Translations under genes and position numbers: made by a program
The notes under the pieces: model-generated
What the model saw: only the letters and a program-made list of their open reading frames with translations
Database searches by the model: none
What the model was told of the DNA's origin: nothing
In this document: piece after piece, positions 1 to 64,000 of the stretch
How the letters are laid out: each line of letters begins with the position of its first letter
Numbering within the stretch: the stretch's first letter is position 1
Assembly (NCBI RefSeq): GCF_003544895.1
Contig: NZ_CP032125.1
Location: 1,936,001-2,000,000 of the forward strand
DNA length: 64,000 nt
Origin: Profundibacter amoris
Lineage (GTDB): Bacteria; Pseudomonadota; Alphaproteobacteria; Rhodobacterales; Rhodobacteraceae
Direction of reading: 5' to 3'

Positions 1-471
1 GCCCCCGACGGGCGCATCTTTATCACCCGTGGATTTTATGACAAATACCGCGCAGGCGAAGTCACTGGGCCGGAAATGGCCAGCGTGATTGCACATGAAC
101 TGGGCCATGTCGCCCTTGGCCATTCGCGCCGCCGGATGATTGATTTCTCGGGCCAGAATGCTCTGCGCACCGCGATGATCATGGTGTTTACCCGCTTTAT
201 CCCCGGCCTTGGTGTCTATATCGCCAATTTCCTGACCACCCTGCTGGCCGCCCGCCTGTCACGCTCCGATGAGTATGAGGCCGACGCCTATGCCTCGGCC
301 CTGCTGACGAAATCGGGGATCGGCACCGAGGCACAGAAAACCCTGTTTCGCAAACTGGACGCGCTGACCAAATCAAATGGTGGCAGCGCGCCCGCCTGGT
401 TGCTGAGCCACCCGAAAACTGACGAGCGGATCAAGGCGATCGAAGCCATGGAAACGCGCTGGAAACGCTAG
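1..471 (+). CDS. M48-family zinc metalloprotease, 5'-truncated
   Basis: The reading frame is open from base 1, so the true start lies upstream; the first ATG in the window (base 76) is internal. The visible 156 residues contain the zinc-binding motif HELGH at codons 32-36 and a downstream EYEAD motif at about codons 91-95. This HExxH plus ExxxD arrangement is that of M48 (HtpX/Ste24/BepA-like) peptidases. A hydrophobic stretch lies between the two motifs. The family cleaves membrane or periplasmic proteins in quality control. The C-terminal part looks complete. Whether the missing N-terminus carries a signal peptide or TPR partner region cannot be seen. Confidence 0.85.
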   Translation, partial: APDGRIFITRGFYDKYRAGEVTGPEMASVIAHELGHVALGHSRRRMIDFSGQNALRTAMIMVFTRFIPGLGVYIANFLTTLLAARLSRSDEYEADAYASALLTKSGIGTEAQKTLFRKLDALTKSNGGSAPAWLLSHPKTDERIKAIEAMETRWKR

Positions 472-523
472 AAAAGCCCTGCCCCGTTAATTCTGAAAGA
501 GGCATTTACCAAAACGCTTGCAA

Positions 524-557
524 AACAGAACCATTAAACCGGTTTAATGGTTCTGTT
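524..557. repeat. 34-bp perfect palindrome with TAAACCGGTTTA core
   Basis: The two 17-base halves are exact reverse complements. The central 20 bases read CCATTAAACCGGTTTAATGG. It lies in the convergent gap between the M48 gene and the rhodanese gene. There is no T-tract, so it is a poor match to a classical terminator. Closely related 16-20 bp palindromes occur at 8829-8848 and 32281-32300. The centre CCGG with A/T-rich flanks resembles LacI-family operators, but the position between convergent 3' ends is odd for an operator. Confidence 0.7.
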
Positions 558-651
558 GAATCAAAATTTAACCGTTGTTTTACAGAGCCTTAGTCGTTGT
601 TTTCAGCATTCCCCGAAAAGAAAAACACGGAAATCCGCACAGCTTTCCACC

Positions 652-1236
652 CTACCGATCCTCAGGGTAAACCTGCATTTCCGACAGCTTGTAGCTCCAT
701 TCCAGACCGGCATTTTTCCAGCCATTCACCACCCGCTGCCCACGCTGCGGGCCGTCGGATGCCTTGTCCCCCTCGAACCCGTCCACCAATGAATAGACGT
801 TGGTATAACCCATACCGGCCAACACATTCGCCGCCCGCGCACTGCGCCCGCCGGAGCGGCAGATCAGGATCACTTTGCTGTCGCGGGTCATGCCGTTTTC
901 CTGTGCATACTCCTCGAACACTCTGGCAAAGTCAGGGTTGGGCACCATCGCATAGGTGCCTTTTTCCGGATTGAACTCGGCAAAGCCGGGCATGATTTTG
1001 AAAGGGATATTCACATTGGCCCGTTTCGGGATGCCAACAAAGGCCACTTCGACGCGGCTGCGCACATCCACCAGCACGACATCGGGGTCTTGCAACATGT
1101 CAGCGGCCTCGACGGCCGTAACATAAAGGCCAAGCTCGGTTTGTTTTTTGGCAGGGACATCTGCGGCTTGGGCCAGAAACGGAAGGGTCGATAATGCCAC
1201 AACTGCGGCAAACAGGGTTTGTTTTGAAATAAACAT
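652..1236 (-). CDS. Secreted rhodanese-like domain protein
   Basis: A 194-residue protein starting at the ATG at 1236, which is preceded by GGAGAG; the longer frame up to 1389 lacks such a site. Residues 1-25 form a signal peptide ending near AQA-AD, so the protein is periplasmic. The rest is one rhodanese domain with the active-site loop CRSGGRS, catalytic Cys at residue 126. Rhodaneses carry sulfur as a Cys persulfide; the substrate here is unknown. The extended C-terminal region (about residues 155-194) is typical of periplasmic single-domain rhodaneses. An inverted repeat at 1412-1446 lies upstream and could be its operator. Confidence 0.85.
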   Translation of the reverse strand: MFISKQTLFAAVVALSTLPFLAQAADVPAKKQTELGLYVTAVEAADMLQDPDVVLVDVRSRVEVAFVGIPKRANVNIPFKIMPGFAEFNPEKGTYAMVPNPDFARVFEEYAQENGMTRDSKVILICRSGGRSARAANVLAGMGYTNVYSLVDGFEGDKASDGPQRGQRVVNGWKNAGLEWSYKLSEMQVYPEDR

Positions 1237-1411
1237 TTCACTCTCCAGTAAAAAATATGTTTTCCCGCGCGAAAAATCAGGCGCAGAGTCAGGTGTAATA
1301 TTGCCTCCGACAGGCAGTGTTTTATTTTTCCGGATTTCGTCTTGGTCGTATTCGGCGAAAATTGCCGAGTCTTCGTCATTGAATAGCAAAAGGTTAACAG
1401 ATTGCCCCGCA

Positions 1412-1446
1412 TTTTGAATAGTAGGAAAATCCTTACCTATTCAAAA
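1412..1446. promoter_or_regulatory. Inverted repeat TTTTGAATAG...CTATTCAAAA
   Basis: Two perfect 10-base arms (1412-1421 and 1437-1446) enclose a partly self-complementary centre (AGGA...TCCT). It lies 176-210 bp upstream of the rhodanese start and just after the stop of the PIN gene. A further TTGAATAG copy lies around 1378. It could be an operator for a regulator of the rhodanese gene or a weak terminator for the PIN operon; no U-tract follows the stem on the minus strand. Confidence 0.4.
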
Positions 1447-1455
1447 TCGGCAGAT

Positions 1456-1998
1456 TCAAGCCACCAGCGCCTTGCCCAACCGCGGCAACCGCGCCTTTTT
1501 CATCAGCTTGCGCATGTCCCAATTCTGCCCCGACAAACGTTCGGCTGTCTGGCGCACTTTTTCGGCCACATCCCCCACAACATCAGGATTTTCAATGAGC
1601 ATTTCCCGCAACAATCCATCCGGATCACGGCGGATCACCCCGTGGCCGGTCAGGCTGCGGGTGGGGAAATCTTTCAGGTTCATGGTTAGCAAAACATCCG
1701 CCTTGCCTGCGATGGCGGCGGCCAGAACGTGGGTGTCGTTTGGATCAGGCAGATGCAAACTGGCTTCGAGTTCATCCGGATAGCTGATTTCAGCATCCAG
1801 CCATCCGGCGCGCAACAAGGCAATCTCGCCGCGCGCAACATCTTCCTGCCCGTCGCCGATCCGTGCTGCTGCCCGCGCCCATTCTTCCAGTATCCGCGCC
1901 GACCAAAGCGGGGTGAACAACCCACGCCGCGCCACCCCCATCAGCACCTCGCGCATCACGGTAGGGTAGAGCACACAGGCGTCGATCAATACCCGCAT
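1456..1998 (-). CDS. PIN-domain protein (putative ribonuclease)
   Basis: A 180-residue protein that begins MRVLIDACVLYP, with the first PIN-domain aspartate at residue 6. Further conserved acidic positions are a Glu near residue 39 and the PDPNDTHVLAAA segment near residue 85, where PIN domains place metal ligands. PIN domains are Mg-dependent single-strand RNases, often toxins, but no antitoxin gene lies next to it. Instead its start codon overlaps by one base the stop of the rRNA methyltransferase gene, which suggests co-translation and an RNA-processing role rather than a toxin-antitoxin pair. The target RNA is unknown. Confidence 0.8.
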   Translation of the reverse strand: MRVLIDACVLYPTVMREVLMGVARRGLFTPLWSARILEEWARAAARIGDGQEDVARGEIALLRAGWLDAEISYPDELEASLHLPDPNDTHVLAAAIAGKADVLLTMNLKDFPTRSLTGHGVIRRDPDGLLREMLIENPDVVGDVAEKVRQTAERLSGQNWDMRKLMKKARLPRLGKALVA

Positions 1999-3212
1999 CA
2001 GTCCAGCCGGAAAATCAGCGCCTTAAGATAACCGCTTTGCGCCAGTTGCGGCAGCAAGGGGTGATCCGCCCCCGCCCCGCCGGAATAAATCTGCATCCCG
2101 CGCCGCCCGCCACGGCCAATCCCGCGGGCCGAGGAATTGCGAAACGCGTTCAAATCCGCCGCGTGCGAACAGGAACACAGGCCCAGATAACCGCCTTCGG
2201 CCACCAGAGGCGCCGCCAGCCGCGCCACCCGTTCATAGGCGCGCAAACCCGCATGCAAGGCCGGTTTGGCAGGTGCAAAGGCGGGGGGATCACAGATCAC
2301 CACGTCAAACAGCGCCCCTTCCTTGGCCAGATCTTCCATCACCGCAAAGGCATCGCCCTTGCGCGTGTCAAAACGTGACGCCTGCCCCATGGCCTCGGCA
2401 CCGGCTTTGGCCAGTTCCAGCGCAGGGGCCGAGCTGTCAACTGCCAGCGCATGGGCCGCCCCACCGGCCAAAGCCGCCAGAGAAAACCCGCCAACATGGG
2501 AAAATACATCCAGCACGCGGGCGTCTTTGCACAGGCGTTGCGCAAAGGCATGGTTCGGGCGCTGATCATAAAACAGACCGGTTTTCTGGCCGCCCAGCAG
2601 GTCCGCCATATAGGTCGCGCCATTCATCGGCACAGGGATCGGCCCGTCCAGCGTGCCGCGCAACAGCAGGGTTTCCTCGTTCAGCCCCTCCAGCGCACGC
2701 GACCGGCCGGTGGCATTTTTCACGATGGTGGAAACGCCGGTGACATCGGCCACGGCCTCGGCCAGCATGTCCAGATGCACTTCGGCCCATGCCGCGTTGG
2801 GCTGGATCACGGCGGCATCGCCGAAACGGTCGATCACCACACCGGGCAGCCCGTCGGATTCCGCATGGATCAGGCGATAGAACGGCGCGTCATACAGGCG
2901 GGCGCGATGGGCCAGCGCCCGTTCAACCCGTGCTTTGAACCAGTCCACATCGATCACGGCATCGGGGTTGCGGTCCAGCATCCGGCAGGCGATCTTGGAC
3001 GCCATATTCACTGCCACCAGCCCCAGCGGGCGGCGATCATGGTCTTCCAGCCGCGCCAATGTGCCGGCCTTTAGCGCCTTGGTGCGCCGGTCGGTGACAA
3101 TTTCATCAATGAACACCCAGGGGAAGCCGTGGCGGATGGCGCGAGCTTCGGCTTTGGGTTTCAGGCGGACGACTGCGAGAGTGGCGGCGGGTGTGGCGGC
3201 TGTTTGTGTCAT
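1998..3212 (-). CDS. Class I SAM-dependent rRNA methyltransferase (RlmI-like)
   Basis: 404 residues. The N-terminal ~80 residues resemble a PUA RNA-binding domain. A central segment contains GGQKTGLFYDQRPN and the SAM-binding DVFSHVGGFS. The catalytic region has CDPPAFAPAK followed by the CSCS motif. This order matches the RlmI/YccW family, which makes 5-methylcytosine at 23S rRNA position 1962 in E. coli. The C-terminal GGAGADHPLLPQLAQSGYLK is also typical. It belongs to a minus-strand series with glnE and a small gene upstream and the PIN gene downstream. The exact rRNA site is inferred by family only. Confidence 0.85.
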   Translation of the reverse strand: MTQTAATPAATLAVVRLKPKAEARAIRHGFPWVFIDEIVTDRRTKALKAGTLARLEDHDRRPLGLVAVNMASKIACRMLDRNPDAVIDVDWFKARVERALAHRARLYDAPFYRLIHAESDGLPGVVIDRFGDAAVIQPNAAWAEVHLDMLAEAVADVTGVSTIVKNATGRSRALEGLNEETLLLRGTLDGPIPVPMNGATYMADLLGGQKTGLFYDQRPNHAFAQRLCKDARVLDVFSHVGGFSLAALAGGAAHALAVDSSAPALELAKAGAEAMGQASRFDTRKGDAFAVMEDLAKEGALFDVVICDPPAFAPAKPALHAGLRAYERVARLAAPLVAEGGYLGLCSCSHAADLNAFRNSSARGIGRGGRRGMQIYSGGAGADHPLLPQLAQSGYLKALIFRLD

Positions 3213-3256
3213 GGCCCCCTGTTATAAAACATTTCTGGCGGGCGATAGGGTTATTT

Positions 3257-3526
3257 TCAGCGCTCCAGCCGTGCCTTGCGCCCGCCGCGTCGTTTTCCAG
3301 GGGCGGCATCGGCCAGCCCTTCGCGCAAAACCTGCGTCATCGGATGATCTGGAAATGCGTCGCTGTAATGTGCCAACAGCGCCGCAATCTGCACTTTCAG
3401 ATCAGCCCCCGCCACAGCCCCCAGCGCCCAATCCAGAAAGATCGAGCGACATTCAGGGCCGCTTATCCCCTCGATCCGGTAGCTTTCGCGGATCAAACCG
3501 CGCGGGTCCAGTTCGGTCATACTCAT
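3257..3526 (-). CDS. Small conserved hypothetical protein
   Basis: 89 residues, no recognised domain. The centre is mildly hydrophobic and the last ~15 residues are strongly basic (GKRRGGRKARLER). It sits between glnE (23-bp gap upstream) and the rRNA methyltransferase (44-bp gap downstream) on the same strand, so it is probably co-transcribed with both. The basic tail could contact nucleic acid, but this is conjecture. Two ATGs two codons apart could serve as start. Confidence 0.6.
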   Translation of the reverse strand: MSMTELDPRGLIRESYRIEGISGPECRSIFLDWALGAVAGADLKVQIAALLAHYSDAFPDHPMTQVLREGLADAAPGKRRGGRKARLER

Positions 3527-3549
3527 TCGCGTTTCCTGTTACGCCCAGA

Positions 3550-6339
3550 TTAATCCTGCACCTTCACAGGCAACAATTCATCCACGACCATATGGGACGC
3601 CGCAACGACAGTATCAAGCGCTTTGGCCGCGGCCTGCACACTGTCCGCCCCCAGTTCGCGCAAAACAAAGGCCCGCGCCCCTTCGCCCAGGCCCTCCATA
3701 TCCAGCGCCTGTTCGCTTAGCAATTTCGCGGTGCCGCGAAGCCGCCACAGCATATCATAGGCCTGCTGCAAGGCCTGTCGCTGCTCGCCGGTCAGCCAGC
3801 CAATGCGTTTCCCCGCCGCCAGTTGCCCCGCAACATCGCGGGCTGTGTCGCCTGCCAGCAGGGCGGCCGTTTCCGCCACCAGTTCGATGTCCTGCATCCG
3901 GCCCGGCCCCAGCTTGGCCTCCCATTCATCACGGGCGGGTTTTGCCTCGGCCAGACGGGCACGCATATCGGCCACATCGGGCAAGACGCGGGGCAGTTTG
4001 CCCTTGTCGGCCAGAAGGGCCGCGCGAAACGTCTCGATTTCCTCCCCCAGCGCCCCGTTCCCCGCCACAGATCGGGCGCGGGTCAGGGCCAGATGTTCCC
4101 ATGTCCATGCCTCGTCCTGCTGGTAGGTCATGAAGGATTGCAACGATGTCGCCACCGGTCCCTGCCGTCCTGACGGGCGCAGGCGCATGTCGACCTCGTA
4201 TAACCGCCCCTCGGCCATCGGGGCGGACAGGGCGGTCACCAAAGCCTGCGTCAGCCGCGCATAATAGGGCCGCGCCTGTAGCGGGCGGCGCCCGTCCGAG
4301 GCTTCGACCCCGCCCGCGTCATAGATCACGATCAAATCCAGATCCGAGGTGGCATTCAACCGCCCCGCCCCCAGCGACCCCATGCCCAGCACCATCGCCC
4401 CCCTGCCCGGCGGCGTGCCGTGCTTTTCGGCGAAATGGCCCACCACGGGGTGCCACAACGCCGCCACACTGGCCCCAGCCAGATCGGCATATTGCTGCCC
4501 CGCCTCTTGCGCATCTATCAGACCGCGCAGGTGATGCACACCAATGCGAAAATGCCATTCCTTTTTCCAGCGTCGTGCCGTGTCCAGCTTGCCTTCGTAA
4601 TCATCCACAGTGGCCAGTTTCGTCGCCAGTTCCTGTTCCAACGCCGCCGCACCGGGCCAGGGTTCAAAAAATGACCCGCCCAGTACCGCATCCAGCACCT
4701 GCGAATTGCGCGACAGGTGGCGGGCCAGCGCGGGCGTGGTGGTGCAAATGTCGATGATCAGGTCGATCAGTTGCGGATTTGCCTCGAACAAAGAAAACAG
4801 TTGCACACCGGCGGGCAGACCGGACAGGAAACCGTCGAACTGTGCCAAAGCCTCGGCCGGATTGGCGGCCTTTTGCAACCGTGCCAGCAGATCGGGGCGC
4901 AAGCGCTCGAATATTTCCACCGCGCGGGCCGAACGCAGGGCCGGATAGCTGGACCAGCGGGCCATGATTTCCCCGGCCCCGTCCGGCAGATCGGGCGCGG
5001 GTTCGGGGCGCATGACGGTGGGGGCAAAGAAGCCTTCGGTCAATTCATGCACCTCGGTCAGTTCCGACATCAGGCGGGCGCGTAGTTTGTCAGTGTCACG
5101 GATGCCCATGAATTGCGCCAGCCGGTCGAATTCATCGGCCGATTTGGGCAGGTCATGGGTTTGCGCATCGTTCACCATCTGCAGGCGGTGTTCGACCTCG
5201 CGGTGGCTGCGGTAGCGTTTGACCAGCAATTCGGCCACATCCGGTTCGACCCAGCCCTTGGTCGCCAGCGCCCGCAAGGCCGGCACCGTTTCACGGCTGC
5301 GCAGGTCGGGATCGCGCCCGCCGGCGATGATCTGGCGGGTCTGGGTGAAGAATTCAATCTCGCGGATACCGCCGCGCCCCAGCTTCATGTTGTGGCCTTC
5401 CAGCGTGATCGGCCCACCCAACCCTTTGTGTTCGCGGATACGCAGGCGCATGTCATGGGCGTCTTGGATGGCGGCAAAATCCAGATGTTTGCGCCAGATG
5501 AAGGGCGACAGGTTTTTCAGATACGCCTGCCCCGCCATCAGGTCACCGGCGCAGGGGCGGGCCTTGATATGGGCTGCGCGTTCCCAAGTGCGGCCAAGGC
5601 TTTCGTAATAGCGCATCGCGGCGTCCATCGACAGGCAAACGGGGGTGACGGACGGATCGGGGCGCAGGCGCAGATCGGTGCGAAAAACGTAACCTTCGCC
5701 GGTGATGTCGGACAAAAGCGCGCTCATCTTGCGGGTCACGCGGATGAATGCGGCGCGGGCATCATGGTAGTCATCGTCCGAATAGCGGGTTTCGTCAAAC
5801 AGGCAGATCAGGTCGATGTCCGAGGAATAGTTCAACTCGCCCGCCCCCATCTTGCCCATCGCCAGCACCACCATGCCGCCCGCTGTGGCCACGTCATCCG
5901 GCCCCATGCCGGGCAGTTTGCCGCGCTTGATCTCTGCCGCCACCAGCGCCTTTAGCGACACATCCACCGCCAGATCGGCAAAGTCCGTCATGGTGCCGGT
6001 GACCTGCTCCAACGCCCATACCCCGCCCAGATCGGCCAATGCGGTCAGGGCAGCGATACGGGACTTCGCTTGACGCAACAGGGATTTCAACTGGTCAAGC
6101 GGGGCGTCTTTACAAGCCTGATAAAGCGCGGTTAGCGCCGCCTGCTGATCGTCAAAGGCCCCGGTCAGCCAGTCGGCTTGTTTGACCATGATTACGGACA
6201 GATACGGGCTGCATCCGGCGGCCCCTTTGATCAGGTTTTGTATCGGCTCTGGCGCATCGGCAAACCGCGCCGCCACCTCCGCGCCACGGTCTGGATTATG
6301 GGGAATCGGGGTGCGGGTTATGAGGGATGCGAAATTCAT
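3550..6339 (-). CDS. glnE: Bifunctional glutamine-synthetase adenylyltransferase/deadenylylase
   Basis: About 929 residues when started at the ATG at 6339 (MNFASLITRTPIP), close to the usual ~945 for GlnE; the frame runs further up to 6453 but that N-terminus is unlike the family. Two nucleotidyltransferase modules are visible: GKMGAGELNYSSDIDLICLF in the first half and MGSLGAGRLNATSDLDLIVI in the second. This duplicated GxG...SDxDL layout is diagnostic. GlnE attaches AMP to, and removes it from, glutamine synthetase in response to PII and glutamine. It is cytoplasmic. It heads the minus-strand gene series running to the PIN gene. Confidence 0.93.
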   Translation of the reverse strand: MNFASLITRTPIPHNPDRGAEVAARFADAPEPIQNLIKGAAGCSPYLSVIMVKQADWLTGAFDDQQAALTALYQACKDAPLDQLKSLLRQAKSRIAALTALADLGGVWALEQVTGTMTDFADLAVDVSLKALVAAEIKRGKLPGMGPDDVATAGGMVVLAMGKMGAGELNYSSDIDLICLFDETRYSDDDYHDARAAFIRVTRKMSALLSDITGEGYVFRTDLRLRPDPSVTPVCLSMDAAMRYYESLGRTWERAAHIKARPCAGDLMAGQAYLKNLSPFIWRKHLDFAAIQDAHDMRLRIREHKGLGGPITLEGHNMKLGRGGIREIEFFTQTRQIIAGGRDPDLRSRETVPALRALATKGWVEPDVAELLVKRYRSHREVEHRLQMVNDAQTHDLPKSADEFDRLAQFMGIRDTDKLRARLMSELTEVHELTEGFFAPTVMRPEPAPDLPDGAGEIMARWSSYPALRSARAVEIFERLRPDLLARLQKAANPAEALAQFDGFLSGLPAGVQLFSLFEANPQLIDLIIDICTTTPALARHLSRNSQVLDAVLGGSFFEPWPGAAALEQELATKLATVDDYEGKLDTARRWKKEWHFRIGVHHLRGLIDAQEAGQQYADLAGASVAALWHPVVGHFAEKHGTPPGRGAMVLGMGSLGAGRLNATSDLDLIVIYDAGGVEASDGRRPLQARPYYARLTQALVTALSAPMAEGRLYEVDMRLRPSGRQGPVATSLQSFMTYQQDEAWTWEHLALTRARSVAGNGALGEEIETFRAALLADKGKLPRVLPDVADMRARLAEAKPARDEWEAKLGPGRMQDIELVAETAALLAGDTARDVAGQLAAGKRIGWLTGEQRQALQQAYDMLWRLRGTAKLLSEQALDMEGLGEGARAFVLRELGADSVQAAAKALDTVVAASHMVVDELLPVKVQD

Positions 6340-6370
6340 GCGGCAAGGATGGGGCGCAGGCGACATAGGG

Positions 6371-6745
6371 TCAACCAGACAGTTCCACTGCAGTGTCCTG
6401 ACTAAAGATATTTCTCCACCCCTGCCCCGTTTCCCGCCATACCGAGGAGACATACATCACTTCAGGCACCTCACGACCAACGCGCCTGAACACGGCACGG
6501 TAAGCCAGCAACACAACACCTTCGCCCAAAATCAGCAATCGCGCGTCATCCAGCGCGTATTCGGTCACTGTCGGGCCGGCATCCAATTGCCCGACATGCC
6601 CCGCCTTGTTCGAGAACCCCGTGGCATAGACTCCCAGAAACCCGTCTTCCAACATACGCGAGTCCGCATTCCCATCCCCCGTGACCAGCGCTTGCCACAC
6701 GGTTTGCTCCAGCGTTAGAAACGTATCCAGTTCATATTTTTGCAT
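6371..6745 (-). CDS. DUF4440 / NTF2-like small protein
   Basis: 124 residues from the ATG at 6745, which follows an AAGGG ribosome-binding site; the longer frame to 6940 runs through the divergent promoter region and is not supported. The pattern of a start near MQKYELDTFLTLEQTVWQAL and an end near MYVSSVWRETGQGWRNIFSQ fits the SnoaL/DUF4440 fold of small enzymes or binding proteins. The function is unknown. It is divergent from the YbaK-like gene with about 70 bp between starts. Confidence 0.65.
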   Translation of the reverse strand: MQKYELDTFLTLEQTVWQALVTGDGNADSRMLEDGFLGVYATGFSNKAGHVGQLDAGPTVTEYALDDARLLILGEGVVLLAYRAVFRRVGREVPEVMYVSSVWRETGQGWRNIFSQDTAVELSG

Positions 6746-6816
6746 CCCTTTCGCCTCCTCTTGCGCTTGACCTTTGTTACACCAATACTGGACCACGCAA
6801 ACAGGAGAGATGAAAA

Positions 6817-7287
6817 ATGAGCAAAAGCCTGAAACGTGTGATCCGCGCACTGGATGCGGCGGGAATAGATGCCACCCCCGTTGAGATGAGCGAGGGTGCC
6901 CGCACCGCGCAAGCGGCGGCAGATGCGGTGGGCTGTGCACTGGACCAGATCGCCAAATCCATCATCTTTCGCGGGGAAACCACCAATGAAGCGGTTTTGT
7001 TCATCACCGCTGGCGGCAATCAGGTGTGCGCTGACACGGCCAGTTCTGTTGCAGGCGAGCCATTAGGCAAGGCTGACGCGGGTCTGATCCGCAGCCAGAC
7101 CGGCTTTGCCATTGGTGGGGTGTCCCCTGTCGGGCATCTGTCGCCGATCCGTGCCTTTTTCGACCCTAAACTGCTGGAATTTGACACCGTTTGGGCAGCA
7201 GCAGGCACCCCGCGTCATGTTTTCCCGATAAATCCAGCCGATTTGCAGCGAATTTCAAGCGCACAAACCATTGATTTTACGTCTTAA
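6817..7287 (+). CDS. YbaK/ProX-like aminoacyl-tRNA deacylase
   Basis: 156 residues covering a single YbaK domain. A conserved Lys lies in the segment IAKSIIFRG (residues 46-54) and the conserved glycine loop FAIGGVSPVGH lies near residue 97. Members hydrolyse mischarged tRNA, typically Cys- or Ala-tRNA(Pro), in trans. The sequence alone does not tell the amino-acid specificity. It is single, with a 118-bp gap to the next gene that contains two inverted repeats. Confidence 0.82.
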   Translation: MSKSLKRVIRALDAAGIDATPVEMSEGARTAQAAADAVGCALDQIAKSIIFRGETTNEAVLFITAGGNQVCADTASSVAGEPLGKADAGLIRSQTGFAIGGVSPVGHLSPIRAFFDPKLLEFDTVWAAAGTPRHVFPINPADLQRISSAQTIDFTS

Positions 7288-7354
7288 TCCAAATTTATGT
7301 AAAAAGCTTTTACATTTACCCTTGCAAGAGGCGCCACAAATGCCAATCTTGGTA

Positions 7355-7373
7355 ATGTGAAAGACATTCACAT
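7355..7373. promoter_or_regulatory. Inverted repeat ATGTGAA-N5-TTCACAT
   Basis: Perfect 7-base arms separated by five bases, 33 bp before the ATG of the DUF2852 gene. A second near-palindrome, ATGTAAAAAGCTTTTACAT, lies 60 bp upstream around 7296-7314. The size and spacing suit a dimeric repressor or activator site. No matching regulator gene is nearby. Confidence 0.35.
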
Positions 7374-7405
7374 CAAACCCGAAACCCTAACAATCGGAGA
7401 CCCAA

Positions 7406-7801
7406 ATGAGCACTGTCGCAACATGGCCATCACAGGCCGAAACATGGCTGGATGAGCGCGGCAAACCCGCATGGATCATCGCCATGGTCCTTGGATTTAT
7501 CTTCTTTTGGCCTGTTGGCCTCGCCCTTCTGTTTTATATGATCTGGAGCAAACGCATGTTCAAAGGTTCTTGCCGTCATTCCCGCCGCCGCATGGAACGC
7601 CACCACGCCTATCAATCCTCGGGCAACTCGGCGTTTGACGCCTACAAGGCCGACACCCTGCGCCGTCTGGAAGAAGAGCAGGGCAATTTCGAGGCCTTCC
7701 TTGAACGGTTGCGCGAGGCCAAAGACAAGTCGGAATTTGACGACTTTATGAACGAGCGCGCCCGCAAGGCCAAAGAAGCAGACGAGCCTGTCGACGCCTG
7801 A
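7406..7801 (+). CDS. DUF2852 small membrane protein
   Basis: 131 residues. One strong membrane segment lies at about residues 24-46, followed by a basic region rich in Arg and His (residues 50-70) and a charged, probably coiled-coil C-terminal half (residues 80-125). This fits the DUF2852 family common in Rhodobacterales and other alphaproteobacteria; its function is unknown. A GGAG site precedes the ATG. A hairpin at 7813-7833 follows the gene. Confidence 0.75.
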   Translation: MSTVATWPSQAETWLDERGKPAWIIAMVLGFIFFWPVGLALLFYMIWSKRMFKGSCRHSRRRMERHHAYQSSGNSAFDAYKADTLRRLEEEQGNFEAFLERLREAKDKSEFDDFMNERARKAKEADEPVDA

Positions 7802-7812
7802 ACACGACCAAA

Positions 7813-7833
7813 GCGGCCCCCCATCGGGGCCGC
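7813..7833 (+). terminator. GC-rich hairpin after DUF2852 gene
   Basis: Stem GCGGCCCC/GGGGCCGC (8 bp, perfect) with loop CCATC, 12 bases after the stop codon. It is followed by CTTAACC and not by a clear T-run, so termination strength is uncertain. Confidence 0.5.
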
Positions 7834-7922
7834 CTTAACCGCGTTTTGCAAAAGGGGTTGGCGCAAAGCCCCGCCGTTGTTATCTTGAATTTGAATAAAA
7901 ACTTCGGACCCGTATTAACCAG

Positions 7923-8756
7923 ATGCGCCACAGCCTTCCCATAGCCCCGCAGTTTTACGTGACTGCCCCCCAGCCCTGCCCCTATCTGGAAGGGCGGATG
8001 GAACGCAAATTGTTCACGGCCCTGCAAGGGGAATTTGCCACAAAACTGAACGATGCGCTGTCCAAACAGGGGTTCCGGCGGTCGCAAAATGTGCTGTATC
8101 GCCCGTCTTGCGCCGATTGTTCCGCCTGTTTTTCCGCCCGCATAAGGGTGGCCGATTTCGCCCCGACCCGCAGCCAGCGCCGTGTTTTGAAAAAGAACGC
8201 CGAATTACAGCGTAACGCCATGTCCCCCTGGGCGACCGAGGATCAATACAATCTGTTTCGCCGATATCTGGAACACCGCCACGCCGATGGCGGCATGGCC
8301 GATATGGACATTTTCGAATTTGCCGCAATGATCGAGGAAACGCCGATCAAAAGCCGGGTGATCGAATATACTACCCCCTCTGACGACGGCACCCGCGATC
8401 TGGCGGCTGTCTGTCTGACCGATGTGTTCGATGACGGGGTCAGCATGGTTTATTCGTTTTTCGAGCCTGAGCTAACCAAAAACAGCCTTGGCACCTATCT
8501 GATCCTGGATCATATCGACATCGCCCGCAGTGCCGGCCTGCCCTATGTCTATCTGGGCTACTGGGTGCCGGGCAGCCCCAAGATGGCCTATAAGGCCGGG
8601 TTCAAGGCGCTGGAGATTTACCGCAACGGGGATTGGGAACCGCTTGAGGATCCGGACAGTTTCGATGCAGATACGCACCCGTTGTCGGTTGATCCAATTG
8701 CCGAGCAGGTGGCGAAAATCACCCTGCCGGATATTCTGCCAACACAGAAAGGCTGA
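7923..8756 (+). CDS. bpt: Aspartate/glutamate leucyltransferase (N-end rule)
   Basis: 277 residues. The N-terminus carries the [11 protein letters not shown] block and the central part has [20 protein letters not shown] with paired cysteines. The C-terminal half contains a GNAT-like core with [20 protein letters not shown], which is typical of the Bpt/Ate1 family. Bpt transfers Leu from leucyl-tRNA onto N-terminal Asp or Glu, marking proteins for ClpAP. It is cytoplasmic. The gene is the last of three plus-strand genes and converges on the TRAP cluster. Confidence 0.9.
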
Positions 8757-8828
8757 ACGCATTTAACTGCTTTGCCTTACAGGCGGGAATGCCGCTTTGA
8801 CGGGCAGCAATCGCCTGCGAAAACCGTT

Positions 8829-8848
8829 CCACTAAACCGGTTTAGTAG
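8829..8848. repeat. Palindrome, second copy of the TAAACCGGTTTA element
   Basis: The 16 bases ACTAAACCGGTTTAGT are a perfect palindrome within a 20-base site matching CYAYTAAACCGGTTTARTRG. It lies in the convergent gap between bpt and dctM. Flanking bases do not extend the symmetry as they do at 524-557. Confidence 0.7.
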
Positions 8849-8931
8849 TTCTATCACAACAGAGATTTTTCACCAATATTACAAAGCATTACCCATAAAC
8901 CTCTGCCCCTGTTTTCACATGATTTCCCAAC

Positions 8932-8962
8932 AAAAAGGCCCGCCAAACCGGCAGGCCTTTTT
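8932..8962. terminator. Bidirectional terminator between bpt and dctM
   Basis: AAAAAGGCC...GGCCTTTTT arms around an inner GCC/GGC pairing give a stem with A-tract on one side and T-tract on the other, so it can end transcription from both directions. It sits 22 bp beyond the dctM stop and serves the TRAP operon on the minus strand and possibly bpt. Confidence 0.75.
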
Positions 8963-8984
8963 CATCATATTGTCCTGTAAATCC

Positions 8985-11339
8985 CTAGTTCGCAAACAGG
9001 TTCGGCAGAATGGTAACCACGCTGGGGAAGCTCCATAACAACGCCAGCCCGACCACCTGGATCAACACGAAGGGAATGATACCGCGGTAGATGTGGCCGG
9101 TGGTCACGCTGGGCGGTGCCACCCCGCGCAAGTAGAACAGCGCAAAGCCGAACGGCGGGGTCAGGAACGAAGTTTGCAGGTTCACCGCAATCATGATCGT
9201 CACCCATTTCGGATCAAACGTGCCACCGTAAATCACCGGCCCGACGATCGGGATCACGATGTAGATGATTTCAAGGAAATCCAGCACAAAGCCAAGGAAG
9301 AACAGCACGACCATCACGATCAGGAACACCTTCATTTCGCTGTCGAAACTTTTCAGGAAGTCCTGAATATATTCCTCGCCACCGAATGAAATCACCACAA
9401 GGTTCAGCAATTGCGAGCCGATCAGGATGGTGAACACCATGCTGGTCACCTTGGCTGTTTCACGCACAATCGGTGTTAGGACCGCGCCGCGATACAGCAC
9501 GACACAACCGAAAAGGATGCCGAACATCGCGAACAGATAGGCGCCTTTGGCAATGATAAAGGCCAGAATATCCTCGAATGGCACGTCGCTGCGGTTCATC
9601 CGCAGATCAAAGTTAACCCCGACAAGGATCATCACGACGATCGCGAATGTCGCCATCAGGATAATCCGTCCCGTGCCGCCTTCGTCCTGCAGTTTGCGAT
9701 AGGCCGCCAGCAGAATGGCCCCGCCCGCCCCCAGCGCTGCCGCCGGTGTCGGGTTGGTGATGCCGCCCAGAATCGAGCCAAGCACCGCGATGATCAGCAC
9801 CAGCGGCGGGAACACCACAGCCAGCAGTTCGTTTTTACCCAACCGGATTGCCGCATGGTAAACGCCATGGAACGTCAGCAACGCGGGGATAAGCAGGTAG
9901 GTCGTGGTCATCCCCGGTGTGCTTAAGGGTGTGATCAGCGCAATATCTGCAATGAACGCCAGCGCAACACCGGCCAGCCCGATCAGGATCGGGCGCGGGT
10001 CGGCCGAAGGTGCGATGCCACGGGCAAACACAAGGATCAGCGCCATGAAGGTAAAGAAGATGGCAATGCCCGAGCCGATCGGCGCTGCCGCCGCAACCTT
10101 TGCATCCGTTGCCGCAACCAGTTCTTCCGCGGTCAGTTTGTGGCTCTCTTGTGCCCCGCCTGCCGCGTCAATCGCCGCTTGCTGGGCCACAGCCGCATCC
10201 CATTTTTCCTGCCCGTGCAATTCAATAATCGCAGCCTGACATTGCTCGGAAACATTTGTGCGCAGGGATGTGGATTCGGTTGCATCGGAATAGCTGTCGA
10301 CCAAAATCGCTTGTGATCCGACCACACCGAAACTGCCCATCACGAACATGCCGCCGATCAGAACCGCAGGTGCCAGCAGGAACCATGTCAGCGCACCGTT
10401 GCGACCGATCTTTTCACCCTTGCCTTCCATGGCGGGCACGGGCGGTGCCTTGTCCGGCTTCACCAGTGCATAGCCAAAGGCATATAGACCATAGAGGAAG
10501 GCCAGCATAATCCCCGGCAGGATTGCTGCCTGAAACAGCGTGCCGACCGAAACCACTGCCGCCTCGCCCAGATAGGTCAGCGCATCGGAACAGCCGACCA
10601 ATTGTGCGCGCTGTTCCTGTGCGGCGGAATAAAGGTCGCCCGCCAATGTGCCCAGTAGCACGATCACGATCGAGGGTGGAATGATCTGCCCCAATGTGCC
10701 CGAGGCCGCGATCACCCCTGTTGCCAGTTCCGGTGAATAGTTGTGCCGCAACATGGTGGGCAGGGACAGCAGGCCCATCGTCACCACGGTGGCGCCGACA
10801 ATCCCCGTGGAAGCCGCCAGAAACGCGCCCACAACCACAACCGAAACGGCCAGACCGCCGGGCAGCGGGCCAAACACGCGGGCCATTGTGGTCAGCAGGT
10901 CATTGGCGATTTTCGAGCGTTCCAGCGTGATCCCCATCAGCACGAACATCAGCACCGCCAGCAGCGTTTCAATCGACGCCCCCGCCAGAACCCGTTCGTT
11001 CATCCGGTTCACAATGAAACTGATATTGGTGTTCATCGCGTGTTCCCAGCCACGCTCGAACACAGGCTGGGCAATCCTAGGCAGGTCGGGGTTTCGGAAC
11101 ACCGATATCTTGTCGGCGTGTATTCCCGACGACAGCAGCGCATTATAGGCATCGCTCGACGTGTCAATCGCCTGATGGATCAGCAAACCGGCGCTGTCCA
11201 GCCCCGCAATGATCGCAAAGGAAATAACAGCCGAGCCGCCAATGGCAAAGGCCACCGGAAAACCGGAAAGGATTCCGCCAAACAGGGACAGAAAGATGAT
11301 GATCAGGCCAATCTCGACGCCATCAAGTCCGAATAACAT
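8985..11339 (-). CDS. dctM: TRAP transporter large permease, extended DctM
   Basis: 784 residues, far longer than the usual ~430 of DctM. Many membrane segments are present. Family signatures are TGIVGATVVTMGLLSLPTML near residue 190, NPTPAAALGAGGAILLA in the middle-late part and FLTPPFGFALFYLRGV near the end. The extra length includes a soluble insert at about residues 60-105 and a long central insert at about residues 340-430 that holds non-membrane sequence rich in Ala, Glu and Gln. It is the ion-coupled translocating subunit in the inner membrane. The start is 18 bp from the dctQ stop in the same operon. Confidence 0.88.
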   Translation of the reverse strand: MLFGLDGVEIGLIIIFLSLFGGILSGFPVAFAIGGSAVISFAIIAGLDSAGLLIHQAIDTSSDAYNALLSSGIHADKISVFRNPDLPRIAQPVFERGWEHAMNTNISFIVNRMNERVLAGASIETLLAVLMFVLMGITLERSKIANDLLTTMARVFGPLPGGLAVSVVVVGAFLAASTGIVGATVVTMGLLSLPTMLRHNYSPELATGVIAASGTLGQIIPPSIVIVLLGTLAGDLYSAAQEQRAQLVGCSDALTYLGEAAVVSVGTLFQAAILPGIMLAFLYGLYAFGYALVKPDKAPPVPAMEGKGEKIGRNGALTWFLLAPAVLIGGMFVMGSFGVVGSQAILVDSYSDATESTSLRTNVSEQCQAAIIELHGQEKWDAAVAQQAAIDAAGGAQESHKLTAEELVAATDAKVAAAAPIGSGIAIFFTFMALILVFARGIAPSADPRPILIGLAGVALAFIADIALITPLSTPGMTTTYLLIPALLTFHGVYHAAIRLGKNELLAVVFPPLVLIIAVLGSILGGITNPTPAAALGAGGAILLAAYRKLQDEGGTGRIILMATFAIVVMILVGVNFDLRMNRSDVPFEDILAFIIAKGAYLFAMFGILFGCVVLYRGAVLTPIVRETAKVTSMVFTILIGSQLLNLVVISFGGEEYIQDFLKSFDSEMKVFLIVMVVLFFLGFVLDFLEIIYIVIPIVGPVIYGGTFDPKWVTIMIAVNLQTSFLTPPFGFALFYLRGVAPPSVTTGHIYRGIIPFVLIQVVGLALLWSFPSVVTILPNLFAN

Positions 11340-11357
11340 AGTCTCTACCCCAGTATG

Positions 11358-12347
11358 TTAATGTGTGCCTTCGTAGGCTTCTTCGCCTTCGCCAAGACTG
11401 TCTTTATCCAGATATTTACCCTCGGATTCCGGCCCCTCCTTGCGCTCCAGATAGGAACGGTAGAAAAAGGCGATCGCCTGCAGGAATACCATTGCCGAAT
11501 AGGAAATCAGCAGAATTTTGAACAGGAAATAGCCGTTGAACCCATTGGGCGAAAAGCCGATGGTCTCGACGCTCCAGCGCACCGCGCGGGATTTCAGCAT
11601 CAACCGCTCCAGCGTGTCCGAGGCCGAAACCGGCGGGTTGATCAGGTTACGCCACATGAAATACCAGCCATACATCCAGACCAGCACCGCCGTGGGCATC
11701 ATGAAAAACAATGATCCGAACATATCAATCGCGCGTTTGGTGCGGAATTTGACCTTGGAATAGACCAGATCCACCCGCACATGCCCGCCTTGCACAAAGG
11801 TGTAGGTGGCACAGAGCGCAACGATCAATGCGTTTTCAAACTTCAGGCTCTCGGCCCACCAGCTGACGTCCTTGGTCAGCGGGGCGCCAAAGGCCAGTGT
11901 GATTTCGGCAGCGGTAAAAATCCGCTGCATAAAGACGATGACAATCTGTTGCAGCACCATCAGCAGACCGGCCCAGGCAAAGAAACGCCCGACGGTGTTG
12001 GCAAACCCTTCCAGGGTGCGCACCACGCCCCACATGAAACTGTTTCGCCAGATGCCGTATGCCGTCATCATCAGGAAAGCCGTGAAGATCACAAAGAAGA
12101 ATTCTTGCGAGCCGCCGTAATAGACAAAGCGCATCAGCGCCTGCTTGTCCTCGGCCCCGTCAAACCCGTTAAGCCAGCTTAGCCACAGGGAGGGATGCGT
12201 GATCGCATAACCGAAGTTGTAAAAGGATTCGAGTATATTGCCAAAGAACCACTGAATCGGCCCCGAGGTTTCGAATTTATCCAGACAGGATATGGTATCC
12301 TCGACGGATGCGCTGAAAAAGCCCGAGCAGGCGATATCATCGTTCAT
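11358..12347 (-). CDS. dctQ: TRAP transporter small permease DctQ
   Basis: About 329 residues from the ATG at 12347; the frame extends nine codons further to a GTG, but GGGGACC stands at a fitting distance before the ATG. DctQ proteins are usually ~170-230 residues, so this is a long version; the N-terminal ~150 residues add a region with membrane segments around WLSWLNGF and FFVIFTAFLMMTAYG. The C-terminal half holds the typical four-helix DctQ module, including FVQGGHVRVDLVY. The tail is charged. It anchors the transporter with DctM and DctP. Confidence 0.82.
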   Translation of the reverse strand: MNDDIACSGFFSASVEDTISCLDKFETSGPIQWFFGNILESFYNFGYAITHPSLWLSWLNGFDGAEDKQALMRFVYYGGSQEFFFVIFTAFLMMTAYGIWRNSFMWGVVRTLEGFANTVGRFFAWAGLLMVLQQIVIVFMQRIFTAAEITLAFGAPLTKDVSWWAESLKFENALIVALCATYTFVQGGHVRVDLVYSKVKFRTKRAIDMFGSLFFMMPTAVLVWMYGWYFMWRNLINPPVSASDTLERLMLKSRAVRWSVETIGFSPNGFNGYFLFKILLISYSAMVFLQAIAFFYRSYLERKEGPESEGKYLDKDSLGEGEEAYEGTH

Positions 12348-12411
12348 AAGAATTGGTCCCCAGAAATCCAACACGGGCCACCGGATACGGCAACCTACAG
12401 GATTACCCGCC

Positions 12412-12434
12412 CCCTTGCGTTTTCACGCAAAGGG
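12412..12434 (-). promoter_or_regulatory. Intercistronic stem-loop between dctP and dctQ
   Basis: CCCTTGCGT and ACGCAAAGGG pair with one bulge around a TTTC loop, about 30 bp after the dctP stop on the minus strand. Such hairpins commonly stabilise or partly terminate the binding-protein mRNA so that it is made in excess over the permeases. That role is inferred. Confidence 0.5.
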
Positions 12435-12464
12435 ACAGGCAGTTTTGTTAGTAAATAAAGGGGG

Positions 12465-13547
12465 TTAGCCCATTACACGGTCACGCTGGGTGCGGTAGGC
12501 GCCTTCACCCACGGTCAACCAGCCGGACGATGCTTTCATCGACGCTGTGTAATCGTCATAGATTTCCTTGAACAGCTCGTCGCCCATGAATTCTTCATAG
12601 ACCTGACGGGTGCCTTCACCGAAAGCATCCCAAACGCTGTCAGGGAATTCCAGAACCTTGACGCCACCGGCTTTCAGACGCTCAAGCGCCGAGCCGTTGT
12701 TCATCAGGAACTGCGCCAGCGACCAGGAGTTGGTAAAGGCAGAAGCGGCCTCGATCATCTTCTGGTGTGCAGGGCTGAGGCTGTTGAACACGTCAAGGTT
12801 TGTCGCCAGCGACAGACCGGCACCCGGCTCGTGGAAGCCGGCTGTGTAGAAGAACTTGGTGATTTCCTGGAAACCGGCTTTTTCATCAGCCCACGGGCCA
12901 ATCCACTCGGTGCCGTCAATCGCACCGGAGGCCAGCGCCTGATACACTTCGGAACCCGGCAGGTTCTGAACCGATGCACCAAGATAACCCAGGGCTTTGC
13001 CGCCCAGACCGGGCATGCGGAATTTCAGGCCGTTGAAATCTTCGGGGCCATTGATTTCCTTGCGGAACCAGCCACCGGCCTGTGCACCGGTGTTACCGGC
13101 CAGGAAGGATTTCAGACCAAAGATTTCGCCCAAGCTGTCATGATACTTGCGGCCGTTGCCATGGTAGTACCAGTTGTGCAGTTCCTGCGCGGTCATACCC
13201 ATCGGGATCGATGTGAAGAACGCGAAACCGGGATGCTGGCTGACGAAATAGTAATCAGCAGCGTGGTACATGTCGGCCTGACCGGATGTAACGGCGTCGA
13301 ATACTTCGAACGCGCCAACCAGTTCGCCTGCGGCTTTGATTTCGATTTCAAGGCTGCCATCGGACATTGCGTTGATGGTGTCGGCTGTGTGCTGTGCTGC
13401 GTCAAACACACCGGCAAGGCCACGGCCCCATGCGGTGACCATAGTCAGTTTGCGTTTGCCTTGGGCGTATGCCGGTGCAGCCAGTGTCGATGCGGCTGCG
13501 GCGGTACCGCCAAGTGCAGAAGTTCTCAAAAATGAGCGACGATCCAT
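12465..13547 (-). CDS. dctP: TRAP transporter substrate-binding protein DctP
   Basis: 360 residues from the ATG at 13547, preceded by GGAGGAG. The N-terminus MDRRSFLRTSALGG is a twin-arginine (Tat) signal, cleaved near AYA-QG, so the protein is exported folded. The mature part has the DctP fold with typical blocks such as PEDFNGLKFRMPGLGGKALG and GAIDGTEWIGPW. The family resembles binding proteins of the mannitol/chloroaromatic or 2-oxo-acid TRAP class (FcbT1/TakP-like); the ligand cannot be assigned. It is first in the operon dctP-dctQ-dctM and is transcribed away from the adjacent two-component system. Confidence 0.88.
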   Translation of the reverse strand: MDRRSFLRTSALGGTAAAASTLAAPAYAQGKRKLTMVTAWGRGLAGVFDAAQHTADTINAMSDGSLEIEIKAAGELVGAFEVFDAVTSGQADMYHAADYYFVSQHPGFAFFTSIPMGMTAQELHNWYYHGNGRKYHDSLGEIFGLKSFLAGNTGAQAGGWFRKEINGPEDFNGLKFRMPGLGGKALGYLGASVQNLPGSEVYQALASGAIDGTEWIGPWADEKAGFQEITKFFYTAGFHEPGAGLSLATNLDVFNSLSPAHQKMIEAASAFTNSWSLAQFLMNNGSALERLKAGGVKVLEFPDSVWDAFGEGTRQVYEEFMGDELFKEIYDDYTASMKASSGWLTVGEGAYRTQRDRVMG

Positions 13548-13811
13548 AAAGTTACTCCTCCCATAGAGTTTGTCGGATATTGCCCGTCGCAATGCGGGCT
13601 GATCGTTTCAGGTGGCGAAAGCCTAACGGCTGGGGCGGCGGGATGGAATACCAACTATTGCGTAGACGCGGGGATTCTGCGGTTTTTTAAGGCGATGATC
13701 ACTGCAATAGGTTGAAATCGCCGTGAATTGACGCGCCTATCCATGTTCTTCATTCTGTGATTCGGCGACCCGAAGGGGCAAGAATCAGCAAAAGGCGGTA
13801 AATTCGGGCGG

Positions 13812-15206
13812 ATGAAAAACAGGTTCGGGCTTAGTTACGGGCAAAAGGTGTTTTTGCTGGCCACCTTGCCGTTGCTGCTGGCGGCGGCGGCGATTGCCGT
13901 GCTGGTGACAGCCCAGTCCCGCCAGACCGCGCAACAGGAAATCCGCGTATTACAGGACGAATTGATCACCGCCAAACGGGCTGAACTAAAGAACTACCTG
14001 TCACTGGCCCGCACCGCCTTTATCAACATCTACGGCCGCGCCCTGCCCGATGATGAAGATGCAAAATTGCAGGCAACGCAGACGCTTTCGGCGATGTTGT
14101 ATGGTCAGGACGGCTATTTCTTTGTTTATGATTACGAGGGAAACAATCTGGTCAGCCCGCGGCGCACCGAAATGATTGGCAAGAACTGGCTGGGCATGGC
14201 AGGGCCGGACGGTCAGATGGTGGTGGACCGGATGATTGAAATCGCCCGTCAGGGGGGCGGGTATATGACGTATGACTGGCCCAAACCGTCAACCGGCAAG
14301 GTCGAACGCATGGTGTCCTATGTGGTCGGATTACAGGACTGGCGCTGGGTGATCGGCACTGGCGTATTTATCGACGATGTGCTGGAAACGATCGCCTCGG
14401 AAAAGGCCGAGGTCGAAGGGCGCGTGCAAAGCACCTTCCTCTATATCGGCGGGATTACCCTTGGCGCGTTGCTGCTGGTGTTTCTGTCGGGCATGTTCCT
14501 GAACCTGCGCGAACGCCGACTGGCCGACGCCAAGCTAAAGGGGCTGACCCAGCGGGTTCTGGACACGCAGGAAGAAGAACGCAGCCGCGTGGCCCGCGAA
14601 TTGCACGACAGCATCAGCCAGATCCTTGTCGGGGTGCGCTATGCGCTGGAACTGGCCCGCAAGCGGGTGCAGACGGGCGATGCGCGGGCCGATGAAAATC
14701 TGGGCAAGGGCATCGACAGTCTGAACAGCGCCATTCAGGAGGTGCGGCGCATTTCCCACGACCTGCGCCCCGGTGTGCTGGATGATCTGGGGCTTGGCCC
14801 TGCCCTTCAGGCGCTGACACAGGAATTCAGCCAGCGCACCGGAATCAAAACCGAACTGGAAACCGTGGTGTTTCGCAACCGGCTGGATGCGGAATCCAAA
14901 ATCGCCCTGTTTCGCATCGCCCAGGAGGCCCTGACCAACATCGAACGCCACGCCGGCGCCACCGAGGTTTCGATCAAACTGTTCGGCCACAAGAAAGGCG
15001 GCACGCTTCGCATCATCGACAATGGGCGCGGCATCGGCGACAACACCCCTGCAACGGCCCAAGGTGGCCTTGGCCTGCGCAATATGCAAGAACGGGTCGA
15101 GCAACTGGACGGGACCCTGCATATGACCAGCACCAAAGATGGCACAGTGATCGAGGCCCAAATCCCGCTGACCCATCTTCTGCCGCCCGAAGAAACCCGA
15201 GGATAA
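13812..15206 (+). CDS. Cache-domain sensor histidine kinase (NarL-type)
   Basis: 464 residues. A membrane segment at about 13-34, a periplasmic single Cache domain (about 40-200, with GYFFVYDYEGNNLVSPRR) and a second membrane segment at about 209-230. The cytoplasmic part has the HisKA_3 box EERSRVARELHDSISQIL with phospho-acceptor His 265, the N-box RIAQEALTNIERHA and the G-box DNGRGIG. Cache domains bind small organic acids or amino acids. It lies divergent from the TRAP operon and four bases before its partner regulator, so sensing the TRAP substrate is plausible but unproven. Confidence 0.9.
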   Translation: MKNRFGLSYGQKVFLLATLPLLLAAAAIAVLVTAQSRQTAQQEIRVLQDELITAKRAELKNYLSLARTAFINIYGRALPDDEDAKLQATQTLSAMLYGQDGYFFVYDYEGNNLVSPRRTEMIGKNWLGMAGPDGQMVVDRMIEIARQGGGYMTYDWPKPSTGKVERMVSYVVGLQDWRWVIGTGVFIDDVLETIASEKAEVEGRVQSTFLYIGGITLGALLLVFLSGMFLNLRERRLADAKLKGLTQRVLDTQEEERSRVARELHDSISQILVGVRYALELARKRVQTGDARADENLGKGIDSLNSAIQEVRRISHDLRPGVLDDLGLGPALQALTQEFSQRTGIKTELETVVFRNRLDAESKIALFRIAQEALTNIERHAGATEVSIKLFGHKKGGTLRIIDNGRGIGDNTPATAQGGLGLRNMQERVEQLDGTLHMTSTKDGTVIEAQIPLTHLLPPEETRG

Positions 15207-15210
15207 CCAG

Positions 15211-15852
15211 ATGAGCCGTGTCACCCGCGTCGTCATTGTTGACGATCACCCGATGGTCACCGAAGGGATCGAGGCGATCCTTGAAACCTATGACGATATC
15301 AACGTGGTCGGCACCCTGAACAACGGGCAGGCGATTATTGATCAGGTCGATGATCTGGCCCCCGATGTAATCCTGCTGGATCTGAACATGCCCGATATGA
15401 ACGGGCTGTCTGCCACCGAAATATTGCTGGAAAAACGCCCCGATATGCGGGTGCTGATCCTGTCGATGCACGACACGCCGGAATATATCCAGACCGCGCT
15501 TAGCCACGGGGCCAAAGGCTATATTCTAAAGGATGTTCCGACCGAGGAAATCAAAACCGCGATTGATACGGTGATGGCCGGGCAGCAATACCTGTGCACC
15601 GGTGCCAGCACCGCCCTTGCCCCCAAAACCCACGATGGCCGCGAAACCCTGACCAGCCGCGAACAGACCATTCTGCTGCAACTGGCGCAGGGCAACTCCA
15701 ACAAACAGGTCGCCGCCGCGCTGGATATTTCGGTGCGCACGGTGGAAACCCACCGCAAGAACATCAAACGCAAGCTGGGCATATCCACCACCGCCGGCCT
15801 GACCCGCTATGCGCTGGAACACGGGGTGTTGCAGGGAACGGGCGGGTTATGA
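15211..15852 (+). CDS. LuxR-type response regulator
   Basis: 213 residues. The receiver domain has the acidic pair DD at 11-12, phospho-acceptor Asp 57 in VILLDLNM, and a conserved Lys in GYILKDV. The C-terminal domain (about 145-205) is a LuxR/NarL helix-turn-helix with LTSREQTILLQLAQGNSNKQ and VRTVETHRKNIKRKLGI. It begins four bases after the kinase stop, so the two are coupled. It probably activates the neighbouring TRAP operon, judged by position only. Its end overlaps by six bases the convergent Hint-domain gene. Confidence 0.9.
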   Translation: MSRVTRVVIVDDHPMVTEGIEAILETYDDINVVGTLNNGQAIIDQVDDLAPDVILLDLNMPDMNGLSATEILLEKRPDMRVLILSMHDTPEYIQTALSHGAKGYILKDVPTEEIKTAIDTVMAGQQYLCTGASTALAPKTHDGRETLTSREQTILLQLAQGNSNKQVAAALDISVRTVETHRKNIKRKLGISTTAGLTRYALEHGVLQGTGGL

Positions 15853-16809
15853 AACCGTAGCGCGGCCATTTTTCACATGACGTTCCACCAGTCGTTTCTG
15901 ACGGCGATCTTCAGGGATGATCCGCGCAGGCGTGCATTGGTAATCCAGCCGTGCAACATGCGGCAGGATTTCAAAAATTTCCTCGACCGCGTCTTGTGGC
16001 AAGGCATTTAACGCTAGTTCACCTGTATACAGGCTCTCGCTCGGGGTGCCCTCGGCAAAGACCACTTGATGATCGTCAAACAGCAAGTGAAAATATTCCA
16101 CCTTGGCAATGTCCATATCCACGCAAATCCCCGGTAATGCCGCCAGCTTGATCGCGGATACCAGCACCCCGTTTTGGCCGAACATCCGCTGCACCACCGG
16201 CGAAGACACCAGCATCCGGTGCTGCCGCGACACCCGCAAATCCCGCAAGGGCAAACCATTCCCCAATGATCCCGCCGGCATAACCACGGGCCGCAATTTC
16301 GGATTATCTGCCAGTTCCTCCGCCAAAATTTCACGCCGCAACACCAGCCGCAGCTTTTGCGGCCCCGCATCCAGCGTTTCAACCATCATACCCGCCCGCA
16401 GATCTTCCACCGGCAGTTCCCCGTTGGCCGTCCGTATCCGCGTGCCCCGCACAAAACAGGTCACATCCGAATAGTTCCAGCCGACGGTATGGCTCTGGTA
16501 CCCCCCGAGCGTTGCCCCAACCGTAAACGCCGACCCTGGGCCGGGAATGAAATACCACGATCCGCCTGTGTTGAAAAAATAGAAGGTTTCGGTATGGGGG
16601 TTGCCCGCGGCATCGGTAAAAGAAATGTTGATCGCATAGGGGCTGTTTGCGGTTCCCCCGAAGGTCCCGCCATTGATGCTGATGGTTTCATCCCCGTCCC
16701 CTGCCCCCTGATAGGCCGGATCATTATCGTTCAGAACGGCGGATACAGATGAATTATAGACCGTGTTATAGCCCAGCCATTTATATGCCGTTACGTTGTA
16801 TAACGTCAT
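15847..16809 (-). CDS. Hint-domain protein
   Basis: 320 residues. The first ~120 residues are Gly/Ser/Thr/Asn-rich and beta-like. A Hint (hedgehog/intein) domain begins at CFVRGTRIRTANGELPVEDL, where Cys and the following GT are the usual start of self-processing domains; a later HRML block with VSRQH is the second Hint motif. The C-terminal ~60 residues are charged and basic. Such proteins are common in Rhodobacterales and are thought to be secreted, often by type I systems, with a cleaved or autoprocessed N-terminal part. No classic signal peptide is visible. Its ATG overlaps the stop of the small upstream gene (ATGA). Confidence 0.75.
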   Translation of the reverse strand: MTLYNVTAYKWLGYNTVYNSSVSAVLNDNDPAYQGAGDGDETISINGGTFGGTANSPYAINISFTDAAGNPHTETFYFFNTGGSWYFIPGPGSAFTVGATLGGYQSHTVGWNYSDVTCFVRGTRIRTANGELPVEDLRAGMMVETLDAGPQKLRLVLRREILAEELADNPKLRPVVMPAGSLGNGLPLRDLRVSRQHRMLVSSPVVQRMFGQNGVLVSAIKLAALPGICVDMDIAKVEYFHLLFDDHQVVFAEGTPSESLYTGELALNALPQDAVEEIFEILPHVARLDYQCTPARIIPEDRRQKRLVERHVKNGRATVS

Positions 16810-17030
16810 TTATCGCCGCTTGCCCCCCGCCCTTTGGCACTGTTTTGCACTTGCTGGTCCCCGTCTTCGGCAAGTGCCTTGAACAATGCGCGGGTTCCCG
16901 TTGCATCCAACCGAAAGGCAACCGCATTCCGGCCCAGTTCCTTTTCGGCAAAATGCCTGTCTTGCGCTGTCAGTTCCACCGCATGATTGCGTGCCAGCTT
17001 TGTTGTGAAATTCCTGTTTTTACGCCCCAT
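16806..17030 (-). CDS. Small basic protein coupled to the Hint-domain gene
   Basis: 74 residues from the ATG at 17030 with GGAAGA seven bases upstream. The sequence is polar and charged with no membrane segment and no known domain (start MGRKNRNFTTKLARNHAVEL). The stop codon and the Hint-gene start share ATGA at 16806-16809, a classical coupling arrangement, and this is the main support for a real gene. The longer frame to 17228 has no ribosome-binding site. Composition is like its neighbours. Confidence 0.5.
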   Translation of the reverse strand: MGRKNRNFTTKLARNHAVELTAQDRHFAEKELGRNAVAFRLDATGTRALFKALAEDGDQQVQNSAKGRGASGDK

Positions 17031-17278
17031 CTTAAATCTTCCGCCCGCCTTGATGACCGGAACAAAGCCCCCTTGCCCCAATTCCCGCAGTAATCGAGCG
17101 TTACGACATTTAAACGCCCTGTGGTAGACTAGACATAATTTTCGCCAAATACATAACAAAATGAATCTTTCAGTCCGCATCACGGGCCGATTTATCCTTT
17201 TCGACAGCAACCGACCCGATCTTCGCAAGAAAGTTCCAAACCCCCCCCGATATGCGACACTTTTCCATTAAATTGCCG

Positions 17279-17307
17279 TTGACGCCCCTTTGCAGCACTT
17301 CTAAAGT
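17279..17307 (+). promoter_or_regulatory. Putative ilvB promoter
   Basis: TTGACG, 17-base spacer, TAAAGT. The -35 is a strong match and the -10 a partial match to the housekeeping consensus. It would start the transcript about 20 bases before the leader peptide start at 17336, the expected place for an attenuated operon. Confidence 0.45.
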
Positions 17308-17335
17308 CACGCCACCAACCAAAGGAGCCTTGGAC

Positions 17336-17383
17336 ATGAACGTCCTTCTAGTGATTGTGAGAAAGTTGCGCATGGGTCTGTAA
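17336..17383 (+). CDS. ilv leader peptide
   Basis: A 15-codon reading frame, MNVLLVIVRKLRMGL, preceded by AAAGGAG at 17321-17327. Six of the first eight residues are branched-chain amino acids (V, L, L, V, I, V). It ends 26 bases before a strong rho-independent terminator and 86 bases before ilvB. This is the classical design of ribosome-mediated attenuation: stalling at Val/Leu/Ile codons when charged tRNAs run short. The peptide has no role itself. Confidence 0.85.
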   Translation: MNVLLVIVRKLRMGL

Positions 17384-17433
17384 AGACTACCATATCGGTA
17401 TCCCATGCGCCCCCGAAGATCGGGGGTTTTTTT
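17368..17433 (+). terminator. ilvB attenuator (antiterminator stem and terminator)
   Basis: The terminator is CCCCCG (17410-17415), loop AAGAT, CGGGGG (17421-17426), then seven T. Upstream, GCGCATGGG (17368-17376) pairs perfectly with CCCATGCGC (17402-17410), which abuts and takes one base of the terminator stem. The first arm lies in the last codons of the leader peptide, so a ribosome at the leader stop masks it, whereas one stalled at the Val/Leu/Ile codons leaves it free. Inner small hairpins (17388-17400) add to the alternatives. The exact switching geometry is inferred. Confidence 0.8.
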
Positions 17434-17468
17434 ATGGTCAGAGGCATAGTGAAAGCGGAGTAGAAAAG

Positions 17469-19223
17469 ATGAAACGTCAAATGAGCGGCGCGAAAATGAT
17501 AATCCAGGCCTTGAAGGATCAGGGCGTGGAAGTCGTGTTCGGATATCCGGGCGGTGCCGTGCTACCGATTTATGACGAAATCTTTCTGCAAAACGACATT
17601 CGCCACATTCTGGTGCGCCATGAACAGGCCGCGGTTCACGCCGCTGAGGGTTACGCGCGCTCGACCGGCAAACCCGGCGTTGTGCTGGTCACCTCCGGTC
17701 CCGGCGCAACCAACGCGGTGACCGGCATGACGGATGCACTGCTGGACAGTATCCCGCTGGTCATTCTGACAGGTCAGGTGCCCACCTTCATGATCGGCAA
17801 TGATGCCTTTCAGGAGGCCGACACCGTGGGCATCACCCGCCCCTGCACCAAGCATAACTGGCTGGTCAAGGACACCGACAAACTGTCCGAAATCATCCAC
17901 GAGGGTTTTCACATCGCCACATCCGGCCGCCCCGGCCCCGTGCTGATCGACATTCCCAAGGACGTGCAATTTGCCGATGGCACCTATGTGCCACCCAAAA
18001 AGGTGGACACATCGCGCTATCAGCCGCAAATCAAGGGCGACATCGAGGCTATCACAGCCTTGGTCGAACTGATGGAACAGGCCGAACGCCCGATCCTTTA
18101 CACCGGCGGCGGCGTGATCAATTCCGGCCCCGCCGCCAGCCAGCTGCTGCGCGAACTGGCCGATGCCAGCGGCATTCCGGTGACCTCGACATTGATGGGT
18201 CTGGGCGCCTACCCTGCCTCGGGTAAAAACTGGCTGGGTATGCTGGGCATGCACGGGCTGTACGAGGCAAATCTGGCGATGCACGGGTGTGATCTAATGA
18301 TCTGTGTCGGCGCACGGTTCGATGACCGTATCACCGGCCGGGTCGAGGATTTCAGCCCCCATTCGAAAAAGGCGCATATCGACATTGATCCGTCATCCAT
18401 CAACAAGGTGGTGCACACCGATATCCCGATCATCGGTGACATCGGCCATGTTTTGGAAGATCTGCTGAAAATCTGGAAATCCCGTGGCCGCAAGGTGAAA
18501 AAACCGGCGATCGGCAAATGGTGGAAACAGATCGACGAATGGCGCGCGGTGGATTGTCTGGCCTATAAACAGGAAGGCAAGGTGATCAAGCCGCAATACG
18601 CGCTGGAACGGCTGGAAGCACTGACCAAAGGCATGGACCGCTACATCACCACCGAAGTGGGCCAGCACCAGATGTGGGCGGCGCAGTTCCTTGGCTTTGA
18701 TGAACCAAACCGGCTGATGACCTCTGGCGGTCTGGGCACAATGGGCTATGGTCATCCGTCGTCTTTGGGCGTGCAACTGGCCCATCCTGACGCGCTGGTG
18801 ATCAACATCTCCGGCGAAGGGTCATGGCTGATGAACATGCAGGAAATGGGCACCGCAGTGCAGTACCGCCTGCCCGCCAAGCAATTCATCCTGAACAATG
18901 AACGTCTGGGCATGGTGCGCCAGTGGCAGGAACTGCTGCACGGCGAACGCTATTCGGCCACCTGGCAAGAGGCCCTGCCCGATTTCGTCAAACTGGCCGA
19001 AGCATTCGGCGCCAAGGGTATCCGGGTCGAGGACCCCGCCGATCTGGACGATGCGATCATGGAAATGATCAGGCACGACGGACCGGTGATTTTCGATTGT
19101 CTGGTGGAAAAACACGAAAACTGCTTCCCGATGATCCCGTCGGGTGCACCGCATAATGAAATGCTGATGGGCAATGCCGAAACCCAAGGGGTTATAGGCA
19201 ACACCGGCGCGGTTCTGGTTTAA
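17469..19223 (+). CDS. ilvB: Acetolactate synthase large (catalytic) subunit
   Basis: 584 residues, normal for the family. The N-terminal domain has FGYPGGAVLPIYDEIF and VRHEQAAVHAAEGYAR with the catalytic Glu; the C-terminal domain has the thiamine-diphosphate motif with GEGSWLMNMQEMGTAVQYRL and LNNERLGMVRQWQEL. It condenses two pyruvates, or pyruvate with 2-oxobutyrate, in the first common step of Val/Leu/Ile synthesis. It uses ThDP, Mg and FAD and is cytoplasmic. It lies behind the attenuator at 17336-17433 and is followed 13 bp later by its regulatory subunit. Confidence 0.96.
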   Translation: MKRQMSGAKMIIQALKDQGVEVVFGYPGGAVLPIYDEIFLQNDIRHILVRHEQAAVHAAEGYARSTGKPGVVLVTSGPGATNAVTGMTDALLDSIPLVILTGQVPTFMIGNDAFQEADTVGITRPCTKHNWLVKDTDKLSEIIHEGFHIATSGRPGPVLIDIPKDVQFADGTYVPPKKVDTSRYQPQIKGDIEAITALVELMEQAERPILYTGGGVINSGPAASQLLRELADASGIPVTSTLMGLGAYPASGKNWLGMLGMHGLYEANLAMHGCDLMICVGARFDDRITGRVEDFSPHSKKAHIDIDPSSINKVVHTDIPIIGDIGHVLEDLLKIWKSRGRKVKKPAIGKWWKQIDEWRAVDCLAYKQEGKVIKPQYALERLEALTKGMDRYITTEVGQHQMWAAQFLGFDEPNRLMTSGGLGTMGYGHPSSLGVQLAHPDALVINISGEGSWLMNMQEMGTAVQYRLPAKQFILNNERLGMVRQWQELLHGERYSATWQEALPDFVKLAEAFGAKGIRVEDPADLDDAIMEMIRHDGPVIFDCLVEKHENCFPMIPSGAPHNEMLMGNAETQGVIGNTGAVLV

Positions 19224-19236
19224 GAAAGGTCTGCAA

Positions 19237-19797
19237 ATGTCTGCACTAAATATCAAAAAAGGCTCATCGGCCAAATCGGCCTATGACCTGAAAAATCCCA
19301 ACGCCGATGTAAACGAGGCCCACACCCTGACCGTCACCGTTGATAACGAGGCCGGTGTTCTGGCCCGTGTGATCGGTCTGTTTTCAGGGCGCGGATATAA
19401 CATCGAAAGCCTGACCGTGGCCGAGATCAACGAGGAATACCATACCTCGCGGATCACCATCGTCACCACCGGCACCCCGCAGGTGATCGAACAGATCAAG
19501 GCACAGCTGGGCCGCATTGTGCCGGTCCATTCGGTGCATGACCTGACGGTCGAAGGCCCCTACATTGAACGTGAACTGGCCTTGTTCAAGGTGGCGGGAA
19601 CCAGCGACAAACGGGTCGAGGCCCTGCGTCTGGCCGATATTTTCCGCGCCAATGTGGTGGACAGCACGCTGGAAAGCTTTGTGTTCGAAATGACCGGCAC
19701 CAGCGAAAAAATCGACGCCTTTGCCGATCTGATGCGCCCGCTGGGTCTGGTTGAAACCGCCCGCACCGGCGTGGCGGCCATGTCGCGCGGGGCATAG
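19237..19797 (+). CDS. ilvN: Acetolactate synthase small (regulatory) subunit
   Basis: 186 residues. The N-terminal ACT domain begins at HTLTVTVDNEAGVLARVIGL and includes GRGYNIESLTV, the Val-binding region. The C-terminal domain (from about residue 105) carries the ALS small-subunit dimer part with FEMTGTSEKIDAF. It confers valine feedback inhibition and full activity on IlvB. It is 13 bp downstream of ilvB and ends before a strong terminator. Confidence 0.95.
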   Translation: MSALNIKKGSSAKSAYDLKNPNADVNEAHTLTVTVDNEAGVLARVIGLFSGRGYNIESLTVAEINEEYHTSRITIVTTGTPQVIEQIKAQLGRIVPVHSVHDLTVEGPYIERELALFKVAGTSDKRVEALRLADIFRANVVDSTLESFVFEMTGTSEKIDAFADLMRPLGLVETARTGVAAMSRGA

Positions 19798-19810
19798 CGC
19801 CCGACAAAAT

Positions 19811-19851
19811 AAAAGAGGCCCCGTTGAAGGCACTGGGGCGGGGCCTCTTTC
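19811..19851 (+). terminator. Terminator of ilvB-ilvN
   Basis: Arms AAAGAGGCCCC and GGGGCCTCTTT pair perfectly around a 17-base loop, with A-run before and T-run after, so it could also act on the reverse strand. A second palindrome (CCCAAGCTTTGGG region) follows at 19857-19873. Confidence 0.8.
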
Positions 19852-19948
19852 ACATTTCCCAAGCTTTGGGAAACTTGGGAAAATAACTGCCTAATGCCGG
19901 AAAGGGGAGCTTGGGGTCATAGAGATTTCCGGCATCGGGCAATAGGGT

Positions 19949-20194
19949 TTACCCTTCGGTCGGCAGCATGCCGGCATCCGTAGCAACCTTCAATTCATCC
20001 GCATCCACAGCACCGTCCGAATTGGTGTCGATCGCGGTAAAATTTTCCTCGGTCATGGCCGGATAGGCCGCCAGCAGCTCGTTATACGACAATAGCCCGT
20101 CACCATCCGCGTCGATTTCGCTTTGGGCGCTCACGGCTGTTGCGGCAAGTGTCAGGGCGAATGCGGTGGCGGTATAGGTTACGATCTTTTTCAT
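19949..20194 (-). CDS. Secreted EF-hand calcium-binding protein
   Basis: 81 residues. A signal peptide (residues 1-23, cleaved near VSA-QS) is followed by two EF-hand loops: DADGDGLLSYNE (28-39) and DTNSDGAVDADE (56-67), each with Asp at 1, 3, 5 and Glu at 12. The mature protein is therefore a periplasmic or secreted calcium binder of about 58 residues. GGAG lies before the ATG. It is divergent from the ECF sigma gene, which suggests a shared promoter region, but a functional link is not shown. Confidence 0.85.
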   Translation of the reverse strand: MKKIVTYTATAFALTLAATAVSAQSEIDADGDGLLSYNELLAAYPAMTEENFTAIDTNSDGAVDADELKVATDAGMLPTEG

Positions 20195-20465
20195 TTTTTA
20201 CTCTCCTTGGGGCGTTATGCCCGTTGCGTCCGAAGGTGCGTTGTTGCGCCTTCACCCAACAAGAGGATGAAATCAGAGGATTATTCCGCCACATTTCCGC
20301 TTTGCGCCAAACATCGCCAAACACGCGATCCCCTGCCGACGCCGATACACCATTCCCGCAAGAACCTGCCCAAAAAGCCCCCCTTGCCCCAACCGGCAAC
20401 AATCCCCCGTGTTGCTCTATCTCCAGACCACAGCCAGATTGCCGGACATAGTATTGGAGGCTGAT

Positions 20466-20969
20466 ATGACAAGTGACGCACAAACCCTGACTGATCTGAT
20501 GCCTGCGCTGATCCGGCTGGCCCGCATTCTGGCCCCCAGCCCCGACATGGCCGAGGACATGGCCCAAGAGGCCCTGTTGCGTGTCTGGGCGCGGATGAAA
20601 AACGGGGCCACAATCGAGGATTTGCGCCCCTACCTGATGACCACCCTGCGCAACGCCAGCACCAAACCGGCACAGCAACATCAGGAACTGACCGAACAAA
20701 ACACCCCGGGCAAACCGGCCGAAGTCTGGAGCCGCTTTGCCTGTGGTGATGTTAACGACGCCATAACCCGCTTGCCGGCGGATCAGGCAGACCTATTGCG
20801 CATGGCTGCCTTGCAGGGCACCAGCTATGCCCGGATAGCCAAAACCTTTGACCTACCTATAGGAACCGTGATGTCCCGCATTTCCCGCGCCCGCGCGCAA
20901 TTGCGCGCGGATCTGAATTTGCCCAAATCCAAAGCCGTGGAAACCCTGTTGCAGGACATGGCTTCCTAA
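20466..20969 (+). CDS. ECF-type RNA polymerase sigma factor
   Basis: 167 residues from the ATG at 20466, which follows GGAGG; the upstream extension to 20409 lacks a site. Region 2 has PDMAEDMAQEALLRVWARM. Region 4 has LPADQADLLRMAALQGTSYA and a helix-turn-helix ending VMSRISRARAQLRADL. This fits short ECF sigma factors. No anti-sigma gene is next to it; downstream is the convergent luxI two bases away. It may control the divergent EF-hand gene or itself. Target promoters are unknown. Confidence 0.88.
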   Translation: MTSDAQTLTDLMPALIRLARILAPSPDMAEDMAQEALLRVWARMKNGATIEDLRPYLMTTLRNASTKPAQQHQELTEQNTPGKPAEVWSRFACGDVNDAITRLPADQADLLRMAALQGTSYARIAKTFDLPIGTVMSRISRARAQLRADLNLPKSKAVETLLQDMAS

Positions 20970-20971
20970 GC

Positions 20972-21637
20972 TTATGCGGTTTGGCGCAGTTCCAGATCTT
21001 GGTGGATCGGAAGAACTTTGGCAGTTGGACGTTCTGCTGGCTGAATCCGGGTTACAGGTTTCGCAGACATGCTGAGAACACCGTATTTACGGCCGTCTTC
21101 CCGATTCTGATAAGGCTTGCCGATCAGGTTTGCATTGTAGCCCAATTGGCGCAGTGCCCGCATAAAGGGGGGACGCATCAGTGCAATCAGTTCTGCCGCA
21201 CCTTCCTTGCTGGCGGTTCTTGCCAAACCGTCAACAACCAGGGCCAAACATTTCTGGCGATCCTCGGCACTTTCCAGATCATCCGAAATGACCAGACGTG
21301 TGCATTCCCAAACCTTTGGTGTTCTGATCTCGTCACCCATAATGCTTTTGGGGATTTCGGCCAGTTTTCCCTGAACAGCGTCGCGCAACATATATGTATA
21401 ATCCCCCCACGAGGATGTGGTCGGCATGCCACGCGCTCCGCCAATCACCTTGCCATCATGCAACACCAACGAATAATAAGCCAGTGGATTATCATACTGG
21501 TCCATCTCGTAGATGTCATTGTGCGGAATATCCCAACCCAGGGTATCGACAAAAAAATGTTTGCGTAAAGCAAGGTAATCAAAATAGGCGGTTCCGTACT
21601 GATGCAGCTCGGACATGTTGAAGGTGATGTTTTCCAT
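20972..21637 (-). CDS. luxI: Acyl-homoserine-lactone synthase, LuxI family
   Basis: 221 residues. Conserved LuxI positions are visible: the N-terminal Arg-Phe-Trp set in LALRKHFFVDTLGWD, an acidic motif in YEMDQYDNPLAYY, the GGARGMPTT block and ECTRLVI with Glu and Arg. It makes N-acyl-homoserine lactone from SAM and acyl-ACP. Two ATGs compete: GGAG is only two bases before the first (21643) but seven before the second (21637), so the second is chosen. It follows luxR on the same strand by 122 bp. The acyl chain cannot be predicted. Confidence 0.92.
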   Translation of the reverse strand: MENITFNMSELHQYGTAYFDYLALRKHFFVDTLGWDIPHNDIYEMDQYDNPLAYYSLVLHDGKVIGGARGMPTTSSWGDYTYMLRDAVQGKLAEIPKSIMGDEIRTPKVWECTRLVISDDLESAEDRQKCLALVVDGLARTASKEGAAELIALMRPPFMRALRQLGYNANLIGKPYQNREDGRKYGVLSMSAKPVTRIQPAERPTAKVLPIHQDLELRQTA

Positions 21638-21708
21638 TTTCATTCTCCTTTATGGAGAGTGAATTAGAACTTGATCTGACGCTTTTGTTAACTGCTTTTC
21701 TTCAAATA

Positions 21709-21754
21709 GGCCAAATTTTTCCAAATTGTTGACATTTTATGGTCAATATTGGCC
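21709..21754. promoter_or_regulatory. Nested inverted repeats before luxI
   Basis: GGCCAA (21709-21714) and TTGGCC (21749-21754) enclose TTGAC (21729-21733) and GTCAA (21742-21746). They fill the gap between the luxR stop and the luxI start. It may be the LuxR operator for luxI or a processing hairpin. It is not a match to the classical 20-bp lux box that I can defend. Confidence 0.35.
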
Positions 21755-21759
21755 CGATT

Positions 21760-22368
21760 TCAGATCAAACCGAACTCCATCGCCTTTGTGGCCGCCTGTG
21801 CGCTGTTGTTTGCATTCAGCTTGAGTTTGGCATTTTTCAATCGTTGCTTGATCGCCCCCTGGGATACACCCAGCTCGGCTGCCATCTGTTTTAGCAACAT
21901 ACCGTTCTTCACCATGGCCAATACTTCTTTTTCTGCCTTGGTTAAATTACTAGGCGGTTTTGTCGCAATATGAAGGCGGATAATTTCTTCTGACAGCCGC
22001 GCAATTTCCTCATCCGAGAATTCCCGGTCCGAACGGGCAAATGACCCGAAACTACGCTGCCCGGTCTGGTCGTTATCAACGCAAGAGATTGCCGCACCGA
22101 ACCGCAAGGAATAGGTTGAAGCCAAACCCAGAACACCCATTGGGTCATCTTGGGCGATTTCGCTCCAGCGCACAGCGCCTGTATTTGTATAAACCCATTT
22201 CATTACCGGATCATGCAATATAAACCCTTGGGATGTATAGATTTTCACCCACTCTGTCGGTAATTTATTTTGCTCGAATACAGGAAATGCAAACCCGACC
22301 CGCAAGGCCAAGTAATAGCCTGCAAGCGCGAAATCAGAAAATACCGAAGTGGTATCAAAATCTTTCAT
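21760..22368 (-). CDS. luxR: LuxR-family AHL-responsive regulator
   Basis: 202 residues, somewhat shorter than the usual ~240. The autoinducer-binding domain has the conserved ligand residues W40, Y44, D53, P54 and W68 (EWVKIYTSQGFILHDPVMKW and beyond). The helix-turn-helix starts at about residue 142 with LTKAEKEVLAMV and includes MAAELGVSQGAIKQRLKNAK. It should bind the signal made by LuxI and control transcription. It is upstream of luxI on the same strand and divergent from a paralogue lacking the DNA-binding part. Confidence 0.9.
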   Translation of the reverse strand: MKDFDTTSVFSDFALAGYYLALRVGFAFPVFEQNKLPTEWVKIYTSQGFILHDPVMKWVYTNTGAVRWSEIAQDDPMGVLGLASTYSLRFGAAISCVDNDQTGQRSFGSFARSDREFSDEEIARLSEEIIRLHIATKPPSNLTKAEKEVLAMVKNGMLLKQMAAELGVSQGAIKQRLKNAKLKLNANNSAQAATKAMEFGLI

Positions 22369-22371
22369 AGG

Positions 22372-22490
22372 TTGTTATGCCTCATCCCACCTACCGTAAC
22401 GCGAATCTGTATAAAAATATATGGATATCTAAAACAGATTTGTCTAGGTTATAGTCATTGTACTCTACAACCACAATGCGAGCATAACAA
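22372..22490. repeat. Inverted repeats flanking the luxR / LuxR-like divergent promoter region
   Basis: TTGTTATGC (22372-22380) and GCATAACAA (22482-22490) are exact inverse copies, each lying a few bases before the start codon of luxR or of the divergent gene. Inside, AATCTGT (22404-22410) and ACAGATT (22434-22440) form a second perfect inverted repeat with a 23-base spacer. The outer pair looks like duplicated 5' leader sequence; the inner pair could bind a regulator shared by both genes. Confidence 0.6.
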
Positions 22491-22492
22491 AT

Positions 22493-22978
22493 ATGACGGA
22501 ACGTTCTGAAATTAGTCCAATTCTGGAAGAGCTAAATCCGTTGTGCCCTGCGGGCTATGCTTTGGCTCTCCATATAACCTTTACAACGCCAAACTTCTTG
22601 TTTCAGACCTATTCTGGCGACTGGACCGAGCATTACACACAAAATGGATTGGTGTTGTTTGATCCGGTTGTGCGTTGGGGTTTTGAAAATACCGGTGTTA
22701 GCACTTGGGGTGCCCTTGCCGGGAATGATTCGCATGATGTTTTGAAATCTGCCGCCGATTTCGGGCTGAAATTCGGAACTGTTATCGCAATAGTAGAAGA
22801 GGATTCGCGCACGATTGGCGGATTCGCCCGTCCGGATCGGGATCACACAGAAGAAGAAATTGAAAAACTGACCTCGCTTTTGAAGAAAATCCACCATCAC
22901 ACGATTGCCTCAAAAGATTTGTCAGAAGAAGATCAGGCAGCCCTGAAACGTCTGTCCGTTTCCCTGACCCACGGTTAA
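22493..22978 (+). CDS. Stand-alone autoinducer-binding domain protein (truncated LuxR paralogue)
   Basis: 161 residues that align along their length with the adjacent LuxR: W44, Y48, D57, P58 and W72 match the five conserved AHL-pocket residues. Shared runs include DPV-x-x-W, NTG and FAR-x-DR. It ends at LSEEDQAALKRLSVSLTHG, where LuxR has LTKAEKEVLAMV, so it stops within the first helix of the DNA-binding domain; no HTH remnant was found downstream. It may bind AHL or form inactive heterodimers with LuxR, as the truncated TrlR does with TraR in Agrobacterium; that role is inferred. Confidence 0.85.
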   Translation: MTERSEISPILEELNPLCPAGYALALHITFTTPNFLFQTYSGDWTEHYTQNGLVLFDPVVRWGFENTGVSTWGALAGNDSHDVLKSAADFGLKFGTVIAIVEEDSRTIGGFARPDRDHTEEEIEKLTSLLKKIHHHTIASKDLSEEDQAALKRLSVSLTHG

Positions 22979-23102
22979 TGCGTACCCAATCCAACTGAAA
23001 ACAATCAGCCAACCCGCGACACGATTCTGTGTTTCGTAAGAATATACATTCGGAGCGCTTGTTGAATCCGGTCGGGTTTGATGTGCCAATCCGTTTTTTC
23101 CA

Positions 23103-23129
23103 AAAATAAGGGGAGCCCGAAGGCTCCCC
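23103..23129 (-). terminator. nrdJ terminator
   Basis: Perfect 8-bp stem GGGGAGCC/GGCTCCCC with loop CGAA (23110-23129). Read on the minus strand it is followed by TTATTTTT, so it terminates nrdJ, whose stop codon lies 133 bp before the stem. It also sits 130 bp past the truncated LuxR gene. Confidence 0.75.
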
Positions 23130-23261
23130 AGTTTCGCTGATCAGGCTCGTCGTTGTACCGCCCGGTTTGTTTTTGCCTGCGGCCTGATCCGCGTCGGGGG
23201 CGAGCGCACCCGCCCCGGAACTCGCTATCCTGCCGGGCGCATACCCGGCAGAAAGCGCCTC

Positions 23262-26200
23262 TTAGCTACACCCGCTGGTCGCCCCGCAAGTGTTGCATTT
23301 CATACAGGTGCCGTTGCGCACCAGTGTGTAGTTTCCGCAATCGCTACAGGCTTCGCCCTCGTAGCCCTGCATTTTTGCCTTGGCGACGGGGTCCATCCCC
23401 ATTGCCGGTGCTGTCGTTGTTGTGCTTTCGCCAACCTCGGGTACCAGTGTTTGCAATACTGCCGCCGGATCGGTGCCGCCTTCCAGTGCCACCGCACCTG
23501 CCTGCATCCCTGCCCCGCCTTGCAGTACCACCAGTTGCTGTGGCACCCGCTTGCGAAGATATCCGGTCGAGGAAATCTGCTTCAGCACTTCCAGCGACTT
23601 GCTGGCCGCACTCTCGCTGACTTCCTGCACGTTGGAAACGCCCTCTTCCTGACCACGACCCAGATCGTCAAATGATGCCCCTTCGGGTTTCACATGCGCA
23701 AGGTCCGTGCGGTCCAGATAGGACACGGCCAGTTCGCGGAAGATATAGTCCAGAATGGATGTGGCGTTCTTGATGCTGTCATTGCCTTGTACCATGCCCG
23801 CAGGTTCGAATTTTGTGAAGGTAAAGGCATCGACGAATTCCTCGAGCGGCACGCCGTATTGCAGGCCCACCGAAACCGCGATGGCAAAGTTGTTCATCAT
23901 GGCGCGGAAACCCGCACCTTCCTTGTGCATGTCGATAAAGATTTCGCCAAGGTTGCCGTCTTCATATTCGCCGGTGCGCAGGTAAACCTTGTGCCCGCCG
24001 ACAACCGCCTTTTGGGTATAGCCCTTGCGACGGGACGGCAGTTTTTCGCGGTGGCTTTTGAAGACCTCTTTGATCACGATCTTTTCGATGATCTTTTCCG
24101 CCAGAACAGCCGCTTTTTCCTGCTGGCTGCCGGATGTAAGGATTTCCTCGGCCTCTTCGTCGTCCTCGACCAGCGCCGCGGCCAATGGCTGGCTTAGTTT
24201 CGAGCCGTCACGGTAAAGTGCGTTGGCCTTGATGCCCAAGGACCAGCTCAGTTCATAGGCCTTTTGGCAGTCCTCGATTGTCGCGTCATTGGCCATGTTG
24301 ATGGTCTTGGAAATCGCGCCCGAGATAAACGACTGGGCGGCGGCCATCATGTAGATATGGCTGTTAACCGACAGATAACGCTTGCCTTTTTTACCGCAAG
24401 CATTGGCGCAATCAAAGATACCGTAGTGCTCTTCCTTCAGGTGCGGCGCACCTTCCAGCGTCATGGTGCCGCAAACGTGGTCATTGGCCGCATCAATTTC
24501 TGCGCGGGAATAGCCAAGGTGGCGCAGCAGGTCAAATGATGGATCGTTCAGCTTTTCGGCCGGAATACCCAGTGTCTTGGCGCAGAAATCTTCGCCCAAT
24601 GTCCACTGGTTGAATACGAACCGGATGTCGAATGCCGACGGCAGGGCCGCTTCGATCTTGTCCAGTTCGCGCTGGCCAAAGCCGTGCCCGATCAATGACG
24701 TGTGGTTGATCACCGGCGCATTGCCGATGGTGCCGTGGCCAACAGCGTGGGAAACGATTTCCTCGATTTGCGCCGAGCCATAACCCTGCTTTTCCAGCGC
24801 GGCCGGAACCGAGCGGTTGATGATCTTGAAATAACCGCCACCGGCCAGTTTCTTGAACTTCACCAGCGCGAAATCGGGTTCAATGCCGGTGGTGTCACAA
24901 TCCATCACCAGACCGATTGTGCCCGTCGGGGCAATCACCGAAACCTGCGCATTGCGGTAGCCGAATTTCTCCCCCAGCGCCAAGGCTTCGTCCCAGGCGG
25001 TTTTGGACAGTTCTACCAGCCGTTTATCCGGGCAATTGGCATGATCCAGCGGCACCGGTTTGATATCCAGCCCCTCGTAACCGTTTTCGTTGCCATAGGC
25101 CGCGTTGCGGTGGTTGCGGATCACCCGCAGCATGTGGTCGGCGTTTCGGGCGTAACCGTCAAACGCACCCAGTTCCGAGGCAATTTCCGCCGATGTCGCA
25201 TAGGAAACACCGGTCAGAATGGCGGTCAGGGCGCCACAAAGAGCGCGGCCCTCGTCGCTATCATAGGAAAAGCCCATGTTCATCAGCAAGCCGCCGATAT
25301 TGGCATAGCCAAGGCCCAAGGTGCGGAAATCATAGGATAATTGCGCGATTTCCTTAGATGGGAATTGCGCCATCATCACCGAAATTTCCAGCGTCAGCGT
25401 CCACAGGCGGGTGGCGTGCATGTAGTCTTCGGCCTGGAATTCACCATCCTTAAGGAAGGTCAGCAGGTTCATGCTGGCAAGGTTACAGGCGGTATCATCC
25501 AGGAACATATATTCCGAACAAGGGTTCGAGCCACGGATTTCGCCATCTTCGGGGCATGTGTGCCAGGCGTTTACCGTGTCGTGATACTGGATGCCCGGAT
25601 CGGCACAGGACCACGCAGCGTGCCCCACATCTTCCCACAGATCGCGGGCGCGGATGGTTTTGGCCACCTTGCCGTCGGTGCGGTTGATCAGGTCCCAGTC
25701 GGCATCGTCCTTGACCGCCTTAAGAAAAGCATCGGTCACGCGGATCGAGTTGTTCGAGTTCTGGCCGGAAACCGAATTATAGGCCTCGCTATCCCAGTCC
25801 GTGTCATAGGTCGGGAATTCAATCGCGGTATAGCCCTGTTTGGCATAATCCAGCACACGTTTGATGTAGGTTTCCGGAATTGCGTATTTCTTTGCGCCGC
25901 GGATGGCCAGTTTCAGCGTCTCGTTCACCTTGGGGTCAACCGCGTCTTCCTGCTTGCCGTCCCATGCTTTGATCGCGGCAAAGATTTCGTTCAGACCCTT
26001 TTCGTGGATCTTGGAGCCGGCCACGATCGAGGCAACCTTTTGTTCTTCAAGAACTTTCCAGTTGATGAATTCCTGAATATCGGGGTGGTCCGCGTCACAG
26101 ATCACCATCTTGGCAGCTCGGCGTGTGGTGCCACCGGATTTGATCGCGCCAGCGGCACGGTCACCGATTTTAAGGAAGCCCATCAGACCCGAGGACGACC

Positions 26201-26945
26201 CGCCGCCCGACAGCGATTCACCGGCGGCGCGCAAGGATGAAAAGTTGGTGCCTGTGCCCGAGCCGTATTTGAACAGCCGTGCCTCACGCACCCACAGGTC
26301 CATGATGCCGCCCTCGCCCACCAGATCATCGGCGATCGACTGGATGAAACAGGCGTGCGGCTGCGGGTGTTCATAGGAGGATTTCGATTTGGTCAGCTTG
26401 CCGGTTTTGTAATCGACGTAATAGTGACCCTGTGCCGGGCCATCGATGCCATAGGCCCAGTGAATACCGGTGTTGAACCACTGCGGGCTGTTGGGTGCCG
26501 CGCGCTGGCTGGCCAGCATGTGGCGCATTTCGTCAAAATAGGCGCGGGCGTCGGATTCCTTGCTGAAATAGCCGCCCTTCCATCCCCAATAGGTCCAGGT
26601 GCCTGCCAGCCGGTTGAACACCTGCTTGGCCGATATCTCGCCGCCATAGCGTTCTTCTTCGGGTAATTCGGCCAAAGCGGCCTCGTCTGCAACCGAACGC
26701 CACAGGAATTCGGGCACGCCCTTTTCCTTGACCTTCTTTAGCCGCGCCGGAACGCCAGCTTTGCGGAAATATTTCTGTGCAATTACGTCCGAGGCCACCT
26801 GACTCCAGGCCGCCGGGACTTCGCAATCATCCAGACGGAACACAATGGTGCCATCAGGGTTGCGGATTTCAGAAGACGTTGTGGTAAATTCAAGATCAGA
26901 ATATGCGTCCTGACCGGATTTTGTGAACTTGCGCTCTATTTTCAT
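23262..26945 (-). CDS. nrdJ: Adenosylcobalamin-dependent ribonucleotide reductase (class II)
   Basis: About 1227 residues from the ATG at 26945 (MKIERKFTK). The N-terminal and central parts hold class II motifs such as [40 protein letters not shown] and [16 protein letters not shown]. The C-terminal tail is a zinc-ribbon with [14 protein letters not shown] and a final GCS, matching the long NrdJ type of alphaproteobacteria. It reduces ribonucleotides to deoxyribonucleotides using B12, without oxygen. A NrdR-box-like site lies upstream; no cobalamin riboswitch was recognised. Confidence 0.94.
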
Positions 26946-27475
26946 TTTGTTGTCTGCCCCATCGTGCGTCACTATTTATTGGCGCGCCTCCTTATCCGGA
27001 AACCTCCACCAAACTCGCGCCAACCCCATGTGGTCAAGGAAGCCATTGCCAACCGGTAACACGATTAAACCGGTCGGTATCACCCTAGGGGTGCATCAGA
27101 TATGGTATTCCGTCCCTCATTGACCATCACTACTAAATCTAGTGTTGCCTTGGTCAGCCACCACAATGTGAAGTAGAGACCCCTATCGCGTCAACTTTTA
27201 TATTTTACTTTTCCACAGCTATTTTCTGTTGACCGACGGTTTTCGATCCCGTCGAATCTGGTGTTTGAAATTTACACCCGCCAAAATGGAACCGACCCAC
27301 TTTTTGGTATACAATTCGCGACCGAATGAATTTCCGTTTAGTTCGGCTGACTTGTCAAAATAAACTAAGAATTCACATGAAGATTCATTTTTCTTAATGG
27401 CCAAAGGTTCACGTTAAGGAAAGACCGGCACTGATTCTTTCAGCGTCCGCTGAAAACAATCTTGAAAAAAGTGAA
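26946..27475. other. 530-bp gap upstream of nrdJ, partly A+T-rich
   Basis: Contains the nrdJ promoter region with a NrdR-like box (27130-27145) and a degenerate ATTAAACCGGT half-site at 27064-27074. The part from about 27190 to 27420 is clearly richer in A and T than its surroundings and lies just 3' of tRNA-Pro. A 61-codon frame there starts with TTG, has no ribosome-binding site and is not accepted as a gene. A small stem (TTTCAGCG/CGCTGAAA, 27438-27455) is next to the tRNA. Confidence 0.5.
27130..27145. promoter_or_regulatory. Candidate NrdR box before nrdJ
   Basis: CTACTAAATCTAGTGT agrees with the known NrdR palindrome (ACACWATATWGTGT type) at most positions, including the C-T-A and T-A-G core. 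It lies about 185 bp upstream of the nrdJ start. NrdR boxes normally occur in pairs about three turns apart; a second clear copy was not found, so confidence is limited. Confidence 0.45.
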
Positions 27476-27552
27476 TGGTCGGGACGGCAAGATTCGAACT
27501 TGCGACCTACGGTACCCAAAACCGTCGCGCTACCAGGCTGCGCTACGCCCCG
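27476..27552 (-). tRNA. tRNA-Pro (anticodon UGG)
   Basis: A 77-base cloverleaf: acceptor stem CGGGGCG with CGTCCCG, discriminator A and encoded CCA; D-arm GCGCAGCCTGGTAGCGC; anticodon stem ACGGT/ACCGT with loop TTTGGGT giving anticodon TGG; T-arm GCAAGTTCGAATCTTGC. All stems pair with a single G-U in the acceptor. Confidence 0.97.
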
Positions 27553-27632
27553 AACAAGGCTTCTCTACAGAGTGTGAATGGGATTGGAAACCCCTAGAAT
27601 GCGCTTCTTTTTCAGATACCTGCGAATAAATG

Positions 27633-28112
27633 TCATTCTGTCGGACAAGGCCAGGCCGCAATCGCCGAATCAAACGCCGGATGGCGCAGCTCGCTGCCCA
27701 CGGTGATTCCCAGCCCGCGCGCCATGCCGCCATTGATTTCCAGAATCATCAGCACATTGTCACCGCCATCAATCGGGGTTTCATCCAGCGGTTTGGCATT
27801 TTCGGCAATTCTGGTCACACGACCGGTTTCGTCCAGAAAAAGCATATCCAGCGGGATCAGCGTGTTTTTCATCCAGAACCGCGCAGTATGGGGGCGTTCA
27901 TAAACAAACAGCATGCCGGCGCTGGCCGACATTTTCTCGCGAAACATCAGCCCTTTTTGCTGTTCCTCGGCATCATCGGCCACTTCAACATTGAAATGCG
28001 CCTGCCCCCAGTCCCCGCGAATATCAACGGCACTGGTCGAGCAGGTTTCGCTTGCTTGCGCAAAACCCGCCCCGAGGGTCAAGAAAGCAATCAAGACCCC
28101 GCGCTTTATCAT
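27633..28112 (-). CDS. DUF192 periplasmic protein
   Basis: 159 residues. A signal peptide (1-20, cleaved near AQA-SE) precedes a DUF192 domain with the family hallmarks QKGLMFREKM, FWMKNTLIPLDMLFLD and VLEINGG-type segment LMILEINGGMARGLGI. The domain's function is unknown. Its start overlaps the stop of the cold-shock gene by four bases (ATGA), so the two are translationally coupled. Confidence 0.88.
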   Translation of the reverse strand: MIKRGVLIAFLTLGAGFAQASETCSTSAVDIRGDWGQAHFNVEVADDAEEQQKGLMFREKMSASAGMLFVYERPHTARFWMKNTLIPLDMLFLDETGRVTRIAENAKPLDETPIDGGDNVLMILEINGGMARGLGITVGSELRHPAFDSAIAAWPCPTE

Positions 28113-28660
28113 GATGTGGACCGAAACGATGAATCCCAGGACAAGACCTGTGTCGCCATACGGCCCCGTTCCCCGTCCGTGACGCGGATACTGATCGCTT
28201 CTCCCGGTTGCAAATCGGCCAGACCAGAGCGGTGCAGGATTTCAACGTGGATAAAGACATCTGCCGAGCTTCCGAACACATTGGCAAATCCGAACCCCTT
28301 GGCTTTGTCGAACCATTTCACCCTTGCCGGCTCCAGTTCACCCAGTTCCTCGTCTGCTTCCAGATCAGAAAAATCACTCATCCCGCCTTCGGCAGTGCCG
28401 ACCGGGGGGGTGATTTTCAGTATTTCGACCGTCTGCATGCCTCGATCGGTTTCCTGAACCAGAATCTCGATTCTGGCCTGATCGGCAACAGAACTTTGGC
28501 CGAAATTCCGCAATACATTTGCATGCAACAGAATATCGGGGCCGCCATCATCAGCAACCACGAAACCGAATCCCTTGCCTGGATCGAACCATTTCACATG
28601 GCCCGTCACGGGTTGGCGCATATTGTTTTCTTCTTCGCTCATCTCATCGTGCTCATTCAT
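28109..28660 (-). CDS. Double cold-shock-domain protein
   Basis: 183 residues with two CSD folds. The first has GHVKWFDPGKGFGFVVADD (about residues 20-38) and ILLHANVL; the second has ARVKWFDKAKGFGFANVFG (about 112-130) and VFIHVEIL. RNP1 (KGFGF) and RNP2 motifs are present in both. An acidic linker (ADEELGELE) joins them. Such proteins bind single-stranded RNA/DNA and act as RNA chaperones. Two-domain versions of about this length are typical of alphaproteobacteria. It is transcribed together with the DUF192 gene. Confidence 0.92.
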   Translation of the reverse strand: MNEHDEMSEEENNMRQPVTGHVKWFDPGKGFGFVVADDGGPDILLHANVLRNFGQSSVADQARIEILVQETDRGMQTVEILKITPPVGTAEGGMSDFSDLEADEELGELEPARVKWFDKAKGFGFANVFGSSADVFIHVEILHRSGLADLQPGEAISIRVTDGERGRMATQVLSWDSSFRSTS

Positions 28661-28786
28661 GCCCTGCGCTGTTTCACTCTCTTAGCTTTACCAAATGGTC
28701 AACTATGTTCTTGCAAACTACCATTTTTTTGCAAGCGAAAAATATCAACCTATAAGCGAGCACTCGTTAAACAGTACAGTACTATG

Positions 28787-29392
28787 TTACGGGTTCAGAC
28801 GCTGGATATTCCAACTGTCGTGTATTTTATCACGGGACCACCGGAACCGGTCATGCAATCTGAATGCTCCGTCGGCCCAAAACTCTATTTCCGTCGGGAC
28901 AATCCGGTATCCGCCCCAATACGGGGGGCGCTTCGGGTTTGGCCCGTGTTTTGCTGTTACTTTTGCAACTTCTGCCATCAAAGCTGCGCGTGTTGTTAAT
29001 GGTTGCGATTGGTGCGAGGCCCAAGCCCCCAATCGGCTTTGTAATGACCTGCTATTGAAATAGGCATCCGACAGGGCATCTTCAACCTTTTCCACAAAAC
29101 CGCGCACCCTGATTTGCCGACGCAAGGATTTCCAATGCATGACAAAAGCAGCCTTGCCGTTTCCTTCTATTTCCAGCCCTTTCGCACTTTCGTAATTAGT
29201 ATAGAAAACAAAACCTTCCGGTTCTATTTCTTTCAATAGAACCATTCGTACATTGGGCATACCATCCGGGTCAACAGTAGCCAGGGCTATCGCGTTCGGA
29301 TCATTGGGTTCCACGGCTTCGGCCTCGCCCAGCCATTGGCGGGCAAGTCTGAAGGGATCATCCCCTGAAAAGATACCGGATCGCTTTGTCAT
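28787..29392 (-). CDS. pdxH: Pyridoxamine 5'-phosphate oxidase
   Basis: 201 residues. FMN-binding signatures include [20 protein letters not shown] and [14 protein letters not shown]; the C-terminal region has [18 protein letters not shown] and the end [19 protein letters not shown]. PdxH oxidises PNP or PMP to pyridoxal 5'-phosphate in the last step of B6 synthesis and salvage. Length and ends match the family. It is monocistronic in appearance and divergent from fabI. Confidence 0.95.
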
Positions 29393-29547
29393 CTTGATTC
29401 CCTAACATCACCAGCGGATTACGATGGTACCAATGCCAAGGCAACCTATCCTTTCCGTTAAGTTTTGGTCCGCGCACCGCACTTGATGCCTTGCGCACAA
29501 TCGCCTAAAGATTGGGTTCTTATTTAAAGGTGGCTGAAGGGCGCAAA

Positions 29548-30366
29548 ATGTCAACAGGATTACTACAGGGAAAACGCGGGCTGATTATGGGCCTTGCCAA
29601 CGACAAATCCATCGCATGGGGCATCGCCAAGGCCTGCGCCGATGCGGGTGCCGAACTGGCGTTCTCTTATATGGGGGATGCGTTCAAGAAACGGGTCGAA
29701 CCATTGGCGGCGAAACTGGGCACGGAAATGTTGTTTGATTGCGATGCATCGAATGCGGACTCGCTGGATGCAATGTTTGCGGCGCTGGAAAAGGAATGGG
29801 GTACGCTGGATTTTGTCGTGCATGCCATTGGTTTTTCCGACAAATCCGAACTGCGCGGGCGTTATGTTGACACCTCGCCGGAAAATTTCCGCATGACGAT
29901 GGATGTTTCCGTATACACCTTTACCGCCGTAACCCAGCGGGCAATCAAGATGATGCCCGATGGTGGATCAATCCTGACATTGACCTATTATGGCGCGGAA
30001 CAGGTGATGCCGCATTATAACGTGATGGGCGTGGCCAAGGCCGCATTGGAAGCCTCGGTGAAATATCTGGCCGAGGATCTGGGCAAGGACAACATTCGCG
30101 TCAACGCCATTTCCGCAGGCCCGATCAAAACGTTGGCCGCCTCGGGCATTGGCGATTTTCGCTATATCCTGAAATGGAACGAACTGAACTCGCCTCTGCG
30201 ACGTAATGTGACACAGGACGAGGTCGGAAAATCGGCACTTTACCTGCTCAGCGACCTTGCGTCGGGTGTTACGGGTGAAAATCTGCATGTGGACGCCGGT
30301 TATCACGTTGTCGGTATGAAGGCCGTAGATGCCCCCGATATTGATGTGGTTACGGGGCGCAAATGA
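29548..30366 (+). CDS. fabI: Enoyl-ACP reductase (NADH)
   Basis: 272 residues from the ATG at 29548 (MSTGLLQGKRGLIMGLAND), with AAGGG upstream; the longer frame starts with TTG. The SDR fold shows the glycine-rich region GLANDKSIAWGIA and the FabI catalytic pair Tyr157-x6-Lys164 in HYNVMGVAKAAL. It reduces the enoyl-ACP double bond in the last step of each fatty-acid elongation round. The C-terminal GVTGENLHVDAGYHVVGM is typical of FabI. Confidence 0.95.
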   Translation: MSTGLLQGKRGLIMGLANDKSIAWGIAKACADAGAELAFSYMGDAFKKRVEPLAAKLGTEMLFDCDASNADSLDAMFAALEKEWGTLDFVVHAIGFSDKSELRGRYVDTSPENFRMTMDVSVYTFTAVTQRAIKMMPDGGSILTLTYYGAEQVMPHYNVMGVAKAALEASVKYLAEDLGKDNIRVNAISAGPIKTLAASGIGDFRYILKWNELNSPLRRNVTQDEVGKSALYLLSDLASGVTGENLHVDAGYHVVGMKAVDAPDIDVVTGRK

Positions 30367-30467
30367 CCACAAGCGCCTTTATCACTGCTGTCCGCTTCCG
30401 CCCAATGGCTGCCGGCCTTGTCCGGCGCCAAAATCGCCGCCGCCTGAAATAGCAAAGGACTGCCATC

Positions 30468-30971
30468 ATGAGCGATCGCCTCCCCCATGAAAAAGGGTTT
30501 CACATCAGCTGGGACCAGATCCACCGCGACAGCCGCGCATTGGCGTGGCGGCTGGATGGCAAAGGGCCGGATGACGGCGCATGGAAAGCCATCGTCGCGA
30601 TCACACGCGGTGGCATGGCCCCCGCGATGATCATTGCCCGCGAGCTGGACGTGCGCACGGTAGATACCATCAGCATCAAATCCTACGACCACCAGCAGCA
30701 ATCCGAGGCCAAGGTTCTGAAATCCCCCGACGCGGACATGATGGGCGATGGCGAAGGTGTCCTGATCATCGACGATCTGGTCGACACCGGCAAAACGCTG
30801 GAAGTGGTGAAAACCCTGTATCCCAAGGCCCATATCGCCACGGTTTACGCCAAGCCGATGGGCCGCCCGATGGTGGACAGTTTCATCACCGAGGTCTCGC
30901 AGGATACATGGATCTTCTTTCCGTGGGATATGGCCCTGCAATATGTCGAACCCTACCGCGGCAAGGATTAG
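30468..30971 (+). CDS. gpt: Xanthine phosphoribosyltransferase
   Basis: 167 residues. The PRPP-binding motif [13 protein letters not shown] lies near residue 100 and the purine-binding region [12 protein letters not shown] near the end. The length fits bacterial XGPRT (about 152-165). It converts xanthine, guanine and hypoxanthine to nucleotides in purine salvage. A GGACTGCCATC leader holds the start; the aminotransferase gene follows after nine bases. Confidence 0.92.
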
Positions 30972-30980
30972 GACCGTCAC

Positions 30981-32165
30981 ATGACCGACCCCGTCAACCC
31001 GGCCATGCGCGCCACCTTCCCGCCTCCGGTGATGGAAGCGCGGCGCTGGCTGGACGGGGTGGCGTTCACCCGTAACAAACCGCTGATCAATGTCTCGCAG
31101 GCCGCACCGGTCGAGGCCCCGCCCGACCCGTTGCTTGAGGCACTGGCGCAAACCGTGCTCGACACCCCCCAAGCGCATCTCTATGGCCCCGTTCTGGGGC
31201 TGCCCGCGCTGCGCGCCGAAGTGGCCTCGCAATGGTCCACAGCTTATGGCGGAAAGATTACCGAAACACAGGTTGCCATCACTGCCGGATGCAACCAAGC
31301 CTTTGCCGCCAGCATCGCTACACTGGCCGGCGCGGGGGATGATATTATCATTCCAACCCCTTGGTATTTCAACCATAAAATGTGGCTGGACATGCAGGGG
31401 ATCAACACCATCCCCCTGCCCACAGGCACCCACATGTTGCCCGACCCAGAATTTGCCGCCAGCCTGATCACCGACCACACCCGCGCGATTGTGCTGGTCA
31501 CGCCGAACAACCCCACAGGGGCCGAATACCCTGCCGGATTACTGCGGGCCTTTTACGATCTGGCCAAACGCCACGGCATCGCCCTGATTGTCGATGAAAC
31601 CTACCGCGATTTCGACAGCCGACAGGGGGCGCCACATGACCTGTTCCATGATCCCGACTGGGCCGACACGCTGATCCAGCTTTATTCCTTTTCCAAGGCC
31701 TACCGTCTGACCGGTCACCGTGTCGGCGCGGTTGTCGCCAGCCAAAGCCGCCTGTCCGAGGTCGAGAAATTCCTTGATACCGTCGCGATCTGTCCCAACC
31801 AGCTGGGCCAGCACGCCGCCCTCTGGGGGATGCGGAACCTGTCGCAATGGCTGGCCGGCGAGCGCGCCGAGATCCTGTCGCGCCGCGGGGCTATTCTGGC
31901 CGGTTTCGGCGCGCTGGAAAAACAGGGCTGGACCCTGCTGGGCTGTGGCGCCTATTTCGCCTATGTCGAACACCCGTTCCCCACACCTTCGGATCAACTG
32001 GCACAAAATCTGGTGCGCGATGCGGCTGTTTTACTGCTGCCCGGCACCATGTTCATGCCCGAAAGCGATACCAGCGGGCAGCACCAGTTGCGCATCGCCT
32101 TTGCAAACATAGATTCCAGCGGCATCTCCCTGCTGTTTGACCGGCTGAAAGCCATCATGGCCTAG
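30981..32165 (+). CDS. PLP-dependent class I/II aminotransferase
   Basis: 394 residues. It has the fold-type I signatures: the VTPNNPTGAEYP block, the Asp in LIVDETYRDF, and the PLP lysine in SFSKAYRLTGHRVG. An Arg near the C-terminus (QLRIAF) would bind the substrate carboxylate. The amino-acid substrate cannot be assigned; the gene overlaps no biosynthetic operon except the nine-base spacing to gpt, which implies co-transcription. Confidence 0.88.
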   Translation: MTDPVNPAMRATFPPPVMEARRWLDGVAFTRNKPLINVSQAAPVEAPPDPLLEALAQTVLDTPQAHLYGPVLGLPALRAEVASQWSTAYGGKITETQVAITAGCNQAFAASIATLAGAGDDIIIPTPWYFNHKMWLDMQGINTIPLPTGTHMLPDPEFAASLITDHTRAIVLVTPNNPTGAEYPAGLLRAFYDLAKRHGIALIVDETYRDFDSRQGAPHDLFHDPDWADTLIQLYSFSKAYRLTGHRVGAVVASQSRLSEVEKFLDTVAICPNQLGQHAALWGMRNLSQWLAGERAEILSRRGAILAGFGALEKQGWTLLGCGAYFAYVEHPFPTPSDQLAQNLVRDAAVLLLPGTMFMPESDTSGQHQLRIAFANIDSSGISLLFDRLKAIMA

Positions 32166-32280
32166 AGATATCCAAAACCGAAAAAAACCATCTGTTAATA
32201 CCATCCGAACTGCATCGGACATACGGGTTTACCGCACCTTTTCATACACTTACAGATCAATCTCTCCCACGAAAACATAT

Positions 32281-32300
32281 CCATTAAACCGGTTTAATAG
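32281..32300. repeat. Palindrome, third copy of the TAAACCGGTTTA element
   Basis: CCATTAAACCGGTTTAATAG, with 16 central bases perfectly palindromic. It lies 123 bp before the ppiD start and 116 bp after the aminotransferase stop, the only one of the three copies in a promoter-like position. An operator role for ppiD-trpE is possible. Confidence 0.65.
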
Positions 32301-32422
32301 AAACGTTGTCCGCAAGACGCCCACCAACCTTTTGCCTTGATCAAAGATTTGCCCCCGCCCTGCTCTTGCCCCCCGCCCCACAACCGCCTAAACATCGCTA
32401 AACACTATTCAGCGAGGGCCCC

Positions 32423-34276
32423 ATGGCAAGCAGCGTTAAGAAAAAATCGGCCAATATTGTTGTCTGGATAATCCTGCTTTTACTTGTCCTTGGTCTGGGC
32501 GGGTTCGGCGTGACCAATTTTGGCGGCCGCCAAGCTGCTGTAGCCACCGTTGGCGACACCGAAGTGAACATCAACGAATACTACAACAGCCTGCAACAGG
32601 AACTGCGCAGCTATCAGGCGCAAACCGGCAAACCCATGCCGCTATCGCAGGCCATCGCGCTTGGCATTGACCGCAATGTCCTTGCCCGCCTGACAACGGC
32701 CGCGACGCTGGACAATGAGAACAAACGCATCGGCCTGTCGGTTGGCGACGAACGTGTGCGCACCGAAATTCTGGCCACCCCCGCCTTTCAGGGGCTGGAC
32801 GGAAAATTCAGCCGCGAAAATTACCGTGCTGCCCTGCGTGGCGCCGGGATGAGCGAAGCCGAATACGAGGATAAAATCCGCGCCGAAACCGCCCGCACCC
32901 TGCTGCAAGGCGCCATCATGAACGGCACCGCTGCCCCTGCGGCAATGACCGATGCCTTTATCGAATACACCCGCCAGCGGCGCAATTTCAGCTGGATCAA
33001 ACTGGATGCAACCACCCTGCCCGAACAGGTGCCTGAACCCACGGACGAGCAGCTAAAAGCCTATTACGACGCCAACACTGCCGATTTCACCGTGCCGGAA
33101 AAGAAACGTCTGGCCTATATCTGGGTCACCCCCGATATGATCGTGAACAAGATCGAGGTCGCCGAGGAAGACCTGCAAAAGGAATACGACAGCCGCGCCG
33201 ATGAATATCAAAAACCCGAACGCCGTCTGGTTGAACGCCTGATCTTCCCCGATGAGGACGCCGCCAAAGCCGCCAAGGCCCGTCTGGATGCGGGTGAAGC
33301 CACATTCGAGGATCTGGTCAAGGAACGCGGTCTGGCCCTGCTGGACATCGATCTGGGCGATGCCACGATTGAAACTCTTGGCGACGCGGGCGAAGCCGTA
33401 TTTGCGATGGGCGCCCCCGGCGTCATAGGCCCGATCAACACAAACCTTGGCCCTGCCCTGTTTCGCATGAACGGCATCCTGCCCGCCCAGACAACCACGC
33501 TGGAAGATGTGCGCGAACAGTTGCAAAACGAACTGGCCATGGACCGTGCCCGCCGCCAGATTTCCGCCAGCATCACCGAAATCGATGATCTTCTGGCCGG
33601 TGGCGCCAGCCTGCAAGAGGTGGCCGGCGAAACCGATCTGGAACTGGGGCAAATCGACTGGTCCGAAGGCGACACGGACGGCATCGCCGGTTACAACGCG
33701 TTTCGCGAGGCCGCATCGGCAGTTCAGAGCGGCGACTATGCCGAAGCCAAAGAACTGGACGATGGCGGCATCTTTGCAATCGAATTCGTCGAAACCGTTC
33801 CTGCGGCCCTGAAACCGATGGAGACCGTCATTTCCGATGTGATCGCCGGTTGGGAGAATGAAGAAACCGAGAAACGTCTGACCGAACTGGCCGACGGCCT
33901 GCTGGCCCGCCTGAACGAAGGCCAGACACTTGAATCCCTGGGCTACCCTGTCACCACCGAGGAAGAAATCTTGCGCAATGCCAATATCGAAGGCATGCCT
34001 TTTGGCATGGTGCAGACCGTGTTCGAGATGGACAAGGGACAGGCCAAAACCATCGATGGCAACGGCGTGGTCTATCTGGTGCGGCTGGACGACATCCTGC
34101 CACCCGATGAAAACGACCCCGATCTGGCCGCCACCCGCAGCGGTCTGGACACCGCCATTGCGCAGGCCCTGTCGGATGACATTTTCACAGCCTATGTGAC
34201 CTCGCTGCAAAGCCAGGCGGGCGTATCCGTCAATACAGCGGCAATAAACGCCGTTCACGCCCAATTCCCGCAATAG
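32423..34276 (+). CDS. PpiD-like periplasmic peptidyl-prolyl isomerase
   Basis: 617 residues. A membrane anchor at about residues 11-32 (IVVWIILLLLVLGLGGFGV) is followed by a large periplasmic part with a SurA-N-like helical region and a parvulin-like middle (about 240-370, RLVERLIFPDEDAAKAAK). The length and N-in anchor match PpiD. It is a chaperone near the Sec translocon for exported and outer-membrane proteins. It is followed 18 bases later by trpE and probably shares its transcript. Confidence 0.85.
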   Translation: MASSVKKKSANIVVWIILLLLVLGLGGFGVTNFGGRQAAVATVGDTEVNINEYYNSLQQELRSYQAQTGKPMPLSQAIALGIDRNVLARLTTAATLDNENKRIGLSVGDERVRTEILATPAFQGLDGKFSRENYRAALRGAGMSEAEYEDKIRAETARTLLQGAIMNGTAAPAAMTDAFIEYTRQRRNFSWIKLDATTLPEQVPEPTDEQLKAYYDANTADFTVPEKKRLAYIWVTPDMIVNKIEVAEEDLQKEYDSRADEYQKPERRLVERLIFPDEDAAKAAKARLDAGEATFEDLVKERGLALLDIDLGDATIETLGDAGEAVFAMGAPGVIGPINTNLGPALFRMNGILPAQTTTLEDVREQLQNELAMDRARRQISASITEIDDLLAGGASLQEVAGETDLELGQIDWSEGDTDGIAGYNAFREAASAVQSGDYAEAKELDDGGIFAIEFVETVPAALKPMETVISDVIAGWENEETEKRLTELADGLLARLNEGQTLESLGYPVTTEEEILRNANIEGMPFGMVQTVFEMDKGQAKTIDGNGVVYLVRLDDILPPDENDPDLAATRSGLDTAIAQALSDDIFTAYVTSLQSQAGVSVNTAAINAVHAQFPQ

Positions 34277-34294
34277 CATCCAAAGGCTGATCCC

Positions 34295-35803
34295 GTGGCA
34301 CTAACCCCGACTATTAAAGCCTTCGAGGCCGGTTTCAACAGCGGCAAGAACCAGCTGGTCTATACCCGTCTGGCCGCCGATCTGGACACGCCGGTTTCCC
34401 TGATGCTGAAACTGTCCGAGGCCCGCACCGACAGTTTCATGCTGGAATCGGTCACCGGCGGCGAGGTGCGCGGGCGCTATTCGATCATCGGCGCCAAACC
34501 CGATCTGATCTGGCAATGCCACGGCGAGGCCAGCCGGATAAACCGCATGGCCCGCATTGACCGCGATGCTTATCAAGAACAGGCAGGCAAGCCACTGGAC
34601 AACCTGCGCGCCCTGCTGGCCGAAAGCCGCATTGACATGCCCGACGATCTGCCGCCCGCCTCGGCCGGTCTGTTCGGATACCTTGGCTATGACACCATCC
34701 GGCTGGTCGAACACCTGCCCGATGTAAACCCCGACCCGCTGGGTCTGCCCGACGCGGTACTGATGCGCCCCTCGGTCGTGGTGGTGCTGGACGGGGTAAA
34801 AGGCGAAGTGATCGTTGTGGCCCCCGCATGGGCCGACAGCGGGCTATCGGCCAAAGCCGCCTATGCGCAGGCCGCCGAACGGGTGATGGACGCGGTGCGT
34901 GATCTGGAACGCCAGACACCCGACGCCGCCCGCGATCTGGGCGATGCCGCGCCCATCGGCGACATCCGCTGCAATTTCACTCACGAGGGCTATAAGGCCG
35001 CCGTGGAAAAGGCCAAGGACTACATCCGCGCCGGGGACATCTTTCAGGTGGTGCCAAGCCAACGCTGGGCGCAGGATTTCACCCTGCCGCCGTTTTCGCT
35101 CTATCGCAGTTTGCGCCGCACCAACCCGTCGCCGTTCATGTTCTACTTCAACTTTGGCGGCTTTCAGGTGATCGGCGCCAGCCCCGAAATTCTGGTGCGG
35201 GTGTTTGGCCGTGAAATCACCATCCGCCCGATCGCCGGCACCCGCCCCCGCGGCGCCACACCGGACGAGGACCGCGCGCTGGAAGCCGACCTGCTGGCCG
35301 ACCAGAAGGAACTGGCCGAACACCTGATGCTGCTGGATCTGGGCCGCAACGATGTGGGCCGCGTGGCCAAGATCGGCACGGTGCACCCGACCGAGGAATT
35401 CATCGTCGAGCGCTACAGCCATGTGATGCACATCGTATCCAACGTGGTGGGCGAGTTGGCCGATGATCAGGACGCCCTGTCGGCGTTCTTTGCCGGTATG
35501 CCCGCCGGCACCGTGTCCGGCGCGCCCAAGGTGCGCGCGATGGAGATCATCGACGAGCTGGAGCCGGAAAAACGCGGCATCTATGGCGGTGGCGTGGGTT
35601 ATTTCGCGGCCAATGGCGACATGGATATGTGCATCGCCCTGCGCACCGCGGTGGTCAAGGACGAGGTTCTGTATATCCAGGCCGGCGGCGGCGTGGTTTA
35701 CGACAGCAACCCCGAGGCCGAGTATCAGGAATCGGTCAACAAATCCAAAGCCATCCGCAAGGCCGCCGAGGATGCAGGGCTGTTCGTGCGCGGGCGCAAT
35801 TAG
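34295..35803 (+). CDS. trpE: Anthranilate synthase component I
   Basis: 502 residues. The start is GTG at 34295, after AAAGG; the frame opens MALTPTIKAFEAGF. Conserved chorismate-binding blocks include IAGTRPRGATPDEDRALEAD, HLMLLDLGRNDVGRV and GTVSGAPKVRAMEIIDELEP. The N-terminal part contains the LLES-like segment for tryptophan binding (MLESVTGGEVRGRYS). It makes anthranilate from chorismate with TrpG. It is separated from trpG by two minus-strand genes. Confidence 0.96.
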   Translation: MALTPTIKAFEAGFNSGKNQLVYTRLAADLDTPVSLMLKLSEARTDSFMLESVTGGEVRGRYSIIGAKPDLIWQCHGEASRINRMARIDRDAYQEQAGKPLDNLRALLAESRIDMPDDLPPASAGLFGYLGYDTIRLVEHLPDVNPDPLGLPDAVLMRPSVVVVLDGVKGEVIVVAPAWADSGLSAKAAYAQAAERVMDAVRDLERQTPDAARDLGDAAPIGDIRCNFTHEGYKAAVEKAKDYIRAGDIFQVVPSQRWAQDFTLPPFSLYRSLRRTNPSPFMFYFNFGGFQVIGASPEILVRVFGREITIRPIAGTRPRGATPDEDRALEADLLADQKELAEHLMLLDLGRNDVGRVAKIGTVHPTEEFIVERYSHVMHIVSNVVGELADDQDALSAFFAGMPAGTVSGAPKVRAMEIIDELEPEKRGIYGGGVGYFAANGDMDMCIALRTAVVKDEVLYIQAGGGVVYDSNPEAEYQESVNKSKAIRKAAEDAGLFVRGRN

Positions 35804-35810
35804 GGAAAAA

Positions 35811-36677
35811 CTATACGTTCACCCCGAAAATGATACCGGCGGCAAGGACCGCAAAGGATATGGCGGCAATCACCAGCATCCGTGTCGTTGAAGGCGTTGC
35901 GCTTGCGGCATCCGGCATTTCCAAACCGGCGTTTTCTGAATGCTGCGCGTGGTGCGGCACAGACGATTGCGCCACAGGCTTTGGTATATCATCCCCCATC
36001 CCGATCATGCTTTCATGTGGCCGCACAGTCATCATGCCATGTTTCAATCCGCGCGACACCAGCCACCAGTTAATCGGATAGGCCGCAATAAACCCGACCA
36101 GCAGCGACATCGACATGACAAACCAGAACCGGTGCGACGCGGGATCATCCGCGCCTTCGATGCTGCGCATCAAAATCATCATTGTCGGCATCATACCTGC
36201 CATCAGCCAGTTCATCGAAACCAGTTCGGCGTAAAAGGTTTTAGCCAGTGCTTGTTTGTAGGACCCAAGCATCGCCTTCATCGCAAGGGCCTGAAAAATC
36301 GCCCAGCCAAAACCGAACCCCAGCATATATTCCAACAGCATTTCCGATGGCCTGCCCATATGGACAACAGCCCCGATAATGGCACCGGCCAGAATGCCTA
36401 TGCCATCCCCCGCAACGCAATGCATGGTGGACCCAAGCACCTGACGCCAACGGGTCGCGATGTATTTTTCATGCAATCCCGGTAATGGCTCGCGGCAACC
36501 GAACACATACAAGAACGCTCCAAACGGACCGATATAGGCCGTTAGCAGGATAAACCCCCATTTAAGCACCGTTTCCTCGGGGGTCTTCCAGATATCGACA
36601 ACAACAAACAGAACCGAAAGGGCGGTCAGGAAAAACCACATCAGTATTATGCCGTCAACGAACTGCAATCCATCCAT
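35811..36677 (-). CDS. DUF4396 multi-pass membrane protein
   Basis: About 288 residues starting at the ATG at 36677; the frame also allows GTG at 36689, but AGAAGG sits ten bases before the ATG. Several membrane segments are visible (about residues 7-28, 37-58, 86-105, 150-170, 185-205, 260-280). The MHCVAGDGIGILAGA and LGFGFGWAIFQALAMKAM blocks fit DUF4396, a family of unknown function. It lies between trpE and trpG on the opposite strand. Confidence 0.78.
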   Translation of the reverse strand: MDGLQFVDGIILMWFFLTALSVLFVVVDIWKTPEETVLKWGFILLTAYIGPFGAFLYVFGCREPLPGLHEKYIATRWRQVLGSTMHCVAGDGIGILAGAIIGAVVHMGRPSEMLLEYMLGFGFGWAIFQALAMKAMLGSYKQALAKTFYAELVSMNWLMAGMMPTMMILMRSIEGADDPASHRFWFVMSMSLLVGFIAAYPINWWLVSRGLKHGMMTVRPHESMIGMGDDIPKPVAQSSVPHHAQHSENAGLEMPDAASATPSTTRMLVIAAISFAVLAAGIIFGVNV

Positions 36678-36848
36678 CGGAAAACCCACCTTCTGTTGCG
36701 CATGGCAAGGCTAGCCGGTCTTGCCGTGGTTTACCAAGAAGCTCTTTCAAATCGTCTTTGGCGGATATAGTCGCACAAATGCAGGGTCAGCCATATACAA
36801 AAGCAAACTGCCTAAGTCGGATCAGGACCAAATATGGAAATATCCAAC

Positions 36849-38441
36849 CTACCCCCCCTTTAACACCGCCGAAACCGGCGCAATCGCCACACTGGCGGCG
36901 CGGTCTTCCAGCGCCCATAGCACCAGCGCTTCGATGGTTTCGGGGCGGGTGGAGCCCAGCATAATCACACTGCCTTCTTGCACCGCTCGAAACGCCGCGC
37001 GGTCCAGATATTGGCGGATGGCAGGCACTTCTTCGTTCCCCGCGTCCAGTTCCCGATAGATCAGCGCCGCAGGCACCCCTTCGCGTTGCGCCGCTTTCTG
37101 GGCCGAATTCAGCCCCTTGCTGGGCGTCACCAATCCAAATCCGCGATCGGCCAGAATACCCGCGATCTGTTGGGCTTCGGCGGATGTTGCATCACGATCC
37201 AGAACCGCCACGGCTTCGGGGATCGCATTCATATAAGCCTCGAATGCAACGGCAACATCGCTGGCACTTGCCCCCTTTGGCAGGTTCGTTACCAACAAAA
37301 CCTCGAAACCGGCGGCCCGATAGCGCGCCGCAGTTTTGCTGGCGTCATCACGCGTGGCATCAATCGCAAAACTAAGCGGAAATGGCAGATGCGCCAGCGC
37401 ATCATCCGATACCGGCGCATCTGGATCATCGATCAGAACCACAGACAGCATCGGCTTGGCATCGGGGTTATCAAACGACATAGCATAGCTGTTCAATGCC
37501 CCATCAGTGGTTTGGTCTGCCTCCGCCTGATCACCTGTAACAGGTGTGTCTGACTCAGGCTCGGTCGTGCCACCAATAGTGGGCAAACGGCTGATATTTG
37601 CGCCTGTTGTTTCTGCTTCCGGTGCCGCATCGGCCTCGGGGGTTTCGGCCTGCGGTTCTGTTGCCGCTTCGTCAGATGGCTCTGGCGCCGTGATTTGCGG
37701 CAATGCTGCTATTCTGGGTTCTGCGGTTTGTGTTTCCGGTGTGGCTGGCTCAACCACATCCTCTTCAACAACCTCGGGCGCAGGGTCCTCTTGCGGTGTG
37801 ACAACCTCGGCTGCTGAATCCTCGGCCATGGCTTCGGACATCTCCGGCGCAGGCGCTGGATCTTCGCTCGCAGGCGTTTCCACAGGTTGCGCCATTTCAG
37901 ATACTTCCGGTTCAACTGCTTCCGGCACTGCCCGAGTTGTCACTTCGGAGGTAACCGGCTCAACCGTTTCCTCGGCCTCTACAATTGGCGTTTGCGGGGC
38001 GGCGACTTCTGCCTGTTCTTCAACCGGCGCGGCGGGTTCCGCCTCGTCAACCGGATCAGCCGCAGGTGCTTGTTGCGGATCATTCATGGTCGCGTCTGAA
38101 GCACCATCCGATGCCTCATTCTGCGTTGTATCAACAGGTGCGGTTTGCGGCTCCTCTGCCGGTGTTTCCGGTTCCGGGGCTATTACGGGATCAACTGTCG
38201 TCGCCTCGGGTTCGGCTTGCGGTTCGGCCACAGCATCCGGCGTGTCCACGGTGGGCGCGGACGTTTCCGGCTGGGCCACTTCGGGCGCAACAGCGGGTGC
38301 TTCTACAACCGGTTTTTCCGGTTCAGACATCGGCGCAAGCACCACGCGGCTACCATCCCCCGCCAACAACGAGGCACCGGCCACGCCAGCCCCCGAAACC
38401 ACAAGTCCCCAGACTACACCTGAAACAAATCCGCGTGCCAT
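36849..38441 (-). CDS. Divergent polysaccharide deacetylase (YibQ-like) with long acidic linker
   Basis: 530 residues. A short membrane segment (about residues 7-27) is followed by a long low-complexity region rich in Ala, Glu, Pro, Thr and Val (about 40-300). The C-terminal ~200 residues form the deacetylase-like domain, starting MLSVVLIDDPDAPVSDDAL with PLSFAIDATRDDASKTAARY and GFGLVTPSKGLNS. It is probably anchored in the inner membrane, facing the periplasm. Catalytic activity is unproven for this family. The low-complexity linker produces large antisense frames, which are not genes. Confidence 0.82.
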   Translation of the reverse strand: MARGFVSGVVWGLVVSGAGVAGASLLAGDGSRVVLAPMSEPEKPVVEAPAVAPEVAQPETSAPTVDTPDAVAEPQAEPEATTVDPVIAPEPETPAEEPQTAPVDTTQNEASDGASDATMNDPQQAPAADPVDEAEPAAPVEEQAEVAAPQTPIVEAEETVEPVTSEVTTRAVPEAVEPEVSEMAQPVETPASEDPAPAPEMSEAMAEDSAAEVVTPQEDPAPEVVEEDVVEPATPETQTAEPRIAALPQITAPEPSDEAATEPQAETPEADAAPEAETTGANISRLPTIGGTTEPESDTPVTGDQAEADQTTDGALNSYAMSFDNPDAKPMLSVVLIDDPDAPVSDDALAHLPFPLSFAIDATRDDASKTAARYRAAGFEVLLVTNLPKGASASDVAVAFEAYMNAIPEAVAVLDRDATSAEAQQIAGILADRGFGLVTPSKGLNSAQKAAQREGVPAALIYRELDAGNEEVPAIRQYLDRAAFRAVQEGSVIMLGSTRPETIEALVLWALEDRAASVAIAPVSAVLKGG

Positions 38442-38580
38442 AATCGCTCTGCCTTATGCTACCTGTATCGCGCCTATTGTTGTCGGGCCTTGACCCTATG
38501 ACGCCTCTGGGGGATGTATAACCCGACACAGGCGCATATTCACCCATTTTATGCGCCAACAGGTAAATGAAAGCGAAACT

Positions 38581-39177
38581 ATGCTGCTTCTGATCGATAA
38601 TTATGACAGTTTCACCTATAATCTGGTGCATTATCTGGGCGAGCTGGGGGCCGATGTTGTGGTCAAACGCAACGACGCCCTTGGCGTGAACGAGGCCATG
38701 GCGATGGCCCCCGAGGCGATCCTGCTGTCCCCTGGGCCGTGCGATCCGGCACAGGCGGGGATTTGTCTGGAACTGACCAGCGCCGCTGCGGGTGCGCAGG
38801 TGCCTTTGATGGGGGTTTGTCTGGGCCATCAGGCAATCGGCGAAATGTTTGGTGGCAAGGTGGTGCGCTGTCATGAAATCGTGCATGGCAAGATGGGCAG
38901 CATGAAGCATGACGGCACCGGCGTCTTTGCCGGTCTTCCCTCGCCGTTTGACGCGACCCGTTATCATTCGCTGATTGTCGAGCGTGCGAGCCTGCCCGAT
39001 TGTCTGGAAGTCAACGCCGAGCTTGAGGATGGCACCATCATGGGCCTGCGCCACAAGGAATTGCCGATCCACGGGGTGCAGTTCCACCCTGAATCGATTG
39101 CCTCGGAACACGGGCATAAATTGCTACAGAATTTTCTGGATATCGCCGGCATCAAGACCAAAGAGGTGGCCGCATGA
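38581..39177 (+). CDS. trpG: Anthranilate synthase component II (glutamine amidotransferase)
   Basis: 198 residues from the ATG at 38581 ([20 protein letters not shown]). The class I glutaminase triad is visible: Cys in [14 protein letters not shown], then His and Glu in [14 protein letters not shown]. It supplies ammonia to TrpE. The stop overlaps the trpD start by four bases (ATGA). Confidence 0.96.
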
Positions 39178-40187
39178 GTGACGCGTTAAAACCCCTGATC
39201 CACGCCGCCGCCGAAGGCCCCCTGACCCGCGAACAGGCCGAACAGGCATTCGGTATCCTGTTTGAGGGCGAAGCAACGCCCAGCCAGATCGGCGGCTTGC
39301 TGATGGCGCTGCGCACCCGTGGCGAAACGGTGCAGGAATACGCCGCCGCGGCCAAGGTGATGCGCGACAAATGCAACGCGGTAAAGGCACCGGCAGATGC
39401 GATGGACATCGTCGGTACCGGCGGCGACGGCAAAGGCACGCTGAATATTTCTACAGCCACGGCCTTTGTGGTGGCGGGGGCTGGCGTGACCGTGGCCAAA
39501 CACGGCAACCGCAACCTGTCGTCCAAATCCGGCGCGGCCGATGCGCTGGGGCAGATGGGTATCAACGTGATGGTCGGGCCGGAAGTAGTTGAAAAGGCGC
39601 TGGAATCCGTCGGCATTGCCTTTATGATGGCCCCCATGCACCACCCCGCCATTGCCCATGTCATGCCCACCCGTGCCGAACTGGGCACGCGCACGATATT
39701 CAACATCCTTGGCCCGCTGACCAATCCGGCCGGTGTGAAACGCCAACTGACCGGCGCCTTTTCACGCGACCTGATCCGTCCGATGGCCGAGACGCTGGAC
39801 GAACTGGGGGCGGAAAAAGCCTGGCTGGTGCATGGCTCGGACGGCACGGACGAATTGTCGATCGCCGGTGTCAGCTGGGTTGCCGCGCTTGAGGACGGCA
39901 AGGTCACCGAATTCGAGGTAAATCCAGAAGACGCCGGCCTGCCCGTGCATCCGTTCGAGGATATCCTTGGCGGCACGCCTGCGGAAAACGCCGTGGCCTT
40001 TCGCGCCCTGCTGGACGGCGAAAAATCCGCCTACCGCGACGCGGTGCTGCTGAACGCTGCCGCCGCCCTGCTGGTTGCGGGCAAGGTGGACAATCTGAAG
40101 GATGGTGCCAAGCTGGCCGCCCAAAGCATTGACAGTGGCGCGGCCAAGAAAAAGATCGAGGCACTGGCACGGCTGACTTCCGCCTAG
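39174..40187 (+). CDS. trpD: Anthranilate phosphoribosyltransferase
   Basis: 337 residues. The PRPP motif [19 protein letters not shown] lies near residue 80, followed by [19 protein letters not shown] and [19 protein letters not shown]. It transfers the phosphoribosyl group to anthranilate. It overlaps trpG by four bases. In many Rhodobacterales trpC follows directly; here a nuclease-like gene lies between. Confidence 0.96.
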
Positions 40188-40272
40188 GTAAGGTATACCC
40201 TGCCTGCATGGTGGCCTGAATTGTGATACATTTCCCCTATTGGTTTTACCATTTTCAATAGGGAGACACCCA

Positions 40273-41175
40273 ATGCCCCTCAAAATATTCTGGACTCCGG
40301 ACGGCATCACACTCGACAGCATCCGCGACAAACGTCTTGTCGATATTTCCGACGGCGACACCCCCAATATCCGCATGAATGTGCGCATGTTGTCGATTGA
40401 TACCCCCGAAAAACGCCCCACCGGCAAGATCCGCAACAAGGACGAGTTGCAGGCGATGTTTCAGGAGGTCGCCACATGGATCGAAACCGGCGGTTCACCG
40501 GTAAACGCCAACCTTGCCGCCCATCTTGTTCCCCGCCTGAAACGCAGCGATGCCGTGGCCAACCATCTGGCACAGGGCGCCCAGGCCACCGCCGCCCACG
40601 AAGGGCTGGTGGAAACCAAACTGCGCCGCCCCACCGGTTCCGTGCGCCCGCTGTTCGTGCGGGTGGCGGATCAGCGGTTCGACCAATACGGCCGCCTGCT
40701 GGCCTATGTCGCCCCCAGCTATTCCGCCGCCGAACGCCGCAGCATGACCCGCCGTGAGCGCGCCACCTTCAATTTCCTGATGATCGAAAACGGCTGGGCA
40801 GCACCCATCATCCTGTTCCCCTCGATCCCCGGCGAAAAGGATCTGCCCATGGTGCAAGAGGCCGGACAGGAGGCCGTCACCCAAGGCAAAGGCGCATGGG
40901 CCGACGACAAACTGCTGACCGGATATGAATTTCGCAGCTGCGAGCGCCTTGCCGCGCTGAAAAAGAAACTGAACGGGCGCAGCAAGCTAAATCGCGGCGA
41001 ATGGGCCGGCTGGATCCACCGCTATTGCGCCGATATGTCAACCGGCACACTCTATGCCCCGCAGGACTATTGCCTTGTCGCACCCCAAAACCGCATCTTT
41101 ATCTGGCAAGACGACGTGCGCCGCGCCGTGGCCGAGTTGAACCTGACGCCATCGGATGCATTGATCGGGGTGTAA
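40273..41175 (+). CDS. Thermonuclease-like (SNase-fold) protein
   Basis: 300 residues from the ATG at 40273, after GGGAG. SNase signatures are ISDGDTPNIRMNVRMLSIDT followed by PEKR (about residues 30-52), RFDQYGRLLAYV (about 137-148) and NGWAAP (about 177). The C-terminal ~80 residues go beyond the usual domain and end with a segment on nucleic-acid-like basic residues (LAALKKKLNGRSKLNRGEW). No signal peptide is visible, unlike classical secreted thermonucleases, so it probably acts inside the cell. It lies between trpD and trpC. Confidence 0.75.
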   Translation: MPLKIFWTPDGITLDSIRDKRLVDISDGDTPNIRMNVRMLSIDTPEKRPTGKIRNKDELQAMFQEVATWIETGGSPVNANLAAHLVPRLKRSDAVANHLAQGAQATAAHEGLVETKLRRPTGSVRPLFVRVADQRFDQYGRLLAYVAPSYSAAERRSMTRRERATFNFLMIENGWAAPIILFPSIPGEKDLPMVQEAGQEAVTQGKGAWADDKLLTGYEFRSCERLAALKKKLNGRSKLNRGEWAGWIHRYCADMSTGTLYAPQDYCLVAPQNRIFIWQDDVRRAVAELNLTPSDALIGV

Positions 41176-41178
41176 TAG

Positions 41179-41212
41179 CCTTCTTCTTTCCGCAAATACC
41201 TCTGCCGGAGGC
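41179..41212 (+). repeat. 34-bp intergenic repeat, copy 1
   Basis: A 34-base run opening CCTTCTTCTT and ending GCCGGAGGC agrees at 27 of 34 bases with the copy at 42755-42788. It lies in the convergent gap after the nuclease gene, next to a CTGCCGG/CCGGCAG inverted pair that can fold as a terminator. Confidence 0.6.
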
Positions 41213-41236
41213 CTCAAACCTCTTTTCCGGCAGGGG

Positions 41237-41668
41237 TTACGGGCAACCGTTTGCCAGAAAATCCGCCATCTTGCCCCAGACGTCATCCCCCGACAACACA
41301 AGTTTTCCACCCGTAATCGCCTCTTGAACCACCGGCGCGGAAAGCACCTCGCCACAAACCCGCAGTTCCACGGCTTCGCCAACATGCCGCCCGGTAAATT
41401 CCCCCAGCGTCACCCGGTCTTCGGGCGAGAACTGCAATATCACCATCGGCATGCCTGCCCCGTCAAATCCGTTCTGGAATTTCACCTGCTGTGCAGGTTT
41501 GAACACATCCGCGCCCGCCGAAAATGCCGCAGGCAATCCTTTTCCTGACATAGGAGCAGGCAGCACACCCGTCGTTGTCGGTTCTCCACAACTGCCCAGA
41601 ACCAAGGCGAACACCATCGCAATCGCGCGAAAAACCTCGTTAATTACATTATCCCGTACCAATTCCAT
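41237..41668 (-). CDS. Putative lipoprotein with SecD-P1-head-like domain
   Basis: 143 residues from the ATG at 41668. A hydrophobic segment ends in the lipobox LGSC at about residues 24-27. The C-terminal part (from about residue 70) has VILQFSPEDRVTLGEFTG, VCGEVLSAPVVQEAITGG and KLVLSG, which resembles the P1 head of SecD/SecDF. It is an outer-face lipoprotein of unknown function. Its start lies next to the ancestral stop of the interrupted DUF2332 gene, so it was probably co-transcribed with it. Confidence 0.65.
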   Translation of the reverse strand: MELVRDNVINEVFRAIAMVFALVLGSCGEPTTTGVLPAPMSGKGLPAAFSAGADVFKPAQQVKFQNGFDGAGMPMVILQFSPEDRVTLGEFTGRHVGEAVELRVCGEVLSAPVVQEAITGGKLVLSGDDVWGKMADFLANGCP

Positions 41669-41672
41669 ACCA

Positions 41673-42725
41673 TTACCCTTTCCACGCGACCTTATGCACA
41701 TGCGCGCCCGCTTTGGCCAGCACCTGTTCCTTACCCCCCGGCCACAGGCGCAAGGTCAGCTGTGGCCCCGCATCGCTCACCTGCTCGAACGCCAGCCACG
41801 CCAGAGGCGCCGCATCAGTTGCCAGGCGCCCCGCCGCCTACATCCGCGCGTTGATCCGCGTTTTTACGTCTTCGGGAAAATACTGATAGGCGATGGAATG
41901 AAACAGCACCCGCACCACACCCGTTTCCGGAGCCTCGTCTATTTCAGCCTCGACCCAACCCGCTGCATCCATTGCGGCCATCTCGGGCGGCGTGGCCTTT
42001 GCAATCTCCAGCGCCGCATTGATCCGCTCGACCCTTAACGGCTGATCCGGCCAGATATAGGCCCGCAAGCGTTCGCGATGTTCAGGCTTTGACACATCCA
42101 GCGGGCTGCGATCACAACCCTTGCGCCGCACAATCACTGGCTCGGCCAATGGTGCAGGCGCGCCGCTCCACTCCGGCGTCAATATCACGCCCGATTGCCC
42201 ATCCCCCAGTTGCGCCGCCCCCAGTTGATAGGCAAAACGGTCGGCAAACAGATTTAACCCGCCACTTGCGCCCACTTCATACAGCGCCAAAGGCAGCCCA
42301 GTTTCCTGCGCAATAATACACATCCCCGGATACAAAACACCGGATCGCGCCACCTCGTTGGTCTGCGGCGGAAACTCCAGCCAACCGCAAATCTCCTCGT
42401 CCGCCTCCCGAATGGCCGCCAGTGCCGCCGCCACCAAAACATCCCCCTCCGGCAACGGGTTTGGCGGATAGCACGCCGCCAGTCCCGGCACCCTGCCCCG
42501 CATCACCATCGCATTCAGCGCCCCGGCCAGCCGCAACGCCACCGCATCCTTCAGCGCATCCGCCTGCCCGTTCCAGCGCAACACCCGCCGCCCTGTGGCC
42601 GTGCTGTGGTCCAGCCTCTCGCCCAGACCCGCCACCAACCGCGCCGTCAACGGCGATCCCAACACCTCGCACCACTCCGCCTGCTTTGCAAACGTCGCCC
42701 TGATCTCGCCTTCACTCTGCATCAT
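41673..42725 (-). pseudogene. DUF2332 protein gene interrupted by an in-frame TAG
   Basis: The open frame runs from the ATG at 42725, after GGAGG, to TAG at 41838-41840. Beyond that stop the same frame stays open for 54 more codons (to TAA at 41673-41675) and reads LATDAAPLAWLAFEQVSDAG, then LRLWPGGKEQVLAK, which is the expected DUF2332 C-terminus. The break is therefore a single nonsense codon, most simply CAG to TAG, in a full-length gene of about 350 codons. DUF2332 function is unknown. It could be a pseudogene, a sequencing error or a TAG read through by a suppressor. Confidence 0.8.
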
Positions 42726-42754
42726 GCACCTCCTTTCCCCGACCATACCCCATT

Positions 42755-42788
42755 CCTTCTTCTTGCTCAAAATACCTTCGCCGAAGGC
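42755..42788 (+). repeat. 34-bp intergenic repeat, copy 2
   Basis: Matches the copy at 41179-41212 at 27 of 34 bases, including CCTTCTTCTT and AATACCT. Here it is followed by a strong GC hairpin (CCGCGCGCCC, 42791-42800, with GGGCGCGCGG, 42807-42816) and a smaller one, all in the divergent gap before trpC. Confidence 0.6.
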
Positions 42789-42882
42789 ATCCGCGCGCCC
42801 GAAAGGGGGCGCGCGGGTCGTCGGGCGCAGCCCGGCGAAAAGCCAATTGTCCCCGCGCCGCAGGCAGGCTATTGTCGCCGAC

Positions 42883-43689
42883 ATGAACATTCTGGACAAA
42901 ATCAAAGCCTACAAGCTGGAAGAAATCGCCAGCCGTCAACAGGCCACCCCGCTCGCCGATCTCGAATCCCGCGCCAAAGCCGCCGAACATCCGCGCGGCT
43001 TTGCCAAAGCCCTGATGCAGGCCGCCCATGACGGCTACGGGCTGATCGCCGAAATCAAAAAGGCCAGCCCCTCCAAAGGCTTGATCCGCGAGGATTTCGA
43101 TGTGCCCGCACTGGCGCAGGCCTATAAGGACGGCGGCGCGACCTGCCTCTCTGTCCTGACCGACACCCCCAGCTTTCAGGGCGCCGACGAATTCCTGACC
43201 GCCGCCCGTGACACCGTGGACCTGCCGGTCCTGCGCAAGGATTTCATCTATGACCCCTATCAGGTGGTCGAATCCCGCGCGCTGGGGGCCGATTGCATCC
43301 TGCTGATCATGGCCACGCTGCAAGACGCCCAAGCCGCCGAGCTGGAACAGGCCGCGTTTGACTGGGGTATGGACGTGCTGATCGAGGTCCATGACGAGGA
43401 CGAGCTGCAACGCGCCTCGAACCTCACCTCTCCGCTGATCGGCATCAACAACCGCAACCTGAAAACCTTCGAAACCACGCTGGACACCACCAAAACGCTG
43501 GCCAAACTGGTGCCGGCCGACCGCACCATCATCTCGGAATCCGGCCTGACCACGCCCGAAGACCTGTCCGAACTGGCCCAATACGGCGCGCGCTGCTTCC
43601 TGATCGGCGAAAGCCTGATGCGGCAGGAAGATGTCGCCAAAGCCACCCGCACCCTGCTTGCTGATCCTTTAATGCCCGGAGGCATGTAA
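42883..43689 (+). CDS. trpC: Indole-3-glycerol-phosphate synthase
   Basis: 268 residues from the ATG at 42883 ([20 protein letters not shown]); the longer upstream frame runs through divergent hairpins and is rejected. TIM-barrel residues include Lys in [35 protein letters not shown] and SESGL. It closes the indole ring in tryptophan synthesis. The stop is directly followed by the moaC ATG. Confidence 0.96.
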
Positions 43690-44166
43690 ATGTCCGACCT
43701 GACCCACTTTGACGCCCGCGGCGATGCCCATATGGTCGATGTCTCGGAAAAACCCGTCACTTCGCGCACCGCCATCGCCCGTGGCCACGTCAAAATGACA
43801 CCCGAGACCTATGCCATCATGACAGACGGTTCCGCCAAAAAAGGCGACGTGCTGGGCGTGGCCCGACTGGCCGGCATCATGGGGGCCAAGCAAACCAGCA
43901 ACCTGATCCCGCTGTGCCACCCCCTGCCGATCACCAAGGTCGCGCTGGACCTGACACCGGACCCGGACCTGCCCGGCGTGGTTATCAAAGCCACGGTGAA
44001 AACCACCGGCCAGACCGGCATCGAAATGGAGGCCCTGACAGCGGTTTCCGTCGCCGGCCTGACGGTTTACGACATGCTGAAAGCGGTTGAAAAGACAATG
44101 GAAATCGGCGGAATACGTTTGACGATGAAAGAAGGCGGCAAATCGGGGCGGTTCGAGGCAGAATAG
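43690..44166 (+). CDS. moaC: Cyclic pyranopterin monophosphate synthase
   Basis: 158 residues. Signature blocks are [35 protein letters not shown] and [20 protein letters not shown], followed by KSGRF. It makes cyclic pyranopterin monophosphate for molybdopterin. Start adjoins the trpC stop. Its usual downstream partner moeA lies 1 kb away behind an insertion. Confidence 0.95.
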
Positions 44167-44169
44167 AGC

Positions 44170-44325
44170 CATTTTGTGAAAATGACAGCGCCTGACCGGG
44201 TGGGCGCATGGCACTTCGGGTTGCGCCGGTTTCCATGTTCCGAACAACGAAGAACCTCTCTGCAAGTCGGACCGTTGCATAGCGCCCGCCATGGGGCGGT
44301 CGGGCGCTGTCATTTTTGCAAAATG
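44170..44325. mobile_element. 156-bp inverted-repeat element (MITE-like)
   Basis: Terminal arms of 29 bases (44170-44198 and 44297-44325) match inverted at 26 of 29 positions; each contains the 13-mer AAAATGACAGCGC or its complement. The interior has no open frame that I can support. It begins four bases after the moaC stop. No clear target-site duplication was seen. It may instead be a bidirectional terminator or a structured RNA. Confidence 0.55.
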
Positions 44326-44495
44326 ACGGGTGGGTGGAAAGCATGGGCACTTAACCAGAATAGCCCCCAGTCGTTCTGCTGCTTGGGAAAGCCTCTGGTA
44401 TATCTTCTGGCTATTGTTGTATTATTCTTAGGATTTCTCAAATCAATTTGATTGCGAGATATTGCCTGCCAGACAGATCAACCTTGGGAATATTT

Positions 44496-45155
44496 ATGAC
44501 GACAACCAACAACAACGAAATGGAGATTGCGGGAAAGCGAACTGTTGCGGATTGGAACAGGCTGAATGCTGAACTATCTAATCACCCTAATCTTTGGGAA
44601 ACCGCTTTTGATGATTTCTTCTATTCCCGACTTAAAACCCGCTATCTGAATCCAATTCACCTGCTTCAATTCCACGGAGAAAACACCGGAGAGGGTTTTT
44701 CAATCGTATCGCTGCAATGTGCCTTGATCGAATTTTTGCAGACAACAAGGGATGGGGCCAATTTCAAGAATGGAGGCGGTAAATACGAACCTGAAAACAA
44801 CAAATATGAATACGGATCTTCAAGCAAAAAAATCTTCACCAGATTCCTAACGGGACAGGAACCGTTCAAATCTTATTTTGATACAAAGGTAGATACAAAG
44901 GTAAAACCTGAGGATTTCTACTCATACGTCCGTTGCAGCCTCCTGCACGAAGCCAGAACAACAGGGAATTGGCGCATTACGGCCAACTCACAAAGATCTG
45001 AAACTATCAAAGAAGAAAATGGCGTAAAATTCCTTCAGCGCGACCGTTTCCAGCAGGATTTAGAAGCCTACATTTGGAGATACAAAATCGAACTCCTATC
45101 AGATACAGGTTTACAAGAAGCATTCAAACGAAAGTTCGATGCTCTTTGTGAGTAG
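44496..45155 (+). CDS. Unknown protein in a low-GC islet
   Basis: 219 residues when started at the ATG at 44496. The gene is visibly richer in A and T than its neighbours, with many AAA, GAA and AAT codons, which suggests recent transfer. The protein is mostly polar and helical with segments such as FFYSRLKTRYLNPIHLLQ and YVRCSLLHEARTTGNWRI. No family is recognised. It lies between moaC and moeA, which are adjacent in the usual order, so it is an insertion with the 156-bp element upstream of it. Confidence 0.6.
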   Translation: MTTTNNNEMEIAGKRTVADWNRLNAELSNHPNLWETAFDDFFYSRLKTRYLNPIHLLQFHGENTGEGFSIVSLQCALIEFLQTTRDGANFKNGGGKYEPENNKYEYGSSSKKIFTRFLTGQEPFKSYFDTKVDTKVKPEDFYSYVRCSLLHEARTTGNWRITANSQRSETIKEENGVKFLQRDRFQQDLEAYIWRYKIELLSDTGLQEAFKRKFDALCE

Positions 45156-45185
45156 TAGACCCATAACCCAACCGGACACCCCCAC

Positions 45186-46361
45186 ATGATCACCGTCAAA
45201 CAAGCCCTTGCCGAAGTCCTGAACCTCGTCTCCCCGCTCCCTTCCGAAACCGTGCCTTTGCGTCAGGCCAGCGGTCGCACCCTTGCGGCACCGGCCACCG
45301 CACGGCGGGACCAGCCGCCCTTTGCCGCCTCGGCGATGGACGGTTACGCCGTGATCGGGCTTGAAGTCGAGCCGGACGCGATGTTCAAGGTGATCGGCGA
45401 ATCTGCCGCGGGCCACGGTTTTGATGGCGAGGTGAAGGCAGGCCAAACGGTAAGGATTTTCACCGGCGCGCCCCTGCCCAAAGGGGCCACGCGGGTGGTG
45501 ATTCAAGAGGACGTGATCCGCAACGGCGACCTGATCACCCTGCGCCGCAATCTGGACGAAAACCCCTATATCCGGCCGGCCGGTGCCGACTTCAAATCCG
45601 GCGATCAACTCGTCCCCCCGCGCCTGCTGACCCCGTCCGACATCGCGCTGCTGGCCTCGATGAACATCGATCAGGTCACCGTCACCCGCCGCCCCGTCAT
45701 CGCCCTGATGGCGACCGGTGACGAACTGGTGATGCCCGGCGAAAATCCGGGGCCGGACCAGATCATCGCCTCGAACAATTTCGGTCTGGCCGCGCTGGTG
45801 GAACAACACGGCGCCGAGGCGCGGATGCTGCCGATTGCCCGCGACAACCGTGCCTCGCTGGAAGCGGCCTTTGCCCTGTGCGAAGGGGCCGATATGGTGG
45901 TGACAATCGGTGGGGCCTCGGTTGGTGATCACGATCTGGTGGCGCAGGTGGCCGGCGATCTGGGGCTGGAGCGCGCCTTTTACAAAATCGCCATGCGTCC
46001 GGGCAAGCCGCTGATGGCGGGTAAAATGATGGGCATCCCGATGCTGGGCCTGCCGGGAAACCCTGTGTCTTCAATGGTTTGCGGCCATGTCTACCTGCTG
46101 CCCGCGATCCGCGCCATGCTGGGTTTCCCGCCAGAACCCCGCCCCCGTTTGCAAGCGACCCTGACCTGCGACATGCCCGCCAACGGCCCCCGCGAACATT
46201 ACATGCGGGCACGGGTGCAAGCCGGGCAAATCACCCCGTTCGAGCGACAGGACAGCGCCCTTCTGACCGTTCTGGCCGACGCCAACGCGCTGCTGATCCG
46301 GCCGGTGGATGCGCCCGAAATCGGCAAGGGTGAAACGGTTGACTATATCCCGCTTGGTTAA
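45186..46361 (+). CDS. moeA: Molybdopterin molybdotransferase
   Basis: 391 residues. Family motifs include the RDQPPFAASAMDGYAV region, FTGAPLPKGATRVVIQED, GDELVMPGENP and MPGKPLMAG-like FYKIAMRPGKPLMAGKMMG. The C-terminal DUF domain follows at about residue 310. MoeA inserts molybdate into adenylated molybdopterin. In the cell it acts after MoaC in the same pathway. Confidence 0.95.
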   Translation: MITVKQALAEVLNLVSPLPSETVPLRQASGRTLAAPATARRDQPPFAASAMDGYAVIGLEVEPDAMFKVIGESAAGHGFDGEVKAGQTVRIFTGAPLPKGATRVVIQEDVIRNGDLITLRRNLDENPYIRPAGADFKSGDQLVPPRLLTPSDIALLASMNIDQVTVTRRPVIALMATGDELVMPGENPGPDQIIASNNFGLAALVEQHGAEARMLPIARDNRASLEAAFALCEGADMVVTIGGASVGDHDLVAQVAGDLGLERAFYKIAMRPGKPLMAGKMMGIPMLGLPGNPVSSMVCGHVYLLPAIRAMLGFPPEPRPRLQATLTCDMPANGPREHYMRARVQAGQITPFERQDSALLTVLADANALLIRPVDAPEIGKGETVDYIPLG

Positions 46362-46424
46362 CCCCCGCAGCTTTTGATTGAATCTCGCAGGCTCCTCTTT
46401 TACCCTTCCGGTAAGGGGAATTTG

Positions 46425-48407
46425 ATGACCATAGACTTAACCACGAGAATCGCCCATACCGCGCAAATCATCGTTGCCTCGGCGGCTTGTGTTGCGGACC
46501 CGACAGGGGTTAGCGCCGCCACCATGGCCAACACCGGCGCTCTCAGCCTGCCCGAGGTTTTCAAACGCAATCCGGATGCGGAAACCGAGCTAACCAAACC
46601 GATTGCCAAAGCGCTGAAGAAAAGCCTGAACAAGCCGACATTCCACATGCCCGCTGATGGCAAGAAACTGCTGCCCCAAATGCTGGACGGGGCCAGGCTG
46701 ACAGCGGATGATCTGACCGGTTGCGGACTGGACCCCGACCTGATTTTAGGGATGCTGCTGGATCGCCACGTTGACCCCGAACACCGCAGCGCCGAGATGG
46801 CCGAGGCATTTTGCAACTGGTTACATCCACCGTTGACCGAATTGCTGGGGAATACAGAATTCATCAAAACGCTGGCGCCGAAAATCTGGGCCACGGCGCT
46901 GGGTGATCTGCGACATATCCGCGAGACAACGGATGAAATTGCAAAGCAGGTCAAAGTTACCGCCCAACAACTGGACCATCTGACCACCCTACCCCGCGAC
47001 ACGCTGGAACTGCTGGCCAGCCGGTTTGAAATCCCGACCCCGCACCAACTGCCGGATGCCGAATTGCTGGATGCGCTGACAAATAAGGCCGTGCAATACC
47101 GCAGCTACCGTGCGCTGATTGACGGGCTGGATGACCGGGTGGCGTCGATTGCCAATCTGAAGGGGGCCGCACAGGATGCCGCCGAACGGCTGGATTTCCA
47201 AACGGTCGAGGAACTGCTCGCCCGTGTGGACACGGTGGAAACCGAAATCGCCGCCAACACCAAACAGGCCCGCGCCGCCAATGCCCTGCTGCAAGGGCGC
47301 ACGCAACAGGCCTACACCCTTCTGACCGCCGCCGCCGACAGTTTTGCCAGCGTCGATCCGGTCGAGCCAAGCCGCCGCCGCGAGGCCTATGGCAAAATGC
47401 TCCATGACTACGGGATGCGCTTTGCCGGTAACGGGTTGGAACTGGCGGCGCGTATCTGGGACAAGGGCGCGCAGGATCTGGACTGCAAGGCCCAGGGCGA
47501 TTTATGGGCGTGTTTGCAGAACAACCTTGGCACTGCGCTCGCAACCCTCGGGCAACGCGAAAGCGGCACCGCGCGGTTGCTGCAAGCCGTGGACGCCTTT
47601 GAATTGGCTTTGCAAGAGTTGACACAGGACAGGGTGCCGCTGGACTGGGCCGCAACACAGAACAACCTTGGCAATGCGCTGCTAGCCCTTGGGGAACGCG
47701 AAAGCGGCACCGCGCGGTTGCCGCAAGCCGTGGAGGCCTATGAATTGGCTCTGCAAGAGTGGACACAGGGCAGGGTGCCGCTGGATTGGGCCACGGCACA
47801 GAACAACCTTGGCAATGCGCTGCTAGCCCTCGGGGAACGCGAAAGCGGCACCGCACGGTTGCTGCAAGCCGTGGACGCCTTTGAATTGGCCCTGCAAGAG
47901 TGGACACAGGACAGGGTGCCGCTGCAATGGGCCACGGCACAGAACAACCTTGGCAATGCGCTGCTAGCCCTCGGGGAACGCGAAAGCGACACCGCACGGT
48001 TGCGGCAAGCCGTGGACGCCTATGAATTGGCCCTGCAAGAGTGGACACAGGATAGAGTGCCGCTGGATTGGGCCATGACACAAGGCAACCTTGGCAATGC
48101 GCTGAAAGCCCTCGGGCAACGCGAAAGCGGCACCGCGCGGTTGCTGCAAGCCGTGGATGCCTATGAACTGGCCCTGCAAGAACGGACACAGGACAGGGTG
48201 CCGCTGCACTGGGCCATGACACAGAACAACCTTGGCAGTGTTCATTTGACGTTCTTTGACAAAACCGGTGATCCGGCGCATCTGGACAGGGCCGAAACCC
48301 ATATGCAGGCCGCGTTAGAGGTGTTCAACATCGCGGCCCCCCGTTATGCGGAAATGGCGCAAGAGCAATTGCAGCAGATTGCGCAGCGACGCGGCATTTC
48401 GGGTTAG
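46425..48407 (+). CDS. TPR protein with tandem near-identical repeats
   Basis: 660 residues from the ATG at 46425, preceded by AAGGGG. The N-terminal ~370 residues are helical with no recognised domain (SLPEVFKRNPDAETELTKPI and a long Gln/Leu-rich region). The C-terminal part has five 47-residue units, each like NNLGNALLALGERESGTARL followed by a VPLDWA-type block, which is a TPR-type repeat. It probably mediates protein contacts. The gene overlaps the end of the convergent DUF3817 gene by four bases. Partner is unknown. Confidence 0.75.
   Translation: MTIDLTTRIAHTAQIIVASAACVADPTGVSAATMANTGALSLPEVFKRNPDAETELTKPIAKALKKSLNKPTFHMPADGKKLLPQMLDGARLTADDLTGCGLDPDLILGMLLDRHVDPEHRSAEMAEAFCNWLHPPLTELLGNTEFIKTLAPKIWATALGDLRHIRETTDEIAKQVKVTAQQLDHLTTLPRDTLELLASRFEIPTPHQLPDAELLDALTNKAVQYRSYRALIDGLDDRVASIANLKGAAQDAAERLDFQTVEELLARVDTVETEIAANTKQARAANALLQGRTQQAYTLLTAAADSFASVDPVEPSRRREAYGKMLHDYGMRFAGNGLELAARIWDKGAQDLDCKAQGDLWACLQNNLGTALATLGQRESGTARLLQAVDAFELALQELTQDRVPLDWAATQNNLGNALLALGERESGTARLPQAVEAYELALQEWTQGRVPLDWATAQNNLGNALLALGERESGTARLLQAVDAFELALQEWTQDRVPLQWATAQNNLGNALLALGERESDTARLRQAVDAYELALQEWTQDRVPLDWAMTQGNLGNALKALGQRESGTARLLQAVDAYELALQERTQDRVPLHWAMTQNNLGSVHLTFFDKTGDPAHLDRAETHMQAALEVFNIAAPRYAEMAQEQLQQIAQRRGISG
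47520..48240 (+). repeat. Tandem 141-bp coding repeats in the TPR gene
   Basis: Unit starts at 47520, 47661, 47802, 47943 and 48084, each exactly 141 bases apart, with a partial sixth from 48225. The common core AACAACCTTGGCAATGCGCT is identical or nearly so in most copies. The DNA similarity is much higher than the protein repeat alone requires, so the array has been recently expanded or homogenised and could change copy number by slippage or recombination. Confidence 0.9.
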
Positions 48408-48688
48408 CGCAACAGTTTTGCCTTGTAAACAAAGCTGCCGAAGGGAATCAGCGAGGCCGCCGCACCGATGCCCGTCAGCTTGCCACTGATCCGCCCCTTC
48501 CCGAAATGCCAGAACAGCGTGGCAATAAACGCCAGAAACAGCGTGCCATGCACGGGACCGATGATTTTCACCAGCACGGGCATATCCAGCCAGTGCTTGA
48601 ACGGCACGGCGATGAATACCAGTGTGATCAGGGATGTGCCCTCGAACAGGGCGGCGATTTTCAGCCATTTCAGGTTGGGGGATGTCAT
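48404..48688 (-). CDS. DUF3817 small membrane protein
   Basis: 94 residues from the ATG at 48688. Three hydrophobic segments (about 9-28, 36-60 with HGTLFLAFIATLFW, 70-88) fit the DUF3817 family of small multi-pass proteins of unknown function. The upstream 285 bases of the same frame are the divergent promoter region and are not coding. Confidence 0.7.
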   Translation of the reverse strand: MTSPNLKWLKIAALFEGTSLITLVFIAVPFKHWLDMPVLVKIIGPVHGTLFLAFIATLFWHFGKGRISGKLTGIGAAASLIPFGSFVYKAKLLR

Positions 48689-48782
48689 GGGGTTTGCTCG
48701 CTCGGATTGCTGGGACCAATGCTTTAGCAATCCCTGTACCGCGGGGACATGCGGCAATTTGGGTGTGGTTGACACAAAACAG

Positions 48783-48797
48783 GAACATCTATAGAAC
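48783..48797 (+). promoter_or_regulatory. SOS box (LexA operator)
   Basis: GAACATCTATAGAAC, the exact GAAC-N7-GAAC direct repeat known for LexA in alphaproteobacteria. It lies 55 bp before the lexA ATG, so lexA should repress itself. It also lies about 95 bp from the divergent DUF3817 start. Confidence 0.88.
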
Positions 48798-48851
48798 GTA
48801 GAGGAACACGCATTCTTTGTGCGTGATACGGATGCCTTCGGGAGAGTGGAT

Positions 48852-49547
48852 ATGTTAACACGCAAGCAACTGGAACTGCTGGATTTTATCAACAAGCGGG
48901 TGACGCGGGACGGGGTTCCGCCTTCGTTTGACGAAATGAAGGACGCATTGTCGCTGCGCTCGAAATCGGGCATTCACCGGCTGATCACAGCGTTGGAGGA
49001 ACGCGGGTTTATCCGGCGGCTGGCCCACAGGGCACGCGCGATCGAGATTATCAAACTGCCCGATGCGCTGGACAAAGGTTTGGCCGGCGGGTTCAAACCG
49101 CAGGTGATCGAGGGTGACAAGGTGGATCCCCCCCGCAATGCGATGCCCGTGGCACTGGGCCATGCGGTGGAACTGCCCGTGATGGGGCGGATCGCGGCCG
49201 GCACCCCGATCGAGGCGATTTCCGAAGTATCGCACAATGTATCTGTGCCCGGCGGCATGGTGGATGCGAATTCACATCACTATGCGCTCGAGGTTAAAGG
49301 GGATTCGATGATTGACGCGGGGATTAACGATGGTGACGTTGTGGTGATCCGCGAAACCTCGGCCGCCGACAACGGCGATATTGTGGTGGCGCTGGTCGAG
49401 GGGCACGAGGCGACGTTGAAACGCTACCGTCGCAAGGGCAATATGATTGCGCTCGAGGCCGCAAATCCGGCCTATGAAACCCGCATGTTGCCCGATGACA
49501 AGGTCAAGGTGCAGGGGCGTCTGGTCGGGTTGATCCGCACCTATTAG
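48852..49547 (+). CDS. lexA: LexA repressor/protease
   Basis: 231 residues from the ATG at 48852, after GGAGAG. The N-terminal winged helix-turn-helix (1-65) has [16 protein letters not shown] and [12 protein letters not shown]. Cleavage site Ala116-Gly117 (RIAAGTPI), active Ser152 in GDSMID and Lys190 in EATLKRY are all present. It represses the SOS regulon and self-cleaves with RecA. The stop codon (TAG, 49545-49547) lies within the end of an inverted-repeat element. Confidence 0.96.
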
Positions 49548-49812
49548 GGCGTAGACCTATAAACCCTGCACCACTGGCGGGATTATCGCGAAATATCAAC
49601 GGCTTGGGACGCGCCGGAAATAGTGGTTCTATTTGCAAGCGGCCCGGGCCGTTGAGATGAAGCGACAATTCCGTCCTTCGGATTTGGCGGATTTTCCCCG
49701 AGAGAATAACTTAACTCGCTGATAATCAACCAGATTACGGCACTAGTTAAGCTATCCTCACAGACAAAATCTGCCAAACCAGTGGCGCAGGGTTTATAGG
49801 TCTACGCTCTAA
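49544..49812. mobile_element. 269-bp inverted-repeat element between lexA and comEC (MITE-like)
   Basis: Both ends share an about 34-base inverted repeat opening TTAGGGCGTAGACCTATAAA and TTAGAGCGTAGACCTATAAA, with two mismatches. Internal inverted pairs occur too (CTTAACT/AGTTAAG near 49710 and 49758). No open frame for a transposase exists. The left end supplies the lexA stop TAG and the right end supplies the comEC stop TAG. It is most likely a MITE or the remnant of an insertion sequence; no target duplication is clear. Confidence 0.65.
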
Positions 49813-51880
49813 TCCTTTCGGCGCGGCGTGGGTGAATTCCACAGCCGTTCGCCAGCCATCCCTTTGGCTGTGACCACACGCGGACCTTCTGCATCCGCAT
49901 AAACCGCAACTGCCCCAGTCTGTTTCAACGCATTGGCGTCGAACATCTGGCAGCCCCCTTGCCCGTCATATTTCGCGGTGGTGACGATCCAGCGGCCGGA
50001 AATACATTCCGCCGCCAACCGCTCGCCCGCGCCTTTGCCAACCAGATGCACCCCCGCCTGCCCGCCAATCACAAAGCGGCGCGCGCCTTTTGCGCCGGTG
50101 AACCCTGCGCGGTCAAAGGCCTGCATCTGCGGCAAAGCCCCTTCGCCATCGTTTTCCAGCCAGTTGCGGGCGGCAAACCCGTCTCCGCGCGGTTTGCTAA
50201 GGGCGCGGCCCTGATCCCCGACCAATCCGACCAGCCCGCCACTTTGCGAGATCAGCAACACTGGCCGCTGGGTTTGTGACCACAGGAAAAACCCGGCCAA
50301 CATCACCGCGACTCCGGCAAACCGCATTGGCCCGCGCCACAGGAACAGCAGCAACCCGCCAAGCGCAATCAACGGCAGGGCCACGGGCATCGGGGTGAGC
50401 ACATGCGAAAGCGCCCCCTCCAGCCCCGCGACCCATTCGGCCACACCCAGTATCCACAGGATGCCCCAGCGCATCATCCCCAGCCCGATCCATGACAGAC
50501 CCAACGGATACAGAAACGCCGCCAGCACCGCCGCCGGCATCACCAGCACCCCCATCAGCGGCACGGTCAGCACATTGGCCAGCAAGCCGTAATGGGCGAT
50601 CTGGTTGAAATGCGCAGCCGCCACTGGGGCGGTTGCCATGCCCGCCACAAACGACGACAACATCACCGTCAGCACCGGGCGCAGCGGTGCGGGCACTGAG
50701 GCGCCATCCCAATGCCGCAGCATCCCGAACACCGCGACCAGTGCGGTGGTGGCGGCAAAGGACATCTGGAAACCGGGGCCGGTCAGGGCTTCGGGGCGGC
50801 GGATCAGCACGATCACGGCGGCCAGCGCCACCGCTCGCAAGGTCAGCGCGCGGCGGCCCAGCATCACCGCTACCAGCATCACCGCCACCATGATAAAGGC
50901 CCGTTCGGTGGCGATGTTGCCACCCGACAGCAGCAGATAGGCCGCAGCGGCCACCAGCGACAGACCGGCGGCGATTTTCTTGACCGGCCAGCGCAGGTTG
51001 ATGACAGGGATCAGGGCAAGCCCGTAACGTAGCGCGCCAAACACAAAGGCGGTCAGCAGCCCCATATGCAGGCCGGAAATCGCCAGCAAATGCGCAAGGT
51101 TCGAGGCGCGCAATTCGTCCAGCACCTGCCGCCGCATGCCCGATCTGTCGCCTGTCATAATGGCTGCAGCAAAGGCGCCGACATCGCCGCCCAGCATGGT
51201 CTGGATACCGGCAGATATACGCATCCGCAGGCGGTGGATGAACAGGCCCGCCCTGCCCGCCTCGGCCCCTTCCAGCAACAACACCGGCGTGCGGGTGTAA
51301 CCCACGGCACCCAACCCGTCGAACCACGCCTTGCGCTGGAAATCGAACCCGCCGGGTTCCACCGGCCCGTTGGGGGGCGATAGATGGGCGGTCAGAATCA
51401 CAGTCTGGCCCGGTTCATAAGCGATGAAATCCCCCTTGCCATGCAGGGCAACGCGCAGCTTGGCGGGGGTGCGGGCGGGGTCCATGCGCTCCAGCACCAC
51501 CTTGTCCAGCGTCAGGCGCAGTTTGTCCGACATCGAGCGGTCGATTTTCACGATCCGCCCCTGCACCGGCCCGTAATAGCGAAAACCCAAAACCGGAGCT
51601 TTGACCATATGCGCACGCAGACCCGCCACCATCACACCGGCAAGCACCAGCATGATCGCAAGGAATACCGGCCGTCCCCCTCGCCCAGCCAGTGCGCCGC
51701 CGCCAGCATCGCCAACACAGACAGGCCAAGCGCCGCATAGGCCCCGCCCGCCGGTTCCACCGGCAAGGCAAAGTAGATGCCGATGCCAAACGCCAGACAC
51801 ACCGGCACCCAGGGGAACAAATACCCCCGCTGCCGCGCCAGAATTTCCAGCGGGTTGAACAACCGTAACAGCTCTGGCAC
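49809..51880 (-). pseudogene. comEC: ComEC/Rec2 competence protein, frameshifted
   Basis: The N-terminal part begins at a GTG at 51880 (PELLRLFNPLEILARQRGYL) and runs to about GEGDG, then stops out of frame at 51632. From about 51676 the rest continues in another frame to 49809. Joining them needs one base restored in the C5/G5 run at 51676-51680. The rest has ComEC features: competence domain with HLLAISGLHMGLLTAF, several membrane helices, and a C-terminal beta-lactamase-like tail that looks reduced. ComEC is the inner-membrane channel for single-stranded DNA uptake. Confidence 0.8.
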
Positions 51881-51956
51881 CCTTGTCCTTGCCTCCGCAC
51901 AGGATTAATACATCCTTAACGCTATCCCCCTTATAGTTTCCAAAAGGTTAACGCAT

Positions 51957-53360
51957 ATGTCCGATCAACCGGTTGTCACCCGTTTTGCCCCCTCCCCGAC
52001 AGGGTATCTTCATATCGGGGGCGCGCGAACGGCCCTGTTCAACTGGCTGTTTGCCCGCCACCACGGCGGCCAGTTCCGCCTGCGGATCGAGGACACCGAC
52101 CGCGCCCGTTCCACCGATGCCGCCACAGCCGCCATTTTGCGCGGGATGGAATGGCTGGGGCTGGACCATGACGGCGAGGTGGTCAGCCAGTTCGAACGCG
52201 CCGAGCGCCACGCCGAAGTTGCACGGCAAATGCTGGACAGCGGCCATGCCTATAAATGTTTTTCCACGCAGGACGAAATCGCCGCCTTTCGCGAGGCCGC
52301 CAGGGCCGAGGGCAAATCCACCCTGTTTCGCAGCCCCTGGCGTGATGCTGATCCGGCCGACCGCCCCGATGCGCCCTATGTGATCCGCATGAAGGCGCCG
52401 CGTGATGGCAAAACCGTGATCCGTGATCAGGTGCAGGGCGATGTGACATTCCGCAATGATCAGCTGGACGACATGATTTGTTTACGTTCCGATGGTACGC
52501 CTACCTATATGCTGGCGGTGGTTGTGGATGATCATGATATGGGCGTGACCCATGTAATCAGGGGCGATGACCACCTGAACAATGCCGCACGCCAGACGCT
52601 GGTCTATCAGGCGATGGGCTGGGATGTGCCGGTCTGGGCGCATATCCCACTGATCCACGGGCCGGACGGCAAGAAACTGTCCAAACGCCACGGCGCGCTG
52701 GGGGTCGAGGAATATCAGACCATGGGATATCCGGCAGCTGCCATGCGCAACTATCTGGCACGGCTGGGCTGGAGCCACGGGGACGATGAATTTTTCACCA
52801 CCGAACAGGCGATCGAATGGTTCGATCTGTCGGGCATTGGCAAATCCCCCTCGCGGTTCGATTTCAAAAAGCTGGATAATCTGTCGGGCCAGCATATCGC
52901 GGCGATGGAGGATAGCCATCTGATGCGTGAACTGGCGGCGTTTTTGGCCGCAACGGATCAGCCAATGCTAAGTGACGCACAAAATGACGTTATGTCACGG
53001 GCGATGTATTGCCTGAAGGAACGGGCCAAGAATTTCCCGCAACTGCTTGAAAAAGCGGCATTTGCGCTAGCATCCCGACCGATTGAACCGGACGAAAAGG
53101 CCGCAAAACTGCTGGACGATGTATCCCGTGGTATACTGAAACAATTGACGCCCAAGCTGCAAGATGTTAGCTGGACCCGAGACGCCCTTGAAGAGGTAGC
53201 AACCGCGGTTGCCGAGGCCAATGACGCCAAATTTGGCAAGATTGCCGGACCTTTGCGGGCTGCACTGGCTGGACGCACCGCAACGCCAAGTGTTTTTGAC
53301 ATGATGCTGGTTCTGGGGCGCGAGGAAACCATCGCGCGTCTGAACGATGCAACCGGCTAA
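51957..53360 (+). CDS. gltX: Glutamyl-tRNA synthetase
   Basis: 467 residues. The HIGH-type motif is [14 protein letters not shown] (residues 19-32) and the KMSKS motif is [11 protein letters not shown]. GluRS-type [14 protein letters not shown] and [10 protein letters not shown] are present. The C-terminal anticodon-binding domain has reasonable length. It charges tRNA(Glu). It is followed by gltA with a 76-bp gap and preceded by the divergent comEC start. Confidence 0.95.
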
Positions 53361-53436
53361 GGCATTCGCCCCAAGCCGCAGATTTACCGCAATTCCGCTG
53401 CGATCCGCGCAGGCAGGACAACGAATAGGAATAGAT

Positions 53437-54732
53437 ATGACCGGATCAAATAAGACAGCCACCCTGACCTTTGACGGAAAAACGCTTGAGCTGCCGATGC
53501 TGTCCCCAACGCTGGGACCGGATGTGATCGACATCCGCAAGCTGTACGGGCAAGGTGGCGTTTTTACCTATGATCCGGGCTTTACCTCGACGGCTGCCTG
53601 TGATTCCTCGATCACCTTTATTGACGGAGAAAAGGGCATTCTGTTGCATCGGGGCTATCCGATCGACCAGTTAACCGAAAAATCCCATTATCTCGAGGTT
53701 TGCTATCTGCTGCTTTATGGCGAGCTGCCATCCGCCGCCGAGCTGGAGGATTTTGAGGACCGCGTCACCCATCACACCATGTTGCACGAGCAAATGATGC
53801 ACTTTTTTCGCGGTTTTCGCCGCGATGCGCCGCCGATGGCAATCATGGTGGGTGTTGTCGGCGCGATGTCGGCGTTTTACCACGATTCGACTGATATAAC
53901 CGACCCGCACCAACGCGAGGTTGCCTCGATCCGGATGGTCGCAAAAATGCCGACAATCGCGGCAATGGCGTTCAAATATTCGCAAGGGCAGCCGTTTGTC
54001 TATCCTCGCAACGATCTGGACCATGCCTCGAATTTCTTGCGGATGTGTTTCTCGGTTCCGGCCGAAGAATACGAGGTTGACCCCATTCTGGCCCGCGCGA
54101 TGGATCGTATCTTCACATTGCACGCCGATCACGAACAAAATGCCTCGACCTCGACTGTGCGTCTGGCGGGGTCTTCGGGTGCCAACCCGTTTGCCTGTAT
54201 CGCCGCCGGTATCGCCTGTTTGTGGGGCCCTGCCCATGGCGGTGCCAATCAGGCCTGTCTGGAAATGCTGGAAGAAATCGGCACGGTTGACCGCATCCCC
54301 GAATTCATCGCCCGCGCCAAGGACAAGAACGATCCGTTCCGCCTGATGGGCTTTGGCCACCGCGTTTACAAAAACTTTGACCCCCGCGCCAAGGTGCTGA
54401 AAGAAAGTGCCGACGAGGTGCTGGAACTGATGGGAATCGAGAACAACCCGAAACTTCAGGTCGCCAAGGAACTTGAGAAGCAGGCGCTGGAAGACCCGTA
54501 TTTCAAAGAGAAGAAGCTGTTCCCGAATGTAGACTTCTATTCGGGCATCATTCTCGAGGCGATGGGCTTCCCCACTTCGATGTTCACACCGATCTTTGCC
54601 CTGAGCCGCACGGTTGGCTGGATTGCCCAGTGGAAGGAAATGCTGGACGATCCGAACCTGAAAATCGGCCGTCCGCGCCAGTTGTATCACGGGGCGACCA
54701 TGCGTGATTATGTGGATGTTGAAAACCGCTAA
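53437..54732 (+). CDS. gltA: Citrate synthase (type II)
   Basis: 431 residues from the ATG at 53437, with AGGA upstream; the longer frame includes gltX-end sequence. Active His is in NQACLEML-adjacent [20 protein letters not shown], and [19 protein letters not shown] holds the second His; Asp lies in [15 protein letters not shown]. It condenses oxaloacetate and acetyl-CoA in the TCA cycle. A strong terminator follows. Confidence 0.96.
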
Positions 54733-54751
54733 ACTAAGGAAATATCACAAC

Positions 54752-54781
54752 AAAAGGCCACCTGTATCAGGTGGCTTTTTT
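54752..54781 (+). terminator. gltA terminator
   Basis: GCCACCTG-TAT-CAGGTGGC stem (54757-54775) with A-run before and six T after, 20 bp past the gltA stop. It is a typical intrinsic terminator. Confidence 0.88.
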
Positions 54782-54903
54782 ATGTCCGATGCCGATCGGC
54801 CCTATAGCGTTTCCAGTTTACTTTGAAGCAGGAGTATCGCTTTTTGCGTTCAAGCCAAAGGCTTGAGGCAGCGAAAAGAGATTCATCATAAACTAGAAAT
54901 GCC

Positions 54904-55680
54904 CTAGCGCCCTTCGTAGCTTGCCGGACGTTTTTCCAGAAAGGCCAACACCCCTTCCTTGAAATCCCGTGTCTTGCCACACTCGCCCTGCAAACGCGCC
55001 TCGAGCGCCAGTTGCTCGTCCAGCGAATTGTCGTAAGACCCGCGAATGGCCTCTTTCACATGGCGATAGGCGACGGTTGGTCCCTGCGCCAGCTTGATCG
55101 CGCGCGACCACCAGTGTTCGGCGAATCCCTCTTCCGGTATGGCCTCCCAGATCATACCCCAATCGGCGGCCTGACGGGCCTTGATCGGCTCGGCAAACAG
55201 GGCCGCGCCCATGGCCCGCGCCGCACCGATCTGGCGGGGCAGCCAATAGGTGCCGCCAGCATCGGGGATCAGGCCAATGCGGGTAAAGGCCTGAAGGAAC
55301 ATTGCGGATTCCGAAGCAATCACCACGTCAGCGGCCAGCGCAAGATTGGCCCCTGCCCCTGCCGCCGCACCGTTCACCGCCGCAATGGTCGGGATCGGGC
55401 AGTCAAAGATCGCCTTTAGCATCGGCAGGTATTCATCACGCAGGGTGCGCTCCAGATCAATATCGGCAGCATTGGCGCGGTCGCCCAGATCCTGCCCCGA
55501 GCAGAATGCCCGCCCCGCACCCGTGATTACCAGAACACGGGCCGTCGTGCCGGCCTCTTTCACCGCATGGGCGATTTCTGCGCGCATCTGGGTATTCAGC
55601 GCATTCATCACATCGGGGCGATTCAGGGTCAGGATGGCAACATCATCGCGGATGGCCAGTTTGATGGTGGTATAATTCAT
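54904..55680 (-). CDS. Enoyl-CoA hydratase/isomerase (PaaG-like)
   Basis: 258 residues. Crotonase fold with TGAGRAFCSGQDLGD (oxyanion-hole region), AAVNGAAAGAGANLALAADV and IGLIPDAGGTYWLPRQIGAA. The Asp in IPDAGG fits the PaaG subgroup of ring 1,2-epoxyphenylacetyl-CoA isomerases, but other hydratases share it. No paa genes are nearby. It converges on the gltA terminator. Confidence 0.85.
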   Translation of the reverse strand: MNYTTIKLAIRDDVAILTLNRPDVMNALNTQMRAEIAHAVKEAGTTARVLVITGAGRAFCSGQDLGDRANAADIDLERTLRDEYLPMLKAIFDCPIPTIAAVNGAAAGAGANLALAADVVIASESAMFLQAFTRIGLIPDAGGTYWLPRQIGAARAMGAALFAEPIKARQAADWGMIWEAIPEEGFAEHWWSRAIKLAQGPTVAYRHVKEAIRGSYDNSLDEQLALEARLQGECGKTRDFKEGVLAFLEKRPASYEGR

Positions 55681-55752
55681 CTTTCGCGTCTCCCTATGGC
55701 GTTGCCCATAGGGATAGCGTTTTGCCGCGCAAATGAAAGGGGGAACGGTGCG

Positions 55753-56205
55753 TTATTCCTTCAGAATCTCGGCCAGCCGGTTTTCTTCCTCTTTGGAGAG
55801 GGCGGCACCGGCGGCGGTCTGCGCAGTGGCGCGGCCGCGCAGATAGAAGAACCCGGTGATCATAGCCAGCAGCAACAAAACGGGACCAGCAACATAGAGG
55901 ATAATATTCGCCCCGCCCCATGTCGGGCGCATCAAGACATATTCGCCATAGCGCGAGACCACGAAATCCAGAATTTCCTGATTGCTTTCGCCTTCTTTCA
56001 GGCGTTCGCGCACCAGAATCCGCAAATCCCGTGCAATACCGGCGTTGGATTCGTCGATGTTTTCACCCTGACACACCACACAGCGCAATTCCTGTCCCAG
56101 TTCGCGGGCGCGGGCCTCGAGCACGGGGTCATCCAGTATTTCATCAGGTTGCACTGCCAAGGCAGGGCTGGCCAGAAAGGCAAGGATCAGGATCAGGTAT
56201 CTCAT
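55753..56205 (-). CDS. ccmH: Cytochrome c maturation protein CcmH
   Basis: 150 residues from the ATG at 56205, which has GGAG upstream. Signal peptide (1-18), then the conserved RCVVCQ motif (Cys42, Cys45) and a membrane segment near residues 101-120. CcmH reduces apocytochrome thiols or passes them to CcmF. It follows ccmF after 4 bp, so they are translationally close. Only this short CcmH/CcmL-type form is present here. Confidence 0.92.
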   Translation of the reverse strand: MRYLILILAFLASPALAVQPDEILDDPVLEARARELGQELRCVVCQGENIDESNAGIARDLRILVRERLKEGESNQEILDFVVSRYGEYVLMRPTWGGANIILYVAGPVLLLLAMITGFFYLRGRATAQTAAGAALSKEEENRLAEILKE

Positions 56206-56209
56206 ATCA

Positions 56210-58189
56210 TTACTCCGCCGGTGCCATGGCTGCGGTTTGGCGTGCCTTGCGCGCACCTGCGGCGACGCGGTAGCGCCGGTCCGTCAGGCTGAAGATCCCG
56301 CCAAGCGCCATCAGCGCACAGCCGAACCAGATCCAGCTGGCAAAGGGTTTGATATAGGTGCGCACGGCCCAGCCGCCGCCATCCTGCTCATCCCCGATCA
56401 CCAGATAGATATCGCGCAAGAACCCGTTATAGATCGCCGCTTCGGTGGTGGGCATGGCCTGCACCGGATAGACACGTTTTTCGGGGAACAGGGTGGTCAC
56501 CAGCTTCCCGTCGCGTTTGACGGTCATTTCAGCCATAGTGGTGATATAGTTCGGCCCCTGCTCGCGATGGACCTCGACCAGATTGATTTCGTAATCCCCT
56601 ACTGTGAAGGGTTCGTTCAGATGGCCGACGCGGATGTCTTCTTCGGACCATGCCGTCAGACACGCGATGCCAAGGATGGTGATGCCAAGCCCACCATGTG
56701 CCAGCGCCTTGCCCCAATCAGCACGCGGCAGACGGAACATACGTTTGACACGCGCAGAAAACCCGTTGCGCCCTGTGCGTTTCCACAGATCCAGAGTGCT
56801 CCCGAACACCAGCCAGACCCCCAACCCGATCCCGACAGGACCAAGCGCTGAACGGCCGCTTTGCATTGCCCAAGTCAGCAGCCCTGCGGCCAACGCAAGC
56901 GCAAACACGCCCGACATGGTTTTCATAGCCCGCTTAAGTCGTGCCCGTTTCCATGACAAAATTGCACCCACAGGAAGCACCACCGCCAGCACCACCATGA
57001 AAGGAGTAAAGGCCATGTCAAAGAACGGCGCGCCAACAGACAGTTTACGCCCGAACGCCAGCTCCGCCACCAAGGGCCAGATCGTGCCGATAAACACCAC
57101 AAACGCCGCTACAGCCAGCAGGATATTGTTGATCACCAGCGCGGTTTCGCGGCTCGCCATCGAAAAGACACCCTTGGCCTCCATCGCCTGTGCGCGGATG
57201 GCATAAAGGATCAGCGCTCCACCGGTAAAGAACGCAAGAATAAACAGCACATAAACCCCGCGCGTCGGATCAGACGCAAAGGCGTGCACCGAAGTCAGCA
57301 CACCCGAGCGGACGATGAACGTGCCGATCAGCGAAAAGCCGAAGGCAAGGATCGACAGCAGGATTGTCCAGCTTTTGAGCGATTCGCGTTTTTCCACAAC
57401 GATGGCAGAATGCAGCAGTGCTGTCGCGATCAGCCAAGGCATGAAGGATGCGTTTTCGACCGGATCCCAGAACCAGAAACCACCCCAACCCAATTCGTAA
57501 TAGGCCCACCAGGACCCCAGCGCGATACCGATGGTCAGGAAAACCCACGCCGCCAATGTCCACGGGCGCACCCAGCGCGCCCATGCGGCATCTACCCGCC
57601 CCTCGATCAACGCGGCCACAGCAAAGCTGAAGGCCATCGACAGGCCCACATAGCCCAAATAGAGGAACGGCGGGTGAAACGCGAGGCCCGGATCCTGTAA
57701 TAGCGGGTTCAGATCCTGCCCGTTAAAGGGCGGGGTTTGCAGGCGCAAAAACGGGTTCGATGTGAACAGGATAAAGCCGAAAAAGGCCGCCGCAATCGAG
57801 GACTGCACCGCCAGAACCCGCGCCCGCAGACCGGGGGGCAGATTGCCGCCAAACCATGCTGCACAGGCACCAAACAGGGTCAAAATCAGCACCCAGAGCA
57901 GCACAGAGCCTTCGTGATTGCCCCAGACACCCGCGACTTTGTATAGCATCGGCTTGTCTGTATGCGAATTCAGCGTCACCAGCCGGACCGAGAAATCCGA
58001 GGTCACAAAGGCATAGGTCAGCGCGCCAAAGGCAAAAGCCGTCAGCAGGAATTGCGCATTGGCGGCCGGCACGGCAAAGGCCATCCAGCCCGGCCAACGC
58101 TTTTGCGCGCCAATAAGGGGAATGATCGCCTGCAAGACTGCAACGGCGAAGGCGAGGATCAGGGCAAAGTGGCCAAGTTCAATAATCAT
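56210..58189 (-). CDS. ccmF: Cytochrome c heme lyase subunit CcmF
   Basis: 659 residues with about fifteen membrane helices. The heme-handling WWD-type block (NHEGSVLLWVLILTLFGA and ELGWGGFWFWDPVENASFMP) is clear. It forms the ligation complex that attaches heme to c-type cytochromes, with CcmH. It ends just before ccmH. Its start lies about 100 bp downstream of the holin gene. Confidence 0.95.
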   Translation of the reverse strand: MIIELGHFALILAFAVAVLQAIIPLIGAQKRWPGWMAFAVPAANAQFLLTAFAFGALTYAFVTSDFSVRLVTLNSHTDKPMLYKVAGVWGNHEGSVLLWVLILTLFGACAAWFGGNLPPGLRARVLAVQSSIAAAFFGFILFTSNPFLRLQTPPFNGQDLNPLLQDPGLAFHPPFLYLGYVGLSMAFSFAVAALIEGRVDAAWARWVRPWTLAAWVFLTIGIALGSWWAYYELGWGGFWFWDPVENASFMPWLIATALLHSAIVVEKRESLKSWTILLSILAFGFSLIGTFIVRSGVLTSVHAFASDPTRGVYVLFILAFFTGGALILYAIRAQAMEAKGVFSMASRETALVINNILLAVAAFVVFIGTIWPLVAELAFGRKLSVGAPFFDMAFTPFMVVLAVVLPVGAILSWKRARLKRAMKTMSGVFALALAAGLLTWAMQSGRSALGPVGIGLGVWLVFGSTLDLWKRTGRNGFSARVKRMFRLPRADWGKALAHGGLGITILGIACLTAWSEEDIRVGHLNEPFTVGDYEINLVEVHREQGPNYITTMAEMTVKRDGKLVTTLFPEKRVYPVQAMPTTEAAIYNGFLRDIYLVIGDEQDGGGWAVRTYIKPFASWIWFGCALMALGGIFSLTDRRYRVAAGARKARQTAAMAPAE

Positions 58190-58293
58190 GCGCCCTTAAT
58201 ACGCGGTTCCGACCGTTTGGCCAACGATAAAACCGCATCGCTAGGTGGGCGCATTGTCACAATCAGGTTAACTTTGTCGCAAAGCCGGATTGA

Positions 58294-58848
58294 TCAGGAT
58301 TTCGCGCGCTTCCAATCCTCGATTGCCGCATTTTTTCCGTTCGTTTCAAGCAATTGATTAAAATTTTGCGCGGCTACCTTCGGACTTAGCGCATTCAGGG
58401 TGCGGATGTTTTCAACCACTTGCGGCACCCGCAGCATGGTTTCGGTGATGGATTGCTGGAATTCCTGCCCCTTGAATTGATGCCGTGCCCCGAAATAGAA
58501 CGACACAATCGCCCCAAGCAGCCACCACAGCGGGTCCGGCACCAGCGCCAGCCCCTGCATCCGGCTGGCAAACCAGACCGGATCGACCATGGCGGCGATA
58601 AACAGGCCCAGAATACCGAAGGCCATCAAAGGGCGCGGCAAACGGTTAACGCCATCCATGAACCTGTCAAACCCGCCCTTTTGCGCACGATCAAATTCGG
58701 CTCCGTGCTGGGTTATGACCTGCGTTTGCAGGGCATTATTGCGCGCGGCCCCGGCTTCGGCGTTCTCGCGAAATACCTCGGCGGTTTCACGCACCACATT
58801 GCGTCCGCCCCCGAAAACCAGCGTAAACAGCTTTTCAATCAGCCCCAT
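58294..58848 (-). CDS. Holin family protein (putative GTA-type lysis holin)
   Basis: 184 residues from the ATG at 58848 (MGLIEKLFTLVFGGGRN). Two hydrophobic segments (LMAFGILGLFIAAMV, about residues 75-89, and WWLLGAIVSFYFGA, about 108-121) flank VDPVWFASRM. The flanks are charged. The start is ten bases inside the end of the endolysin gene, so the pair is coupled. Family and order match the holin/N-acetylmuramidase pairs of Rhodobacterales; in Rhodobacter capsulatus such a pair, away from the main cluster, releases the gene transfer agent. Confidence 0.75.
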   Translation of the reverse strand: MGLIEKLFTLVFGGGRNVVRETAEVFRENAEAGAARNNALQTQVITQHGAEFDRAQKGGFDRFMDGVNRLPRPLMAFGILGLFIAAMVDPVWFASRMQGLALVPDPLWWLLGAIVSFYFGARHQFKGQEFQQSITETMLRVPQVVENIRTLNALSPKVAAQNFNQLLETNGKNAAIEDWKRAKS

Positions 58849-59450
58849 GCGGCAACCCTCCTGCGGTGTTCTTCCTCTGTCAGATGATAGCGCGGTGAAA
58901 TGAATTCCTCGGCCCGCAATATCCACCCCCCTTTGCCCCCGTCCCTACGCCGCGCATATTTGCGCGATGCCGGTCGTGCATCTGCCAAGGCATAGTAATA
59001 GTTGCGCCGCTCGATCCCGTAGGCATCGGCAAGATATTCGGGCGCATCGGCATAAGCGGCATACGTGGCGGCAATGGTTTGCGGGCCGATTGCCCCGTCC
59101 ACCCCCACTGCATGGCCCATTTTGACCAGCAGACGTTGCAGGATTTTCACCGCATTGGCACCGGCGTTCACATACATGTCGAACACGCTGGCCTGAAGCA
59201 CCTCGGGCAGATCGCCTATGCGGGGTTGTTTGAAATAATGGGTGATGAAAATATCCACCGCCTGCGCGCGGGTCAGCGCCTGCACATCCGCCACTGAAAC
59301 CCGCCCGTCGCCGGTCAGGTCCAGCCCCAGACGGCGCATGGTGTGGATGGTCACACCGTATTTCGTTGCCCCGCCCGGATCAGCCGGATCATTCACAAAG
59401 CCGCCCTCGCGGGCGACAATCTCGCTGGCAATCTGGTGAACCGTTTGCAT
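58839..59450 (-). CDS. Glycosyl hydrolase 108 N-acetylmuramidase (endolysin)
   Basis: 203 residues from the ATG at 59450. The GH108 start ASEIVAREGGFVNDPADPGG with catalytic Glu15 and ATKYGVTIHTMRRLG is clear. A peptidoglycan-binding-like segment (AVGVDGAIGPQTIAA) follows at about residue 115. It cuts the glycan strands of peptidoglycan. No signal peptide is visible, so it needs the holin to reach the wall. It is downstream of ccmE on the same strand by 55 bp. Confidence 0.85.
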   Translation of the reverse strand: MQTVHQIASEIVAREGGFVNDPADPGGATKYGVTIHTMRRLGLDLTGDGRVSVADVQALTRAQAVDIFITHYFKQPRIGDLPEVLQASVFDMYVNAGANAVKILQRLLVKMGHAVGVDGAIGPQTIAATYAAYADAPEYLADAYGIERRNYYYALADARPASRKYARRRDGGKGGWILRAEEFISPRYHLTEEEHRRRVAAWG

Positions 59451-59505
59451 GACACCCCCGCAGTTGTTTCGCTGCAAGGGTGTGTAAAATTGGTTAACTT
59501 AGCCC

Positions 59506-59964
59506 TTAGCTACCGTTCGCCTGATCCTCGGGGTCAACATAATACCCCTGCTCTTTCAGGGCATCCACCACTTCCTTGGGCATATAGTTTTCATCGTGTT
59601 TGGCAAGGATTTCAGTGGCCTGGAACACCCCGTTCACATAGCTGCCGGTGGCAACGGTGCCCTGCCCCTCCTTGAACAGATCAGGCAACACCCCCGCATA
59701 GCTGGCTTTGATTGTCGCCCCGCCATCGGTGATATTGAAGGTGATCACCTCGCCCTGACCACGTTTCAGCGAGCCTTCCTCGACCAGCCCACCAACACGT
59801 AACACCTGTGTTGGCGGTGGCGTATCCTCGACGATCTGGCTCGGACTTTTGAAGAAATTGATCCCGTCGCGCATCGCATACCCGATCAGCCCTGTGGATA
59901 TCGCCAAAGCGACGAAAGCCACGATGATAACCTGTACCCGGCGTTTTTTCTTTAGTCCCTTCAT
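59506..59964 (-). CDS. ccmE: Heme chaperone CcmE
   Basis: 152 residues. Membrane anchor at about 9-29, then the OB-fold. The covalent heme-binding His123 is in ILAKHDENYMPKEV with Tyr127. It hands heme from CcmC to CcmF. It lies upstream of the endolysin pair and nine bases after argC, so the whole argC-ccmE-lysis-ccmF-ccmH row is on one strand. Confidence 0.95.
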   Translation of the reverse strand: MKGLKKKRRVQVIIVAFVALAISTGLIGYAMRDGINFFKSPSQIVEDTPPPTQVLRVGGLVEEGSLKRGQGEVITFNITDGGATIKASYAGVLPDLFKEGQGTVATGSYVNGVFQATEILAKHDENYMPKEVVDALKEQGYYVDPEDQANGS

Positions 59965-59973
59965 GACACTCCT

Positions 59974-61002
59974 TTAAGGGAAAACCGGCGCGGCCATCAG
60001 ACCGGCTGTTTCCACCTCTCCCAACATTAGATTTGCGTTCTGCAGCGCCTGACCGGATGACCCCTTGGTCAGATTGTCCAGTGCTGCGACGATAATTGTG
60101 CGCCCCTCGATGCGGTCCGCGACCACCCCGATATGACAGTAGTTCGATCCGCGTATATGGCGGGTCGACGGAGCCTCGCCAAATGGCAAGGTCAGGATGA
60201 ACGGCTCGTCCTTGTAAGCGTCAGCCAATGCGGCGTGCACCTTTTCGGCATCCCCTTTGACGTAAACCGTGACCAAAATCCCGCGATTGGCGGGGATCAG
60301 ATGCGGGGTGAATTGCACCCGCACGGGCCTCCCTGCGACACGCGAAAACTCCTGATCGAACTCGGCCAGATGCCGGTGGGTGCCGCCGATGGCATAGGGG
60401 TGATAGCCTTCGGACAATTCGGCGTGCAGCAGGTTTTCCTTCAGCGCCCTGCCCGCCCCCGATACGGCGGCCTTCAGATCAATGACGATGTCGTCCAGAT
60501 CAATCAGCCCGCCCGTCATCAGCGGCCGCAGCGCATATTGGCCGGTGGCCGCGTTACAGCCGGTGCCCGCTACCAGCCGCGCCGCGCGAATTTTCTCGCG
60601 GTAAAATTCGGTCAGCCCGTAAACAGCTTCGGGTTGCAGATGCGGCGCGCCGTGGGGTTTGCCATACCATTTTTCATATTCGTCCAGATCGCGCAGCCGG
60701 AAATCGGCAGACAGATCGACAATCCGCAGATCGGCAGGCAATTCACGGATCACCGCCTGAGACGTGGCATGCGGCAAGGCGCAAAACGCCAGGTCGACAT
60801 TGGCAAAGTCGATTTCGTCGATCTTTACCAGATCCGGCAGGTCCAGATGGCGCAGGTGCGGAAATACATCGCGGTAGGCCATGCCGGCCTTGCGTTCCCC
60901 CGACAGGGCAACAATTTCCATATTGGGGTGGCCGGCAATCAGGCGCACCAGTTCAGCGCCGGTATAGCCGCTGGCACCAAGGATCGCGATTTTATGGGTC
61001 AT
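59974..61002 (-). CDS. argC: N-acetyl-gamma-glutamyl-phosphate reductase
   Basis: 342 residues. NADP-binding start [20 protein letters not shown], catalytic Cys149 in [15 protein letters not shown], and the C-terminal [19 protein letters not shown]. It is the third step of arginine synthesis. It is adjacent to ccmE and 55 bp from murI. The length is normal for the type 1 form. Confidence 0.95.
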
Positions 61003-61057
61003 GGGTGACCTCTTTCATGTTCATCAGGAATATAGGCAGGGTTGGGGCCGCCTGCAA

Positions 61058-61870
61058 TCACGCAGACTGAAAGGTGATCTTTCGTCGCAGGAACTGCGTG
61101 GCCTTGTCGGAAACCGAACCCGGATCACCCGTGGTCAAAAACAGCGATTCCGCACCCTCCCCCTTCATATCAGGGTGGCGGGTCAGGTAATCGGCCAGAC
61201 TCTCGGCCACCAGATCGGCCTGCGAGAACACCTTCACATCCGGCCCCAAAGCCGCCTGAAAGGTGCTTTCCATCAGCGGATAATGGGTGCAGCCCAAAAT
61301 TGCCGCCTGCGGATTGGGCATTTTACGCTTCAATGCGTCCACATGGCTGCGCACCAGCGCTTCGGCCAATATCTCGTCGCCTTCCTCGATCGCGTCTACC
61401 ACACCGCCGCAGGCCTGCGCCTCGACATCGACACCAATCGCCCGAAACGCCAGTTCCCGCTGAAAGGCGCGGCTGGCAACGGTGGCGGGGGTGGCAAACA
61501 GCGCAACATGTTTCACGGCCACCTCGCGCGGCGGGGAATTGTCGCCCCAGTCGCGTTCGGTCAGCGCCTCGATCAGGGGCACGAACACGCCCAGCACCCG
61601 CTTGCCATCGGGCAAGCCTTCTTCCTGCATCCGGCGCAGGGCGGCGGCGGATGCGGTGTTACAAGCCAGAATAACCAGATCGCAACCAGCGTCCCACAGG
61701 CGGGCCACGGCGGCTTTGGTCAGGGCATAAACATCCTCGGCATCACGCACGCCGTATGGGGCATGGGCGTTGTCGCCAAAATAGACAAAGGGCACATCAG
61801 GCAGACGTTTTGCAACGGCGTCCAGCACCGTCAGCCCGCCCAGACCTGAATCAAAAACTCCAACTGCCAT
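61058..61870 (-). CDS. murI: Glutamate racemase
   Basis: 270 residues. The two catalytic cysteines are in ILACNTASA (Cys70) and [11 protein letters not shown]; the start [16 protein letters not shown] is typical. It makes D-glutamate for peptidoglycan. It is single or heads the argC transcript. Confidence 0.95.
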
Positions 61871-61931
61871 AACCTGCTCCAGTTTCGCGTTCGGATTGTA
61901 AATACGCGGGTTCGGGGTGGAAATCTATGGC

Positions 61932-64000
61932 TTATTCGGCTGCATCCACAATATCCGCCCCACCGGCGCGAAAGCCTGCCAACAGTTCCTCGCGCCGTTT
62001 GGCGGCAGCGGTTTCATTGGTCTGCTTGACCGGCCCGAAACCACGAATGGACAGCGGCAGTTCGGCCAGTTCCATTGCAATATCAAGGGTTTGCGGCGTA
62101 ACACTGGGCAGGATTTCCCCCATATCCACCTCGTATTGCGCAATCAACGCCCGCTCCATCTTGCGTTCCTTGGTGCGCCCGAACAGATCAAACGCCGTGC
62201 CGCGCAGCCCCTTCAGGCGGGCCAGCAGGCGGTAAACCGGCATGATCCAGCCGCCGAATTCGCGTTTCTTGGGCCGTCCGTTGGCGTCCTTGCCCGACAG
62301 GATCGGTGGCGCCAGATGGAAGCGCATGGTGAAATCGCCATCAAACTCGGCCTTGGCCTTGTCGCGCACATCCAGCATCAGGCGGGCAACCTCGTATTCG
62401 TCCTTATAGGCCAACAATTTGTGATAACCCTTGGCCACGGCCTCTTTCAGCCGCGTATCCTGTGCCTGATCGACCAGCGCCAGATAGCGCGCTTTCAGCG
62501 CCGCGTTCTGGTACTCCACCAGATAATCCGCGCGATACCTGATAATCTCCTCCAGCGACTTGGGCTTGTCCACCACCACCGGCGATATGGCCTTGGCCGC
62601 GTCTTCGGGGAATTCCACCGCCCAGCGGCCAATTTCAAAGGCGCGTTTGTTGCCCTCGACCGCCGCCTTGTTCAATTCAATCGCCGCCATGATCGCGTCA
62701 TAAGACAGCGGCAACAGCCCGCGCTGCCACGCCGCCCCGACGATCATCATGTTGGAAAAAATACTGTCGCCCAGCAGGGCCCGCGCCAGTTCCGAAGCAT
62801 CGAATTGGGCCAGATTCCCCGCCAGACGCGCCTCTAGCTGCAGTTCAAGCCGGTCGAACGGCAGTTTGAATTCGGTGTCACGGGTGAAATCACCAGTGAT
62901 AATCTGATGGCTGTTCACCACCGCCCCCGTGCGCCCTGTCTTCATCAAACCAATGGTTTTCGCCCCCGCCGTGGTGACCAGATCGCCGCCCAGAACCGCG
63001 TCGGCCTCGCCCAAAGCCACCCGAATGGCGCTGATGTCCTCGGGCGCGTTGGCCAGCCGCAAATGGATATGCACCGCCCCGCCCTTTTGCGCCAGACCGG
63101 CCATTTCCATCATGCCGGCCCCCTTGCTGTCGATATGCGCCGCCTGCGCAAGGATCGCACCGATGGTGACAACGCCGGTGCCGCCAACGCCGGTGATCAC
63201 CACGTTGTGGGTGCCGTCAATCGCGGGCACGGCCGGTTTTGGCAGGTCCGGCAGGTCGATCTGCGCGGTTGCCGCCTTTTTCGGGGTGGCGCCCTGCAGC
63301 GTCACAAAAGAGGGGCAAAAGCCGTTGATACAACTGAAATCCTTGTTGCAGGAGGACTGGTCAATCGCCCGCTTGCGCCCCAGTTCGGTTTCCACCGGCA
63401 CGATCGACACACAGTTGGATTGCACGCCGCAATCACCGCAGCCTTCACAGACATCGGGATTGATAAACACCCGTTTGTCCGGATCGGGAAACAGCCCGCG
63501 CTTGCGGCGGCGGCGCTTCTCGGCAGCGCAGGTCTGAATATAAAGAATGACAGACACGCCCTTGATTTTGCTGTATTTACGTTGAACTTCCATCAGCTCG
63601 GCACGCTCGTACCATTCCAGCCCGGCCGGAAACGCACCACGGTCGATATCCTCTTTTTCGTCATAGACAACGGCAATGTGTTTCACCCCCATCGCCTGAA
63701 CCTCGCGGGCAATGCGGGGTGCGTCCAGATCGCCCTCGTTCGCCTGACCACCAGTCATCGCCACCGCGTCGTTATACAGGATCTTGTAGGTCATCGTCGT
63801 GCCCGCCGCCACAGCCGCGCGGATCGCCATAATGCCGGAATGGTTGTAGGTGCCATCACCTAGGTTCTGGAACACATGACCGGTTTCAGAAAACAGCGAT
63901 TCCCCGACCCAGTTTGCCCCCTCGCCGCCCATCTGGGTAAAGCCGGTGGTGGAGCGGTCCATCCATTGCACCATATAGTGACAGCCGATCCCCGCATAGG
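61932..64000 (-). CDS. Indolepyruvate ferredoxin oxidoreductase, 5'-truncated
   Basis: At least 689 residues; the frame is open to the window edge, so the N-terminus is missing. Visible parts are a ThDP-binding segment (GIGCHYMVQWMDRSTTGFTQ), a 4Fe-4S domain with CEGCGDCGVQSNC, and a gamma-like domain (VITGVGGTGVVTIGAILAQA). This is the fused IorA/IorB-type enzyme that converts arylpyruvates to acyl-CoA with ferredoxin. The C-terminus (AGFRAGGADIVDAAE) appears complete. Confidence 0.88.
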   Translation of the reverse strand, partial: YAGIGCHYMVQWMDRSTTGFTQMGGEGANWVGESLFSETGHVFQNLGDGTYNHSGIMAIRAAVAAGTTMTYKILYNDAVAMTGGQANEGDLDAPRIAREVQAMGVKHIAVVYDEKEDIDRGAFPAGLEWYERAELMEVQRKYSKIKGVSVILYIQTCAAEKRRRRKRGLFPDPDKRVFINPDVCEGCGDCGVQSNCVSIVPVETELGRKRAIDQSSCNKDFSCINGFCPSFVTLQGATPKKAATAQIDLPDLPKPAVPAIDGTHNVVITGVGGTGVVTIGAILAQAAHIDSKGAGMMEMAGLAQKGGAVHIHLRLANAPEDISAIRVALGEADAVLGGDLVTTAGAKTIGLMKTGRTGAVVNSHQIITGDFTRDTEFKLPFDRLELQLEARLAGNLAQFDASELARALLGDSIFSNMMIVGAAWQRGLLPLSYDAIMAAIELNKAAVEGNKRAFEIGRWAVEFPEDAAKAISPVVVDKPKSLEEIIRYRADYLVEYQNAALKARYLALVDQAQDTRLKEAVAKGYHKLLAYKDEYEVARLMLDVRDKAKAEFDGDFTMRFHLAPPILSGKDANGRPKKREFGGWIMPVYRLLARLKGLRGTAFDLFGRTKERKMERALIAQYEVDMGEILPSVTPQTLDIAMELAELPLSIRGFGPVKQTNETAAAKRREELLAGFRAGGADIVDAAE

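Follow-up and report, generated by a model that had tools for sequence, protein, structure and literature searches.

In Cereibacter sphaeroides, CerM binds DNA without AHL, CerN binds CerM only when AHL is present, and CerN together with AHL relieves DNA binding by CerM, both in vitro and in E. coli (PMC11655674, published 2024). Another precedent is TrlR of Agrobacterium, which is 88% identical to TraR, a regulator that requires AHL for DNA binding (PMC11655674). A 2013 review of Roseobacter luxRI arrangements describes a topology D in which two luxR loci adjoin luxI, with Roseobacter sp. CCS2 and SKA53 listed under it; its text mentions neither HTH loss nor a function (PMC3824088). Ligand-domain-only truncated LuxR proteins, often near luxR, also appear in a 2015 survey of LuxR solos, and that survey suggests that they bind ligand or LuxR; the available part of it does not define a receptor role, a family of orthologues or a conserved trio (PMC4338825).

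We compared these systems with a locus in the window, by which we mean the whole 64,000-nucleotide stretch of DNA that was analysed. The sequence-only reading of this DNA had placed luxI and luxR on the minus strand with a 161-residue protein divergent from luxR, and all three ORFs lie exactly there (Table 1). The window genome is a single contig of 3.56 Mb that also holds two further luxR/luxI pairs and one more LuxR. The additional pairs are found at G000:C1:142452-143634, with a GtaR-like LuxR at 142452, and at 88546-89779, one pair being GtaR/GtaI-like; the additional LuxR, at 1599263-1599733, has no luxI nearby among the matches.

Table 1 Features of the luxI-luxR-short gene locus (window positions)
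Feature	Position	Strand	Description
luxI	20972..21643	-	AHL synthase, 223 aa; Pfam Autoind_synth 7.3e-13
luxR	21760..22368	-	Full-length LuxR-type regulator, 202 aa, in the CerM orthologue class; Pfam Autoind_bind + GerE 2.1e-9
luxR-short gene divergent intergenic region	22369..22492	.	
Short gene	22493..22978	+	HTH-less LuxR-type AHL-binding domain, 161 aa, orthologous to CerN; Autoind_bind 3.1e-12
CAACCACAATGCGAG	22468..22482	+	Window copy of conserved element CAACCNNAAAGCGAG; first base 25 nt upstream of short ATG
Raised-divergence island	20951..23090	.	Against sister species L056, by sliding nucleotide identity and dS; matches trio

The short protein matches Autoind_bind only, with no Pfam match to GerE or HTH, the domain of a LuxR-type transcription factor that the luxR product does carry. 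Its pocket residues W44, Y48, D57, P58 and W72, listed in the sequence-only reading, are present together with Y40 and G95, and all seven are invariant among 78 aligned short proteins. AlphaFold predicts a complete ligand domain with confidence (pLDDT 87, pTM 0.83), and the predicted fold matches RhlR, SdiA, QscR, LasR and TraR. With Autoind_bind and six conserved pocket residues, the protein has the predicted ligand domain of a LuxR-type AHL receptor. Translating three frames through 23262 revealed no HTH downstream of the short gene that a frameshift or readthrough could restore. The protein was said to stop in the first helix of the DNA-binding domain, and it does end at the counterpart of that helix; we refine this point in that its tail has a conserved, family-specific ending of its own, L(K/R)x(M/L)S(I/V)xxTH (78 aligned short proteins), which marks the end as stabilised and not as cut off at random.

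We searched relatives for the same divergent trio by scanning GTDB species-genome contigs, and the best 80 loci, seeded with one conserved peptide and hence a lower bound and a sample picked for similarity, show the short gene divergent from luxR in 80/80 and luxI in 75/80, in one case 2.2 kb distant. The five loci without luxI comprise two that end close to luxR and three that have the short gene and luxR but no luxI. In L058, L100 and L116 the short gene and luxR occur with no luxI within the 12-kb locus, as with cerN/cerM. None of the 32 best short-protein relatives in the family and genus genomes has an HTH, and every one of them is divergent from luxR, with luxI adjacent in nearly all cases; the trio is found in at least four of eight genomes within the genus. 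Among relatives, an HTH is encoded by 0/123 short ORFs and by 140/140 full-length LuxR ORFs, some loci being counted twice in both figures. The divergent arrangement exceeds chance. Absence from close relatives combined with a decayed pocket, named beforehand as grounds for abandoning the sequence-only reading, is the opposite of what these 32/32 and 80/80 loci and the 78 aligned short proteins with invariant pockets display, and its central description, a LuxR paralogue that lacks a DNA-binding domain, keeps its pocket and is the built-in neighbour of luxRI, is borne out. Roseobacter sp. CCS2 and strain SKA53 of topology D are among our trios (L118, L129), which span many more genera. The trio is widespread in Rhodobacteraceae; as far as the cited literature shows, the pair was previously known in one species. 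On a metagenomic Actibacterium contig (L057 1442-1972), an in-frame stop splits the short gene, reflecting a pseudogene or an assembly error.

To place the two LuxR-type proteins, we read CerN and CerM from a Cereibacter sphaeroides genome recognised by its 100% match to a C. sphaeroides plasmid LuxR. There, a 160-aa CerN is encoded divergently to CerM, and the CerM pocket has the published residues F-Y-D-P-W-G; CerN is the only characterised relative of the short protein that we found. In the ligand-domain tree, one branch (support 96/94) sets off the short proteins together with CerN, and a second (support 100/99) sets off the partner LuxRs together with CerM and a further C. sphaeroides LuxR; this final tree omits five rows (CerR, two window-genome LuxRs, a C. 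sphaeroides plasmid LuxR and a LuxR of another genus genome) and keeps CerN, itself on a long branch. An earlier tree with remote outgroups had left the placement of CerN unresolved because of long branches. By sequence, we assign the short protein as the orthologue of CerN and LuxR as that of CerM. Both systems pair an HTH-less protein of about 160 aa, pocket kept, with a divergent full-length LuxR, and each member falls in the clade of its counterpart; the pocket of the DNA-binding partner is substituted in CerM and may likewise be weakened here. However, C. sphaeroides has cerR-cerI beside cerM, whereas the window trio has a directly paired luxI (PMC11655674), and the CerM/CerN biochemistry comes from C. 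sphaeroides.

The comparison with TrlR gave a different result. The short protein shares 36% identity over 135 residues with the neighbouring LuxR and falls in a separate clade, so a recent truncation of that luxR is ruled out; where TrlR is a near-identical recent copy of its regulator, the window protein is an ancient paralogue within a conserved gene trio. The proposal that the short protein interferes with LuxR therefore survives in part: contact between the proteins is likely, as measured for CerN (PMC11655674), but a recent truncation of the TrlR type gives way to an ancient paralogue family. Because the pair is orthologous to CerN/CerM, where CerN with AHL removes CerM from DNA, the likely mechanism is CerN-like.

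We interrogated which of the two proteins reads the signal by comparing protein distances across 45 trios and using IlvB to control for species. LuxI distances follow those of the short protein (partial r 0.51±0.08 given LuxR) and not those of LuxR (-0.07±0.11 given the short protein), while the short protein and LuxR follow each other (0.48±0.10 given LuxI and species); the errors are jackknife estimates, the analysis is correlative and the taxa are non-independent, so these values are indications, not proof. The LuxR ligand domain alone gave the same outcome. Linkage predicts the opposite of LuxI-short protein co-evolution, since it is luxR that adjoins luxI. The canonical control, GtaR-GtaI in 22 of the same genomes, gave a similar but noisy 0.48±0.31, and unlinked GtaR against trio LuxI gave 0.00.

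The pockets of the two proteins differ at one position. The residue corresponding to TraR Tyr53, which we located as the Tyr four residues ahead of the pocket Trp in a register supported by the RhlR alignment, is Tyr in 78/78 short proteins, whereas only 1/77 LuxR partners has Tyr there and the other 76/77 have Leu, Phe or Met. TraR Tyr53 is equivalent to LasR Tyr56 and RhlR Tyr64 and hydrogen-bonds the amide carbonyl of the AHL. In the window LuxR (AlphaFold pLDDT 91), this position is Leu36, and W40, Y44, D53, P54, W68 and G91 are retained; the substitution at Trp57 of CerM, to Phe, is therefore not seen here, W40 being kept, and the replacement falls at the Tyr53 position instead. The other six of the seven checked residues are kept in nearly all LuxR partners, so LuxR may well bind AHL itself.

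Comparison with the sister species, the metagenome-assembled Marinosulfonomonas sp. S010_73 (L056) and a close relative of the window genome, showed that the trio lies in an island of raised divergence. Flanking genes have 95-98% protein identity with dS of 0.21-0.36, LuxR has 97% with dS 0.91, LuxI has 71% with dS 2.8, and the short protein has 51% with saturated dS. The lowest LuxI identity (37%) is at residues 121-150, which presumably belong to the acyl-chain part. Since the dS of LuxR is also above that of the flanks, the history of the island as a whole is unusual, and the divergent luxI and short alleles could reflect selection, exchange or both. The surrounding DNA is about 90% identical to L056, and the island may mark repeated allele replacement at the locus. 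A single shared donor of luxI and the short gene is unsupported, LuxI being nearest to the sister species and the short protein nearest to Cochlodiniinecator. Co-evolution, pocket data and allele divergence together suggest that the short protein, not LuxR, is the main receptor for the LuxI signal.

We therefore favour, at a probability of roughly 70%, a reading in which the trio encodes a split quorum-sensing receptor of the CerM/CerN kind together with the synthase that serves it. LuxI would make an AHL that the short protein would bind through its complete pocket; LuxR would occupy DNA without signal, and the liganded short protein would contact it via the ligand domain and remove it from its sites, so that target genes switch. 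At the window locus, we infer AHL binding, short protein-LuxR contact, AHL-free DNA binding by LuxR and the output genes. The earlier suggestion that the short protein buffers the signal or poisons LuxR dimers changes accordingly: CerM-class partners sit on DNA in the absence of AHL and come off it with CerN-AHL, so the short protein would relay the signal instead of only damping it, and the co-evolution and pocket data suggest that it is more than a buffer, namely the main receptor for the LuxI signal.

The best surviving alternative, which we nonetheless regard as unlikely, is a dominant negative like TrlR, in which AHL would activate LuxR in the conventional way, while inactive heterodimers of LuxR with the short protein would damp or delay the response. 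The TrlR precedent itself (PMC11655674, PMC13043044) and the six retained pocket residues of LuxR are in its favour; it is at odds with the AHL-free DNA binding of the orthologous CerM (PMC11655674), with the missing Tyr in the LuxR partners and with the lack of LuxI-LuxR co-evolution. We give distinctly less weight to a signal sink, a short protein that only binds and stores AHL and sets a threshold with no contact to LuxR. The complete pocket and ligand fold and the co-evolution with LuxI would suit such a role, and the 2015 survey suggests sequestration for proteins of this kind (PMC4338825), but the sink does not explain why the short protein co-evolves with LuxR given LuxI and species, or why three loci retain the short gene and luxR without luxI, and CerN does contact CerM (PMC11655674). 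It is very improbable that the short protein mainly targets another LuxR of the cell, such as the GtaR-like one, and is merely linked to this luxR: the genome does encode further LuxRs, and the short ligand domain is about as close to the GtaR class (38%) as to its neighbour (36%), but linkage to the partner class is strict in 80/80 loci and the short protein co-evolves with LuxR. A degenerating copy without function, for which one might cite the in-frame stop in L057 and the rate of the short gene, the fastest-evolving of the three, is refuted: across 80 loci the gene keeps its length and position, its pocket and its C-terminal ending, and dN/dS is 0.06 (L056 vs L059).

Between the divergent luxR and short gene lies a conserved 15-bp element, CAACCNNAAAGCGAG, that starts 21-30 nt upstream of the short ATG in most loci. 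It is exact in 30/81 regions and present with at most three mismatches in 53/81, against 4/81 in shuffled sequence. The window variant is matched exactly only once in its own genome, and 21 genomes picked for element-bearing trios hold 23 copies of the pattern CAACYNNAAAGCGAG, once per genome with a second copy in two. The search thus recovers almost only the short-gene site and does not reveal output genes; as the element is private to this locus, we read it as a candidate operator or leader element of the short gene. In C. sphaeroides, CAACC alone is recognisable, 23 nt upstream of cerN. Identity with the CerM site TATCCAAAAAGACAG was rejected, since agreement at 9/13 specified positions (a by-eye count) is too weak. 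Directly ahead of the luxI start, CTCTCCATAAAGGAGA at window 21644-21658 (-) could form a stem-loop in which the luxI ribosome-binding site would be paired, and the same kind of dyad, ACTC-N8-GGAG, is found in 17/57 dereplicated luxR-luxI intergenic regions.

As far as the cited literature shows, the family-wide trio, the missing LuxR Tyr, the co-evolution of synthase and short protein and the private cis element are new. A broader picture, which we hold only tentatively and at somewhat less than even odds, is of a split LuxI/LuxR system across the family, in which the HTH-less protein would be the receptor, LuxR would bind DNA almost blind to the signal, and synthase and short receptor would evolve as a specificity cassette around a constant LuxR, perhaps exchanged between species. 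The CerN/CerM mechanism, known from one species, would extend to a module in at least 80 loci, and as these include named Yoonia, Loktanella and Defluviimonas strains, it is testable in culturable organisms. Specificity inferred from the luxI-adjacent LuxR would target the wrong protein in the trio-bearing group. Were the short protein the receptor, the signal of a luxI/luxR locus could change while its DNA-binding regulator stayed the same, and signal dialects would have a simple way to diverge.
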